Origin: Norana najaformis
Lineage: Eukaryota > Annelida > Clitellata > Crassiclitellata > Hormogastridae
DNA: 64,000 bases
Direction of reading: 5' to 3'
Assembly (NCBI GenBank): GCA_964023275.1
Contig: OZ029921.1
Coordinates: 11,041,806-11,105,805, forward strand
Shown: positions 1-64,000 of the stretch, piece after piece
Numbering within the stretch: position 1 is the stretch's first letter
Layout of the letters: each line of letters opens with the position of its first letter
Notes under the pieces: model-generated
What the model was told of the DNA's origin: nothing
Database searches by the model: none
The model's input: the letters and a program-made list of their open reading frames with translations, nothing else
Translations under genes and position numbers: made by a program

Positions 1-1250
1 CCAGAAGAATACAATAGAGTTGAGGCACAGCATATGCTACGGCTGGATTGCTTGGATCAGACTTGCTTGCATAAGATTACAAGTCAGCTGTTGCAAAAAT
101 TTGCAAGAAAAAACTCCAATTTCGTGTGCTGCAGTATAGACAAGATGCAGGTGATGCCAAAATAACATTTTATGGTGAATTTTGCACACGCAGTTATTAA
201 ACATGGGTGCAAATCTGTAATATAGCTAAATCAGTGGCCCTTATAATGATTTGTTGAGCCTGTGAGAGCTCGAGACACAAACATGTTGTTAGACAAAATG
301 GGAATTAGGGTAGACGACTCTGATGATGGATAAAGGAAGAAGACGGGGTTATAAAGAAGCCAAAGAGAGGCACAGAACAGAAAAGAGAGGCCTCGTTGGA
401 TTCCTGGACCTGGCAGAGCTCTGAAGAAGAAGAAGAAAGACTCTGAAAGTCTTTAAAATTGTATGGCCCTTTCTTGGAAATTTCTGGTAACGATATAAAT
501 AATGTGCAAAAACAGTGACATGAAGCATATGACGATGATGATGACCTTGACCTTTGTCAGTGCAGTTTTACTTTGTACATTACATTGCAACATGTATAAT
601 ATTGTAAATCAATTGATCACTCTTCTTGTAGTTTCTTTCTTTTTCTTGTAGTAACGTTTTTAAAATATGGTAATGCAAAGATTAATGGTAAACTAATTTT
701 TAGTAATCATTTCAATAAATAATTTTAATAGTATGGTTATTCGTGAACTTCTTAAATGTTCTAATTCTTGGTTCATTCAAAAACCTTTTAAGTACAAGAT
801 GTTGAGCCAATACCTGCTAAGTACAAATTACTAATTAGCATTTGCTTGAACCCTTTTGGCTTTTCCCAGGATTTGTGAAATGCTCATAAAGTAGCAAGTA
901 TTAATAAGGTAATTGATACTATAGAAAAGTTTCCCCTTTGTGAAGTATATTTCTGGAAAACAAGAAAGCGCTTTTATCCAAAAAGGTAGTTTTAGTACTT
1001 TGCAGGTTTTCAAAATCAGCTTTTCAACTATCTTACCCATCCTAAGAACGCATGAAACAACTACATTCAATCTCTGTGCAGATCTTTCACTCGAAATTGA
1101 AAATACTCCTCTTCCACAAATTCCTGTCCTGTTTCCTCCTCTTCCTCTCATGTCTCTCGCCACTCGAATTCTAAAGACTATACATTGTAGCCGTCTGACT
1201 GTCTGTCTGCTTGACCCTTGGATATTGATTACCAGGAACAGAATCTGACC
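1..1250. other. No gene recognised
   Basis: AT-rich sequence with no Ig-like exon and no long frame with a recognisable product. It contains a short GAA-rich run near 421-440 and an AATAAA hexamer at 714-719, which could be a polyadenylation signal of a gene lying to the left but has no other support. Confidence 0.5.
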
Positions 1251-1254
1251 TTAC

Positions 1255-2240
1255 CTACCTATCAAATTTGTTTTGACTGGATGCCTGTAAATAATGCCAC
1301 CAATCAAACGAGCGGCAGCATTTAAGACGGATTGGAGCTGTGAAGTGTAGGAGGATCCTACACCTACAGAAACTTTTTCCAAAGTCAGTTCTTGCGCTGA
1401 TAAATGCATGGACCAGAGTAATGGAAGCCTGGTTCGAAAGGAAGCGCCGAATAGTGAGTATTTGACGCAGATGATAGAAGCAGGTACGACAGACGTTGTT
1501 TATGTGCTCCCGCAAAGTGAGCTCCCAGTCCAGGGTCACCCCAGGTCGCGTACTGTGAATAAGCTGGTTCCCACGCCTTAGCTTTCGTTGGGGGCTGTAG
1601 AGATCTCGATATTACGATTACGATAGAGAAGGAGACACGAGGAAGGGATAAATTTGCCATGTCAGTCGTGGATAGTTGAATGGAACTGCCAAGCCAGATA
1701 AACTATGTCTTACTATGATTCAAGTGAAGACGATTTGATTTCAACCAGGCCCCGAGTATCGACGATGCCTGGAGTAATCTCTGGACCCTATATAGAGACA
1801 GCTTCTGACGCCGGGCCATAAGTATGTCTGTGTGTCGTTAGCATATTGATGAGGTACTACCCCTAATGAAGATAGGATAGGGGCCAGATCAGCAGTGTAA
1901 AGGATGAAGAGGAGCGGAGCCAAGTCCGAGCCCTGCGGGAGACCCATAGTTACCGGGGACCATGCGGCGATTGTTGATCCAAAGATGACATACTGAGAGC
2001 AGCCAGAAAGAAAGGAGGAGAACGATGAGAGAATCGGAGCAGAAATGCCGGATAACTTCTAAAGACGTTCTAATAGGACACTGTGGTCATCCGTGTCAAA
2101 GGCGGCGCTAATGTCAAAGAGGGCAAGGAAGGTCACTTAGTCACTTGTCCCCGATCAAAATCCCCTAAGTATCTTATAAGATGGGGGTAATAACTGATTC
2201 AGTAGAATGGAAACTTCTGAAGCCTGCGTTAACTGGATAG
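1255..2240 (-). mobile_element. CR1/L2-like LINE (family A), decayed reverse transcriptase
   Basis: Minus-strand reverse transcriptase remnant. From its 5' to 3' side it shows a degenerate AGFRSFHST block, an FDISAAFDT.DHSVLLERL block (about 2040-2110), GLPQGSDLAPLLFILYTADL (about 1890-1947), a damaged catalytic box YANDTQ in place of YADDTQ, and a C-terminal LGVTLDWELTLREHINN block. Several frameshifts and stops make it inactive. It is the same family as the copies at 16240, 18600 and 62735. A piece of another element is inserted near 1555-1625. Confidence 0.8.
1555..1625 (+). mobile_element. 3' tail of LINE family B nested in LINE A
   Basis: The segment matches, in the opposite orientation, the 3' tails near 4345-4450 and 17690-17800 (shared blocks such as AAGCTGGTTCCC and TTAGCTTTCGTTGGG) and ends in the GATTAC-type microsatellite that terminates these elements. 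It interrupts the family A reading frame, so it is a severely 5'-truncated insertion. Confidence 0.65.
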
Positions 2241-2317
2241 AATGCCTGTCTTGCACATACCTGGTTGCCGTAGGGATGTCTCAGACCACATGCAAGGGAG
2301 CGCGTCGTGGAGCGTAA

Positions 2318-2560
2318 CACTGTGTCGAAGATTCCATTCGGCTATCGGCATTCCTCGTTCTCAATGCAACATCGATCAAAAACTGTAACATGCTGTCAAC
2401 TTTAAACTCTAGATGAGAGTCAGTTGGTTGGGCTCTACATGTATACGAGAGCCCGCAAGTGGTGACGTTTCTAGTTATCTAAGCATTATTTGCTTGCAGA
2501 TGAAAATTTTATTCTTAATAGGCTTCAGCACCACTCAGGCTAGCATAGGCAGCTCTTTTG
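2318..2560 (+). repeat. Dispersed repeat R, copy 1
   Basis: Shares collinear blocks with 27575-27815 and 52250-52560, and with 11150-11470 on the other strand. These include an ATTCGGCT/TCGGC..TTCTCA block, then TTGGTTGGGCTC, then a GCCCGC..GTGGTGAC block followed by AGTTATCT.AGCATTATTTGC. No coding function recognised. Confidence 0.55.
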
Positions 2561-3653
2561 TGAAGTACTTAGAAGCGCAACACTATACGTCTAGGCATAC
2601 AAACCAATGAAAAAGGTAAAAGGTAAGTTAGACGCCTTTATAAAAGCCCTGGTAATAATTTCCTGAAAATGGGCTGTTCCACGGACAGTCACCCACTCAA
2701 GTACTAACACGGCTCGATTTTGTTTTGCTTAATCGCGTTTTTGAGACTGTATCAATAAAAACAAGCGAAAGGAAGACATTGGCGTAAAAATGAGAACAAC
2801 TCTAATTGGAATCAGACTCTTGGAAATATAAGCACTGTCGATGACAAATAAGTTACAATAAAAGGTCGAAACCGATAAAAAAACTTTGCTATATGTAAAA
2901 AGTAAAATGTTATCGAAAGAGAAACTTAATCACTTCCACTAGGCGTGAACCCCATCGACCGCCATGGCAGCTAATCAAACAAATATGCCAAGATTCAGTT
3001 ATGTACAGTTGCATGATCGATCAACACTGTCTCTCCTTTATTGCTCCTTTGCTGTCTTCTCTACAACGGTTGCTATCGAGAATTCGTGTTTAAAATCAAT
3101 CACAATTTACAAGGTATTGCATTTAAATCAGCCGAACTTTATTTGTTCACTAACCATTTGTCCGTTTGCTCAGACTAACGTTAATTTTACTCGATCATCT
3201 GACATTTTGATTCTTGCTGGTATACTCGTCAAAACAGCTTTCCGCCCGTGTGCTTTGTCGGTGGCTATAATTCGTTGCCCAGTCCTACGCTCTGTCATTT
3301 CTTTGAAATCATTCAGATCTAAACTCTAAACTCGTATGTTTCAATTTTATTCGCAATAACCTGGCATCATAACCTTTTGGATTTTGACTGGACTAGCTAG
3401 GTGGTCCTTTGTGCGTAATGAAAATGGCTTTTTAAAAGTCCTTAGGTGAGCTTAAAGTGTATTGGGACGTAGTCATACCCTGCATAATTACTGGCATTAA
3501 GCAAATTTCTACATTCTCCTAACCAAGTGATTCAAAAGCTGTCCTTAATCATAAAATGCTCCTTGATTAATATAATTTTTAAGTTGTCAATTCGAGCTTT
3601 TATACTTAACGTCAAAGGTTTTCAGTCATCAATTGTGTTGTTATATCTTGCAG
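2561..3653 (+). other. Sequence 5' of the first recognised Ig exon
   Basis: No secure exon. An ATG at 2964 has a strong translation-start context (gaccgccATGg) and opens a frame with a hydrophobic stretch (STLSLLYCSFAVFSTTVA), which would suit a signal peptide. The best donor (AAG|GTATTG at 3113/3114) ends in phase 0, but the Ig exon at 3654 needs phase 1. The signal peptide exon of the receptor gene may therefore lie outside the window. Confidence 0.3.
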
Positions 3654-3804
3654 CGAGAATGCCTCCGATCGTCAGGAAGTGCTCGGTTCTTATTGACAAT
3701 AGTGAAGTACGTAGCGTTCGTTTTGAAAAACGTAAAATGTACCTTTACAGCGCAGGAGATAACATCACCTTTTCTTGCGATGTGGATGGCAGACCATTTC
3801 CAAG
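3654..3804 (+). CDS. Exon: first half of Ig domain 1 of L1-like receptor
   Basis: The acceptor is TTATATCTTGCAG| and the donor CCAAG|GTAAAA. The exon starts in phase 1 and ends in phase 2. It encodes PPIVRKCSV at its start, then a B-strand with the first disulfide cysteine, NITFSCDVDGRPFPR (Cys codon 3776-3778). A proline pair at the domain start followed by a G.P.P turn is usual for I-set Ig domains of the L1/contactin group. The next exon supplies the tryptophan strand in frame. This is the first exon I can identify, so the signal peptide is missing from the annotation. Confidence 0.75.
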
Positions 3805-4344
3805 GTAAAATTTACGAATTATAATTCACTTGTTGAGGCCACTTGGTGTCTTTACAACAAACATGACTACCTTGTGCAGATATGTTGATTTTTTCTTAAT
3901 TTCCATGGTAACATTAACTGAATTCGACACGGTTTTCCGGATATTTTTCTGAAACAAATATTACGGAGTAAAATTTAATCTGATTGGGTTGAACATTCAT
4001 TCAGCTTTGGACTTTGGAATTCGGCTTCTGGCGAGGCTTGAATAGGGCCTACGCTCCCAAGAGTGCCTCGATAGGTTCGATAGGTGTGCAATTTGTGATC
4101 GCTGAAGCTATCCAACCGTTACCGCATGATTATGAAACGCGCGTCACATGTGTTATGACGTATGCCCACTACCATCATCAACCATCATCCACCGCCTCCA
4201 TCAGATGCAACCATGGTTTGACTCGGAGTGCAGAGCAATGCGCAGGACGTTTATTTAGATAAGCTGATCATCGTCTCAGTTCGGGATGGTGAAAACCTTA
4301 ATTAACTTCTTTAATCTTCTCCATCGAAATCCTGCGCACTTCGT

Positions 4345-5440
4345 AATCGTAACCGTAATTCTGAGATTTCTACAGTGCCCAACGAAAGCCACGTCACGGG
4401 GACCAGCTTATTCACAGGCTCTCAATCAAAACAAAATCGAGAGGCAAAAGGGTTCGGTTGCAGGTCAAGATCCAAAAGTCAGGCAGGTACGGTGGGTGGT
4501 GTTTGAATTCGTCGATTTGCTGCTCCACTGCCTCGGGCTGCTCTGCAATTCGTCGCTGGCTGAAGGATATCTACTAGAATCTAGAACTTTGCATTTTTAG
4601 CTCGCTGTTGTATTCTAGGGCCGTCCCGACAACCGAAGAAGATAAAGAAGATAAAGAAGAAGAAGCAGAAGAAGAAGAAGAAGAAGAAGAAGAAGAAGAA
4701 GAAGAAGAAGAAGAGGAAGAGGAAGAGGAAGAAGATAAAAAGAACTTTTTTATTATGATTGTAATCGTAATTTCGAAAATTTCTAAAGTACTACTTTAAA
4801 GTTAAGCGCAGAGCACCAGCATATTAACGATGGCTGCGTCAAATCAGAGGGGTTGTCCAAAAATGCCAAGAGAAGAACAAAGTCTGGTTGCCAGACATCC
4901 CTAGAGAGAGGGGTACAAAGGAGCCGTTACGATGGGTTGTGTTGAGATTGAGAGAAGTGGCAAGATGACAGATTTTATGAATCAGGGTAAGATTTCTGGT
5001 CAAGGCGGAACTTAAGTTTTGAATGGAATGCCGGGGAAGTAATAACTTGAGGGGATTGAGACAGGTGATAGTGGGTGAACAATAGAAGGAATAGAGACAC
5101 AGAGAATTTGCGACATTCAGGAGGGAGATCGTTCCAGAGTCGAGGTGCAGTGTGATATATGGATCCGTTAGATAACTTAAGATGAGTAGTTACAGAGGGA
5201 TGGGCAAGAGTGAGGTAAGAAGATGAACGGGTAGAGGGGATTGGATGGTAAAGAGTTTGCGAAAATAGGTAGGTTGGTAATATTGCAGAGAGTTACAGGT
5301 TAGAGAAAGAACTTTAAAATGATTGCATTCTGAGATTTTCAATCAGTGGAGCAATTTTATAATGGGAGTGATATGGTGATATTTGGAGGTCCTGATGACA
5401 GTTCGAGCGTGAATTTTGGATGAGCTGAACTTATGATTGC
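4345..5440 (-). mobile_element. LINE family B, C-terminal coding remnant and 3' tail
   Basis: The minus strand of 4860-5440 gives a decayed non-LTR C-terminus: STRSSSYLTLAHPSVTTHLK, then a WNDLPPECR block (the W-N-.-L-P motif that closes CR1/L2-like proteins). It is collinear with the copy at 17690-18430. The 3' part (4345-4620) carries the same tail as 17690-17870 and ends in GTAATCGTAATC repeats at its lower-coordinate end. A GAA microsatellite lies inside. It sits in the first intron of the receptor gene. Confidence 0.7.
4634..4735 (+). repeat. (GAA)n microsatellite
   Basis: About 100 bases of almost pure GAA with a few GGA/GATAAA interruptions. It lies inside the family B LINE remnant, in the first intron. 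Confidence 0.95.
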
Positions 5441-5501
5441 TAATGAGCGACTCTGTTATTTAATAGAAAAATGACAACACAATTTTTCATTTTTCATGCA
5501 G

Positions 5502-5656
5502 AGTAACATGGTACAAAGACACTCAAAACCTCGGAAGTAGCTCCACTGTTCTGAATCTACACCATGCACGAAAGAACAATGAAGGAATTTATGAGGCAGT
5601 TATTGAAAATGATTTCGGTCGATTATTTTCTATCGGAATGGAAATTAGACTGTCAG
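5502..5656 (+). CDS. Exon: second half of Ig domain 1, lacking the second disulfide cysteine
   Basis: The acceptor is TTTTCATGCAG| and the donor CTGTCAG|GTTAGT; phases are 2 in and 1 out. It begins with the core tryptophan (VTWYKD, Trp codon 5509-5511) and contains NEGIYEAVIENDFGRL and MEIRLSG. In L1-family Ig1 the corresponding strand reads GIY-x-C-x-(A/S)-N-x-x-G followed by EIRL, so the match is close. However, the second cysteine is replaced by alanine (GCA, 5596-5598). The domain would lack the intradomain disulfide, unless the extra cysteine upstream (RKCSV in the preceding exon) compensates. Splice sites and frame are intact, so this does not look like pseudogene decay. Confidence 0.75.
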
Positions 5657-6420
5657 GTTAGTTATATATAGGAATATTTATGCATTCCTTCCAATAGACA
5701 CGTTAAATTCAAAGCTAAAAGGGTATTGTAATATTTAGTATAGTTCATATCTAATGAACATCGACACCAATCATAACCTCCCGGAAGCTCAGTCGGTGAT
5801 CTTTTTCTACTTGTATATACGCAGGCCTATGTTTACCTACATCTCTGTATGTATGCGTGCATGTATATACGTATACTGATCACTCATTTCAAATAATTTT
5901 TATTCAGAATATAATTAAGTAATTAATTTAATCAAACGACACCTATAATGCAACGATTCGGCACCATAGGAATATATATAAAACTACAAAAAGAGAAATT
6001 AAAGAGATTGGCAACTGAACTAATAATGGAACACTGGACAACGAAGATTTTGCTTCCTGAAGACTGTTGGGTGTATCTTATGGATTTCTGGCCGCTGATC
6101 AAGAAAACCAACTTCAGATTTTTCTATCACGTACCGCTTTTGGAATCGCCTATCCATAAATGAGCATGTCAACTCTCTCTTTCCCCCCTTTCTCTCTTAC
6201 TGCAAGTCATATTTTTACTAGATGCGCCAGATTAGAGCCACACAGCGAGATTTGTCGTTTGACGCCGCTGTGACTCGTGTCCATTCCACATTCCATCTTT
6301 CTGATGCGCCTTCAATGCTATCTTGCAAACCTGCTGAAGTTTTGAATACAGCAGTTTCAGTCTATCCTGAATTACCATGCTGAAATCGGCCAAACTCCCA
6401 AAATTCTCGCGTGTGGCCAG
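5657..6420. other. Intron sequence, nothing recognised
   Basis: No exon, RNA gene or transposon could be assigned. A 71-codon frame from 5948 (MQRFGTIGIY...) has no recognisable family. Confidence 0.4.
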
Positions 6421-6840
6421 CTATATGCGAGACTCGCTCTACTGGTTGAGGACAGGGTCGCATTCACGGTTTTTCTCATGGTAGGCCTACGACCTTCGCT
6501 AGTTGGCGCGGCTCCAGAATACGTCAGGAGCTGTGTTCATGTCTTGAGCCAGACAGGTCGACGATCAGTGCGGATTCTGCGGGTCACAGGGACCTGCTTG
6601 TCCCAAGCTACCGTAAGACGATGCAAGCACATCGTGCTTTCTCGTATATTAAACTGTTCTTCGGGAACTTCTCCTGCAAATACGTACTCTTTCAAGAGAG
6701 ACAGCTCAAGAAACATTTTCAAGTCACATTAAATCCTACCATTTCAGACCTATTAGATAGCCATATTTAGCGTCTTTGTAAGATTCTCAAAAGGCCCTAT
6801 ATAAATAGTCACATACGTACATATACATATATATATATAT
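6421..6840 (+). mobile_element. 3' end of an L2/CR1-like LINE
   Basis: Decayed C-terminal coding sequence ending in a LINE-like 3' terminus (CGTCTTTGTAAGATT...CCCTATATAAATAG), then a TACATA/ATATAT repeat at about 6800-6840. The end resembles the segment at 9010-9120 (GCGCCTTACAGAGG...CTCTATATAAAT), which also runs into a CATA microsatellite. The identity of the family is inferred from that shared layout. Confidence 0.45.
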
Positions 6841-7479
6841 AGAAGTGATATTCATTATAACCTGCAAACGAACACAAACGTTACACCCAGTAGTGGTATA
6901 TTAAGTAAGTATTCTATCTCTACTGCTGTCTCTAGTTTCGTCTTCTAACCGTATCTCTGACCGATCTTACATCATTTTGGCGGACATTTCTTATAAAGTT
7001 CTGCTGGCCTATTTAGAAGTTTCTAGAGAGTTTAACGTCTATTCAAATCTGTTTGATTCTGTTGAAGTCTATTGCCTATTCAGCGAATTCTATAAGGTGC
7101 TGGAATGTTCGAGAAGCCGGTGTGACGTCTTCTGCTGCGTCACATGCGGTGTAGTGCGCAACTTGAACAGCCTGCCGCACGCTAAGACAAATGGGCCGAT
7201 TTTTACTTGCGACATGAAACAACTGCAGACCCTAAAAATTCTAGGAAGCTCATAATCAGCTGATTGGAACTTCGAGCATCACAGGTGACCAATATCACAC
7301 CTTCGTGGACAATCGGAAGAAAGTGGATTATGGTAGAAGAGACACAGATGAAAATCTTTCCCCGCGCTACTCAGATTTACCGTTTCGTTTATCAATTTGA
7401 ACTGGGAACTGTAGCTGATGTTGTCTTGCTGATCATGAAGCGCCTGCAGAGCAGTGCTACCTGGTCAATTGCCTGACTT
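6841..7479. other. Intron sequence with unassigned open frames
   Basis: Two open frames (6977-7255, cysteine-rich near SRCDVFCCVTCG, and 7264-7476) show no recognisable domain and no flanking splice sites that fit the receptor gene. Probably transposon debris. Confidence 0.3.
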
Positions 7480-7710
7480 GGCTGATCGTAGGCCGTCGCA
7501 GCTTCGCCGTTGTTGGCCCTGCCTCATGGAACAACCTGCCTGGTGACCTTAGGCGTGAATTCCTCTCTCTTCCTCCCTCTCTTTTCCGCAAGCGTTTGAA
7601 GACCGTGTCATTCCCCATTAGTCATGGGAAATTGGGCCGGGAGCGCCTCTGATGAGTTTTATCTTGAAGTGGCGCTTTATAAGTTTTTGATTACGATTAC
7701 GATTACGATC
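7480..7710 (+). mobile_element. 3' end of LINE family A
   Basis: The frame encodes SFAVVGPASWNNLPGDLRRE, LFRKRLKTVSF and a stop. A 3' untranslated end GAGCGCCTCTGATGAG...GGCGCTTTATAAG and a terminal GATTAC repeat (7691-7710) follow. The same end is seen, inverted, at 18600-18660 and in degraded form at 52570-52645. This is a typical 5'-truncated LINE insertion. Confidence 0.75.
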
Positions 7711-8176
7711 AAGGAATAGATCAAGCAGTTAATCTATTTTAGCCGTTGGCACCGGGCCGCTTTGCCTGCACTACAGTTGGAGCCTATGTTTTGTGCCGTT
7801 ATGGGTGTGGACAGCACCCGATCAATCACAACAGTCCTGTGCGCACTACGTAAAATGACACTAATTTTCGTTTAGCTTCTATGTATAGCTTTTACTTTTA
7901 AAAAGTTCACGATTGTTAATACTGGTGGCTCGAGTATTCTAGATATGTATATGTATGTTGTTGTCTTAAAACTGGATTCTAAGAATGTCGTGTTTGCAAT
8001 AACTGTACATAACCACTTAAGAATATGCTTAGTTCGCTAAATATAGATAATGTTTGGACACTAAACTATAATTAACTAACGTCTATGTTTTTATATTTTC
8101 AACATGCATTCTTGTTGTTGATCCTGGAGTTCAAGGAATGCAGTTTTTCCAATTAGCATTTTGTTGGTGAATGTAG
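7711..8176. other. Intron sequence, nothing recognised
   Basis: AT-rich, no exon. The last 80 bases before 8177 contain two AG candidates: 8142 (after GGAATGCAG) and 8176. The latter was chosen because it joins the previous exon in phase 1. Confidence 0.4.
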
Positions 8177-8353
8177 GACTTGGACAGTTTGAAAGAGATA
8201 GTGGGCCAACGTTTCTAAAGTTCAAGAAAGGAGATTCATTCCCTCTCGGCTGCCGAGCACCTAACAGTGTGCCAACGCCAGAAATTAGATGGATAAAAAA
8301 AACGCAGAATACGCTCATCGATTTTGACGAAAGGATTGTCTTAGGCATTGACG
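8177..8353 (+). CDS. Exon: first half of Ig domain 2 of L1-like receptor
   Basis: The acceptor is GTGAATGTAG| and the donor GACG|GTTAGT; phase 1 at both ends. It encodes the domain start (SGPTFLKFKKGDSFPLGC) with the first cysteine, PTPEIRWIKK with the core tryptophan, then FDERIVLGIDG. The DER-x-x-x-G-x-x-G run just before the F strand is characteristic of Ig2 in L1CAM, neurofascin and contactins, and supports the family assignment. The exon flanks a 2.4 kb intron that holds two LINE fragments. Confidence 0.8.
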
Positions 8354-8589
8354 GTTAGTTAAAGGTTAATTACACTCTGCTGCTTTGTCAAATCTCGTCG
8401 TCCATCAATCTTACTCGTTCAGCGTGACGCAGTTGTGCGCTTCTTTTAATTCTAATCGGCATCTTGCTCTCGTCTAAAATATTCCTTTGGGTTAGGCCAA
8501 TTCTTCTGTATTCTACAATTTAGAACAAGTCACCATAAGTGCTCAAGTGTTCAGATTGCTTCCTCGTTAACTTCTAAATTCTATTCGCT

Positions 8590-9062
8590 GTTACTCTCTA
8601 ACTTGACTTGACACTGGAAAGACAGTCGGTGTTTTGGAATGACCTGTCAGCATTTATTTCCTCGTCACTCGCAGAGGACCACCTACGCCAACTTACAAAG
8701 AAAGTCGCCTGTGTTCGCTGAGAGCGTACTCTATAATTCACTGCGTTTGAAGGTTTGGAATAGCGACAGACGTTGAGTTGAGATCGCTTCTCCTGTCCTA
8801 GAGCCAGCAGAGTTGACAAATACTGAGTTCTGTAACCTTTAGATACCGGCTGTTCTATGCCTACCATACGACGACTCGGGCACATCGATCTTTCCCGTGC
8901 ATTCGGCCTTTCTTTGGAACAGTCTTCCACTACAATCCAAACTCTATCGCCACAAAAAGCTCAAGAAACGTTATCGACTTATCTTAAGTCGTATCTTCCT
9001 AGCTAACAAATGTTAGATAGACATGTTTTAGCGCCTTACAGAGGTAAAACAGTGCTCTATAT
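8590..9062 (+). mobile_element. CR1/L2-like LINE C-terminus and 3' end
   Basis: Frameshifted remnant with SAFLWNSLPLQSKLYRHKKL (about 8900-8965), which matches the terminal W-N-S-L-P segment of CR1/L2 proteins. It is followed by a LINE-type end (GCGCCTTACAGAGG) and the CATA microsatellite at 9083-9120. Confidence 0.6.
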
Positions 9063-9082
9063 AAATGTTTAGTTGTCTGTCT

Positions 9083-9120
9083 GCATACATACATCCATAC
9101 ATACGCACATACATACATAC
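9083..9120 (+). repeat. (CATA)n microsatellite at LINE 3' end
   Basis: Simple CATACATA repeat directly after the LINE end at 9062. It probably began as the 3' terminal repeat of that element. Confidence 0.85.
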
Positions 9121-9680
9121 GTTTAGAAGAAGAAAAGGCCAAAAATTCAAAAATTGATTGCAATTCTGTGAAAGAGTCCGAAAATGAAAGGCAGGGAGGA
9201 CGGTAAACATTGAGAAAGATGAAGCGCCGATTTCCAGAGTTCAGAGTCCAGGGTAGTGATGAGGATTTCAAAACGACTTCGGGTTGAAATGAGTGAAGAG
9301 AAATAAGCAAATTTTAGGTGTCACTTATGAAGGAAAGCAACTTTGCCAGCAAGTCCATCCGCCAAGTTTTATTTAGCAAAGAAGAGGAGGAAGATAATAT
9401 GTTCGAAATGAGGGTTGGGGTCAAGTTTCACTGAGGGCAAAACTATCTACCGGGTGATCCAATACGTAGTTTTGAAGAGAGGGAACTTATTCCGAAAAGA
9501 ATGGATATTAAGGTGGTACAAATTTATAGCTTCAAGACGGTAAGGACCGACGTTTAGCTCGATGATACAATAAAGAAGGAGCTGAAGGAAAACAACCGAT
9601 ATGTAATTCTGATAAGTTTTGGACGTAGATGTAAGTTTGGACAACGGGGCATGGTGAAATAACAGAACGAGTCAGAAGAA
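9121..9680 (-). mobile_element. LINE APE-endonuclease fragment with decayed 2A-like start
   Basis: The minus strand encodes pieces of an APE endonuclease: HLNIHSFRNKFPLF, an NVYRPP box (about 9200), then SFSDSFTELQSIFEF. Upstream of the LNI.S block lies LLYCIIELNVGP (9543-9578), a degenerate copy of the IELNPGP 2A-like motif found intact at 47698-47760. It is interrupted by stops. Located in the intron between the two Ig2 exons. Confidence 0.6.
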
Positions 9681-10725
9681 AGCATGTAGGTATTTTAGAC
9701 ATGGCCGGTTGGATAAAGAATAAGAAATAAGAATCAGAATGATGGTGAAATAAAGTGGATCAGTTTGTTTTCGGCAGCAACATGAAGTGATGGTTGGAGA
9801 GAACAGAAAGCATTGAACAGAAAAGAGGGACAATGTTAATAAGCAATATGAAGAATTGATGTGTATGGAGTCGTGCTTGTGTGAAACCAGTAACAATAGC
9901 ATCTTGCAAAATAAGAGCAATGAAAGAACAGTCGGTAAACTCATAGCAAGTGACGGAGCCCATTGTCTGACGAGTCAAGAATCTTCTCCTTATGGGGAGA
10001 ATCATGAATACAATGCAATTAAATGGTGCCAGGCCTGTTAGTTGTGAACTCATGATAATTTTTTAAGGAGAAGGAGTTCTCTATGTGCATCGGAATTGCG
10101 AAAAATTAATTAAGCCAGCAGCGATGAAAAGAGGCAGAACACTCGACAAATTATTTGAATAAAATACGAGTACGAATAGGTAAAATTGAAAAATACGGTA
10201 CGTTCTTGATGAAATGTTAAGCTAGCAACTGATATCTAACAATTTATAAATTTAAGGTATTTAAAAACATGTTTAAAAGCCTTTTTGACTAGCAGAATTT
10301 GAAACAAACACAGGTAAGTTCCCATTAGCTTTCTTTACCTTATTTGCATCATTCACTCTAGATTTTAGATTCTAGAACATGCACTTGAACAGAATCATTT
10401 ACAATTACTTCGCCGGAAGGGGTCACCGTTGAGTTAAGACGGAATCTGGGCCGATTTTTAACACGACTGCGGGTTAACTTTTGACACAGAGGATTCGAAC
10501 CCCAAAACCTTCGGAAAATCTGATACTTACTAGTTTTTTTATGGGACACTTTATTTTCGTTTCTGGCTTCTTGTGCCTATTATACAAGAGCACTTTGACC
10601 TTGTGAACACCACAGGATTTTGATATGTCTTTTTGCATTACGATTTCACATACTATTAGTTGTTCTCAATAGCAATATGGTGTTCGCATGAGATTACCGT
10701 GGCTGTATGTGTCGTCCATTTGTAG
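9681..10725. other. Intron sequence, nothing secure
   Basis: AT-rich. A minus-strand stretch near 10440-10510 contains GGGGTTCGAATCC, which resembles an internal B box of a tRNA promoter, but no matching A box or cloverleaf could be drawn. No exon found. Confidence 0.4.
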
Positions 10726-10842
10726 GTTCTCTGATCATCCTTAACGCAGATGTAACTGATTCAGGTAGTTATGCGTGTAAAGTAACAAATCGACAGTTAG
10801 ACGAAAGTCTAGAAAGCAAAGAAACTGTGGTCGAAGTTACTG
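10726..10842 (+). CDS. Exon: second half of Ig domain 2
   Basis: The acceptor is CCATTTGTAG| and the donor TTACTG|GTTAGT; phase 1 at both ends. It encodes SLIILNADVTDSGSYACK, the canonical L-x-I..V...D-x-G-x-Y-x-C F strand with the second cysteine, followed by VTNRQLDE and a G strand TVVEVTG. Together with 8177-8353 it makes a complete Ig domain of normal length, with both cysteines and the tryptophan. Confidence 0.85.
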
Positions 10843-11149
10843 GTTAGTAAAGACTTTTACTCTGTGACAAAGTAATGAACGATCATAGGATGACTGCGCC
10901 CAGCGTTTAGGGCGCATGTGTCATAGGCAATGGTTCATAAATAAGTAAGGAGTAACGAATTTGCTTAACACCCCATATGCACATCAACTGAGCAAAGAAT
11001 CGTAAATGTAATTGTCAATTGTAAGCAGAAATTCGTATAGCGCCGCTTCAAAGGAAACTAATCAGAGCAGCTCTCTATGCTAGCCTAAAATCTGATGTTA
11101 AAGTTAATTAATAATGGCAAAACGTTCATCAATAAGCAAACAATGTTAA
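10843..11149. other. Intron sequence, nothing recognised
   Basis: No exon or transposon assignment in this stretch. Confidence 0.4.
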
Positions 11150-11470
11150 GACAAATGTAAAAGTCACAAGTGGCTGCTCCCTCAAACATGCCCAGCCCAA
11201 CCAATGGATTCCCATCCAAAGTTGACAGATGACACCATACTCGGAGTTTCAGTGTTACGACCGTGTTAGGTAGAAAATGAGAAGCGACAACAGCCGATGA
11301 AGTCCGCAGGACACGGTAGCATCACCTTCCAGCAGTCTCTCATTGATGGAAATGTAGCGTTTGGATATCTCTAAGGTCACCGAGTCATTTCAGAGCAGGC
11401 ATTTGTCACCAGCAGGCCGATGTCCGTGGTTGATGGTCAACGCCACTATAAAGACTGTCCTCGCCTATCC
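11150..11470 (-). repeat. Dispersed repeat R, copy 2 (inverted)
   Basis: On the minus strand this reads collinearly with 52250-52560: GAGATATCC...CTGGAAGGTGATGC, then TGTCCTGCGGACTTCATC and GCTGTTGTCGCTTCTCA, later CATTGGTTGGGCTG. The frame around LLEGDATVSC parallels LLGGEATVC in copy 4, so the repeat may once have been part of a coding element. Family unknown. Confidence 0.5.
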
Positions 11471-13498
11471 TTAATCAAATCCAAGATTTTCCACTTGCAG
11501 ACGACATATAGAGTTCTGTAGGTCCGATTCCCGCCTATCCAGCTGGAAACCTACCATTTGAATAGATAGATGATTCAAATGACGGCAAAGCTTCAATCAC
11601 ACTAGAATAAGTACAGTCCAAAAACACACGAAATCCTCGTCGAAATCTAGAAAGTAACTTTAACGCGCAAACACACTAACAGTAAAAGTCAGATCATTTC
11701 AGCAATATCGAGGAAATTCCACTTTAAAACGAACAGTCCGCCAAATGAAGGAGATGGACGAGACTACGACCAACATGGCCGTGAACATGCGCAGATATTA
11801 TAGTAACCTAACTAATTAAAGGCCTGAGGTTCCAGCAAAGGAACATCCATCTGCAAAGAAAAAAGCAAGTTCATTCCAAAAAGAACAAAGTACCTTCAGT
11901 TAATTTATTGCCTTGGAATCCGCAAGTTTTATATTCATTAGGCTGCGCTTAAGTTATAGAAATGAGTCCATACCCTGATGCTATCAGTGTTAGCAGAATA
12001 AAATGAAATACATAATTATCCACAATAGTTACTAACTCCCGGATAAATACTGCCTCACGAAAAGAGTAATGAATGCCCTTGCAAAAATGCTGAAAAGTTG
12101 TAGCGAAATTATCATGCAGTGGATGAACGGATAGTAGTCACAATACTCAAACTCCATATGAAATTTCCAACCAAACACCATTAAGTGATGAGAGGGAAAC
12201 TGTTAAAGATAGCAGTCGCTTTACCATCTATCAGTCGGGTCCAGGTAAGCAGATAATCGTTGAACACAGCCAACCACACCAGTGTAGATTGGAAACTCTT
12301 AAGTTAAAGAATGGAGTCATTGGCAACAACGAGCACATGTCAAGCGATTTGTCTCTGACAGCATTTCATCTCAGTCAAGAACTAAATGAAGAAATAAAAT
12401 CTATGAGAAATATATTACTAACAGCTACGAAAAGGAGGAAAGAAGCAGCTGTGTTTCAATATCAGGCAAAATATTAATTAGGAAACAAAAACATAAAAAT
12501 TTATTTCAAAATCTATGGTGTAGGCCTAAATCAAGGTGTTAACATGGACAGGAAACAGTGAACAGTGGGTTTCTTCCTACAATTACAAGCATGGGTGCAT
12601 CACAGCTGCGCTGTGGCTAAGTGAATTTAGGAAGGAAATGATGGTTTCATTTGTGTTGACTGTATTGACTGGCTGTAACACTTTCGTGAGGAACGCCTAA
12701 GCCTAACCTAGTGGTTGCACATAATGGGACATAATGCACTCTTAAAACGTTTCCTTTTTCAATAGAATTAGAATAGTAAATGTTTCGTCTATTATAAAAC
12801 TGTTGAATAAAGCATTTTAAGACTGACAATTTTTCCTTTCTTATTAAAATAAGAATGCTATAGTTCATCATTTGAATTGCAAATGTTGAACTATAACTTT
12901 TGGCGTGGTTTAATGATAATAGATAAAACTGTAGCGTAATTCTCGGCTAAAATACGTGTCAATATTGACATGCGCCGTCGTCACTCCCGTCCCGACGTGT
13001 GGGACAAGAGCGACAGCTGAAGGGACTTATTAAAGATGATGCAAACTGGACATGGTTTGTGTTCTTTCTATACAGTCAGTGCAGGCTCATATGATTGTTG
13101 ATTCAAACTATAAACAAGATGAAAAACGAATAACACAGTCGATTTTGCAACATTGATTTTCCATAAAGTTGTCTAGCCGACCTTTTCCCAATTAAAAAAG
13201 CCATATGGCATTCCACATAGAATTATCATTTCATGACAGTAGTAGTTTCTGTTTAACGATGCTGTGTCATAACGAAGGACGAAGATGATTAGCGTCGCCC
13301 TTCTTCTTTATCTCGGCTGGCACTACCCGAACATGGCAGTGGTAGATTTTTTCATGAGAGGAATGATCGTCGTAACATGTTGCACTCAGTTGTAAACATA
13401 AACTTTAAACCACCAGAGAATTATTTTTAGCAGTTTCTTTATAGGAATTCGGATTTTCTGCAGACAACTGTTGCGAATAATATGATTGTATGTTTTAG
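11471..13498. other. Intron sequence, nothing recognised
   Basis: About 2 kb of AT-rich intron with only short open frames (for example 12289-12477), without domains or fitting splice sites. Confidence 0.4.
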
Positions 13499-13613
13499 AT
13501 GAAGCAACTTTCTATATTCAGCCAGTTATACAGAACAAAAACCCTACTAATGAAGAGACAGTCCTTGGTTTAGTGGGAGAAACGATTAAATTGCAGTGTG
13601 TCTTTTCTGGCAG
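13499..13613 (+). CDS. Exon: first half of Ig domain 3
   Basis: The acceptor is TGTATGTTTTAG| and the donor GGCAG|GTGAGC (a near-consensus donor); phase 1 in, phase 2 out. It encodes EATFYIQPVIQNKNPT, then VLGLVGETIKLQCVFSG with the first cysteine. An N-rich linker, V-x-L-x-G and L-x-C match Ig3 of the L1 family. The partner exon is 14.3 kb downstream. The phase 2 junction rejoins it as CVFSG-R-PKPQLLWYK. Confidence 0.8.
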
Positions 13614-14326
13614 GTGAGCACTTTTTACTTTATGTCAAGATTCAACGCGTTATATGTTCACCGTTTCAGAAATGTGTGGACATATATTAAGATGGCTCTT
13701 CTGTGTTGCTTTTTAAGACCTTGTTCATTTGTATCTGCAGAAGGCCGGTCAATCATTCATTGTTGTATACATGTAACTAGACATTTATATAGCACCATCT
13801 TAGAGCTCTTCGTCAGCATAAATTTCCAATGTTTTTGTTCAAAAAGAACGAAAAGTTCATCCGCAGGCGAATGAAACTCGAATAGGATAGCAGTTCTACA
13901 TCGAAAGGCTCTCGCACGCACGTAGAACTTAACCGACGGATTCTTGATTCTTATGACCGTCTGATGACAGGTTTAGAGTTGCAGGTATGTGCTGCGTTGA
14001 TTGGCAAGAGTTGAATGAAGCGTTCGCAGGACGTACATACACTCCTCTATTGGCACCCTTTAGGCTGATGGTAAAATGCGCCGTGTCTCAATATCCCTTA
14101 GCTACCAGGTCCAACGTTCAAGTTTATTGAGCACTTGTCAGTCGCTGGTCCTGCTGGCATTAAACGACAAAGTCATTTCTGTAATGGAAAGCCCATACCA
14201 CTCTGTGAAGGCTAGTTCACCATTGCTTCATCAAATCCGTGATTATCCGGTCGTAGATGGCATAGGTAGGGCTGCATGCTTCGAATTTCTAGTCGCAGCG
14301 GAACATGGACTGGTCTAAATCACATT
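13614..14326. other. Start of the 14.3 kb intron, nothing secure
   Basis: Contains a 34-base segment (13895-13928) repeated exactly at 16678-16711 and an open frame at 14076-14318 without recognisable product. Confidence 0.35.
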
Positions 14327-14420
14327 TATGTATGTATGTTTGTATGTGTGTATATATATGTATCTATGTATGAATGCATGTATGTAGATATGTATGCATG
14401 TATGTATGTAGATAAGTATG
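14327..14420 (+). repeat. (TATG)n microsatellite
   Basis: Imperfect TATG/TGTATG array. A shorter related run lies near 14875-14920. Confidence 0.9.
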
Positions 14421-16239
14421 TTGTTACATGTGGGGTATAGGATGGGACCAGGAAGGTTAAGTTGCATGTTGTACGCCTGGTGTATATTTTTGGAAAAAGC
14501 TGACCTTGTAAAGGGTGATATGTTTAAGTTTGGCTCAGTTTGGTTTTTGGTTTTGGTCCTGCGTGATTGTTGTTTTTGTTGTTGTTATCATTCTTTTCGA
14601 ATAGTCGTGTTTTAGTCTTCGTGCATGGATGACTTGTTTGATTCTTCTGAGCCATTTTTATGATTCTTTTTGAGAGGTTTATTGTCACCGTCTGTTGGTG
14701 GTCTTTGTTGGTTTCTCCACCTGTGGCTGTTCGCAGGATTGTGTTCGCCTGAGGTCAGTGTCTTATTATTATGTGAGACTGTTTCCCTTGTAAATAGCTT
14801 AGAGAACAAATACATTTTAACTCAAGCTGGTATCTTCTTCCATATCCTTTTACAACCTGTAACAATGCATGGATGGAAGTAGATGGAAGTATGCATGCAT
14901 GTATATATGTGTGTATGGGCGATCGTCCGAAGTTGCGCATCGATCGGGCTTCAAACTTACGACTCATTAGATTTGTCGCCTTGCTCTAACTCGATAAAAG
15001 ACAACAATCTTTATTTCCTTATGTATAATCAATTAAATGAATAATTTAATGGCAACGCTTGCATAATTTTTGTACGAGCATGAATCTATCAATGAAGTTT
15101 ATAACTCGAACAATCAACTGCAAACACGACAGGTTATCGCTACAGGACCTGCTTGCGCTATCCCTCTGACAAAGCATTTGCGACGGCTTTATATAAGCTT
15201 TTCCACCGCATCAGCAGACAAGCCGCTGGCGTCAGTCAATCCGCGCGGACGCTGACCAATCAGAAGTGTATGTTTAGCAAATGCGTGCAAATGTATACTT
15301 GCTAAAGTCATCTTAGCTCATCGCCCGCCAATCACAAACAAGTCAACAACCCGATGACTCATCGATGTGATGTCATAAAAATTTCTGATAAAAACGCGCG
15401 CTTAACACTTACTCAACAGCTGAAAAACTGCGTTCACATCACCTTCATACTCTTCTGAAGTTTACAAATCAAGCTCAGATGATTTGTAAACGGAACATAA
15501 GGCATTGTTTTTCAATCAACTGTGGAACACATAAATCATGTTCACAAGCAAAATAACCTTAACTATGAAACAGTCAATTAAAGGTGTGGGAGGCAATCTG
15601 CTACCACAGTCAAGTTGCCCTTACGATATCTCACTTCGAGATCAAAGGCTTGTAATGCCAAACACCATGTAACAGGCTTCCATGGTTAAACACAGTAATA
15701 GCGAAATATGTGAACAGATTATAAACAGATAAAGCCCATACAACAAAAGAAACTTCTTTTTTAATAGTTGTTCATTTTCTTTGGGTTTCAATCAGTTTTG
15801 ACTAATAAACGAAATAGGTTTTTCTCAACTTTCACTGGCAACCTGCATTAAACCAACACCAACTGCAATGTCGCTGGCACTGTCACAGTACAAATTTCTA
15901 TCATAACCCATACAAATAGGAGTCTCCTGCTCTTACTGTAGCTAAGGCGGCGAAACACGAAAGCATCTGCTTGCTGGCCAGCAGCAAACTCAGACATTCA
16001 CAGCTACATTTCGAAGACCCTCGATGATGATCAGTGAAGAAAAATACAGGCTTGCTCTGGATTAAGTCGAGAAGTATCACAGCATGAAAAAAACAGACGC
16101 GTCAGAAGGCCCACATAGATGGGAGCATCCTTGACAAAAAGCAGGCCCGCACCTCATTTATCAAAAGGTTCTCAGTTCCCGAGTTGCTTTCAGTGTGAGC
16201 GACCTGTGTATTCGTAGACCTGGTGAGATCTACGAAATT
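14421..16239. other. Intron sequence, nothing recognised
   Basis: No transposon motif or exon found in about 1.8 kb. Confidence 0.4.
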
Positions 16240-17530
16240 GTTTTATTTACTTTTATTTACGGCCCTTTTCGATGTAAGTGCTGCTTTCGATACCGTTGAT
16301 CATTCCATCTTATTAGAGCGTTTGGAGATTTCCTTTGGCATCATTGGCTCTGCCCTCACCTGGTTTCGGTCATTCCTCTCCGACCGCCTTCAATCTGCCG
16401 TTTTTGGGCCCTCGCGGTCCCCTTGATCTCCCGTCCTTTTTGGTCTCCTCCAGGGTTCCGTCCTAGCTCCTCTCCTCTATATTTTATATACCTCTGATCT
16501 AGCTCGGACCCTCCTCCCACTGAGTGTTGTCGTCCTTCAGTATGCAGACGACACCCAGGCTTATGTCCATGGTCCGGCGGAGGCGGCCCCAGCCCTTGTC
16601 CAGAGGATTCTTGGTGCCACCTCTGTCCTTGACCTATGGATGTCCTCCAATCGCCTCTGCTTGAATAGGATTGCAAATCTACATCGAAAGGCTCTCGCAC
16701 GCACGTAGAACGTAACAAGACCCAGTTCATCTGGCTTGGTGCCCGCTTACAGCTTTCCAAGATCGAACTCTCCTCCTTACACCAGAGATTTCCAGATATA
16801 TCCTTCTCTACTACGGTCCGGGATCTCGGGGTTGTACTGGATCAGGAGCTTTCCCTGTCTGCTCATGTTAACAGCGTCTCTCGCTCTTGTTTTTATCATC
16901 TTCGACAGCTCCGCACCATCGCCGTACTCTTTCCTTTCACTCTATCTCCACTCTGGTCCATCCCCTCATTTGCACCAGGGTTGACTTTGGGAACGCCATC
17001 TTTACCGGCCTATCGCTTGCCAACACTGCTAAGCTACAATCTGTGCTCAACTCTGCTGCTGGTCTCATTGGGGGCATTCCAAAGTATGGCCACATTTCAT
17101 CTTATATTTGTGACACTCTTCACTGGCTCCCCGTCCAGCAGCGTGTCCACTTTAAGATCCTGTCCCTCATGTACAATTGTGTTCTTGGCTCTGCTCCCCT
17201 TTACCTCATTCACTTCTGCACTTTGGTCTCCTCGTTGCCGGGCCGTAGCAACCTTGGCTCGGCCACTCAAGATCTCCTGTTTGTCCCTCGCATGCGTACT
17301 GCTGCAGCCCAGTCCAGAAGCTTTGCCTACGTTGGTCCCACCTGCTGGAATCGTCTCCCTCGAGAATTGCGACTTGAGCTCCTTTCTCTCCCCCTCTCAG
17401 TGTTCCGCAGGTGCCTGAAGACTGTACTGTTCAACAGTGATTTTACTTTTTCGGGTCGGAAGCACCTCTGTTGAGTTTATCCTCTAAGAAGCGCTTTACA
17501 AATGTAAAATTACAAGTACAATTACAATAA
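16240..17530 (+). mobile_element. LINE family A, reverse transcriptase and C-terminus (decayed)
   Basis: Sense-strand RT with LFDVSAAFDTVDHSILLERL, LQGSVLAPLLYILYTSDL, QYADDTQAYVHGPAEAA, then an insertion at about 16664-16715, the LGVVLDQELSLSAHVNSVS block and a C-terminus ending WNRLPRELRLELLSL and FRRCLKTVLF. The 3' end runs through AAGCGCTTTACAAATG into an ACAATTACA-type tail. Frameshifts separate the blocks. The YADD catalytic pair is intact. It lies 1.1 kb from an inverted copy of the same family at 18600-19860. Confidence 0.85.
16664..16715 (+). other. Foreign insertion inside LINE A
   Basis: About 50 bases replace the family A sequence between the codons for LN and KTQF. 34 of them (16678-16711) are identical to 13895-13928. 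It is flanked in both places by AATAGGA on the left and TAAC on the right, so the two sites share a short mobile or filler sequence. Confidence 0.6.
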
Positions 17531-17689
17531 CTGGGTACGCAATAAAGCCATCCACTTCTGTCCTATATAAGTAGTGTGGCAATCGATATGTTCTGCGCAT
17601 CAACCCCGCCAACTTTGTAGGAGTGGGCATCAACCAAAGTGTACCCCAAACTGTGGCTAGGAACCAGTGAGTTGTGCGCTTGGAGTAAT

Positions 17690-18430
17690 CATAATCGTAA
17701 TCGTAATCTCGAGATTTCTACAGCGCCCAACGAAAGCTAAGTCACGGGAACCAGCTTATTCACAGGCGCTCAGTCAAATCAAAATCGCTAGGCAAAAGGG
17801 TACGGTTCCAGGTCAAGATCCAGGAGTCAGGCAGTCGGACGGCTACGGTGGATGGTGTTCGAAATTGAAGCGAGAAGAGAGATAACGGGAAGAGGAAGAA
17901 TCAGAATAAGATTTTTGGAAAAGAAGTGTTTTCAGTCCTGAGTGAAAGACCTGCGCAGAAACTGAAAGAGGTGATGTGTTGGTGAGTTCGTATGATTGAC
18001 CAGACAACTGTCGCAATTCTGGCGGGAGTTTATTCCAAAGGGATGGGACAGCTATAGCTATGAAGCGTTTTCCAAATTTTAAGGTTGAGGTGACGGGAGG
18101 GCGAAGGAGTGTTAGGACAGATGAGGAGCGGGTTGAACGGAGTGGTTGGATAGTAAATAATTGACGAAGATACGTCCATACTGCATAGTCGCTGTGCCAA
18201 ATTGGGCGCAGTAAGACTGTTTGGCTGTAGGAATAATGTAGGGCAAACGCGTGAAGGGTTGGCAACTAATATGGAAGGCGATCATGCACTGTACACCGAA
18301 AATAAGAAGAATGATTGAATTATACATTATGTGATCTAAGATGACGTGGCAGTTAGAGGAAGCTAAAATGGCGGAAGGTAAAGACGCAAGGCGAACGAGT
18401 GCAAACAGGATAAAATTAGGCGAATCTTAA
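17690..18430 (-). mobile_element. LINE family B, C-terminus and 3' tail
   Basis: The minus strand encodes a C-terminal segment with STRSSSVLTLLRPPVTSTLK, FGKRFIAIAVPSLWNKLPPE and VFHSGLKTLLF. A 3' untranslated region and a terminal ATTACG repeat follow (17693-17706 on the + strand reads GTAATCGTAATC). It is collinear with the copies at 4345-5440 and with the small piece at 1555-1625. It is 5'-truncated, as usual for LINEs. Confidence 0.75.
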
Positions 18431-18599
18431 GTTGATTAAAGGTTGAAACAAATAGGAACGAACTCACCAGAGACAGAGAAAAGAAAGGAAAATTTAAAAA
18501 TTCAGAAAAGACGCCGAAAAGTTAGAAAATATAGATTTGAGAAATAAAGCGCAGACGCCGCGACGCTGGTTCCCTGCTAAATCTAGTAGAGTAATTGGA

Positions 18600-19860
18600 A
18601 TTGTAGTCTGACATTTATAAAGCGCCACTTCAAGAACATACTCATCAGAGGCGCTCCCGACCCGAATCAGTGAGACCACTGTCAAATAATACAGACTTCA
18701 GGCGCTTGCGAAACTGCGGAAGGGACAAACTGAGGAATTCAAGCCGGAGCTCTCGGGAAAGGTGATTCCAGCTAATAGGTCCAACACAGGCAAAGCTTCT
18801 AGACTGAGCTGTATCACTGCGCATACGAGGAACAGTAGGAGTCCAAGGGAGGCTGACCGGAGAGTGCTACGGCCTGGAACCAAGGAGACCGAAATGCAGA
18901 AGTCCCTAAGATATGATGGAGCAGAGCCAACGAGACAATTACGCATAAGCGTTAGGATCTTGAACTGGATACGCTGCTGAATGGGAAGCCAGTGCAGAGT
19001 GTCCCGCATAAAGAAAGTTATATGGCCATACCTGGGGACGCCTCCAATAAGACGGGCAGCAGCATTGAGAACAGACTGAAGCTTGGAAATATTGGCAAGT
19101 GAGAGTCCAGCAAAGATAGTGTTACCAAAGTCCACCCTGGTGCAGATAAGGGCATGAATTAGAGTAGTAACGGCATGAAAGGAGAGGGAGCGGCGGATGG
19201 TACGAAGCTGACGAAGGCGGTAAAAGCATGAGCGGGAGACACTGTTAACATGATCGGTCAAGGAGAGTTCCCGGTCCAGAACAACCCCAAGATCACGGAC
19301 TTCGGAACAGAATAGAATGTCCGGAAACCTCTGGCTTAAGGATGATGAATCAATCTTTGCAAGCTGAGCACGACCACCAAGCCAGATGAACTGGGTCTTA
19401 GCAGAGTTCAGTCGGAGGCGATTAGAGGACATCCAGAGACCAAGGGCAGATGTTGCGTCAAGAATCCTCTCAACCAGAGAGGAAGCTGCTTCCGCTGGGC
19501 CAGGAGCGAAGGCCTGAGTGTCGTCTGCATACTGATGGACAGCAACACCCATGGGAAGGAGAACCCGTGCCAGGTCGGCAGTGTACAGAATGTACAGGAG
19601 AGGAGCCAGGACAGAACCCTGAGGAAGGCCAAAAGGATTTAAGGGACCAGGCGGAACACGTAGGCCCAAAGATAACAGAATGAGAGCGGTCTGAGAGGAA
19701 TGACTGAAACCAAAGAAGGGCCGTATCAGTAATGCCAAAAGATTTTTGAGTAGAGATAGTCTTGCAGTTGCACTCTCAAGATTGTTAGCCTTCATCTCTA
19801 TGACCATATCCACAGCTGGACCTGGCATCAGTGGTGCGCCCCGCAAGGTCATCTACTCGA
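18600..19860 (-). mobile_element. LINE family A, best-preserved reverse transcriptase
   Basis: A minus-strand frame of 384 codons (18698-19852) covers most of the RT and C-terminal region. It has FGLPQGSVLAPLLYILYTAD, HQYADDTQAFAPGPAEAAS with an intact YADD, WMSSNRLRLNSAKTQF, LGVVLDRELSLTDHVNSV, HALICTRVDFGNTIF and TLHWLPIQQRIQFKILTLM. A frameshift near its C-terminus and truncation upstream of the first RT blocks leave it non-autonomous. The 3' tail lies at 18600-18660 (AAAGCGCCACTTCAAG on +). It is closely related to the copy at 62735-64000. Confidence 0.9.
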
Positions 19861-20540
19861 AAGTCATGTTCTTAAACCAGTGGAACGCTAGTTCATCGAT
19901 CGGTACCTAATGTTACGGCAGGCAATCTCGCATTTGGTGCGATTTAGTAACAGCCCTGGTTCCTTTGATTCATTAGCGACCAGGTGGACATCGGCAGCCA
20001 TTGTCTCCTTGCTTCTATTCAACGTCAGGTTGTCCAGGAATCCAATAAGTAGATTCGACATCAGTTTTCTCAGAACCGGTTGTAGTGCGAGACAGAAATC
20101 TATAGGATCTATAGGAGTGCCTTGCTGAGTCCCCTTCTCAGATCACCGAGTGTTGGAGCCGTTAAAACAGCATTGGACGACTGGATTAGGCAACCTGAGC
20201 AGATCTGTGGAGCCCGTAGAACGAACTTCTGCGCAGAGTGCTGAATGCGTTGGAAAAGTCTAGCTTCACCATGAAGTTATCTTCAGGCATTATGGTCACC
20301 CAACGACATGTCACATGAGCAACTGCCTCAGCACCTCCAGGAATTCCCATCCGAAGCTGAGAGGGGCGAGCTGATGAGACAACCTTCCCACAGCGTACAC
20401 ATTCGCGCACTTCGCAGCCAGGCGGCGCCACATGTAGCCCATCACGACTGGTCATATGCCTCCGTCCTTCTTGCTTAGGGCTACCAGGTTTGCCCCATAG
20501 ATCACTTCATTCGCCTCTTCTGGTACACCCTTCAAAAGCA
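19861..20540 (-). mobile_element. RLE-type LINE (family F), reverse transcriptase fragment
   Basis: The minus strand gives VKLDFSNAFSTLRR, a decayed TQQGTPIDPIDFCLALQPVL block (normally QQGDPLGPLLF) and LLIGFLDNLTL (normally LDDL), with stops. VKLDFSNAFN and LALQPVL also occur in the larger copy at 40790-43235. RT of this type accompanies a C-terminal restriction-like endonuclease in R2/NeSL/Utopia-like elements (family knowledge). The exact clade is not decided. Confidence 0.65.
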
Positions 20541-20961
20541 GCAATTAATAAGGTCACTCAATGTCAGCCGTTATTGTCATTCATTCTGTAGATATTCTCA
20601 TAATATTCGCATTGCATCTATGTTAAAATATGTTGGCTAGATTGTACATAGTTAATATGCTACGTTAGGTAAGTCTTACAGCGTGGGTATGTGTGTTTAA
20701 TTGTATAGATGAAAGCTAGCATTTGCAAAGGCGTCGCCTCAGGTCTACTATTCAAAGTCCACATTTTTGCACGTGTCGCCACAGGCCTACGATTCAGTGT
20801 GCGCTTTTTGCATATATTCTAGAACACATAAAAAAGGCACCGCCGCGCAGCATGTATATCAATGAAAGCACATAAAAACATATGTAGATGAATGAAAGCA
20901 CATACAAAAACGCGTCCTTGGACATATGAGAAACGCACACGCGGCCGCATGGCTGGTGTAC

Positions 20962-20994
20962 TGCGAAATTTCTTCCGGCAACAAATTCCTTCCG
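20962..20994 (+). repeat. 33-base inverted repeat, left arm
   Basis: Perfectly complementary in inverted orientation to 23948-23980; the first 20 bases are TGCGAAATTTCTTCCGGCAA. Outside it the match continues imperfectly (GGTGT). May be the terminal repeat of an element of about 3 kb. Confidence 0.7.
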
Positions 20995-21165
20995 AAAACT
21001 TGTGTCATTGGTTCACGTGACATATGAGGTCAGATAGCAACTTTGACGCTTGAGCCTCGTGTTCATTGCGAGATATATTCCGGGTATGTTACTAAATATG
21101 CGTGTAAAGTAAATCATTTCTAACAAATAATTAATAATAATAATTAATATTATTATTTAATAAAA

Positions 21166-21385
21166 TGGAACGTGGTGGTGTAATGGTATGTTCGATGCCT
21201 CATAACCGGAGGGTCGTGGGTTCGAATCTACCTCACGCCACTGGGTAGCGACCTTGGACAAGTTGCTCACCCACAATTGTCTGTGAGGAAGGCAACGGGA
21301 AACCACCTCACTCATCTCATCCCCGGGTGGCATAAAGCCAACGGACCTGCCTTCGGGCAGAAATCTCATCATCATCATTTATTAA
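21166..21385 (+). mobile_element. tRNA-derived SINE
   Basis: The left end has an A-box-like TGGTGTAATGG and a B-box GGTTCGAATCT about 35 bases apart, the internal RNA polymerase III promoter of a tRNA-related head. The body contains GACCTTGGACAAGTTGCTCA and AGGCAACGGGAAACCACCTC, and the tail is ATCATCATCAT. AACAAATAATT occurs on both sides (21122-21132 and near 21397-21408) and may be a target-site duplication. About 220 bases long. It lies inside the region bounded by the 33-base inverted repeats. Confidence 0.75.
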
Positions 21386-21905
21386 TTAATAATTAACAAA
21401 TAATTGTGAAAGTTCGCCAATCAATCCGCCCGTGACCCACTTTCCTTTATCTAGGGCGTACTGTATGTCATGTTGGAAGTCATATCCATATTCGCAGTGG
21501 TTACCGAAATGTTAGTCATAGACATACTCGGCTCTCATTAACATAAAAGAGCTTTATAAGCCCTAAACTCTACCCATAAGCCTACTCAGAACGCTCAACA
21601 ACTAGTGGTCACATTAACTAGTCTCCGAAGCACCCCTTCAAAGCGCCTATTGTATTGCATGGTAGAAACTACTGCAAATTCGCGAGCAGAAATGACATGC
21701 CACACACCCCAAACTTATGACTAACCAAAACGACCAATAGCTATCCGTTACACTAAGTATTATTTCCGCTGGAAGCCTTCAAACTTTCCATTTCAATGCA
21801 TTGCTCTGCATGGCAAGAACTATTGCAGGGATGGGGTGGGTGGTCTGTGAAGCGCTTTAGTTTCCATTGGGGATGAGTATGTCATTTCTGCTGGCGAACT
21901 TGCAA
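21386..21905. other. Intron sequence, nothing recognised
   Basis: No transposon motif or exon identified between the SINE and the TIR element. Confidence 0.4.
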
Positions 21906-21907
21906 TA

Positions 21908-23245
21908 CCGTATATACCCGCGTATTAGTCCGTCCGCGTATAAGTCGAAGTCGGATTTTAGACCGAAAATTTAGTACAAAATTCAAGACCCGCGTATAAG
22001 TCGATGATAAAAAAAACTATTATTCAATTTGTAAACTACGTAGCTCTATAGTCTTCGAAATACGGAATTATGATTCATGTTAAATCTGGATTGCTTTATA
22101 TACATTTACTTCTAAAGAAGCAAAAGCCTTTGATTTTTCGTTCTTTCTTTGATGTACCGTATTTTCCGGGTTATTATGCGCACTTGTGTATAACGCGCAA
22201 TAGCATTATTTTGCCTGATTTTTACTTTGATCCACATATAATGCGCACCGCAGCATAGTGCGCAAGCACTATACCCAGGACATACATTTTGACTGCACCT
22301 AGCGCATTATCCTTCATCTTATAAAATATACGCGAAACCCGACGCTTTAATAGCAAAATCTATAGACCGTAGGTTGTGTTTATTTAGAGGTTCTTTGTGA
22401 CCAACTTCTAAGGACTGGGTGCGAATTTCAGCCATGTTGACCGACTCATACCGGTACTTTGATGTGCATCGGGGTTCCGTAATCTGCCTGACTTACCAGC
22501 CTGTCAATTATGATGTTTACTAATCGCTTTTGGAAACGCTGGTTCCAACGACTTTGCTTTTTAGGGCACTGAAGACGATTATGGTTGTGTATTGGTTGCG
22601 AGACATTACACACTATTCACGTTGTTTATCAAGGAGTTCAAAATCGAGTTTGCTCTATACGCAATAGACTGCATTGCATTCATTTAAAAGTTCGTTATGA
22701 ACAACTTCTAAGGACGGAGCGAATTTTAGCCACATAATACTTTGATTTGTACTGGAATTTCGCACTCTGATGTTACCCGGTAGGTTATTTGTTTCCGTAC
22801 TCCGATTATGAGACTAAGCCAGTGCTGAAGTTGGTTTCATGGCTTTTGGCACTATAGAAATCGTGATGTAACGATTAGGAATAAGGTATGCATACCTTGA
22901 TAATATTTCATTTCTTCGGGCGGAGGTCTCAGCAGGCGATAATAAAGGAATTCGCTTTTGACGCATGATATATACAATAACATTATTATAAGTGAAGTAT
23001 ATTTCGTTTTGACCAATATTTATTCAGAAAGCATATAAAATGTCATTTCTCTTGAAAAATGATGTAAAAAGCAGACAACTGAAACAAACGTAATTTTAGG
23101 TCCGCTTTTTGCATTGTTTAAATTTCAGTCCGAAAATCGGTCCGAAAATCATCTGTCTATTTAGCGTCGCGCGTATAAGTCGAAGAGCTTTTTCGTCAAC
23201 CTGAAATAGTCTAAAATTTCTCGACTTATACGCGAGTATATACGG
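21908..23245. mobile_element. Non-autonomous TIR DNA transposon (Tc1/mariner-pogo-like ends)
   Basis: The termini are inverted: the left reads CCGTATATACCCGCGTATTA and the right, on the other strand, CCGTATATACTCGCGTATAA. Both are flanked by TA, the duplication expected of Tc1/mariner-type elements. Length is 1.34 kb with no transposase frame, so it depends on a partner. A second, different terminus-like sequence, CCGTATTTTCCGGGTTATTA at about 22158, suggests another pogo-like fragment nested inside. Confidence 0.75.
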
Positions 23246-23947
23246 TAGTTCTGACCATACTGTCCAATGCATTGAAATGGGAAGTTTGAAGGGCTATAGC
23301 TGAGATGCGGGTGATTGTAACAGATATGTTCTGGGTGTTTTTGGTAGTAAAATGGGTGAGGAGTATGTTGTTTGATGCGCTTTGATTTGAGATGGGGGTG
23401 AATATGTAACTTTTGCTGGCGAAGTTTCGTCGAGATTGAGTTGCCTAGTATGGGGTCAAATGTGAACATGAATATACGGTCTAACTTGACAGACAGCGGC
23501 TTCGACCTTTGAACTGCAACATGCCCTATGGGGTTATGACGCCAAAAAATTTTATTTCTAAAAATAGATCTGCGCTATAAAAACCAGTTTATACATTAAT
23601 TATATAACATAGCTACACGTGTAGAATTTCACAGTTGTTCCTAATTGACCAAACTGAGCTACTGCTCCTTTCACAATTATTTAGTGTAGACCCAACTTAA
23701 CACCACTTCGTCCCTCAGAATCACATTTTGTCCTAAATTTAAATGCATGATCCTAATGTAATTAGCCCAGGATCCCACCTGCACGTATTAATTACAATAT
23801 TTCTTTGCACGGAGAGTAATCTGCTTCCTCAACAGACCAATTTTTTTATAAATTCGCCGAAACCCATCTGGATTGTATTTGTCAACGGAAGAGATTTCGC
23901 ACGTATACAGTGCAAAATTTCATCCTGGCAACGGAAGTGGGCGTGGC
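23246..23947. other. Intron sequence, nothing recognised
   Basis: AT-rich, without assignable features. Confidence 0.4.
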
Positions 23948-23980
23948 CGGAAGGAATTTGTTGCCGGAAGAAATTTCGCA
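23948..23980 (-). repeat. 33-base inverted repeat, right arm
   Basis: Exact reverse complement of 20962-20994. The enclosed 3.0 kb carry the SINE and the TA-flanked element. Confidence 0.7.
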
Positions 23981-24048
23981 TGACACCGGCAACCAGAAAT
24001 CTATACCCACAGCCGCCTACAGTTGTGAAGAGCTGACCGCGCAGCCAG

Positions 24049-24180
24049 CAACGAGGTTATAGAAGGCGTCACTTCCGGCTTACAAAATTTCAATCGTTGC
24101 AAAACACGTTGCAATGGAATGTTTAAGACGCATCGGAATTTTGTAAGCCGAATATGACCCCTTCTACTATGACCTCGTTG
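24049..24180. repeat. Foldback palindrome / small MITE
   Basis: The arms begin CAACGAGGTTATAGAAGG and, on the opposite strand, CAACGAGGTCATAGTAGAAG. They continue through CGGCTTACAAAAT on both sides. Arms are about 50 bases with a short loop. The whole is only 132 bases, so it is a miniature inverted-repeat element or the collapsed ends of a larger one. Confidence 0.75.
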
Positions 24181-24229
24181 GAGTAAACATCACGAAACCT
24201 TCGTGATATTATACCGGTTGCTCTCATTC

Positions 24230-24990
24230 TAGCTTACTGTTTACAGGAGAGTTCAGAAAACAGGTTGACGATGTGAATAGGGTAACCCATGTCTATCATG
24301 ACCAGCCATAGCATCTCATGTGAGACAGAATCAAAAGCCTTCTTAAAATCAACAAAGCACAGATAGAGGGGCTACTGATGCTCTCTGGTTTTCTGCATGA
24401 TGATTCTTAGATTTGTGACTTGATCTCGTATTCCCTTTCCTCTGCGAAATCCAGCTTGTTTATTTGCCACCTCAGATTCCATCTTAATCCAAATCTTTTC
24501 CATGATAATCTTCAGGATGATTTACTGGCATGCAAGACCAGGGCTATGGTCCGGTAATTTGTGCATTGTCTCATATCCCCTTCTTTGGAAGACAAATGAA
24601 AACTAGGTTTGTCCAACCTGCTTCTCTCTTTGCCTTGATGAACATAAAGCTTTCATCAGATATCCATGGTTTCCAGTTCTGAAGTTTGGTGTATCCCAAT
24701 GAGTTTTTGCTACATCAAATAGAATAATCTTGGTCTCTTGCCAAAGCTCATCTGGTGTTCTCTCCTCTTCATCCAATTCTAATACCAATCAATTCTAATA
24801 CCTCAAAACGATTTTTAACTTCCACTGCGTAAACAGCCTTCTCCTCCTCTAACTCCACCAGATTTATCCTTTTTGGCTGTTCCAGATTCTTTTTTTTTAA
24901 CCAATCTAATTTTTAGCTTTGCACTTGCAGATTATGGTCAGAATCACAATCCGCCCCTGGGTAGGCTCTACAGTTACTGGCGCAAGCTTT
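24230..24990 (-). mobile_element. RTE-like LINE fragment (endonuclease end, linker, start of RT)
   Basis: Minus strand: an endonuclease tail SRAYPGADCDSDHNLQ (about 24920-24990), a linker TPDELWQETKIILFDVAKTH (about 24690-24770), and RT blocks QAGFRRGKGIRDQVTNLRII and LCFVDFKKAFDSVSHEMLW (about 24310-24470). These are typical of RTE/BovB-like LINEs. Stops and shifts are present. Confidence 0.75.
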
Positions 24991-25309
24991 CCAACGCTGT
25001 GCTATTGCAATGTAATCAACGTAATCAATCTAATCAATCACTACTCTTAAACGCAATACGTAGTACGTCATTCAACCAGTTAGTCGCTTGATTTATGTCT
25101 CCGTACGTTTTAATTGTTTTTGAAGTCTTGATGGCTCTTTAGAGTGAGATTTTGGTACCAGCAGCTTCCTTAAAGTGTCTGGACTTCAATTATCTATATT
25201 GTAGTTCAGGTTATGCTCCGGTTTTTAATTTATAACATTTAGATTGTGCAATTTTGGACTGAATTTAACTTCACTAACTTACTCAGGTAATACAGTTACA
25301 ACATCATAA

Positions 25310-26150
25310 TGTGGTTACCTAGCAATGCTTCGATGAACGCCATGTTAACTTTATGCTGCACCCTTCCTACCGGCATAGTCACCAGCATATATTTTTCCAA
25401 TGGCTATGTTATGTCAACCGTTACGATAGCAAACATCCCACATTCCTGTATCCGGTCGTATATAAATGGACGGATGCCCGATGCCTCAATTGGAGGCAAC
25501 CGATTACGTTCATCTACCGGAAGCTGAAAAGGCGTGATCTCGCCTTCTTCCGACAAGCGTTGGTCAATTCATCGCTGGTTTTGGCTTCTGATGACACCTC
25601 TCTCGGCTGCGTTTGTCAGATAGGCAACATTGTCATCGACATCCTGGACCAACTGGTCTGTTCTTAGCAAAGAAGTGCTCAGGAAAAAAGATCAATCGCT
25701 GCCTGTCTCCTGTAGCTGCTGATGCAGCGCAGCCTCGAAGATGCCTAGAAAGGTGATGGAAGTCTACGGACAACGAACTTGTTCGCAGCGCGTGTCGGCC
25801 AGTATGACGTAACGCCAACAAACTCATCAACAATATCAGAAAAGCCTAACAAATCTCTTCAGCAGAGTGAAGAATGTGCTGCAGTTCACAGAACCGCCTG
25901 GAGTGCTACCGACTGAAGAATGTCAGAAAAACGCTGTCTCACATTCTCAGCATCTTCATCAACAAGATCAAGTCAACAAAAATATTGATTTCAAAGCGTA
26001 TGTCCGGACAACCGGTGGACCCTCTTCCATCAGATAGGGACCATGTAGGCACGCATCTCAATTACCTCACATCTGTGGATGTTGTGAAAATCTTAGAGGT
26101 ATGCCTCTGTGGCACCTCTGTTGAAGAAGAAAGGTTTTGATCTTGATGAT
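25310..26150 (+). mobile_element. LINE family D, linker region
   Basis: Collinear with 39530-40120: WTDARCLNWRQPIT parallels the sequence after the endonuclease there, and IGNIVIDILDQL parallels VDDIVTDILDQLAPL. This region lies between endonuclease and RT in L2/CR1-like elements. Many stops. Confidence 0.6.
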
Positions 26151-26582
26151 CCTTCTAACATTAGTCCAATTTAAAGCTTACATACGCTGTCGAAATTTTT
26201 TAACGTGTCTTCTTGACTCCTCTGTTGCACAAATTAGTAGTCTGCGAGAATTTATTATTTTCCATAAAAGAAAGTAGCCATCACTTTTTGAGTTATATCG
26301 TTTTATTATTTAACGACTGCATTCACATTCTATTTTAGAACTGGATTCCACCCATTGGACTCATGGGTGTCAAGCAGCAAGATATCTGATGTTAATGTGT
26401 CTTGTACATTTTAACTGAATATTTTGTCATGTACTGAATGTACTCGATGACCGTCTTATGTTCATACTTCTAGTGTGTCCCAGTTTGTGTTTCGGAGTTA
26501 TTTCTTATGTTTGCTTTTGGATTTCGTGCCTTTATATTTTCGACAGCATGTGATCGGATATCACTAGATCCTGACCGCCATT
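26151..26582. other. Intron sequence, nothing recognised
   Basis: No features assigned. Confidence 0.4.
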
Positions 26583-27010
26583 TCAGTTGGTCCAACTACG
26601 ACAGGTAGACTGGTTTCCGTTTGGAGATTGTCACTCCAGACTTACAGATGCTGTCTGCGACCTGGGATCCCGTTATAAAACACCGAGAAGGTGGAGTGCG
26701 TCGACCGTGAATCGTAGAGAAGTTATAACCAACCGGCCAGTTTCTGACGAATGTCTGTCCTGCACAGACTTGATGACCAATATACTGCCAAGATCAGGAC
26801 TCCCTTGGTTTGACGGGAAAGAACGCTCGAAATCAAAGAGGTCAACCAGGGCACTCGAAAGGTTGTATCATTGTGTGGGAACAGTCGAACTCTCCCAATA
26901 GCAACATCACATATAGGACCTGTGAACTGTACATTACATTATTTCCCATATAGGGTTCATATCACGTTACTGTTCAGGTCGAGAAGTCATAATTGAGCAA
27001 CAAGTCAACA
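26583..27010 (+). mobile_element. LINE linker fragment (probable)
   Basis: The frame contains CTDLMTNILPRSGLPWFDGK and STRALERLYH. The pattern (acidic linker, P-W-F-D, then a basic R-x-x-R-x-L-E-R helix) is typical of the segment between endonuclease and RT in L2-like elements. The assignment rests on that pattern only. Confidence 0.4.
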
Positions 27011-27574
27011 AACGACACGTCATCCGGAACAAGAGAGCCAAATTCATACGTAGACAACTTGGCGATTCGCAGGGAACCAAAACACTTGCATGAACATCCT
27101 GAACGTTATGTCTAACTTCTTCATCCAGCTCCATCAGACTGGCAAGCCGGTACACCAGACAATGTATCGCTACATCGTCTACGTTACATTCCTTTCTTAC
27201 CAGTTACCAAAGTTAGAAGAATCACTGTAAACTCGCCTCCGGCTGAGGTATCTATCCTTACTATGACCTAACTATCAAGTTCAACCCTTGACCTTGTCAC
27301 TACTGGCTACATTGTTGCCCTACTCATAAAATCTACATTCAAAGACTGTGAACTTTACCCTGTGTCCATAGGGTTTCTAAAATATTTTTGTCTCTCTACC
27401 TCATCATGTTTGCAACTCTCTCACCGACACTATCTGTTGCTCTAAACTGATAACTTATCTTTTCCACTCTGTTTATGCTTCTAACTGAAGTTGTTGCCCC
27501 ACTCTAATATGCACTTGTAAACTTTGTAAGGAGGGCATTCTCAAATTTCAGTTGTATTGCATTCAACCCAGGGA
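27011..27574. other. Intron sequence, nothing recognised
   Basis: No features assigned. Confidence 0.4.
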
Positions 27575-27815
27575 GTACCAGTCAGTGAGCGTACCTTGTG
27601 CTGCAGATTTCATTCGGCTGTTATCAGTTCCGATACTCAATGCAATACGGACCAGAAAGGCTGAGCATGTTCTCAATTGACCTGCTAGTCTGTGTGGGAT
27701 TCCTTTGATTCGGGTTCTACGTGCATGAAAGCCCGTCGGTGGAGATTTTTCCAGTTATCTGAACATTATTTGTCTACGGATGAACTTGTTCTAATAAACT
27801 CTAATATCATTTAGA
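27575..27815 (+). repeat. Dispersed repeat R, copy 3
   Basis: Shares TTTCATTCGGCTGTTATCAG, CTCAATGCAA, the GCCCG..GGTGGAGA block and AGTTATCTGAACATTATTTG with copy 1 at 2318-2560. It ends about 90 bases before the Ig3 exon at 27904. Confidence 0.55.
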
Positions 27816-27903
27816 CTAGCAAGAAGCGCCTGATAATGCACTATAAAATGTTCTTCAGTCAAGTAAACGTACTAACTGACTGACTTTGTTTTACGAATTT
27901 CAG

Positions 27904-28103
27904 ACCAAAGCCACAGTTGTTGTGGTACAAAGACTCGGCATCAGTTCCAGCTTCAGGCTATTCGGACAATCGCATGAGGGTCATAAACGAAAGCTATGTT
28001 CTGGTTATTGAGCACTTAACAAAAGCTGATGAGGGAAGCTATCTTTGCCAAGCAATTAACAGTGTTGGGTCAAATCAGTTCGCAACTAAACTCATTGTTC
28101 ATG
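27904..28103 (+). CDS. Exon: second half of Ig domain 3
   Basis: The acceptor is TTTACGAATTTCAG| and the donor TTCATG|GTATGA; phase 2 in, phase 1 out. It opens with PKPQLLWYKDS (core tryptophan), then RMRVINESYVLVIEHLTKAD and EGSYLCQAINSVGSNQFA with the second cysteine and the A-I-N-S-x-G turn, then the G strand. One N-glycosylation sequon (NES). A normal I-set half domain. Confidence 0.85.
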
Positions 28104-29239
28104 GTATGAAAGCACTTTTTACTTAATAAGATAAGCATGTAAGGCGTCAGTAAGTCATTATACGGTACCTTAATAATTAACGTTTATGTTATAATTATTA
28201 TTAAGCATGGAATCCCCTAAGCAGTCACAGGCTGGCGTATTTACGCGCCTTTGAGGCTGTTTGTTAATTGCGCATGTTATAAATGTCTGTTTAATAATAA
28301 GACACCGATCGCTCAAAGTTAGTAGTACGCCAGGAGTCGATGCCCGAGTTTCAAAAGAGCGCAGAGCAGGCACTCAAACCTTCACTCCCAAACCCCACTA
28401 TACTCAGTTCGAATTCATCTTGTCGTCCGGCCAGACAGTTCCAGGTTTCAAGGGAGGGCATCAGCATGAAGCTGCAGAAGGACTTACGAACGAAGTCTCG
28501 AGTATTCTCAGCAGACTTGTGCAGCTGGCAATTATAATAAAAAAGTATTTAAAAATAATAATAATCGTCGGGTCGATAACATATGCTAAAGGATCGATAA
28601 CAAATGCAGCTTTATCATCGCAACAGCACGCATGACTTGTGATGGCACCCAGAGCTGCAGAACTTCTGCACGATAGTCCGAATTCGAACCGAAACTCCGC
28701 GAAAAAAGTCTTCTCATGTCTTCCTCAGGGACCAGCGTTTCAGTCAACCAGTCAGGTAGAAGTCCTTCAGAGCTGTGCTTCGTTCGATTCGCTCAACGCC
28801 AAGCGGTCACGCACGACTACTGGTGCAGTCACGCTGACCTACTCAAGTCATCCGACTTTGGAGCTCCAAAGGCAGCGACTGAATCTGTTCCCCTTGGGTG
28901 GCGTCGTCTTGTCATCTCAGGGCCAAACGCAGCAATGGAAGCAGCAACCTAGGAAACCGTTTCAGTTGACTGACAAACGGCACAAGAGGGACAAAGGAGT
29001 CCTGGTCGAGTAACAGAAAACGAGCGACAACAGCACTGCGCTAGTCTGGTGTCCAATGACCAGCTTATCATCATCCGTTGATCAAATAATAATTATAGTA
29101 ATAATGACGGTATAATAATAATAATATCACGACTTGATCAAACCGTAGTCAATCTTCTACCGCGCCTGTCGTGTGCCCAGTGAAATAATACTGGGTCTTC
29201 GCTAGATTCAGCCGCAGCCAATTGGAAAACATCCATTTT
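28104..29239. other. Intron sequence with unassigned debris
   Basis: Open frames around 28639-29013 have no recognised domain. A 50-base piece near 29180-29235 reads, on the minus strand, like the SNWLRLNLAKTQY block of LINE family A. Otherwise nothing. Confidence 0.35.
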
Positions 29240-30091
29240 TTCCTTTCTTTCTGGCTGGAATTAATCCCTGCTAGGGGAGGGCACCACACGGATCCTTTTC
29301 CATTTGTTTCTATCTCCAGTATCTTCTTTCTTCGGTCTGAGGAACTTCAATTCTTGCTGAATCAAGTCTCCCCATCTCTTCTTTTGTCGTCCCCGACTGC
29401 GTCATCCGTAAACTTCTGCTGTCATAATTCTTTTAATGCAGCTTTCCTCCTCTCTTCTCATCACATGACCATACCATCTCAACCTGGCTTCTCGTACCTT
29501 GTAAGATTTACTATTATATATGCCACTCCCAATTTCTGTCTGATATTCCTTTTGTTGTCTTTCAGTGACTTTGTAAGTAGGCCTATCCATCGCAGCATTC
29601 TCATTTCTGTTCTCTCCAGCAGCTTCTCCTCCTCTTTCGTCAGTGTCCAGGCTTCTGCTGCATATATCATCACTGGTGTTATCATTGTTTTGTACACCTT
29701 TCCTTTGAGTTGAATCGGCTTTTTGACATCGCATAATACACTCGATAAGTCTTTCCATTTTTGCCATGCTGCCTTAATCCTGTTCTTAACATGATGTTTG
29801 CATTCTCCTTTAGCATTCGTTATCGACCCAAGATATTTAAGGGTTTCTACTTGTTTCAATGCATTTCCTGCGATGTCCTTGACCACAAGTGTCTCATCCA
29901 TTTTGGAAAATACCATGGTCTGTTTTATTGGTATTTATTTTAAGGCCTTTGCTCTCCAGTCCAGTGCCCTCTGCCCTTGTATCTTTGTCGCTGCATCGTC
30001 TGCCACATCCATCCATTCTGTGAATTTCTGTACTTAAGCAATGGTGACCTGAATCGAAGACATACAGGCAGGTGTGTCCGAATGGTAGCAA
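29240..30091 (-). mobile_element. RTE-like LINE, C-terminal half
   Basis: Minus strand: KINTNKTDHGIF, VETLKYLGSITNAKGECKHH, RIKAAWQKWKDLSSVLCD, KVYKTMITPVMIYAAEAWTL, RTEMRMLRWIG and EARLRWYGHVMRREEESCIK. These motifs, in this order, define the thumb and C-terminus of RTE/BovB-like reverse transcriptases. One internal frameshift is visible. It is related to the + strand piece at 59165-59715. Confidence 0.85.
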
Positions 30092-30107
30092 GTACAGTTA
30101 GGTGTCT

Positions 30108-30890
30108 TCAACGTACTGGTGTACCAGCAGCCTCTAAGCACTGATGATCTGTGTCAGATCGGCCGTAGCCCTGTTTAGGATGTTGCGTAGCGACACCAGC
30201 GCTGAGCTCTATGGAACACCGAATGGAACAAGTGTCCAAGCTGTGCAGTCCGAGCCGATTGTCACCGTCATTGTGCGTCTGTAGCAGAACAAGTCTCAAG
30301 GTCAGAAGAGGTTCTGAGACGTGTGATTAAGATGTCACTCTACCGTGTCATGTGCTGCGCTTACATTCAAAAGAGCAAGCAGCATGACACGTCCAGAATC
30401 AGTGACGCCACAGATGTCCAAGATGAGTCTTGGCAAATCCGTCTCCATATAATGTCCCTTCCTGAAACCTGACTTTCGCTTTGGCATGAGGTCGCTTGCT
30501 TCTAAATGTAGTACCATCTGCCAAACAACAATCAGCCAACATGTAAGGTTCGAGATTAGTTGGTGGCTGTTGATGCTTTCTGGACCAGTCCTGGCTTCTT
30601 CTGTGAAGGTAGAACAATTGCACACCTTTGATCTACTGGTAAGAATACTTCGATCAGCGACGAATTGCAGAGCTGCACGTGGAAAGGGATCAGCTCATCG
30701 ATGAAATTGTGAAGGGGAAAAGTTGGAATAGGGTAGAGTATGTTTTCGGCAAAGATAGCAGAAGCTATTTCAGATCTTCACCACTGATCATTTCAAAATG
30801 GTCCAGACGGCATCATGTAGCTGAATGGGTGAGTGGAGCTGAACCCTCTGTCTCTTTGTGGGTGTCATATACTCTCTTGATCATATAACG
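30108..30890 (-). mobile_element. L2/CR1-like LINE, first RT blocks
   Basis: Minus strand: a LIEVFLPVDQRCAIVLPSQK block (about 30600-30660), SGFRKGHYMETDLPRLILDI (about 30410-30480) and a decayed LLALLNVSAAHDTVE (normally D-x-S-A-A-F-D-T-V). The upstream part to 30890 continues the N-terminal linker. Not intact. Confidence 0.65.
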
Positions 30891-31724
30891 CAGAAAGTCC
30901 TATGCGAAGAACGATGGACTCTGGGAGGTGCAGCATTGGCATATCGTTCCAGAGCCACCGGTTGTCCTTAGAGTAGCACCGCTCTTTGTCCCGGAAGGAG
31001 TGCTGTTCTCACATGATTGATTGATTAGAGCCTTTATTGAACACCGTACAACAGTCATTTTACAGTTGGATTTTACCGAAGAGACGTCATATCCTGTTAC
31101 ATGGTTCGCCTAATTTTTTGCAACAGATTTCAAGGAGGAATTGTTGACATTTACATAGTTTTACAGCTTTGTGCTACAGCTTTTGCTCTCTGTGCCAGTG
31201 CAGAGCTGAAGTGAACAGTTTTAAAACACATTGTGCATATATGTCTCTGAAACGGGTGCAGTGTAGGCAAATTAGTGAGCTCGTCGGGCAAGAGGGTTAC
31301 ATTTAGTTTGCTAGGTTATAATTATCAGCTTGAAAACTGCCTTATGTTATAAAATGCTTCGAGTAGTTTTCCTTGTGTCTGCATTACTCTGTTAGAATGG
31401 GGTGGTTGAGAGTCGGTGTGTAATGTAATGTAACGATTCGAATGATTTAATTCTAGATTTTTGCGACATTGCCGCCATTTCAATCACTTTTATCGAATTG
31501 TTAAAGGTTGCCTTGTCAATAACCGACGAAACATGAAATGCGAGACTCAGTTGCTGCTATGGCTTTGACTATATCACTGCAGCCATTTCTTTTACCTTTC
31601 GTTTTCGTTTTGCACACTGTAGACCATTAGATTGTCGCATCCCTGTAGGTATTAAATACCAATTCAACAAATATAGAGCTTTAAATATATAGTGAAATAT
31701 CGACGCTACTTGGTTGAATTTTAG
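30891..31724. other. Intron sequence, nothing recognised
   Basis: No exon or repeat could be assigned up to the Ig4 acceptor at 31724. Confidence 0.4.
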
Positions 31725-31856
31725 AGCCGCCTAAAATTACTGTGAGTCTACTATCAAAAAATATCACTGTTGGTGACAGTGCGGAATTCATATGTCAGGG
31801 CTTTGGAACACCTCATCCATCCATTGATTGGAGGGTCAATGGACATTTGGTCACAG
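31725..31856 (+). CDS. Exon: first half of Ig domain 4
   Basis: The acceptor is GGTTGAATTTTAG| and the donor GTCACAG|GTTGGT; phase 1 at both ends. It encodes PPKITVSLLSKNITVGDSAE, then FICQGFGTPHPSIDWRVNGH with the first cysteine and the core tryptophan. W-R-(I/V)-N-G after the C strand is a hallmark of Ig4 in L1CAM and its relatives. Contains one sequon (NIT). Confidence 0.85.
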
Positions 31857-34499
31857 GTTGGTTGACTGTTAACGGCAAGACAATATAGATCACATGTGGA
31901 AGCAGTAACAAATTAAGCTCCAATTCTGTCTCTCTCTCTCTCTCTCTAGTTTTGTTTTATGTGTGTGGTTTACATAATTATGCCGTTAGCATTCACTCTT
32001 AAACTGTAAAGTTTTTCACATTAATATTTATAATGTTCGCTAATTATGATGCACGTGCTACTTCTTATAATCACATTTAAAACCTATCTTTTCCAAACGG
32101 AAATATGTGTATTAGTGTTGTCTACATGTAAATGGTGAATATAAGGTTACAGTTTTCAAATAGTGGAAACTGCCAAATAAGTCCACTATTTAAAATAACA
32201 AATCAGGATGTAGTTTTGATGTTGATTGAAAGATATTTAGAGTTTGCACTTTTAAAGTTTTACTCCTTATGTCATTTTGCTATTGGCATAATTGTGTCGT
32301 GATTGTTTATTTCTTCTTGGTGAATTAAAAGTCTAATTTAAGTATTGATCAATTACTAATAAATGTAGAATTTCTGTTCACTTAAATATGTTATCAATAT
32401 AATTTATCATTATAATTTCAATCATTCAATCAGTCAGTTTGCTAAGGTGCGCTACTTCAATCGATTCATTGGAACGGTAAACTCTTGCTTGACATTACTG
32501 GCTGGGTGGATCAACTGTGTGGATCAAAAGGTGGATCGACTGCTTATTTTTGTGTCCGATGTTGGCCTAGAGCACTAGTTGATGCCCCAAATTTAATTCT
32601 TGCATTTATGAAGCTCAGCCCATCGCCATAATCCGACGCCTTGACGACTGGAATCTTTAAGGAAGGTAGGTATGTGCTTGACATGACCGCCAGCACGGTA
32701 GGGTCAGCACGCTGTGCATGTGCTTTGATAGAAAAGGCACTTGGCCAGAATCTACTTTATCTAGCATGTCATCCTACGTGATAGCAATCCTATCTGAAAA
32801 GGCATTCATATTCCTGATAATTGCTGCCTTCACTGGTCCAGATGTTGCCATACTTCACCGTTTTCAAGACAACTTGAGTTGGAATTGGATAGACCAAGGT
32901 AGATCTGATACAGAAACTGATCTGGCAGTTCAAGGGGCGAAATTACTGCTTTTGGGTAGGCAAACTTCGAAGTTCATCATCTCATAGATGACTACATAGT
33001 GCTTTTGGAATTAGTACTCATCTTTTCTTGGCAGAATACCATATTTCATAGATCCTGGATACCAGGCTTGTTGAATGGGAAAAATTATCTCTTCATTCAA
33101 GATGTGGATGTTCTGATGCTTGGTCAAACGGAAACTATTTGAAGAATACGATATCTTTCAGTTTATTCTGTTTTTCTGTGTTCCAAGCATGGTTCCATGC
33201 TTCTTGCTCTCTCTCTCTCTCTCTCTCTCCTCCCTCCCTCCCTTCCTTGCCATTGATCTATGGTTAATTCAACAATTGACCAGATACAGACAGAAACCAA
33301 GAAATTTGCAAAGCCACTACTAAACGTTCCAACTTCATTTGTGGTACAGTGTACCTAAATGAGGCTACAGATGGATTGGCCTTCTTCGACCCAAGAATTG
33401 AAATCAATAAGAAAGAAAGAATGGCCAATAATCTACGTTGGCAGGGTAGACAGAACTACTCGCTTCCGAGGCTTGACTTGACATCTGTTAATGTTAACAG
33501 CCAACTGAGTTCTTTTGTTAGCACCATACTAGGGACTTTTTAGATCCTGGAATTGAAGAATTCATTGCTGCAGTTCTCGGCAGAAAGCTGGAATGTAAGA
33601 TGTGATTGTGCACCAGATTGAAAGATGCGAAGACTATCTTGCCTCACTGCAAATCGTGATGGCTCTCAAGGTTGTCAGTGACACGGCAAAGAGACAGGAA
33701 TGAAGCGGGTACAGATTACACATAAATTCTGACGAATGAGGAACAGCAAAACTAACATTTACTGCAAGTTGTTTAGGATCACTGACAAAAATTTTCTGAC
33801 TCCATGAAGAAGACTGCAGGCCGGTGTTGAGTCAAATTCAGAATAATAATCTGAACTATCACCGCAATGAAGACGGACTTGATATGTCTTAGCTCAAAGC
33901 TAACAACTTCATGATTGCACTTGCAATATTTGATTTGCTACTCTATTGCAGTAAGGCCTACTCTAATCTATTATTGACAGTTTAAGGCATACTAAAATAC
34001 ATATTTTATGTTTTTAAACTAATTCTCGATAGCTTAACATAAAGGTGTATACTACCGTATACCCAAAAGTTCCTGATTCACTTGTGCAACCCATAAATAT
34101 GGTTCAATTTCACTACAATTTCCAGCCTATTGGTATTTTAATAGATGGACTGTGTTGGTGGGTTTCAACATGGAACTTCAAGCAAAAAATTGATTAGACC
34201 ACCCTAATGTATGTAACTGTATGTCTGAATGCCCATGTATTGCATTTAACCTTTGGATAGCTTATTGAACTGGGATCTACAGTAACTAAATTTGCAGAGG
34301 GTAAAATACGCCTAGATTTTCGCGCTTAGGGCATTCATTACTAGATTCGTCCACACTCTATAGAAGACTAATTATCCGCTCTACTATGACATGACGCTAC
34401 TCATCTATGTTGGTAGTCTAGCCGAATCTAGAAACTTCAATAAATAGTGTACATACTTTTTAAATAATATAAATTGAAAACAAATTCGTAAAATGTTAT
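31857..34499. other. Intron with simple repeats and unassigned frames
   Basis: (TC)n at 31927-31948 and (CT)n/(CCCT)n at 33207-33243. Frames at 32718-32987 and 33349-33543 (WQGRQNYSLPRLDLTSVNVN) have no recognised family and no usable splice context. They may be remnants of a DNA transposon. Confidence 0.35.
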
Positions 34500-34760
34500 C
34501 CTTCATGGCCCGTCCGCCAAGTTTAAGATAGGGAAACTACGTGTAGCCCTGTAAATCCTTCATTGGCCAAGAATAATGGCCAGCTTTATATATCTGAAGA
34601 AAGGGAAGAGAGACAGATATGACTTAAGATTTAAAACAACTCCGGATTGAAACAATAACATAATTTGGCAAGATGCGAATCTTTGAACATAAGTCTGTCC
34701 GCCTAGTTTAATATGGATACTTCACGTACTCCTACCAATACCAGCCAGATCTGTTGTATG
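34500..34760 (-). mobile_element. LINE endonuclease fragment
   Basis: Resembles 9240-9380 on nucleotide level (shared GTCCGCC.AGTTT and ACTCCGG/ACTTCGGGTTGAAA blocks in the same order). That copy lies in an APE endonuclease frame. Too short and damaged for a family call. Confidence 0.4.
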
Positions 34761-34836
34761 AAATCGAAAATATAACTATTTAGTATGTTGACTTGGGAAT
34801 AACTGAAGAAAATTTTGTACCAATATTTGATTGCAG

Positions 34837-34989
34837 CCGATTTCCTACATTTGTGGAATGGAAATATTTCATCCAAAAACTCTCAGCTGACATTTTACAA
34901 TGTAACCCGCAACCAAACTTGCAGCATACAATGTAATATTTCCAACGACTACGGATATGCCTTATCAAACGCATACTTGAACGTACTTG
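34837..34989 (+). CDS. Exon: second half of Ig domain 4, heavily glycosylated
   Basis: The acceptor is TTTGATTGCAG| and the donor GTACTTG|GTAAGT (near-perfect); phase 1 at both ends. It encodes FLHLWNGNISSKNSQLTFYN and VTRNQTCSIQCNISNDYGYA, then LSNAYLNVLG. The Q-C-N-x-S-N-x-x-G-Y...A-Y-L-N-V-L ending is the signature of Ig4 in neuroglian/L1 proteins and is the strongest single argument for the family. Four N-glycosylation sequons (NIS, NVT, NQT, NIS) fall within about 33 residues. An extra cysteine precedes the disulfide one by four residues. Confidence 0.88.
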
Positions 34990-35639
34990 GTAAGTTAACA
35001 ATTCATCGTGTTGACATTTTGCAGCAAAAACTAGTTATAAATCTTTATTTATAGTGTAAGATATTCAAACACTCTGCATTCTTGAAAGACTTCTTTGGCT
35101 TCTACGAATATTCATTGGGCATTCTGATCAACAGTCTCCTCCGCTTTAAGTCTGTGAAGTTTCTTCAGAAAGTTCTGAGACCTCTCACTACATGGTCTGA
35201 CTTGATCGATGCTTCAAGTGAATGCAGAGCCTTGAGGACTGGATCTAACACAATTCGACAACTGTATGGCATGTTTAAAGAAAAAGAGATGGTTTACTGG
35301 GAGAAGGTGATCGAACGAGACATGAACAATCCTCTACAGCTGAGGTAACCACTCCCTAGTATACTTGGCCGCTCTACTTCAACAAAAATTTTATGCAATC
35401 GTCATTCATAGCCACGGACTTTCATGAGTCCATGCGTCAAAAGAGAACGGGCTATATTTCGCCGTCTCTGAAGCCAAGTGGCGGCCTTGATGTTATCGAC
35501 ATGACCGGATATGGAGCTATTCCAACTTATCGTTCTCATCAGAAGTAGTTGAGAAATAAGTATCGATGCAGTTTATCGTTATCTTGAGCAAATATTATTC
35601 TATCCAAGCAGCAGTCGTGGTTAGAAAGAATCTGTTCTA
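34990..35639 (+). other. Intron with an unassigned transposon-like frame
   Basis: A frame at 35082-35348 encodes FLQKVLRPLTTWSDLIDASS and GSNTIRQLYGMFKEKEMVYW. It looks like a fragment of a transposon-derived protein, but I do not recognise the family. It has no splice context linking it to the receptor. Confidence 0.35.
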
Positions 35640-36340
35640 ACATGCATTCTTGTTGACATTTTTGGGGCTGCTGATTAGGGCATGTAACTCTCATCGCCAT
35701 GTTTCACACATCATTTGTCGTAGTTCTCATTATTACATTCCTTCTTTTCTGTTCACCTTCACATATACGTACTTCTTCTACCCAATCATAGCTTCATGTT
35801 GTTGTTGGAATGTTGTTGGAAACTAATCCCTCATGCTTCTGAAGCCTATTCCTTTTTCATCATTCAGAAGCTCATGTCTAATAGGCCTATAACTCTTGTT
35901 CTTTCTGACTTGTTCATTTCGTTCAGTTCTCTGGTTCTCCAAAACTAAACCAAGGTCCAAAATAATCGGAATTACTTGCTGCCTTTCGTTGCTTCTTTTT
36001 TGGTGGTACTGAGCTTAACCTTGGTCCTTGCAACTTAGATTTTGGCGCTTCCAGGAGGCTGCGCAGCCGGCTTCAAAGATGCTGGCGATGCTCCAATTTA
36101 CCTTTCCATTTTATCAAATTTAGGCACCGATGTCGTGTAGTAGGCAACTCCATCTACTTAACACATTTAGTCTCTGAACGCTCCTCTTCTCCTAGGCTGT
36201 TAAAACAGACGGTCAACAAGAGATTGCAACACGACCAATGCAATATGCTTCCTTAGCTCTTCATCACACTCTTCCCTTGCAGAGTTTCAGCCTTATACCA
36301 GAAATCTCATCAGGAGAAAAGGTAAAAAATTTACTGCCTA
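35640..36340 (+). mobile_element. 5' end of a CR1-like LINE with decayed 2A-like peptide
   Basis: The frame around 35984-36028 reads FGGTELNLGP, followed by CNLDFGA. This is the layout of the intact motif at 47698-47760 (IELNPGP, then a short spacer and FGALNIRS). The first proline of NPGP is replaced by leucine through a single C-to-T change. The rest is degraded. Confidence 0.45.
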
Positions 36341-36346
36341 CTTCTT

Positions 36347-36410
36347 GGGTAGTCGAGAACATAGCAAAGGATAAAGTTGGGTAGCCGAGAACATAGCAGA
36401 GGATAAAGTT
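36347..36410 (+). repeat. 32-base direct duplication
   Basis: Two adjacent copies of a 32-base unit beginning GGGTAG.CGAGAACATAGCA, differing at a few positions. Confidence 0.8.
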
Positions 36411-37370
36411 AACTTTTATCTGTGTATTAACTTATTCAAAGCCATCCACAAAGTTTTTGGTGATGCAGAACTTTCAGCAATTAATTTTGTTAAGTATGCA
36501 AATTTGGCAAATGAAACAAGTTTACGCATAAGTTTGCACTGCTGTTTGAACTTAAAGTGGCCGGAAGGAAGGCAAGAGTGGCGCCACCAATGCTCTAATT
36601 GACTTTTATGACGCCTGGCTTTAGAAATGGCAGAGTGAACCAAGGCTCTGGTGTGCGCTTTACTACTCTCTTAGTTTTAAAAAGAATTTGCCTGTCAAGA
36701 AGCTTAGTTAAAGAAAACTGGAACTGCATAGCCAGCTAATTAACTGTTTGTGCAGGAGACAACCATAATGGAGAGGCTAAGATATCACGCTTCAGTTTAT
36801 TTATATCAATTTTATTCCAAGGGCGAAATTTAATAGTTTTGTAATTTTAAGGCTTTTTATACGGGAAGTCAAATTTTGAGAAAACTGCAACATGATCTGA
36901 TAGATATGACTCAACAGGAGTGACAGAATGAAGTGATTTCGAATAAGAACGAGCTGTCAAGACATCCAAGGTGTGGCCTTTATTATGTGCAGAAAATGTA
37001 ATGAACTGTTTCATGTCAAACCCTTCTAATATATCAAGAAATGATGAAGAACAATGATCAGCTTCATCAAGATGAATATTAAAGTCACCCATCATAACTA
37101 CTGTATTTTAGTGGAAGAGGAAATTAATATTCAAGTAATGTCTGAAATTCACTAAGAATATCAGTTGAAGGGAGGGATGATGGACGATAAATAGTTACAA
37201 GCAATTTCTGTTAGTTGTCAGAAATGAGAGTAACAGCCAGGACATCAAATAACTTGAGTGCAGGAATTGGCAAAGTGAATTTGTACCACTGCACCAAGAC
37301 TCCTTTAGCATAGAAAAGGTTGGATAGAAATATGGTAGTGTTCATTTCTACCAATTAAGATGAAGGTTCT
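36411..37370 (-). mobile_element. L2-like LINE: linker and C-terminal half of APE endonuclease
   Basis: Minus strand, from right to left: LAVTLISDN and VTIYRPSS (about 37170-37240), MMGDFNIHLDEADHCSSSFL (about 37040-37095), FSAHNKGHTLDVLTARSYS and SYLSDHVAVF (the S-D-H catalytic triad end). The linker SKARRHKSQLEHWWRHS then follows at 36416-36643. The N-terminal half of the same endonuclease lies at 38215-38500, so an insertion of about 0.85 kb splits it. Confidence 0.75.
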
Positions 37371-38214
37371 CATCCAGTTAGCATTGTACAGTTTTCATCG
37401 TTTATTCTCGATTGTCATTCAGCACATGAATGTTCTTCGAATCATTGTCTGACAACGCGAGCGTGACTCTAGTTCAACAGTTACATTGCGAAGAAAGCGA
37501 CTTTAGCCTACGACAAACTTTAGTCTATTCTACCCATAACGATTGCTATAGCGCCAGAAGACGCCGGACTCTATAACTTGGCTACATTTTCAACTGCGCC
37601 CAATCTCCTGTTCTCTCAGAGATATTTGACTGATCTGTCTGGCAGTTGGATTCCGACTCGCTTCTCCGCTGCTCACTTCAGACTGACCTAGTATAGATTC
37701 TGTCTGAGGCTCTCTCGCCCAGCGATATGTGTCAAACTCCCATTGGTCAATACCTATGGAGTTACTCTGGATAGTCTATTTGATTGGACGCTAGGATTCT
37801 CTTTGTCTGAAATCTCCAGCGTGGTTTGTCTGTGTGCCTCTCTCGGACTGGTTCCGTCTTGCTCTGTTGGTCTCGGCGTGTCCGACGGTTTGACTCCGTT
37901 TCGATCTGCATCTGTATCTGTACCGGTCTGGCTGTTTGTATCTCTTTCTGTGCCTCTATATTCTTACTCGGTGGGTTCCTTGGGTGGTGATGGACCAGTT
38001 GTCCGTTAATTAAGAATCAATTTGCTTGTCTGAGCTAAGTAATAAATCAGACTCTCTACTGCCTACGCGCTGGCCAGGCCGATAATGCAAACCAGATGTT
38101 GGTATCAGTTATCTGCGATTAACTCTCCCTTCATCCTTCATCCTGACCTCCAACAACTACTAAAATGAGTAAGTTGTAATCTACTGACGACTACTACTAC
38201 TACTACTACTTGAT
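37371..38214. mobile_element. Unidentified insertion splitting the LINE endonuclease
   Basis: The stretch separates two halves of one minus-strand endonuclease domain. It contains no recognisable gene and ends next to a (CTA)n tract (about 38189-38210). The boundaries are estimated from where the endonuclease reading frame stops and restarts. Confidence 0.45.
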
Positions 38215-38900
38215 TACGTACTTCAATTCGGTTATAGAAACATCAGAAATGAATGCTCGTGTGCCACTAGGTTGAAGCCAGGTCTCAGTAAGAACAAATA
38301 TGTGCAAGGAATGCTCACAAAGGAAATTATGTAGGTCAGCACCTTTGTTACAAAAGAATCAAATGTTTAATTGACCAGTATCAAAACTCCGAAGTATAAC
38401 TGGTCCAGAATTTATTTAAGCATCACCAGCCAAAAGAAGCAATAGAAACAAATAGATAAACAACCCATGACGTCCAGCTGAAGATGTTCTACGTGGATTT
38501 ACATTCAACACAGGGCAAAAATAATGTTACTGGCATTAGATAGCAGCAGAACATATGACCGGATTGAAAATGCAGTAGCAGAAACAAGATAAAATGAATG
38601 GGCTTGAGCCAAGTTAAAAATAGACCAGACTGAAGTGATACATGTGTAAATCCAGTACTAGACCTTCCACTGCCAGATTTGGCAAGGAGGAGTAACATGA
38701 TCATAATATAGTACAAAAGTGGGCAACGTAATGAGGCAACCATATTAAGAGACACAGAAATTGAAGACACAAGAAAATCAGGCACAACAAACAAAAGACT
38801 TGACCTAAATAAGAAAAGAAAGGTCCTACTGCAACTCACCAGTGTCCCAAGCTGCTCACCTAAAGGTCCCTCAACACGGGCAGCGCCATTTGCAAAGGGC
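38215..38900 (-). mobile_element. L2-like LINE: N-terminal half of endonuclease and upstream region
   Basis: The minus strand of about 38225-38400 gives ILRSFDTGQLNI, FCNKGADLHNFLCEHSLHIF, VLTETWLQPSGTRAFISD, which is the start of an APE endonuclease (LNIRS..., T-E-T-W-L). The sequence up to 38900 is the element's 5' region and abuts a + strand family D LINE. Confidence 0.65.
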
Positions 38901-40670
38901 ACTCATTCTCGATCCTATAGAGTCGAACCAGTTAGACGTACTCGGCATCAGTAAAACTTGAATCTCTGATGATGATCGCAATGCCATCAAGTTTGAAATG
39001 GCTCTGCCAGGGTACGTAACCAGACACATCTATTGTTCCGCCCCCCCCCAGAAGAGCAGGTAGAAACAATGGTCTGGCAATCAACCACAATGAGAGGCTC
39101 TCCGTCAGAACTCATCCGCTTCAGAACACAGTGACAACAAACAGTTTCCATTTCCAAGTTGTTCGAATCATCACCTATAACTTCTTGTTTCTCGTCATTA
39201 ACATATACATTTCTTGTCATTAACACCTACCAATGGCCAGATTCTAACGTTAATGAATTCTGCCGTGAATTTGACAACCTTCTTGCAGTAATTGCTGCTG
39301 TGACTAGCAGCGATCTTGTCATTATCTTTGGAAGCTTTAACTTTACTGGAAACACCTGGTCCTGTATCTGCGACCATATAACCACTGTATTTGATGTCTT
39401 CGGTTTGAAGCAGCTCGTGTCAGGTCCAACACGTACTGGGCCGACCGGTGCAAGTCTTCTCGATCTAGTCATTTCTGGAGCGAACTCAACACCCATCAAG
39501 AACGCATAGGTGTGCAGCAGCAACGGACTGTCTGACCACAGTCTAGTAAAGTGGACGGTTGCAAGATGCCCATTGGAGGCAACCGAATGCAATCTTCTAT
39601 CGGAAGTTGAAAACACTCGATCTTGGCTCCTTCCGACAAGCGTTGATCAATCCGCCACTGTTTTTGGCCGCAGGTGACATCCCTGACGTCTTTTGCTCGT
39701 CAGGTAGATGACATTGTCACAGACATCCTGGATCAATTGGCTCCGCTCAGAAAACTCATGAAGTGTCCGGGAATGAAGATCAATCGCTGGCTGTCTTCAG
39801 AAGCTGTGGATATAAAGGGGCTTCCAAGACGCCTTAAAAGTCAATGGAAGGCTACCGACAATGAACTTGTCCGCCACGTGTATCGGTCAGCATGCCGGAA
39901 CACTAACAAACTCGTCAATGAATCACGCAGACAATGCTCAGTAACACCATATCGGAGAAGCCTAACGAATCTTGTCAACAGTGGTCTCCAGTGAAGGATG
40001 CGCTGCATTCCACAGTACAGTTCTGTTACTCTCTGCTGAAGAATAGTGATCTTGATTTGGATGATCCTTCTAACTATATCTCAAATCTCAAAACACATAT
40101 ACACTGTCTAAAATGTTTGAACGTGTCTTTCTTGCTTGTTTCTTGCCCCATGTTAACAACTCTTGTAAGTTAATCAGTCATCAGTCAGCTTACATTGGGC
40201 ATCATTAGACTGAAACGGCCTTATTGAAGATCCTTGATGATGTCTACACCACTTCCGGACGACATCAACTCACTCTACTTATTGGGTTCAGCCTTTCTAC
40301 TGTCTTCAAAGCAACACTCGTCGCAAGGCTACAGAAGACGTTCGGCATTAGTGGTGCTGGATTGGATCTGCAGTTAGCTGACGTACCGGTCACAACTCAT
40401 CAGCATTGGATCATCAGGGTTGCAGTCGTCTACTTGCGCATACGGCGTCCCAAAAGGATCGGTTCTTGGCCCGATCCTTTTCATGCTACATGTGGCTCCA
40501 GTCTCCTTTGTTATTTCCGGCATCAGTCATCGCCAGTATCCCGATGAAAACAACTGTGCATAGCTCTAAAACACATTAATTCTGACACCAGCAAACTAAC
40601 ACGATGTACTGAATGCACTGGTGAATGTACAGCGCCCTTTTTCCGACCTGTTACGGCGCTAAATAAATTG

Positions 40671-40710
<40 letters not shown>

Positions 40711-40711
40711 T
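38901..40711 (+). mobile_element. LINE family D: endonuclease, linker, RT remnant, (ATT)n tail
   Basis: Sense strand: LDVLGIS, then ISDDDRNAIKFEMALPG, INTYQWPDSNVNEFCREFDN, SDLVIIFGSFNFTGN (normally G-D-F-N), LVSGPTRTGPTGASLLDLVI and a degenerate S-D-H-S block. The linker VDDIVTDILDQLAPLRK and an RT remnant follow. The 3' end ACGGCGCTAAATAAATTGC runs into (ATT)n at 40672-40711. Related to 25310-26150. Confidence 0.8.
40672..40711 (+). repeat. (ATT)n microsatellite at LINE D 3' end
   Basis: Thirteen ATT units directly following the LINE 3' terminus. Confidence 0.95.
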
Positions 40712-40789
40712 TAAACCAAGGTAGAAATTATCCCTCAGGAACTAAAAAATTAAATCAGGAGTATAAAATGATCTATGAGAAATCAGGTC

Positions 40790-43232
40790 TCGTCTCAGTA
40801 GTTTTCATAGCCGTCTGAAAATGTGCCTCTGAATGCAATGGCATTGTGGCGCTGGACACAGACAGAGAGGCGCTGGAAAAGGAAGCAAGTCTCACGGTCG
40901 TCTCCGGCGACTGGTGAAATGCGATGCCCCAACTCTGAAAGAAATTCTGCACCCTCAGCATTTATTAGACCAAGGGTCTCAAAAGCGATGGGAACAAACC
41001 TGTGCATATTTTGCAGACTTATGGGCTGCTGCCTCATCAGCTGCAGAACCTGCTGAAATCGCTGTCTGCGACAAGTAGGAGATGGCACAAGTACGGACCA
41101 CTGTACCATCCCAGGTCATATATGTTCCAGTCACCCAAGGAACAAGTGTATCACCTTCAGGCCGCTTGCCGTCAGTTCGCAGGAGACCCATTGACTCCTT
41201 TGTGCTTGGAACGTCTGCACTCTAGAGTGAGCGCCATATGATATCGCTCATGGCATGATGGCGAATAGAGCGTCCCTAAGATAGTTTGCCAACTAACCCA
41301 TGGTGTCCATCTGGGCCAACAGCATCTTCACATTGACATATATGGAGACAACAAAGGTCAAGGCCCAGACGATGACCAACTGCCACTCTCACCGCTTCAT
41401 TATCTAAGCAGAGACCACAAGATGGAATTGGAAGAGCACTCAGCCAATCGCCAGAGTGAGGATAACAAACAGCAGCCAGCCTAGCCCTATCCACAGGGTT
41501 TCTGGCGGCGGCCCAAACTGGCAGCTTATCCTTCTCCACCGACGACCTACCCCATGTATCCTGTTAGCTGGTAGATAATCCAGAACAGCTGGAAGAGTGT
41601 CTTGGCGTGCCACCAGCATTTCCTTAAAGTAAGTGTCTGGGGCATTGGTGCATTTGGTCAAAATGGCAGACTGAAGTTCCAGAGTGGTCGCAGCTGATGC
41701 CACATAGGCTGAAGAAGCCAGTGATGACACTCTTCTCAAACCCAGTCCACAATCTGGAATGGGGAGTGAAGCCTGCATCCACTGGTGGTCATTCAAACTA
41801 ATGTTGATGATGCGTTCAAGCCCTTCCCTCATTATTTGGTCCAACCGTCCCAGCATAGGATGGTCTTGGCAGGGGGAACAACAGAGCACATGGCTAAGCT
41901 TAGGGGCACTGAAGGAGGACCTTAAGAGGATGAGGCTGCTCTGTCCTCGCAATTTGCACAGATCATCAGTCGCTTTCCCAAGGACCTCACAACATGCCTG
42001 CAGGATGTCACTTAGAGTGGAGCCTTTAAAAAGACAAGTTCCCAAAGGGTGAGTGATTCACGGTCAACACATTGGAATTCTGAAAAAACCGGGTTCTGAG
42101 GAGTCAGTGAAGGAGAATAGTATTCACATTTCTGCTGATTGAGACGCAGCCCAAGCGAAGAACTTAAGGAAGCTAACAGGGCAATGTCCTTTTCAACAGT
42201 CCCTGTGCTACCACCAGAGAGATGTGGTCCAGATAACCGATGTGAAGATCAGATTGCAGGGAGTGTAGCACAGGTTGAAGAGAGAAACAAAAAAGAAGTG
42301 GTTCAAGAGGGTCTCCCATTTGAGATAAAATGAAGAACGAACCAAATTTCAACACGGAAGCAGATGTGTAAGACTGATGAACAAAACTGTAAATTTCAGG
42401 TATTATGTTATAAGCAGACTTGAGCACTGCATCTCTACGTAGTCTGTTAAATGCATTAGAGAAATCTAATTTTACATATATATATATGGTCCTGGGGCAT
42501 CGCAATGACATATTTTCTTGCAGCATCGACTGCCATCTCACACCCAGCTGGTGTATCTATGCCAACCTGCAGCGGGGCAGAGAATGAAGTCAGTTTGCCA
42601 ACTACGTATCAGTAGGCACACTTAGCAGCCACCCTTCTCAGTGTGTAATCAATGGCTACTGGCCTTAGGCCCCTGATTTGTTGGTAAGCGCAATAAGGCT
42701 GCCACCAAAAAGGTAGGTCTCACCTCTGGCGGGCATTCGCCACGGAGTAAGATGTTAATGAACTCGATCATTTCCTTAAGTAAAACCAAGGAAGACTCAC
42801 GGTGGTTGATAAGCTCAAGGAGGTGCTGGGGTCACAGCCCATCTGGTCCCCCGGCAGAACCTGAAGGAAAAGAGCGAATGACAGCTTCCACATCCGACTG
42901 CTCAACTTGATAAGGTACTGTGGTGTTAGGGCTTGGAAGAGCAGCAGGACTGTCGGGCTGGGGGTCTATAGGATGTTTTTCAACTGAGACATTGAAGTTC
43001 TCCACGTTTGGCATCACGGGGCGACTCTGATCACACAGAATGCGAACGGCTGCACTGATATTTCCATCCTCCAGCTTGGGAGATGACAGCAACCAAAAGG
43101 GCATCCGAGTGCCTAGCAGTGGTTCGCCCCCACCAGTCCCTGCAATTGCAGGTACTCCAGATGGTTCAGTGGACTGAACTAAGGCTTCCACGCGTGTCTT
43201 AGCAATGTTTGCCAAATTGTCCCTGCGACCAG

Positions 43233-43235
<3 letters not shown>
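40790..43235 (-). mobile_element. RLE-type LINE (family F) with RT, CCHC knuckle and restriction-like endonuclease
   Basis: Minus strand, 5' to 3': a linker ending FPSGSAGGPDGL (about 42832-42870); the RT block YVKLDFSNAFNRLRRDAVLK; QMGDPLEPLLFCFSLQPVLH (a QxGDPL..LLF block); LDHISLVV in place of LDD; SLPIPDCGLGLRRVSSLASS; a knuckle-like CQCEDAVGPDGHHGL; and the endonuclease KRPEGDTLVPW, MTWDGTVV, VPIAFETLGLINAEGAEFL and DDRETCFLFQRLSV. In RLE-type elements the catalytic centre is P-D...D-x-T, here P-E. Several frameshifts. It lies in the intron before the Ig5 exon. Confidence 0.75.

Positions 43236-43275
<40 letters not shown>
43236..43275 (+). repeat. (ATT)n microsatellite
   Basis: Pure ATT array bordering the RLE-type LINE. 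Confidence 0.95.
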
Positions 43276-43949
43276 GGCCCTATTATTTCAAGTCAAACGC
43301 TTTAGGTGTTTTGGATAATCCTGTAATCCAATCGCTCCCAAACTTTAATTGCTGCAGATCTATAGGCATACCTTAACATGACGTAGAATAAAATTTCAAG
43401 TCAATCGCTTTAAGGTTTTGGATTTAGAGGAAGGTTTAAAAATATGCCATTTCCAATACTTAGGCGCTTGGCAGTTAACAATAGCTGCACCAGCTTGGAA
43501 TCCATATTAGCTGTTTTTTCTTTTATCTCTAAGTCATTGTACATCTTGTTAGTGGAAATTTCGTTCATACTCATTATAATTTTCTGACTTCCTGCAACAC
43601 GGATCATCTCTGCCAAGTGATTCTGTGTCGCTGTGCCCTATGGACACTCGTCTGCCGTAGTCGTTTTCTTGTGTTTGACCTCTTCAGAGCTGACTGCTAA
43701 CACATGTGACCACTGGATTAGGTGCGAAAAGTATTGGCATAACGTCACCGTTTCGCTTAAAATTTTGTCAGTTAAACCTTTGCTGCCCAAACCACTGATT
43801 CTTACTTCTCAACGCTGCCTACACATCTTATGAGTACTAATGCAAGATGATAATAATATGTGTGCTGCTGTAGCTGCAATCGAAAAAGTAATGCAAATTC
43901 TTATGGAAACTAATAGTTTTACAGCATGAATTTTTACTTTAAATTGTAG
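43276..43949. other. Intron sequence before the Ig5 exon
   Basis: No transposon or exon recognised. The acceptor region TTTACTTTAAATTGTAGCAG contains two AGs three bases apart. Confidence 0.4.
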
Positions 43950-44273
43950 CAGCCACAGAAATCGTGCAATCATCGGATGTTGCAATTAAAGAAGAGAATG
44001 GTTTCGTATTTCTCAACTGTGTAGCAGAAACAGATGCACAGACTCCAGTGAATGTTGTCTGGTTGCGTGGACCACAAGCACATGCGATCAAAGGAGACGC
44101 AGAATATATGCTGCTTCGAAATGGTTCTCTTCTGATTAACTGGACTAGCTCAGCGAATGATAATTACACTTGCCTAGCTTCCAATGGATTTTCATCGGAT
44201 ACTCGAACTATCCACGTTGAATTTGCTTCTGATAAAGAGCAAGAACCAATTTTAACTACATTTCAGATAGTAG
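43950..44273 (+). CDS. Exon: complete Ig domain 5 plus linker
   Basis: The acceptor is AAATTGTAG|CAG| (a NAGNAG pair; exon start 43950 or 43953, both in frame) and the donor TAG|GTAAGG; phase 1 at both ends. It encodes EIVQSSDVAIKEENG, VFLNCVAETD with the first cysteine, VNVVWLRG with the tryptophan, and LRNGSLLINWTSSANDNYTC with the second cysteine, ending LASNGFSSDTRTIHVEF. N-G-S/T-L-x-I is the usual E strand of L1-family Ig5. Unlike Ig1-4 it is not split by an intron. It continues with a polar linker (ASDKEQEPILTTFQIV). Three sequons (NGS, NWT, NYT). Confidence 0.85.
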
Positions 44274-44429
44274 GTAAGGTGATTTTGGATACATACATTA
44301 AATATTTGCTGAAAACCGAAATATGCTTTACCGATGACGTCGGCAAGATTAGAGATTTGTTAAATAATACAGCTAAATTGAACAATATTTTTTAGAATAA
44401 ATAAACTTATGGAGAAGTCATTTTGACGC

Positions 44430-44704
44430 CTAGTTGTTCATATGATACGGGAAGTAGAAGCACGTCCACACATTCTCTTCATATGCCCTGAGAAGATCAA
44501 TTGTTTATCCAAGGTCACACCCAAATTATGCACATTGTTAGAAAAAGAAACACCCAGGAAGCCCAACTGCAAATTAGGCAGATCTTCCACAGGGTTCCAT
44601 CTTGGATCGACTTTATAGATTCGACCTTGCTGTAAAGCCAGATGAACTTGGTTTTCCAAAGGTTCGGCTGGATGTGGGTGGGCAGCATTCAGACACCAAT
44701 ACCT
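44430..44704 (-). mobile_element. LINE family A-like RT C-terminal fragment
   Basis: Minus strand: KVDPRWNPVEDLPN, then NNVHNLGVTLDKQLIFSGHM, equivalent to the KTQFIWLG...LGVVLD.ELSLTDHV segment of family A. It forms a short truncated piece next to the full-size family C element. Confidence 0.6.
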
Positions 44705-47700
44705 CCGATGTATTTATTTATTTTTTATTTATTTAAAGCACTTGTAACGCGCGCAATGTCAGTAAACCTGAATCTGAGGCGCGGATGTATATTCGCTAGG
44801 GGCTAAGATGGAGTCATGCAAAAGCCAGGATGTAGTGAGTCTTATGAAGTGATTTAAAAATGATAGCTAGTTTGCAAGACGGGCCTTTTGTGGTAGACGA
44901 TTCCAAAAGCGAGGAGCACAACAGTTAAAGGCACGTGATCCTACAATTGTCCTGAACCAAAGTTCTTACTACAAACCAGTATCAGAAGAACGCAAGAATC
45001 TGGGAGGGCGATATGGAGTCAGCAAAGTTTTAAGATATGATGGAAGGCCAGTGTTCTGAGCCTTAAAAGTCAAGCATACAATTCTGAACTTAATACGCCA
45101 CTCAACAGGAAGCCAGTGAAGTTCACGAAGGCAATCTAATGCATTTGTTGAAGAAGAACATGTAACAACCCTAGAAAGAGAGTTTTGAACCCTCTGGAGC
45201 TTTTTTACGTTAAGAGAAGATATACCATATAACACCGCATTTGCATAGTCTGATCGGGAACCAACAAGTGCACATGCCACTGTTTTAGCCATGGCATTAG
45301 TCGGAGAATGTCTGATGTGATGAAATGCCTTGGTGTGGTAGAAACAAGACCTGCAAATCGAAAATACGTGTGAAGTCATAGTGAGCGAGTTGTCCAGGGT
45401 GACACCAAGAGTTTTGATTTTGTCTGATAATGGGATTTCGGTTCCTGCAAGGTCAATGGAAGAATGCGAAGTGAAAGACTGTATATGCTGGTGAGTTGTG
45501 AAAAGAATTGCCTCTGACTTATCTGGATCGACTGCAAGATCATTAAAGCAGAACCAAGTGTGAAGAGAGGACAAACAATGTTCCAGTTCAGTTTTAGCTG
45601 AGGAATCTGTTGCAGATAGAGCAACATAGAGTTGAGTATGATCAGCATATTGCTTGACCAATGTATTATGCATGCGTGCAATTTGACAAGTGGGCGAAAT
45701 AAAGATTGAAAAAAGGAGAGACCCGAGGACAGAACCCTGAGGTACACCTGAACAACAAGCTATAGGGTCAGAGCGAGATGAGTTTATTGCCACTCGGTGA
45801 GAATGATCATTGAGATAAGATGATATCCAGTGAAGAGCAGGACCAGTAATTCAAAAAGATGTGTAGAGTCGAGACAGCAGAATACCATGATCTACAGTAT
45901 CAAATGCTGAACTCAAATCAAGAGATATAAGAAGAGATGCTTTGCCAGAATCCATTGAATTAAATATATTGTTAAGTGTGCCAGTAAGAGCAGTGTCAGT
46001 TGAATGATGTTTATGATAAGCCGACTGAAAAGGACTAAAATTTGGAGATGTTACATGCCCCTGAAGACGTATGAAAAATAGGCGTTCAAGCAGTTTGGAG
46101 ATATTATTCAGATTGGAAATAGGCCTATAATTAGCCAGACAGTCCTTAACAAGATCAGGTTTTTTTAGTAGGGGTGTTACAAGAGCAGTTTTAAAAGCAG
46201 AGTGAAAGCGACCTTCACAAAAGGAGAGATTATCCAGGTGAGCAATGAGGATAGAAAACACACTTGAACAGGATTTAAGAAGGGAAGTTGGAATGAAGTC
46301 TAGTTGTGATGATTTAGATGGAACATTTTCAGTCTAGCAACTTCCTGTACTGTAACGGGAAGTAAGGTACAAAACTCATTACCAGGATTTCTAACATCGG
46401 GAAACAGTTTTGCCCTGTCTAACCCAACCCTACGCTTTGATATGGCAGACTTTAAGTTAGATATTTTAGCAGCAAAAAAATTTGAAAAACCTAAACAGAG
46501 CTTTTTGTCTTCAAGGTCAGTAGATAAATTGGCAGCACTGTTCAAGGAGTGAAGCAGCTTCTTTATGATGCTTCATCGGTCTTTCGAAGTTTCGGCAATG
46601 TCCAACTGGTTACGGTAGAACTGCTGTCGAGATGTTACGATTAGTTTGTTAGACACCCTGCATGCTTTTTGGTAGGCAGTTCTATCGCTTTCCTGCAGAG
46701 TTTTCTTCCACCGACGTTCCAGACGACGACGATCACGTTTGGCCTGCTTTGCTTCATCAGAAAGCCATTTTGTGATTGGCTTGGCAGGTCTTCTAAAGCA
46801 AGTGCGAACAGGCGCAACTTTATCTAGCTCCCTCAAAACAACGGTAGAGAGTTGCTCTACAAAAGCATCTGCTGTCTGGGCTGGATCTGAAAACAGTACA
46901 GTGTCGAACAGCGCATGCTCAAACTCGACTGGGTTGACCTGCTTGATTGAGCGAAAGGAAAGGGCAACTGGACGGTTGGACGTACCCACTGCTACTGTAG
47001 CAGTGATAAGACTGTGGTCAGAGATACAGCCAGCATCACTGACCCAAACATTTCAAACGGTCGCTGGATTATCAGTGTTTAGTAAATCCAGCAGATTTCC
47101 ACCGCGAGTAGGAGTTGAAACATGCTGGTTGAGATCGAATGATATTAGTAGATCATCTAACCAGTGGTCAATATGATTTCCATCACTGCCTGGACAGTTA
47201 GTCGCCGCAAACGAGCAGATGGTCATTTGTACTGGCAGTAATTGTGGAAATCATGTCCGAAAATTCGTCATAGAAGGTGTGAATGGAGCTTGATGGTGGA
47301 CGATAGATGTTGGCGATGATCAAAGAGAAAGCAGCTTTACCTGCTCGGCCAACTGAAGCTCATATGACGACGGATGAAAGGAGTCGGACAAAGGATGGAC
47401 GGTGACTTGAGTGGACGAACGGTAGATGACTGCAAGACCACCGCCTCGGCCAGGGCCGCCATCAACTGGCTGCCGGTGAACATGTATTACGGAGAAACCT
47501 TCTGGTGCCACTCCTTGCTTGACACATGTCGGTGCATCAGATGTGATCCACATCTCGGTTAGAGCAAATATCTCCAGACGTTCATCGGCTATGATGTCAT
47601 GGATATTCGCAGCATGATGAACAGCAGAACGAATATTCAGGGCTCCAAACTTCAATGACGAAGACTGAAGCGTCGTTTTGTTTACGTGTCCATGCGGTGG

Positions 47701-47850
47701 TCCAGGGTTAAGTTCGATGTTTCCAGACATGATCAGCAGTAGTGCCACAAGAAATGCATTAACCGACCGTCTCTTCCGAGGGTGAAATAGACATCCAGTT
47801 TGAGCCCACATCAGAACGATCGGAAAACTGTAGAGAGAGGACCGAGGACG
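44705..47850 (-). mobile_element. LINE family C (CR1-like), near full length, with 2A-like peptide
   Basis: The minus strand carries, in order: an N-terminal hydrophobic segment with the 2A-like motif (47698-47760); the APE endonuclease (FGALNIRSAVHHAANIHDII, GGGLAVIYRSS, ANIYRPPSSS, ISDHSLIT); a long linker (46573-46989 and 46300-46545); RT blocks ANYRPISNLNNISKLLERLF, LISLDLSSAFDTVDHGILLS, GVPQGSVLGSLLFSIF and QYADHTQLYVA (catalytic D-D mutated to D-H); LGVTLDNSLTMTSH; and a C-terminus with LHWLPVEWRIKFR. The 3' end lies in a TTTA-rich tract near 44710-44745. About 3.1 kb with few frameshifts, so one of the youngest elements here. It occupies the intron after Ig5. Confidence 0.88.
47698..47760 (-). 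other. 2A-like ribosome-skipping motif in LINE C
   Basis: The minus strand encodes FLVALLLIMSGNIELNPGPP just before the endonuclease. 2A-like peptides end in D-(V/I)-E-x-N-P-G|P and cause the ribosome to skip a peptide bond; they are reported at the N-terminus of APE-type LINEs of several invertebrates (established). Here the aspartate is asparagine (GN instead of GD), which may weaken activity. Confidence 0.7.
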
Positions 47851-48480
47851 TACGATAGCATTTAATTTATTAACCGTTAAACGTACAGGTAAACGGTTAA
47901 ACGTACAGGTATCAAGCATTTTATCCACTAAGGAGATTGCTTCTACAGCTGGGCCATGGAAATGCATCTGAATATAACCAGCATACTGATAAGCCGCAAT
48001 CCTAAAGAAGAAAGGATCAAAGTTAAGATGGCGGTGTTGAGAATGTAGAGTAGGGACCTTAAAATGGAACCATGTGGGAGATCTAGTGAGACCAAAGACA
48101 ATGCAAGAATCATGTAGAACAAAAGACCAGCCGAGGAATAAACACAACCACAACAGAGCACGACCCATGACACCGAACGACTTTGTAAGGGGCTCTAAAG
48201 AATGCCATGTTCAACAGCGTCGAAGGCCGCGGTCAAAATAAAAAGGGCGAATAGGGGTTAGAACAGACTATTTGGAATTAAACCTTCTGATGTTAGATAG
48301 GATGCAGTCTGCCTCAAGATAACATGTAAACTGCATCGGCAAACGTTTTTCAACTATCTTTAATAAGAAATGTAAGCTGGAGATGTTTCTAAACTATCCT
48401 TGATAAGAAATATAAGTTCGAGATAGGTCGATAATTGGCCATGTCATTAACATCTAAACGGCAGCACTTGAGAAGTCAAA
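47851..48480 (-). mobile_element. LINE family A remnant interrupted by LINE C
   Basis: Minus strand: ANYRPISNLYFLSRIV (about 48420-48465), decayed AFDAV.H and PHGSILRSLLYILNTA blocks, and QYAGYIQMHFHGPAVEAISL (YAGY replacing YADD). The frame runs into the LINE C start near 47850, so LINE C has inserted into this older RT. Confidence 0.65.
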
Positions 48481-48778
48481 ACAGTAGCCCATTTCTGAGA
48501 AGTGACAAAGGACCCGATGCCTCATCCAACTCAGTGTTTCAAAATACCAGTAAAAACGGCATATGATCATCAACAAAGTCTATGAACACAGTATTGCTGC
48601 TTAGTCAGAAAGTTTTATTCGAGCGATTTTATAGGAAATTTCCATGAGTCATTGGGTTATTGATTTGTCTGTACACGCGCAGATTATTGGCTGGCATGTG
48701 TCGCAAAATAGTTCGTCCGACAGGGGTGGGTGAGACGGCTTGGCCTGCGTGGCCCAGGACTTCACGTTTGACGTCGAG
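48481..48778. other. Nothing recognised
   Basis: No supported feature. A first-half exon for the domain at 49893 was sought here and not found. Confidence 0.4.
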
Positions 48779-49035
48779 GATGGAGTAAGTTGAAGATGGC
48801 ATCTCAAGCAGAGAGGGCGAAGATGGCTTCTCAGGCGGAGACGATGGCCGAGGCATAGACCTTCGACTCAGGCGAAGACGGTGAGGCGCAGACCGTCGAA
48901 GACAGCGTCCAGGCGGAGTCGGTAACCGAGGTGTAGACCGTCGACTCAAGCGAAGACGGTGAGGCGCAGACCGTCGAAGACAGAGCCCAACCGAGTCGAT
49001 GACCGAGGCGTAGACTGTCGATTCACGCGTTTACG
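48779..49035. repeat. GC-rich tandem repeat, about 78-base unit
   Basis: Units starting at about 48857, 48935 and 49012 share AGACCGTCGACTCAAGCGAA, GACGGTGAGGCGCAGACC and GTCGAAGACAG. A degenerate unit precedes them. Period is 78 then 77 bases, about three copies. Much richer in G+C and CpG than its surroundings. Confidence 0.85.
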
Positions 49036-49418
49036 CGTGTATTAGTGTAAGATTTTGAGTTGACTAACGCGTTTACTTACTTAAGATTATCGGCCGCCTT
49101 TAATCATTTCTAACATTAAAAATAGCGAGGCCACCGTAGGTGATAAAAATCTGTTAATTTGCGGTAAAATAAGACGAATGTCTGAACTTATTTTACGGGC
49201 GATTAACTTGGATGACAATGGATTATTTTGTTCACAATTTGCAGTTTTTTGTGAGTCAATTTGGACCATGTTTTCAAACTGATGCGTGGATTACCAACCA
49301 ATCACGGATTTACAGTGTTGGATTATTGAACAATGGCGTCGCATGACTGGAGAAAGTCAAGAACCAATGGGGTGGGACCTTAGTCATAACTGCTAACCTA
49401 AGGTGTGTAAGTTAGCAG
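49036..49418. other. Nothing recognised
   Basis: AT-rich, no exon. It ends with GTTAGCAG| at 49418, an acceptor-like sequence immediately left of a MITE. Confidence 0.4.
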
Positions 49419-49426
49419 ACGGCAGG

Positions 49427-49893
49427 ACTTGCGTCTAAATGCTCAAAAGATTTATGTAGCTATTTTTAGCTCAACCAATCAGGTCGAACAGGAAGTTCAC
49501 AATTACCACCTATCAAAGAAGAACACTGTGCGTTAAGTTGATTTCTAGAACTAAGCTGGATCCCATGACTTTGCCTCTTTGGGTGCCATAGAAATCTCAA
49601 GTCTACGATTATTACATTATTTCTTTTACATTATTTCTTTTACATTATTTTTTTTTCTTTTTCCAGTGAATTTTACTATTTTTCATTTTATTTGCAACAG
49701 CCATCTCTGGTCATTATTTTTTCTACTTCTATAAGCTGCACCTTATATTGTGTTTCCAGTTGTTAATTCAGAATTCAGAGTAAACGAGGCTATTTGTTTC
49801 TCTTCTTTGATTGGTGGTAACTGTGAACTTCCGGTTGACGTGATTGGTTGAGCTAAAATTAGCTACATAAATTTTGAGCATTTAGACGCAAGT
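49427..49893. mobile_element. MITE with about 100-base terminal inverted repeats
   Basis: The left arm (49427-49527) begins ACTTGCGTCTAAATGCTCAA. The right arm (49795-49893) read on the other strand begins ACTTGCGTCTAAATGCTCAA, and both continue through AGCTCAACCAATCA. The flanks GACGGCAGG (49418-49426) and GACGGACGG (49894-49902) agree at 7 of 9 positions, which suggests a 9-base target duplication as in Mutator-like elements (inference). Length 467 bases, no coding capacity. Its right end abuts the candidate exon. Confidence 0.85.
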
Positions 49894-50036
49894 GACGGAC
49901 GGCCTGATCTTCAGCACACAGAAAGAAGGGTTGAAATATCAGACGACGAATTTGGCCAATGGCGAAGTGACAGCTATTTCGAATGTTCAAGGCGAAAATC
50001 GTTTTGGAGAGGTAGTTCACAGCTGGATGTTGGACG
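49893..50036 (+). CDS. Candidate exon: membrane-proximal Ig/FN3-like half domain
   Basis: The frame gives TDGLIFSTQKEGLKYQTTN, LANGEVTAISN, VQGENRFGEVVHSWMLDG. The ...ENRFGE... turn resembles the F-G region of an Ig or FN3 domain. The donor GGACG|GTGAGG is good and ends in phase 1, matching the transmembrane exon. The start is uncertain: a weak AAG acceptor at 49892 gives phase 1 and joins Ig5 directly, while TTTAG at 49885, within the MITE arm, would be phase 0 and need an unseen exon. No first half of this domain was found between Ig5 and here; the intervening 5 kb is mostly LINE. Confidence 0.5.
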
Positions 50037-50276
50037 GTGAGGTCCTTGTCGAAGTTTAAGCATGACTCAGAGAAAATTAGTCAGTTTTAGGGCTAATGAA
50101 TTAGTCAAACTCCGTTTTAGTTTGATGGGCTGGTAATCGCTCACAGTACAGGTAATTAGCCTAAGTTACGTGGCTTTTCGACATAGTTTAGTCAAGAAAC
50201 TATCGTCTGGAACTTGTGGATTTTAATCCATGGAAATCTCGAAAAATAAGCACATCTTTATAAGCCTAAAGTTGAC

Positions 50277-50440
50277 AAAGAACCTTATCTTTGGACTGGA
50301 TGATTAAATGTGTGTAATCAAAGATCCTAATCTTTGGATGGTACAATACAGCCATGCGTCGTGAAAGAATCTTATCTTTGGACGGTAACTGAAGAGTCGC
50401 TTGGCATCTAAGAATCCTTCCTTTGGACTGCAAAGTGCAA
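50277..50440 (+). repeat. Degenerate tandem repeat, about 44-base unit
   Basis: Four units starting near 50277, 50320, 50364 and 50410, each opening with AAAGAAyCTTATCTTTGGAC or a variant and then diverging. In the intron before the transmembrane exon. Confidence 0.75.
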
Positions 50441-51145
50441 GTCGCAAGTACGGAATACGGGAATAAGAGTAACACATTGTCTACACGGTCTGTCGGTGAG
50501 CTGTGGTGAGACATTTGTAAGACGGTGAGATTTGGTGAGTGATAACACTTCATTCATCATTTCTTCATGAAAACACCCAAGGACAGTGATAAGAAAAGTG
50601 AATCAGTTATAAGACTTCTTCTACAAAGAGTCAAAATACATGAAATATAAATGGCCACAATTCTTCGTGGGTGGTAGAATTATTGAGCAAACTGAGTTTT
50701 TTGAGGCAGTGTATTTGTCCATATCGAACGAGACGTTTAACTGAGCTGGCTCAAGTGGCCACATCCGTCTGTTCACTCCTCCATATACAACCATGAGACT
50801 CATAATTCGCTGTCTGTATCCCAGTTCTCTGGTGTTTAAGTCCAGATTAAAATCTTTTTTGGATTGTATGAGCTCTTTGATCAAGACTGTCCTGTGATGA
50901 TGTAATGCGATTTCATGCGGACACTGACTGATGCATTGTGAAATACGATAGCGGTATTATTGAAGTTTATAATGAGATTGGATTGAAGTATTAAAATCAG
51001 CCGACATGTTTTGAATTGGCACCAGTAATAGTTGCTTAAGTTTTAATTTTCTATTTGAGAAGTTAATGTTTAAAAAGAAAAACCTTCACAATAACTCCTT
51101 TTCTATTAGGGTACTCGATTTCTATATGAAGTGAGACTTCTGCCC
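50441..51145. other. Intron sequence, nothing recognised
   Basis: No exon or transposon assigned. Confidence 0.4.
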
Positions 51146-51212
51146 GTAAGCAAAGTCAGCTTATGCAAAGAAGTGCAAACATCACTTGTTTGAACAAGCT
51201 GACTTTGCTTAC
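51146..51212 (+). other. Stem-loop with 17-base perfect arms
   Basis: GTAAGCAAAGTCAGCTT at 51146-51162 pairs exactly with AAGCTGACTTTGCTTAC at 51196-51212, with a loop of 33 bases. A further AAGTGAG/CTCACTT pair extends the stem after a bulge. Lies in the intron before the transmembrane exon, on the transcribed strand. Confidence 0.7.
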
Positions 51213-51467
51213 CCTCACTTATGAGCTTAAAGTTTTATCTGATATTTTTATGCAGAGATGTTGTTGTCTTTCTTAACACATTTACAAGGTATTTATTTTA
51301 GAAAAATCTCCTATAGGTTGTGAACATGCGTGTATGTTAGGTGTCATCAATGCTTAGAAATTAAAATATGTTTGCTAGTCATAATCTTACTGTGCTTGCT
51401 GTTTAAAACTTCATACATATTGCTCTGGCTCGACTGTAGGGTTATAACGTCTATATTCTTCTGTTAG

Positions 51468-51676
51468 GAATTTCTGGAGGTATTTCACTTGGAGTATTTG
51501 TTGGAATAATGATTGCAGTTGTATGCATTTCTCGTCTACGTAAGAATAAACATCGCCACCACCACCACATATTGATGTCGTCATCGCATTCGTCAACTAG
51601 AATCCTCATGCCTCAGCTTTCTTATGCCAGTCATGGAGATTCACGATCTGTTGAGTCTAACGAATGTAATCTATAA
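51468..51676 (+). CDS. Exon: transmembrane segment and short cytoplasmic tail
   Basis: The acceptor is TATTCTTCTGTTAG| in phase 1. It encodes ISGGISLGVFVGIMIAVVCI, a glycine-containing single membrane span, followed by a basic, histidine-rich stop-transfer (RLRKNKHRHHHH), a serine-rich tail (MSSSHSSTRILMPQLSYASH) and, after VESNECNL, the stop TAA (51674-51676). No ankyrin-binding FIGQY-type motif, unlike L1-family tails. AATAAA at 52160-52165 could serve as poly(A) signal for this end. Alternatively GAAT|GTAATC at 51665/51666 acts as a phase 1 donor to the kinase-start exon at 53972, giving a much longer cytoplasmic part. Confidence 0.8.
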
Positions 51677-52249
51677 TTTGGATATTTTGATGTTTTGGCT
51701 CTTGTGTAATCGTCTTTAGGCTGTGTTAATATTATTCAGTCTATGTCACTTTATCGTCTTCAAGTTTTCTGCATAGTTTTCAAGCTAATAATGTTCCGAA
51801 GCAATTTATAGCGTACTCGCTTAATTTATTGTTACCTTGATTATGACTAAGCGCATGTCCATGGCCATTTTGGCCGTTGATTTGTCTGTTACGTTTACTT
51901 TTGCAAATTAGTTGATCTCATGCGGAAGTCCCTCAGTAAGCCTGCTTCTGTATATTTGGACTTATCTGCGGCCGAGTCTGCGTTCTGGAGATATTTTTCA
52001 TTTCTGCACAGGAGTTCTCGTATTTTTCTCGTATTTTTTTCTCGGTCAATCATCACTTGTCAATCGGACAAGTTCATTTGTAAGGAGGGTCTGGTTTCTA
52101 TCCGCACTGTCGAGCTTCGGGCATATGCCTGATGTCTGGAACAGAGAGGTCTCGGATTCAATAAAGGAAGAGCAAACAGTACCTGTAGTCGTGTTATATG
52201 TCACTCATGGACAAGTACTATGTCCACCTGGCGGGCTGTCAATGAATGT
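51677..52249 (+). other. Possible 3' untranslated region / intron
   Basis: No coding sequence recognised. AATAAA at 52160-52165 lies about 485 bases after the stop codon. It lies just upstream of repeat R copy 4, so its role is uncertain. Confidence 0.35.
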
Positions 52250-52560
52250 GTGCCCTGCGCACATCTCCTGCTTCCGGAGATATGGTGATGCTGCGTTTTT
52301 CCATCTGTGCGGGACTGTTAGGTGGTGAGGCAACCGTGTGCCTTTGGCCGCGGAACACATCACCTGTCGTTGTTTCTCATCCTCACTGCTACGCGGTCCT
52401 GGAACTCTGGACATGTTATCAACTAGTACTAAAGAGGGAAAGCGTTGGTTGGACGTGACATGTTGAAGCCCGCATCTGGTGACTTTTATAGTTATTTGAG
52501 CATAGCTTGCTTATTGATGAACGTTTGCTGTTAATGAAATTTAACATTAGGCATAGTTAG
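52250..52560 (+). repeat. Dispersed repeat R, copy 4
   Basis: Contains GGAGATATGGTGATGCTGCG, TTAGGTGGTGAGGCAACCGT and GTCGTTGTTTCTCATCC, collinear with the inverted copy at 11150-11470. It then has the GCCCGCATCTGGTGACTTTT and AGTTATTTGAGCATAGCTTG blocks shared with copies 1 and 3. Confidence 0.55.
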
Positions 52561-52569
52561 AGCAGGGTA

Positions 52570-52645
52570 GAGAGCGCCGCGGATTAGTTTATCTTGAAGC
52601 AGCACAATACAAATTTATGATTAGAGTTACAGTTTGAGAGGCACC
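52570..52645 (+). mobile_element. 3' terminus of LINE family A
   Basis: GAGCGCCGCGGATTAGTTTA, then TCTTGAAGCAGCACAATACA, match the LINE A end at 7640-7710 and run into a GATTAGAGTTACAG remnant of the terminal GATTAC repeat. Confidence 0.55.
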
Positions 52646-53971
52646 AAAATTAGTATAACTAAATTCAGTTTACAATTAAAACTTAACACATGACCTTTAA
52701 CTCGCGTTTTCAACTGTTTAACTCCATTTTGTTCCACTTACGTAAGAAGATCTGCAAATTCTTCAGTTTAAATTGTCAAGTTTTCCTAGTATCAGTTACC
52801 TACATCTTCCCTACTGTATTAACCTTGTCAGTTATTTACAATCCAGCCACTCCGGTCCTCTTCCCCCAACACTTATAATTGCTTGGATACATACATACAT
52901 CTCCGCTCTTCCATCATCTCATTCTTAAAATTTGAAAATTGATCCATAGCCATTGCTGCTTAGCCCCTCTGGAGCAAATATTCTATCTCATTGTCATTAG
53001 ATTTGACAGCCTGTATAATTACATATCAGCTGTAGCAACTGTCTCAGTGAGCCCCAACATTTGCTGGATACTGCTGGTTTTTAGCAATGCGAGGATAAGA
53101 GCAATACGTCACATCAGGTTAGTTCTTACCAAAGATATTTCACGAAATAAGGCGCTGTCCAGTTTTCTCTAGCTTAGATTACCCCAAATCTTGAGTTCAG
53201 GAAAGTTCAAAGCATCCAAAATTCTTTGCCTCACGTAGTGTTCCTTGCACCTACTCGTACACCCTAACAATGAAAACAGAAGAAGCGATCTTAACTCGTT
53301 GCCAGTCACCCTGTTAAACCGATCAAAGTGCATTGGGTTGTGGCATAGGCTACTTTGGCAAAGCTGAGCTTTCTGCATCTCGTCATACATCTGAAACTTT
53401 TTATTAGGTGGTGAAGATAGTCCTCTTGTTAGAAGAACGGTCCTTGCAAGCTATGTGGTCTGCCCAAGATCGTTTACAGATTACTCCAATACCGCCAAGG
53501 GTCAACTACCCTTTGAGTCATGTTCAAATTAGTCAAGGCTTCCTGTCAAAGCGATTCATGAAAATAAACTCGCACATGCCTAATATTGCAGTGTAATGTA
53601 GTGTTATACAATTAATGAAATGTGAAAATGTATGTAATGTTATGTCAGATTGTAATCAAAAGCACTACAAGCAGAGTGTTTTACATTGTCAGCTCTCAGT
53701 GCATGTGGCGGTCTAGGCAATGATTCAAATGTTTTTGAATGTCCAGCCGCTCAGTTAAACTTTGGTAGTAACATCACCAATTTCTGACTTGTTCTTGAAC
53801 AACGCGAGTCACTAGTATTAAGTTTGAAGTCAATTCGGGTTTTTCAGATTAATAGATTAAAATTTCAATTTTCTTTGTTGAATAATTTGACTGTACTACT
53901 ATGGCCATATGTGACTTTCATCCCAAAATAAGCATTCTTGAAATATACTGAATGATTTTTGGTTTGAATAG
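52646..53971. other. Nothing recognised
   Basis: AT-rich sequence without a supported gene. It would be intron if the transmembrane and kinase-start exons belong to one transcript. Confidence 0.4.
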
Positions 53972-54094
53972 GTCTAGTGTGTGAGAATGGATGGTGCACG
54001 CCTCTCTTGCCACTTAACGATCGCCTGAAAGCCACTATTCGACAAATGTATATTCAAAGAGATCGACTACAACTGGAAAAAATAATTGGCAAAG
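53972..54094 (+). CDS. Candidate exon: juxtamembrane segment and start of a tyrosine kinase domain
   Basis: The acceptor is TTTTTGGTTTGAATAG| (a second candidate is CTAG| at 53977) and the donor GGCAAAG|GTATTG; phase 1 at both ends. It encodes LVCENGWCTPLLPLNDRLKA, then TIRQMY and QRDRLQLEKIIGKG. In receptor kinases (Axl/Tyro3/Mer, Met/Ron, PTK7 types) a segment (R)-x-x-L-x-L/I-x-K-x-(I/L)-G-x-G begins the glycine-rich ATP loop G-x-G-x-(F)-G. Here the intron cuts within the third codon of G-K-G. The rest of the kinase (VAIK, HRD, DFG) is not in the remaining 9.9 kb, which is mainly transposons. The acceptor phase matches a donor in the transmembrane exon. Confidence 0.55.
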
Positions 54095-54108
54095 GTATTG
54101 TATTATTC

Positions 54109-54207
54109 GACTTGGCCGTGTCTGAGCCCCTCCCGCATGCAGACTTGGCTGTGTCTGACCTCCTCCCGCATGCGGACTTGGCCGTCTCTCACCTCCTCCC
54201 GCAGGCA
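54109..54207 (+). repeat. Three 33-base tandem repeats
   Basis: Units start at 54109, 54142 and 54175 with GACTTGGCCGTGTCTGAGCC or close variants and contain CTCCCGCATGC. The unit is a multiple of three and the kinase-start frame stays open through it (until 54255), although the donor at 54094 makes it intronic. Confidence 0.9.
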
Positions 54208-54770
54208 GACATAGCATCAGGACGAAGGAGTGAAGTAATGCTGTTGCAGCGCTGAACAATAGATTACGCCGTAATGATCGAATTTGACGCAGCTGATAGT
54301 AGCACGACCTGCACAACGAATCGACGTTGTCAGCCATGGACAGCTCACCGTCTATAAGCACTCCCAGTTCACGGACCAGCTGTTGGGGTGACCAGCCCGG
54401 AAATGATGAGAGTAGCTCCTGTTGGTTGATTTTGGCCCGAGCTTGACGAGTACTAATCCACAAAAATTGTGTTTTGGATGGGTTAAGCCAAAGGCGATTC
54501 GATGACATCCACACCTGTACGTATGTCACAGTTCCCAGCACCGTCGTAAGGCAGGCGAGAGAATCAGCAGGACGACAGCTGGAATAAAGCTGGACATCGT
54601 CAGCATATTGATGAACTCGGGCGCCACGTGTAGTAATGATACGAGTCAGATCTGCTGTATAAAGAATGTAAAGGAGCGGCCCAAGGACCGAACCCTGAGG
54701 AACGCCGAAAGAGACTGGGACCCAGTCTGAGCAGGCTGACTCAATAGCTACCATCATCATCAGCAGGTGT
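54208..54770 (-). mobile_element. CR1-like LINE RT fragment (family A relative)
   Basis: Minus strand: SFGVPQGSVLGPLLYILYTA, DLTRIITTRGARVHQYADDV with intact YADD, VWMSSNRLWLNPSKTQFLWI, VRELGVLIDGELSMADNVDS and CRSCYYQLRQIRSLRRN. Diverged from the other family A copies (GVPQGSVLGP rather than GLPQGSVLAP). Its 3' side ends at the 33-base repeats. Confidence 0.8.
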
Positions 54771-55214
54771 GATTTTGTGCGCGAGTTTCAATACCTCACA
54801 CATTACCACTACAGGCCGTTCTTAAGTTCGCTGGCTTTACTTCCTTTCTTTTCTTGAAGTGAGTAAATTACATTTGAAAAGCTGGGAACGTCCACAAAAT
54901 TCAGCACAGAACTCAAGATGTATAACACTGGATCACAACGATTTTGCTACTGAAAGTAATGCATGTGCCTTATATTGATTCAAATGTGCTGATTCCAAAT
55001 ATGAAGTCAGAATTTGCCCAGCACGTCTAGATTTTAAGTTATGCATGCATTCAAATAATGACGTAAGGACTCGTTTTCGGTTATGTCTGTACATTCTGTT
55101 GTATGTGTCTCCACGATTGCTGCCAGTGATACGTGCATGCCTGCAAGTGTCGCCTGAAATATTCCTAACAGCAAGCCTGCAGCAGCCGCTAGACATGATT
55201 GGGCATGTCAGCGA

Positions 55215-55246
55215 GCTGACGTCAGCATCGATACCAGTATATAAGG
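55215..55246 (+). promoter_or_regulatory. Transposon promoter: CRE palindrome and TATA box
   Basis: GCTGACGTCAGC (55215-55226) is a perfect palindrome containing TGACGTCA, the CREB/ATF-type site. TATATAAG follows at 55238-55245. The gene's ATG is at 55317, about 75 bases downstream, a normal TATA-to-start spacing. Confidence 0.55.
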
Positions 55247-55316
55247 CGAGATTGCGTAGAACGAAGGTGAAGTTTTCTTATATAGCTGTAGCTAGTGTGT
55301 GAGATTTAATTTTGAA

Positions 55317-56979
55317 ATGAATAGGCGAGGCTGTGTTAACCATCCAGACAATTTTTGCTATGTTTGTGGTAAATATACTCTTTGTGACCAGCGCAAGAAG
55401 TTAACTAAGAGAGTGATGATTGCTTACAAGTATTATTTTGGATGTCAAATCGGAGACCAGGATAAAAGTTGGGCACCTCATGTCTGCTGCACCGTGTGCT
55501 ACTCTGGGCTTACACAGTGGCTGAATGGCAAAAGGAATTCAATGCCGTTTGCTGTGCCTATGGTGTGGCGCGAGCCAAGAAATCATCATGCAGACTGTTA
55601 TTTCTGCATTACTAAAGTTGCTGGATTTTCAAAGAAAAATAAGTCTAAAATCGTTTATCCTGATTGCGAGTCCGCTCTAAAGCCAGTGCCGCATGATGAA
55701 GAGAATCCAGTACCATTTCCGCCTGCTGCGGGTGCTGATGAAACGGACAGTTCTGATGGTAATACAGAAGATGACGTTACTGTTTATGAATCCAGTGATC
55801 AAGATTTGGAAGAGGGTAGGCCGCATTTGATAAGGCAAGGTGAGTTAGATGATCTGGTGAGGGACCTATATTTAACAAAGGAGAAATCTGAACTGTTAGC
55901 CTCCAGACTAGGGGAGTGGAACTTGCTTCAAAAAGGTACCACAACATCACACTTCCTTATCGTCACAAACAGTTAGCTACATATTACAAACTGGAAAATG
56001 ATATCTGTTTCTGTACTGACGTGAACGGTCTCATGCTGAATTTAGGTTGCGAATACGTTCCAGATCAGTGGAGACTGTTCATAGATTCCAGCCAAGCGAG
56101 CTTGAAAGCTGTGTTGGTGCACAATGGTAACGAAAAGCCGTCTGTTCCTATAGCCCACGCTGTAGGCCTCAAAGAGACATATGATTCAATGAAACTCATT
56201 TTGAAAGTGATCAACTACTCAGACCACAAATGGAACATCTGTGCGGACCTCAAAGTGGGAGCACTTATTCTAGGCCTACAGCTGGGGTACACAAAACATA
56301 TGTGCTTTTTGTGCTTGTGGAACAGTCGTGATGACAGCAACCATTACAAAGTGAAACTGTGGCCTCCTAGATCTGAGCACGTTGGTCGGCACAACGTGCA
56401 ACACGAACCATTGGTTGATCCATTGAAAGTGTACTTACCACCACTTCACATTAAACTGGGCCTCATGAGGAATTTCGTAGTGGCAATGGATCGTACTGGA
56501 CAAGGCTTCCAGTATCTGAGAGATAAATTTGGAGCCGTCAAAACCGATGCTAAGCTGAAGGCTGGAATTTTTATTGGGCCAGAAATCCGCGAACTAATGC
56601 GTGATACTGTATTTAGAACCAAGCTCAAGAATTTACCGCTTGGGATGCATGTACGTTGGTGGTGCAAAACTTCCTTGGGAATCACCGAGCTGAGAACTAT
56701 GCTGAACTCGTTAGCAACATGCTAACAACATATAAGCAACTCGGCTGCCGGATGTCACTAAAAATACATTTCTTACATTCCCATCTGGATTTTTTCCCAC
56801 CAAACTTGGGTGATGTAAGCGATGAGCATGGAGAGAGATTCCATCAAGACATCTCCACCTTTGAAGCAAGATATCAGGGCCACTGCAATTCCAACATGAT
56901 GGGCGATTACTGCTGGTTTCTGCAGCGGGCAACAGTGGCCACTCACGAGCGCAAGAGCAAGTGTCTAAAGCACTTTTGA
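55317..56979 (+). CDS. Transposase-like protein of an uncharacterised animal family (two frameshifts)
   Basis: The start is ATG 55317 (MNRRGCVNHPDNFCYVCGKY). The N-terminus is a cysteine-rich DNA-binding-type region (CYVC, CCTVC, CYFC) with VPMVWREPRNHHADCYFC. After an acidic linker come NDLYLTKEK-like sequence, WRLFIDSSQASLKAVLVHNG, WNICADLKVGALILGLQLGY, the CFLCLWNSRDDSNHY zinc-type motif, LPPLHIKLGLMRNFV, GIFIGPEIRELM and a C-terminal HSHLDFFPPNLGDVSDEHGE-RFHQD. Proteins like this occur in many copies in arthropods, cnidarians and others, usually unnamed. D (FIDSS), D (CADLK) and E (DEHGE) could be a DDE triad (inference). About 550 residues. The frame shifts near 55930-55950 and again near 56655-56670, so this copy is not functional. 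Read as a pseudogene-like transposase. Confidence 0.75.
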
Positions 56980-57329
56980 ACTCGTATAGAGTTAAGCTAG
57001 AGACAAAATTTCGAAATGTATGCTTTCATCTGAGTAACATACATATATTTATATTACATTTTAAAACATTTTAATTTCAAGTTATAAAAGAATAACATTT
57101 TGTTTCTTGTTATGAATACTCTGAGTTTGCATAATTACACAGTTATAAGGAAATACTAGTTCTGTAAAGAATTTGCATAATTATTAGCATGTATGCTGCA
57201 TATCTTAAGATCCTGACGTGCTACACAAAATCTGACTTCAGATTTGGAATCAGCAGATTCGATTTAGTGTAGTACACATAACATATGCCTAGTAGCAGGC
57301 GAAAAATTTTTTCGGGTGATCCAGTGTAA

Positions 57330-58369
57330 TACACGTAAAACAATCTTAGTAAGTAGTTAAGACTATGTCAAATTAACGACATTACACAATGACCTTGATA
57401 AACAATCAGTAGGAATATTTGAATGTCTTTGCAGCGTCTGGAAATTAGGCCTACTAAAGCCTTCAAGTCGATCTGTGATGAACAGGTATTTAATTGATAG
57501 TTGAACCCCTTTCTGGTAGACGGTCGAAATAATTCCAATGTCTCTTTTTGCCTTTTGACGGCACGGATAGGCCAGTAGGTGTGAGCCATGACTGTCCATC
57601 TTGATTAGAGGTGGACTTTTTAATCAGAAGAGCTCATGAGCAAAAATAACCGCTCGAAAGCTCAAAATTTTGAGCAAACTCGTAAATAACTCCAAAGTGC
57701 CAATTCGATCACAGTAACAGTCCAAATAAACAAGAATTATGGAACAAATTCTGCTTTGAGATGAGTGTTAAGACGAAATTACGAGTGGTGAAAACACGAC
57801 AACATCATGGCACTTCTCCTTGGTGTTTTCTATATAAATATTAGTATTAATTTTAAGTTATGATAAAACAGGAAATATTATAAATATTAATTAAAATAAT
57901 TAAATTACAACTTGTGTCTGAATCCCATCGTTTCTGTTTACTGTCATACACTAGACTCACGCTGGTGCCCTAGTTACTACTCAGCTCAGAGACATTGTTA
58001 ACATGATCGGTCAAGGAGAGTTCCCGGTCCAGGACACTTGTTCCCCTAACTGCATTTCTAATGGTTATCCACATGAAATCGCCTTAGCCTTCTTGGTTTC
58101 TAACTTAACATTACCTTAAACCAGTTCTCGGCACTATATCCCGAACATCATGGCCCCTTTAAATGCAAATCGGCATTTAACATAACTGTCCACAGACCTT
58201 AAGTTACAGCTACAGTTACATTACAATGTTAAGCATAGTTCCACTTAACTGTACAATAAACAAATGTTAAATGCTCACTTTAACAAGAACTTTCTTGAAG
58301 TTTCTGCATGTTGAATAGACACAGTTTATGAATAGAATGAAGCAAGTCTTCCTTTGTTGTTAATTTATG
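57330..58369. other. Nothing recognised, except a LINE A scrap
   Basis: A stretch of about 42 bases at 57998-58039 (TTGTTAACATGATCGGTCAA, then GGAGAGTTCCCGGTCCAG) is nearly identical to LINE A at 19245-19278. Minus-strand frames at 57363-57599 have no recognised family. Confidence 0.4.
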
Positions 58370-59150
58370 AAGTCCATCGAGTCACAAGCCCATCATCTGC
58401 ATAGGACACTTCTTTAATTCTGCCCAAAGGCTAACTGTGTCTTTGAACATTGTCATTCAATAATGAAAAGATGTCACCAAATTCCTCTGCAGCTTCATCC
58501 ATTTGTCTCTTCTTTGCAGATTAGACAGTTATTCTTTAAGCCATCTCCAAAATACTAAACATGTCTCCAGCATTTCTTACAATACTAGTAGAGCCTATTC
58601 TTTCAAGAAGTTACTGGTCAGAAATGCAGGTATGGATTGGGATGGCAGTGATAGAAGACTTGGAAAATGAAACTATTAGGAGAAAGTGATTCCAGGTTTT
58701 TGAGCCACTTGAGATGACAGTCAATGGGCAACTATTAATCACCATCTCTGAAAAGCACATCCATATCTGAAAACCTTCATCATCTAATGTTCTTCCATCA
58801 TTAGTGCGCTTCAAACCGTGAGCACAGCAGATCGAGCAGTAATTATCCAATATCTTTCATCAAAAAAACATATTCTTTTTCCAATTAACCTAATATAACA
58901 TGCAAATTTTTTATTATAAAATCCACAACATGATAATTTCTTGAAGAATTATGGGATTTCTTTCAATTCCAAAGTGTGATGCAAGCTTAAAATGACCATC
59001 AGTAGGAAGTATTCCATTCTGTGACCAATCAGAGAACTTGACTTTTCGACTTCTTTTACTTCGACATCACAAATTGTTGTTTCTTCAACTTCTATTGTTT
59101 TCAAGCCATTTCAGAATGCTTGCCTTTGTGGATATTTAACATTATATTGT
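58370..59150 (-). pseudogene. Unrecognised minus-strand coding remnant
   Basis: The clearest frame is at 58611-58850 (NYCSICCAHGLKRTNDGRTL, DDEGFQIWMCFSEM). Neighbouring frames are broken by stops. It may be part of a DNA-transposon protein, but I do not recognise it. Confidence 0.3.
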
Positions 59151-59164
59151 TAAGCTAATCAACA

Positions 59165-59715
59165 GCAAACAAGATGTTAAAAACAGGATTAAAGCAGCTT
59201 GGCAAAAACTGAAAGAATTGTCTGAGTACTAAGTGACCCTAAGATGCCGATTCAACTCAAAGGAAAGTGCAAAAGACAACGATAAGACCAGTAATGATTT
59301 ACGTAGAAGAGGCCTCGACATTGAGGAGGAATCAGGAGGAACTCTTGGAGAGAACTGAGATGAGAATTCTGAGATGATACTTGGGTTGTCATTGAAAGAC
59401 AGGAAAAGGAATGAATATGTAAGGCAGATGATTGGAGTACCTTGTATGACTGAGAAAGTATGAGAGGCTAGATTGAGATGGTATGGCCATGTGGAGCATG
59501 CAGAAGAAGAAAGCTACATCAAAAGAATTATGAAAGCAGAAACTCGTGAACACCACAGTCGGGGAAGACAGAAGAAGAGATGAAGGGACATGATCCAACA
59601 GGACCTCAAACTACTCAAATTAAAGAAGGAGGGCACTGGAAACGGAAACAAGTGGAGAGAAAGGATCCGCATAGCTGACCACTCCCCAGGAGGGACTAAT
59701 TCCTGCTAGGAGAGA
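59165..59715 (+). mobile_element. RTE-like LINE, C-terminal fragment
   Basis: Sense strand: DVKNRIKAAWQKLKELSE, then a broken section, RKRNEYVRQMIGVPCMTEKV, ARLRWYGHVEHAEEESYIKR and a basic end. It is collinear with the RTE copy at 29240-29760 on the minus strand. Many stops. Confidence 0.8.
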
Positions 59716-59960
59716 GAGCTAATCAACAGAGAGGTGTAATAATGTTTAATATAGAGTTATCTTTACCTCAGACCTTATTCTTCAACCAAACTTTGACTCT
59801 GATTGTTCAAGCAACATCCTTCTTCAACCCTATCTGTCGCGAGCCAGTCGCATAGTTAGAGTTAAGAAATAAGTCAATACCTTTGTCCATAAGCAGTCAT
59901 ACTGTGACAAACCATTAACTGACAGGGATACCAACACTCTGCACCTCAATCACTGACACA
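59716..59960. other. Nothing recognised
   Basis: Boundary region between the RTE and RLE-type LINE fragments. Confidence 0.35.
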
Positions 59961-60680
59961 TACCATCAAGCAAGTCTTAAGGCCGTTGCGCAACCACATG
60001 CGAGTGATTGACATTTTGCTTTGCCCATTACCGCCTGTGGTCTGAGACTGGACGATGATGAGGCCATTAGAGTCGCAGTAGACCTCAGGCTTGGAGTCAA
60101 CATATGTGAACCTTATGAGTGCCGTTGTGGTGCCCTTGTCACGACCAATGGCTTCCATGGGCTTTCTTGCTCCCTTAGACCAGCTCTAACCACCAGACAT
60201 GCGACCCTCAATGACTTAGTCTGTTAGGGTCTTATTCGGGCAGGTTTCCCGGCTGTGAAGGAACCGCCTGGACTTAGTAGAACAGATGGAGAATGGCCTG
60301 ATGGTCTGACCCTCATTCCATGGCAAACGGGCTGCGCTTTGGTATGAGATGCCACTGTAATAGACACTCTGGCTGCATCTTACCTCCCATTCACATCGAC
60401 TCAGCTGCCAGCACGAATCGGCGGCAGATAGGAAATGCCAAAATTGTAACACTCTTGCACAGAACTACCACTTTGTCCCTTTGGCGTTCGAGACTCTCGG
60501 TCCAGTCAACAACAGTGGCCTACTCTTCATAACAGAGTTAGGGCACTATCTCTCTCGTATAACCGGTGACACGAGAGAAACCAGTTATCTTTTCCATTGC
60601 ATTGCTATCACAATTCAACGCTTCAATTTTGTTGCCTTCCATGGTACTTTTGCTCCGCTAGATCTTGACAATTTCTAGCT
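59961..60680 (+). mobile_element. RLE-type LINE (family F), knuckle and endonuclease end
   Basis: Sense strand: LPITACGLRLDDDEAIRVAV, then CRCGALVTTNGFHGLSC (a C-x-C...H...C knuckle), [16 protein letters not shown] and DATVIDTLAASYLPF (the P-D...D-x-T core of a restriction-like endonuclease), then FVPLAFETLGPVNNSG, LFITELGHYL and TGDTRETSYLF. Two in-frame stops and a frameshift near 60440. The layout matches the minus-strand copy at 40790-41540. Confidence 0.8.
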
Positions 60681-61082
60681 ATCCCAGAATTTTTTATTCT
60701 CTGGAGAATTTTTGAAATCCTGACGGATCATATGTACCTCGGGTTACAAAAATTTAAAAAATAGTCAATAAAATAAATTTTCACACATTTCTTTTTCTCG
60801 TTGTGTCTTTTCATACCACCATAACTTCGACTCGCTCTTAGACTGTCCTCCTGCCCCATATATAAGCAATTACATAAGTAAGTGGGACCTGCCCTCCCTT
60901 TGGTCCTGACACAATCCACGATGAATGCCTGGCTAAATGTTTCATCACAACATCAACAGATTCAATATTATCATCATCATGAAATGAATACAGTTAAGCT
61001 TCTTTTCACTACTGGGTTATCATAAAAATAACTTTTCCTCTACAGTGGATTTATAGGCTTCTGATTTCAAGCACCTTTCAGC
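60681..61082. other. Nothing recognised
   Basis: AT-rich intergenic or intronic sequence. Confidence 0.4.
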
Positions 61083-61575
61083 TTGCTGAACCAAACCAGT
61101 GCCGGTGGAAATTCTTTTGTTCATGATCACTTGACCATTCCAGTAGTGACTCACTTGGCCATTTCGAGTCAACCGAACACAATTCTTACTGACTTACACC
61201 ATACTGATAACCGTGTTCGCTTCTTCTCACTTCTTCAGGCACTAGAATTTCTGCCATATCCTGCCCAGTCAGAAGGCTCCTTTTGACCTTTGAATATAAA
61301 TGTAGGCTATGCCTTGCAAATGTGATCAGAAGACTTGATAAAACAAAACAATGTGAGGAGTAGAAAAGCAAATCTAAGTTTTACAACGATAAGAAAGGCC
61401 AGCAGCAACGTACAGACCATATCATATCTGCTCTTTGTTCTCTGCATTGGCTTCCTGTATCTGATCATATGCGCTTTAAGCTGCCACTCCTCGTGTACAA
61501 AGCACGTGCAAATCATCTGCCATCCTATTTATCATCCAAGTTACGAGGCTTTGACCTCCAAGTGATAGTCCCTCT
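61083..61575 (+). mobile_element. LINE C-terminal scraps
   Basis: 61430-61560 encodes ISALCSLHWLPVSDHMRFKL and PLLVYKARANHLPSYLSSKL, the L-H-W-L-P-V...K..L-V-Y-K-A block of CR1/L2-like LINEs. The preceding frame (61083-61286) is not recognised. Confidence 0.6.
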
Positions 61576-62039
61576 CATGCAAGTTATTGGTTGTTTTCTG
61601 CTTAAGGTAATTTTTTGTACACATGATTTTCTATACTTAACAGTTTGTATAACATTGCATTGCATTTTTGTTTACTTACAAACTTTGTAGGTTAATTTGT
61701 GAACTTCAGAAAGGTATATATGGAGTTCACGTGAGCATGATTTTACTTTGGCACTACATAGTGAAGCCAGTATTCGCGTATTACCTGATTAATGTTGACA
61801 CTGCATAGTGATGAGCTAGGAAGTTTTCACTAACTCAGTCGTGTCAGTATAACATGACTGCTCGTGAGCTAAAAGCGTTGGTCTGACGTTGGTTGTGATA
61901 TTCTGTAGCAGTGTATATTATATCTTCACGACTAAGACGTGAAATTGGTTTAAAATTAAATTAAAATTAAATTAGAAACTTCTGACATGCCAGTGTCTAA
62001 TGCACAAGGCATCAACCGATGGCACGTCAAATTTAAGCC
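61576..62039. other. Nothing recognised
   Basis: No features supported. Confidence 0.4.
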
Positions 62040-62625
62040 ACATTCAGGTCAATATCCAGAAGATCAGTCCATTAAGACAGAGAGGCAGCCTATGGTGGAA
62101 AAGCCAACTTAAAAGAGTAATTCTTAAGTAGAGATGAAATGACTGGGCATAACACACTGATGCAGGAAGAGAATTCCAAAATTTCAGTCCAGCAACCGAA
62201 AAAGCTCGCTTACCGAGAACAGTTCTAGTTTCTGGCACAACGAGGAAAAAGCATTCAGATGACCTGGTTGCATAATGATGAGTTTGAGGAGTAAGGACTG
62301 AGTTTAAGTATTGTGGTTGTCCAGAGCTAAATGCTTTGTAAACTATAAGCCCCAATTTAAAAGAAATTCTTTGCTGAATAGGAAGGCAATGCAAGGATTT
62401 AAGTACAGGGGTTATATGCTCATATTTTGATGTAACAGTTATGGCTCTGGCCAGAGTTCTGTATTCTTTGAAATTTCTGCATGTTTCACTTTTTGATACT
62501 GGTAAGAAGCGAGTTACAGTAATCAAGGCGACAGAAGACCAGACCAGTGCTTTTGCTAGAGATATTCTTAAAGACACAAGGACATATCGCCAAATTCTGT
62601 GTATGTCACGAATATGCATATATAC
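62040..62625 (-). mobile_element. L2-like LINE C-terminus
   Basis: The minus strand has ALITVTRFLPVSKSE, HITPVLKSLHCLPIQQRISF, KLGLIVYKAFSSGQPQYLNS and RTVLGKRAFSVAGLKFWNSL-PASV. This is the standard L2/CR1 ending, open over 191 codons. Confidence 0.8.
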
Positions 62626-62734
62626 AATGTTTAAGTAGTATGGGACGTTGATTTTTACAAGCGATAGGAAATTTTATAGTTTTGTGCGTGTGGAAACTTT
62701 CATGTCGATATAGAGATATCATTGGGGTCTTGAA

Positions 62735-64000
62735 TCTCTAACTACCGACCTATCTCTAACCTTTCCTTCCTCTCCAAGCTTCTTGAAAGATGTGTGTCCG
62801 TCGAACTGGTTGACTACCTTGACTCTAACTCCCTCATGCCTCCTCTTCAATCCGGATTTAGGAAGTTCTCACTTATTAGACATTTCTTGGACGACTTCTT
62901 TGGAGCTTTTGACCGTGGACAGGTTACCTCTTCTTGCCCTCTATGATGTTAGTGCTGCTTTTGACACTGTGGATCAATCTATCCTTTTGGAGCATCTAGA
63001 AAAATCTTTTGGCATTACTGATACTGCCCTTCTTTGGTTTCAGTCATTCCTCTCAGATCGCTCTCATTATGTTATCTTTGGGCCTACATGTTCTGTCTGG
63101 TCCCTTATACCTTTTGGCCTTCCTCAGGGTTCTGTCCTGGCCCATCTCCTTTACATTCTACACTGCCGACCTGGCACGGGTTCTCCTTCCCATGGGTGTT
63201 GCTGTCCATCAGTATGCAGACGACACTCAGGCCTTTGTTCATGGCCCAGCGGAAGCGGCTCCCTCTCTGGTTGAGAGTATTCTTGACGCAACATCTGCCC
63301 TTGGTCTCTGGATGTCCTCTAATCGCCTCCGACTGAACTCTGCTAAGACCCAGTTCATCTGGCTTGGTGGCCGTGCTCAGCTTGCTAAGATTGATTTATC
63401 ATCCTTACATCAGAGGTTTCCGGACATTCTATTCTGTTCCAAAGTCCGTGATCTTGGGGTTGTTCTGGACCAGGAACTCTCCTTGACCGATCATGTTAAC
63501 AGTGTCTCCCACTCATGCTTTACCACCTTCGTCAGCTTCGTACCATCCGCCGCTCTAATTCATGCCCTTATCTGCACCAGGGTGGACTTTGGTAACACTA
63601 TCTTTGCTGGACTCCATTTGCCAATATTTCCAAGCTTCAGTCTGTTCTCAATGCTACTGCCCGTCTTATTGGAGGCGTCCCCAGGTATGGCCATATAACT
63701 TCCTTTATGCGGGACACTTTGCACTAGCTTCCCATTCCAGTTCAAGATCCTAACCCTTATGCGTAATTGTCTCGTTGGCTCTGCTCCATCATATCTTAGG
63801 GACTTCTGCATTTCGGTCTCCTTGGTTCCAGGCCGTAGCACTATCTGGTCAGCCTCCCTTGGACTCCTGACTGTCCCTTGTATGCGCACTGCTACAGCTC
63901 TGTCTAGAAGCTTTGCCTATGTTGGACCTATTAGCTGTAATCGCCTTTCCCGAGAGCTCCGGCTTGAATTCCTCAGTTTGTCTCTTCCGCAGTTTCGCAA
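62735..64000 (+). mobile_element. LINE family A, RT region, cut by the window end
   Basis: Sense strand: decayed first RT blocks, LYDVSAAFDTVDQSILLEHL, PFGLPQGSVLAHLLYIL, VAVHQYADDTQAFVHGPAEA with intact YADD, SNRLRLNSAKTQFIWLGGRA, LGVVLDQELSLTDHVNSVSH and LICTRVDFGNTIFAGL. At least three frameshifts. Very similar to 18600-19860 (opposite strand), so both derive from one recent subfamily. Continues past the window. Confidence 0.88.

Follow-up and report, generated by a model that had tools for sequence, protein, structure and literature searches.

A putative MET-family receptor tyrosine kinase with an L1/contactin-like immunoglobulin ectodomain in the annelid Norana najaformis

RESULTS

Seventeen exons at the locus join into one reading frame. 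The window is the whole stretch of 64,000 nucleotides that was analyzed (G000:C9:11041806-11105805, from a genome of 608 Mb in 17 contigs), and it was examined together with flanks of 100 kb on the downstream side and 40 kb on the upstream side, 204 kb in all including 5,000 N. Positions are in window numbering; numbers greater than 64000 or less than 1 denote flanking sequence. Along this region, 17 exons encoding five immunoglobulin (Ig) domains, a membrane span, a juxtamembrane part, and a complete tyrosine kinase give a single frame of 909 residues (Table 1). The joined exons are free of stops, with GT-AG at every border, and the other five frames of the joined sequence contain 37 to 64 stops each. 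The Ig half-exons were located by pattern scans and their borders were then selected among candidate splice sites; the later kinase exons were located by tblastn with kinases from the same genome, and the glycine-loop exon was added by targeted scans. The agreement in phase is partly by construction, because borders were selected among several candidates to maintain an open frame. The evidence independent of border choice is that domains are continuous across the joins, the kinase being a single match (Pfam PF07714, E value of 1e-88), and that the frame has no stops.

The coding exons cover at least 94 kb, and introns of the model reach 14.3 kb. When the 42 kb upstream were scanned for the combination of a start codon, a hydrophobic stretch, and a strong phase-1 donor, the single hit was a candidate signal-peptide exon at -19592 to -19484 that lies about 23 kb upstream of Ig1 and is in phase with it. 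Eight of the 15 pieces of the region (134 kb) were searched against Rfam and gave no matches. Reverse-transcriptase matches in the introns, at 44969-45847 (minus strand), 54035-54784 (minus strand), and 62714-63271 (plus strand, below the cut-off), are retroelement remains. In the intron after K1, open frames that overlap one another and reach 277 amino acids lie at 55296-56979 (plus strand); the two of these that were tested had no Pfam match.

Table 1. Exons of the predicted receptor gene and of its counterpart on contig C3
Feature	Position	Strand	Phase in/out	Remarks
Ig1 first-half exon	3654..3804	+	1/2	Pfam Ig_3/I-set together with second half
Ig1 second-half exon	5502..5656	+	2/1	Pfam Ig with first half
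Ig2 first-half exon	8177..8353	+	1/1	Pfam Ig
Ig2 second-half exon (Ig2b)	10726..10842	+	1/1	Weak C3 counterpart, 39% identity, E 0.006
Ig3 first-half exon	13499..13613	+	1/2	Pfam Ig
Ig3 second-half exon	27904..28103	+	2/1	Pfam Ig
Ig4 first-half exon (Ig4a)	31725..31856	+	1/1	C2 counterpart, 37% identity
Ig4 second-half exon (Ig4b)	34837..34989	+	1/1	Counterparts on C2 (56% identity) and C3 (51% identity)
Ig5 whole-domain exon and linker	43950..44273	+	1/1	Counterpart on C2
Membrane-span exon, His-rich cytoplasmic start	51468..51665	+	1/1	C2 counterpart in position and phase but not in sequence
K1, juxtamembrane exon into kinase glycine loop	53972..54094	+	1/1	C2 counterpart, 43% identity
K2, glycine-loop exon	65526-65609	+		Beyond window
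K3, kinase exon	68036-68220	+		Beyond window
K4, kinase exon	81209-81318	+		Beyond window
K5, kinase exon	89067-89232	+		Beyond window
K6, kinase exon	89854-89990	+		Beyond window
K7, kinase exon	97612 to stop at about 97816	+		Beyond window
C3 Ig2b	40803877			E 0.006, weak
C3 Ig4b	40808055			51% identity, E 8e-5
C3 kinase exons	K3 40812780, K4 40813487, K5 40814237, K6 40815250

The ectodomain is an array of five Ig domains. A preliminary description of this DNA had proposed an in-phase series of L1-like Ig exons, and the series is real, with nine half- or whole-domain exons within 3654-44273. All five joined Ig segments matched Pfam Ig families, four of them above the gathering score; Ig5 was the weakest (Ig_3, E 5e-6, below the cut-off). 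Among PDB proteins, neurofascin (query residues 21-401), contactin-4 (33-400), and contactin-5 (36-400) matched Ig1 to Ig4 in single long stretches, and Robo1 (30-398) and sidekick-2 (29-398) spanned them as well. The totals for the array were 163 bits for titin, 150 for Dscam, 147 for contactin-1, 145 for Robo2, 140 for contactin-2, and 135 for neurofascin, the coverage by neurofascin and contactins being judged from match ranges and the alignments inspected being those of titin and Dscam. The label "L1-type" thus holds for Ig1 to Ig4 in the sense of an L1/contactin-like array but does not hold as a unique assignment: because Robo1 and sidekick-2 also cover Ig1 to Ig4, and the totals of titin and Dscam are the highest, the array is L1/contactin-like and not provably L1. 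Further resemblance presumably extends to details of L1 Ig2 and Ig4. In the stretch from Ig5 to the membrane span, 10 of the plus-strand open frames were tested and none held a fibronectin type III (FN3) domain. None of the 27 Sema matches in the genome falls at this locus.

The kinase belongs to the MET/RON clade. Later kinase exons, whose absence from the window the preliminary description had named as a weak point, are present downstream in order and on the same strand, from 65526 to about 97816. In tblastn searches the DFG exon gave an E value of 7e-10 and the HRD exon one of 5e-7, and a profile search of the joined protein, the check proposed earlier, recognized both the Ig families and the tyrosine kinase. 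The GxGxFG loop, the VAVK lysine, HRDLAARN, DFG, and APE are all intact, twin activation-loop tyrosines are found in RDYYRV, and the tail motif YHNI perhaps resembles a Grb2 site. By these motifs, the predicted kinase would be an active tyrosine kinase. Against PDB, the kinase scored 288 bits with MET, 266 with RON, 247 with AXL, 236 with MER, 226 with TYRO3, and 216 with IGF1R; the top row, at 305, was an EGFR chain whose total combines two stretches of kinase, about 152 for each. In a tree of 19 rows, five of them human sequences entered by hand and with C3 left out, the window gene grouped with a paralogue on contig C2 (100/99) within a MET clade (100/98) that contains human MET, human RON, and all ten rows entered from the same genome, and the TAM kinases stood apart (100/99). 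Six of those ten rows fill less than half of the columns, and the branching order within the MET clade is poorly resolved. By this phylogeny the predicted kinase is a member of the MET/RON clade and lies outside TAM. We rejected the possibility that the kinase exons derive from a retroelement, given their standard multi-exon kinase layout and the codon-position bias described below.

A second locus repeats the order of parts. The best non-self genome match of the Ig5 exon is C2:18871839 (37% identity, E 1e-6; 35 of 100 aligned residues identical). It sits 5.1 kb upstream of C2:18876941, which among the matches listed is the non-self kinase of highest identity (74%), some single-exon kinases having better E values because of their longer matched length. 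Within the 3 kb of C2 that was read, Ig5, a membrane-span exon (donor 8/9), K1, and K2 occur, each readable as phase 1/1, and the two Ig4 halves lie just upstream of Ig5, at 18870367 (37%) and 18871240 (56%). The order on C2 is therefore Ig4a, Ig4b, Ig5, membrane span, K1, K2, and later kinase exons; counterparts of Ig1 to Ig3 were not found there in genome searches with the exon sequences. On C3, a stretch of 11.5 kb holds Ig2b, Ig4b, and K3 to K6, in this order and on one strand; Ig5, the membrane span, K1, and K2 had no counterpart there among the matches listed in the genome searches. The two best non-self places of the Ig4b exon genome-wide are those on C2 and C3, and no Sema match falls at either locus.

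The window gene and its C2 paralogue differ at 11, 5, and 35 of 54 codons at the first, second, and third codon positions, respectively, in K5 (the DFG exon), and at 15, 5, and 28 of 45 codons in K6, a bias expected for selection on protein. Ig5 shows a slight bias (54, 36, and 66 of 100), and the membrane-span exons, which share 11 of 44 aligned residues, show none (21, 25, and 30 of 44). At the level of gene structure, the equivalent order of predicted parts on C2 is the strongest evidence that the Ig and kinase exons of the window belong to one gene. Together, the C2 and C3 loci suggest that this genome has one further gene of Ig-MET build at minimum, and probably two.

The proposed join between membrane span and kinase is in frame. 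The preliminary description had placed the joint between adhesion and kinase parts at two exons, and both were confirmed with the borders and phases given there. The membrane-span exon has its acceptor at 51468 (...TTCTGTTAG/GAATTT, the slash marking the border) and its donor at 51665 (GAAT/GTAATC), and the lead-in exon K1 has AG and GT borders. The proposed join reads ...SVESNE-C-LVCENGW...IIGKG, in frame. The donor at 51665 is mediocre, agreeing with the consensus at 6/9 letters; the same exon contains another phase-1 donor, at 51539, which has an equal score (6/9) and a join that is likewise in frame. Pfam found no L1-type ankyrin-binding tail family in the membrane-span exon, and the lead-in exon alone was uninformative as a Pfam or PDB query.

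If the donor at 51665 is not used, the membrane-span frame runs to a stop at 51676, and an AATAAA follows at 52160. These features would suit two adjacent genes, one for an Ig adhesion protein whose frame closes at 51676 and whose poly(A) site falls near 52165, the other for a MET-like kinase that begins further downstream and has an ectodomain of its own. We regard this arrangement as very unlikely. Of nine hydrophobic open frames in 44274-53971, four have a phase-1 donor of at least 5/9, at 49605 (6), 51366 (5), 51482 (6, the membrane-span exon), and 51946 (5); the one at 51946 is alone in being located between the stop and K1, and the one at 51482, followed by Arg and Lys, is alone in resembling a true span when judged by eye. 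Moreover, the nearest kinase paralogue, on C2, repeats the order of Ig, membrane span, and kinase. The AATAAA at 52160 means little by itself, because AATAAA or ATTAAA occurs four times in this 2.3 kb. The same mediocre donor, early stop, and poly(A) signal could instead reflect isoforms of a single gene, with the full receptor accompanied by a kinase-less membrane form (unspliced at 51665, poly(A) at 52160) that would act as a decoy or serve adhesion only. Other receptor kinases have truncated forms, and we regard such an isoform as a possibility, though a rather doubtful one given the four poly(A)-type signals; it complements the reading as one Ig-kinase receptor gene and does not oppose it.

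A receptor of the TAM type (AXL, MER, and TYRO3) would account for the Ig domains, which TAM receptors carry as well, and AXL is the next PDB match after MET and RON. In addition, the lead into the glycine loop, judged by eye, is without a two-residue insert that is present in MET, and AXL is likewise without it. We nonetheless consider a TAM assignment extremely improbable, since in the tree the kinase groups within the MET clade, with the TAM kinases in a clade of their own, and since the ectodomain has five Ig domains, with FN3 absent from the frames tested.

MET-like kinases with other outer parts occur in the genome. At least 13 other loci match K5 and K6 as two separate pieces with about equal limits (150 of 364 candidates scored). 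Sema matches lie about 20 to 28 kb upstream of MET-like kinase exons, on the same strand, at C9:14.72, C14:6.98, and C4:21.15 Mb, and this nearness suggests that Sema and kinase exons form one gene at each place. Tandem MET-like kinase genes are found on the minus strand of C12:12904001-12930000. One of them has MET-type kinase exons with about equal limits and, in place of Ig domains, an IPT/TIG domain (E 1e-6); a weak F5/8 type C match in this gene falls below the cut-off, and inspection by eye shows a membrane span. With Sema-linked, IPT-bearing, and Ig-bearing MET-like kinases in one genome, the outer part has apparently been exchanged, and one kinase type seems to be carried on several outer parts.

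DISCUSSION

The exons at this locus very probably make up one gene, encoding a single-pass receptor tyrosine kinase with five Ig domains outside, of which Ig1 to Ig4 are of the L1/contactin type, and a complete MET-family kinase inside. A chimeric Ig/kinase receptor, as first suggested for this DNA, is the best reading of the locus: the remaining kinase exons are present downstream, one frame runs through all 17 exons, and C2 repeats the order of Ig4, Ig5, membrane span, and kinase. Beyond the single gene, we lean toward a small family of two or three genes in which the MET ectodomain would have been swapped for an L1/contactin-type Ig array, so that a single molecule would couple cell-cell adhesion directly to a MET kinase. 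The exchange would probably have used the phase-1 introns on either side of the ectodomain and membrane-span exons. For the receptor itself we infer the following course. The Ig array would bind a partner on a neighboring cell, either itself or another Ig protein, or else a soluble ligand; binding would cluster the receptors and bring their kinases together; the kinases would phosphorylate the twin tyrosines in RDYYRV; and the phosphorylated receptor would recruit adaptors, perhaps a Grb2-like one at YHNI.

Proteins of the L1 family have six Ig domains, FN3 repeats, and an ankyrin-binding cytoplasmic tail. The predicted receptor resembles this family (neurofascin, neuroglian) and the contactins in that Ig1 to Ig4 are matched along their length and phase-1 introns bound each Ig domain, but it differs from the L1 family in its five Ig domains, in the lack of FN3 from the frames tested, and in a kinase that replaces the ankyrin-binding tail. 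The TAM receptors, with two Ig and two FN3 domains, share with it the combination of Ig domains and a kinase of a related family, but its kinase lies outside their clade. An Ig ectodomain on a tyrosine kinase is also found in FGFR, VEGFR/PDGFR, Trk, MuSK, ROR, and PTK7; these have kinases of other classes, whereas the kinase described here scores best with MET. To our knowledge, L1-type adhesion and receptor kinase functions reside on separate proteins in the animals studied so far, and coupling of adhesion to a kinase has usually been argued between separate L1 and receptor-kinase proteins. The receptor, if real, would be a natural single-molecule version of that coupling.

The kinase clade, the best PDB matches, and the twin activation-loop tyrosines are those of MET and RON. 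The ectodomain of MET, as outlined in PMC6374515, consists of Sema, PSI, and four IPT domains, whereas the window gene has five Ig domains outside and no Sema match at its locus. The same source describes the Met-LP receptors of lophotrochozoans and echinoderms, in which a MET-like kinase carries a complete plexin ectodomain (Junqueira Alves et al. 2019, PMC6374515). Met-LP is alike in joining a MET-class kinase to a different ectodomain in invertebrates; its plexin-type ectodomain begins with Sema, however, where the window gene has Ig domains instead. According to its search description, that survey worked by key word and Sema sequences (PMC6374515), so a survey of this design would miss a MET receptor of the Ig type. 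The open-licence PubMed Central literature, as far as its listings and abstract openings go, yielded no description of an Ig-bearing MET receptor, and relatives in other animals may exist unremarked. A plexin-like ectodomain is the hallmark of known MET receptors; if the prediction is correct, the MET kinase has been reused with another outer part. How the exchange proceeded could be traced step by step in this annelid, because Sema-linked kinases, one IPT-bearing kinase gene, and Ig genes coexist in its genome.

Several further loci were encountered in these searches. An Ig4b-like exon at C6:38324263-38324373 (54% identity, E 3.5e-4) has no MET-like kinase nearby among the matches listed, and it possibly belongs to the true L1-type gene of the genome or to a fourth member of the family. 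At C15:22.52-23.74 Mb, 23 of the 36 matches to a query running from Ig5 to K2 fall within about 1.2 Mb on the plus strand, all of them to the Ig part (E 4e-4 to 0.7), and probably mark a large tandem cluster of Ig genes. Open frames of more than 1,000 amino acids on contigs C12, C1, C5, and C11 have, by eye, a kinase domain after an SH2-like stretch, and in some of these the HRD/DFG motifs appear altered.
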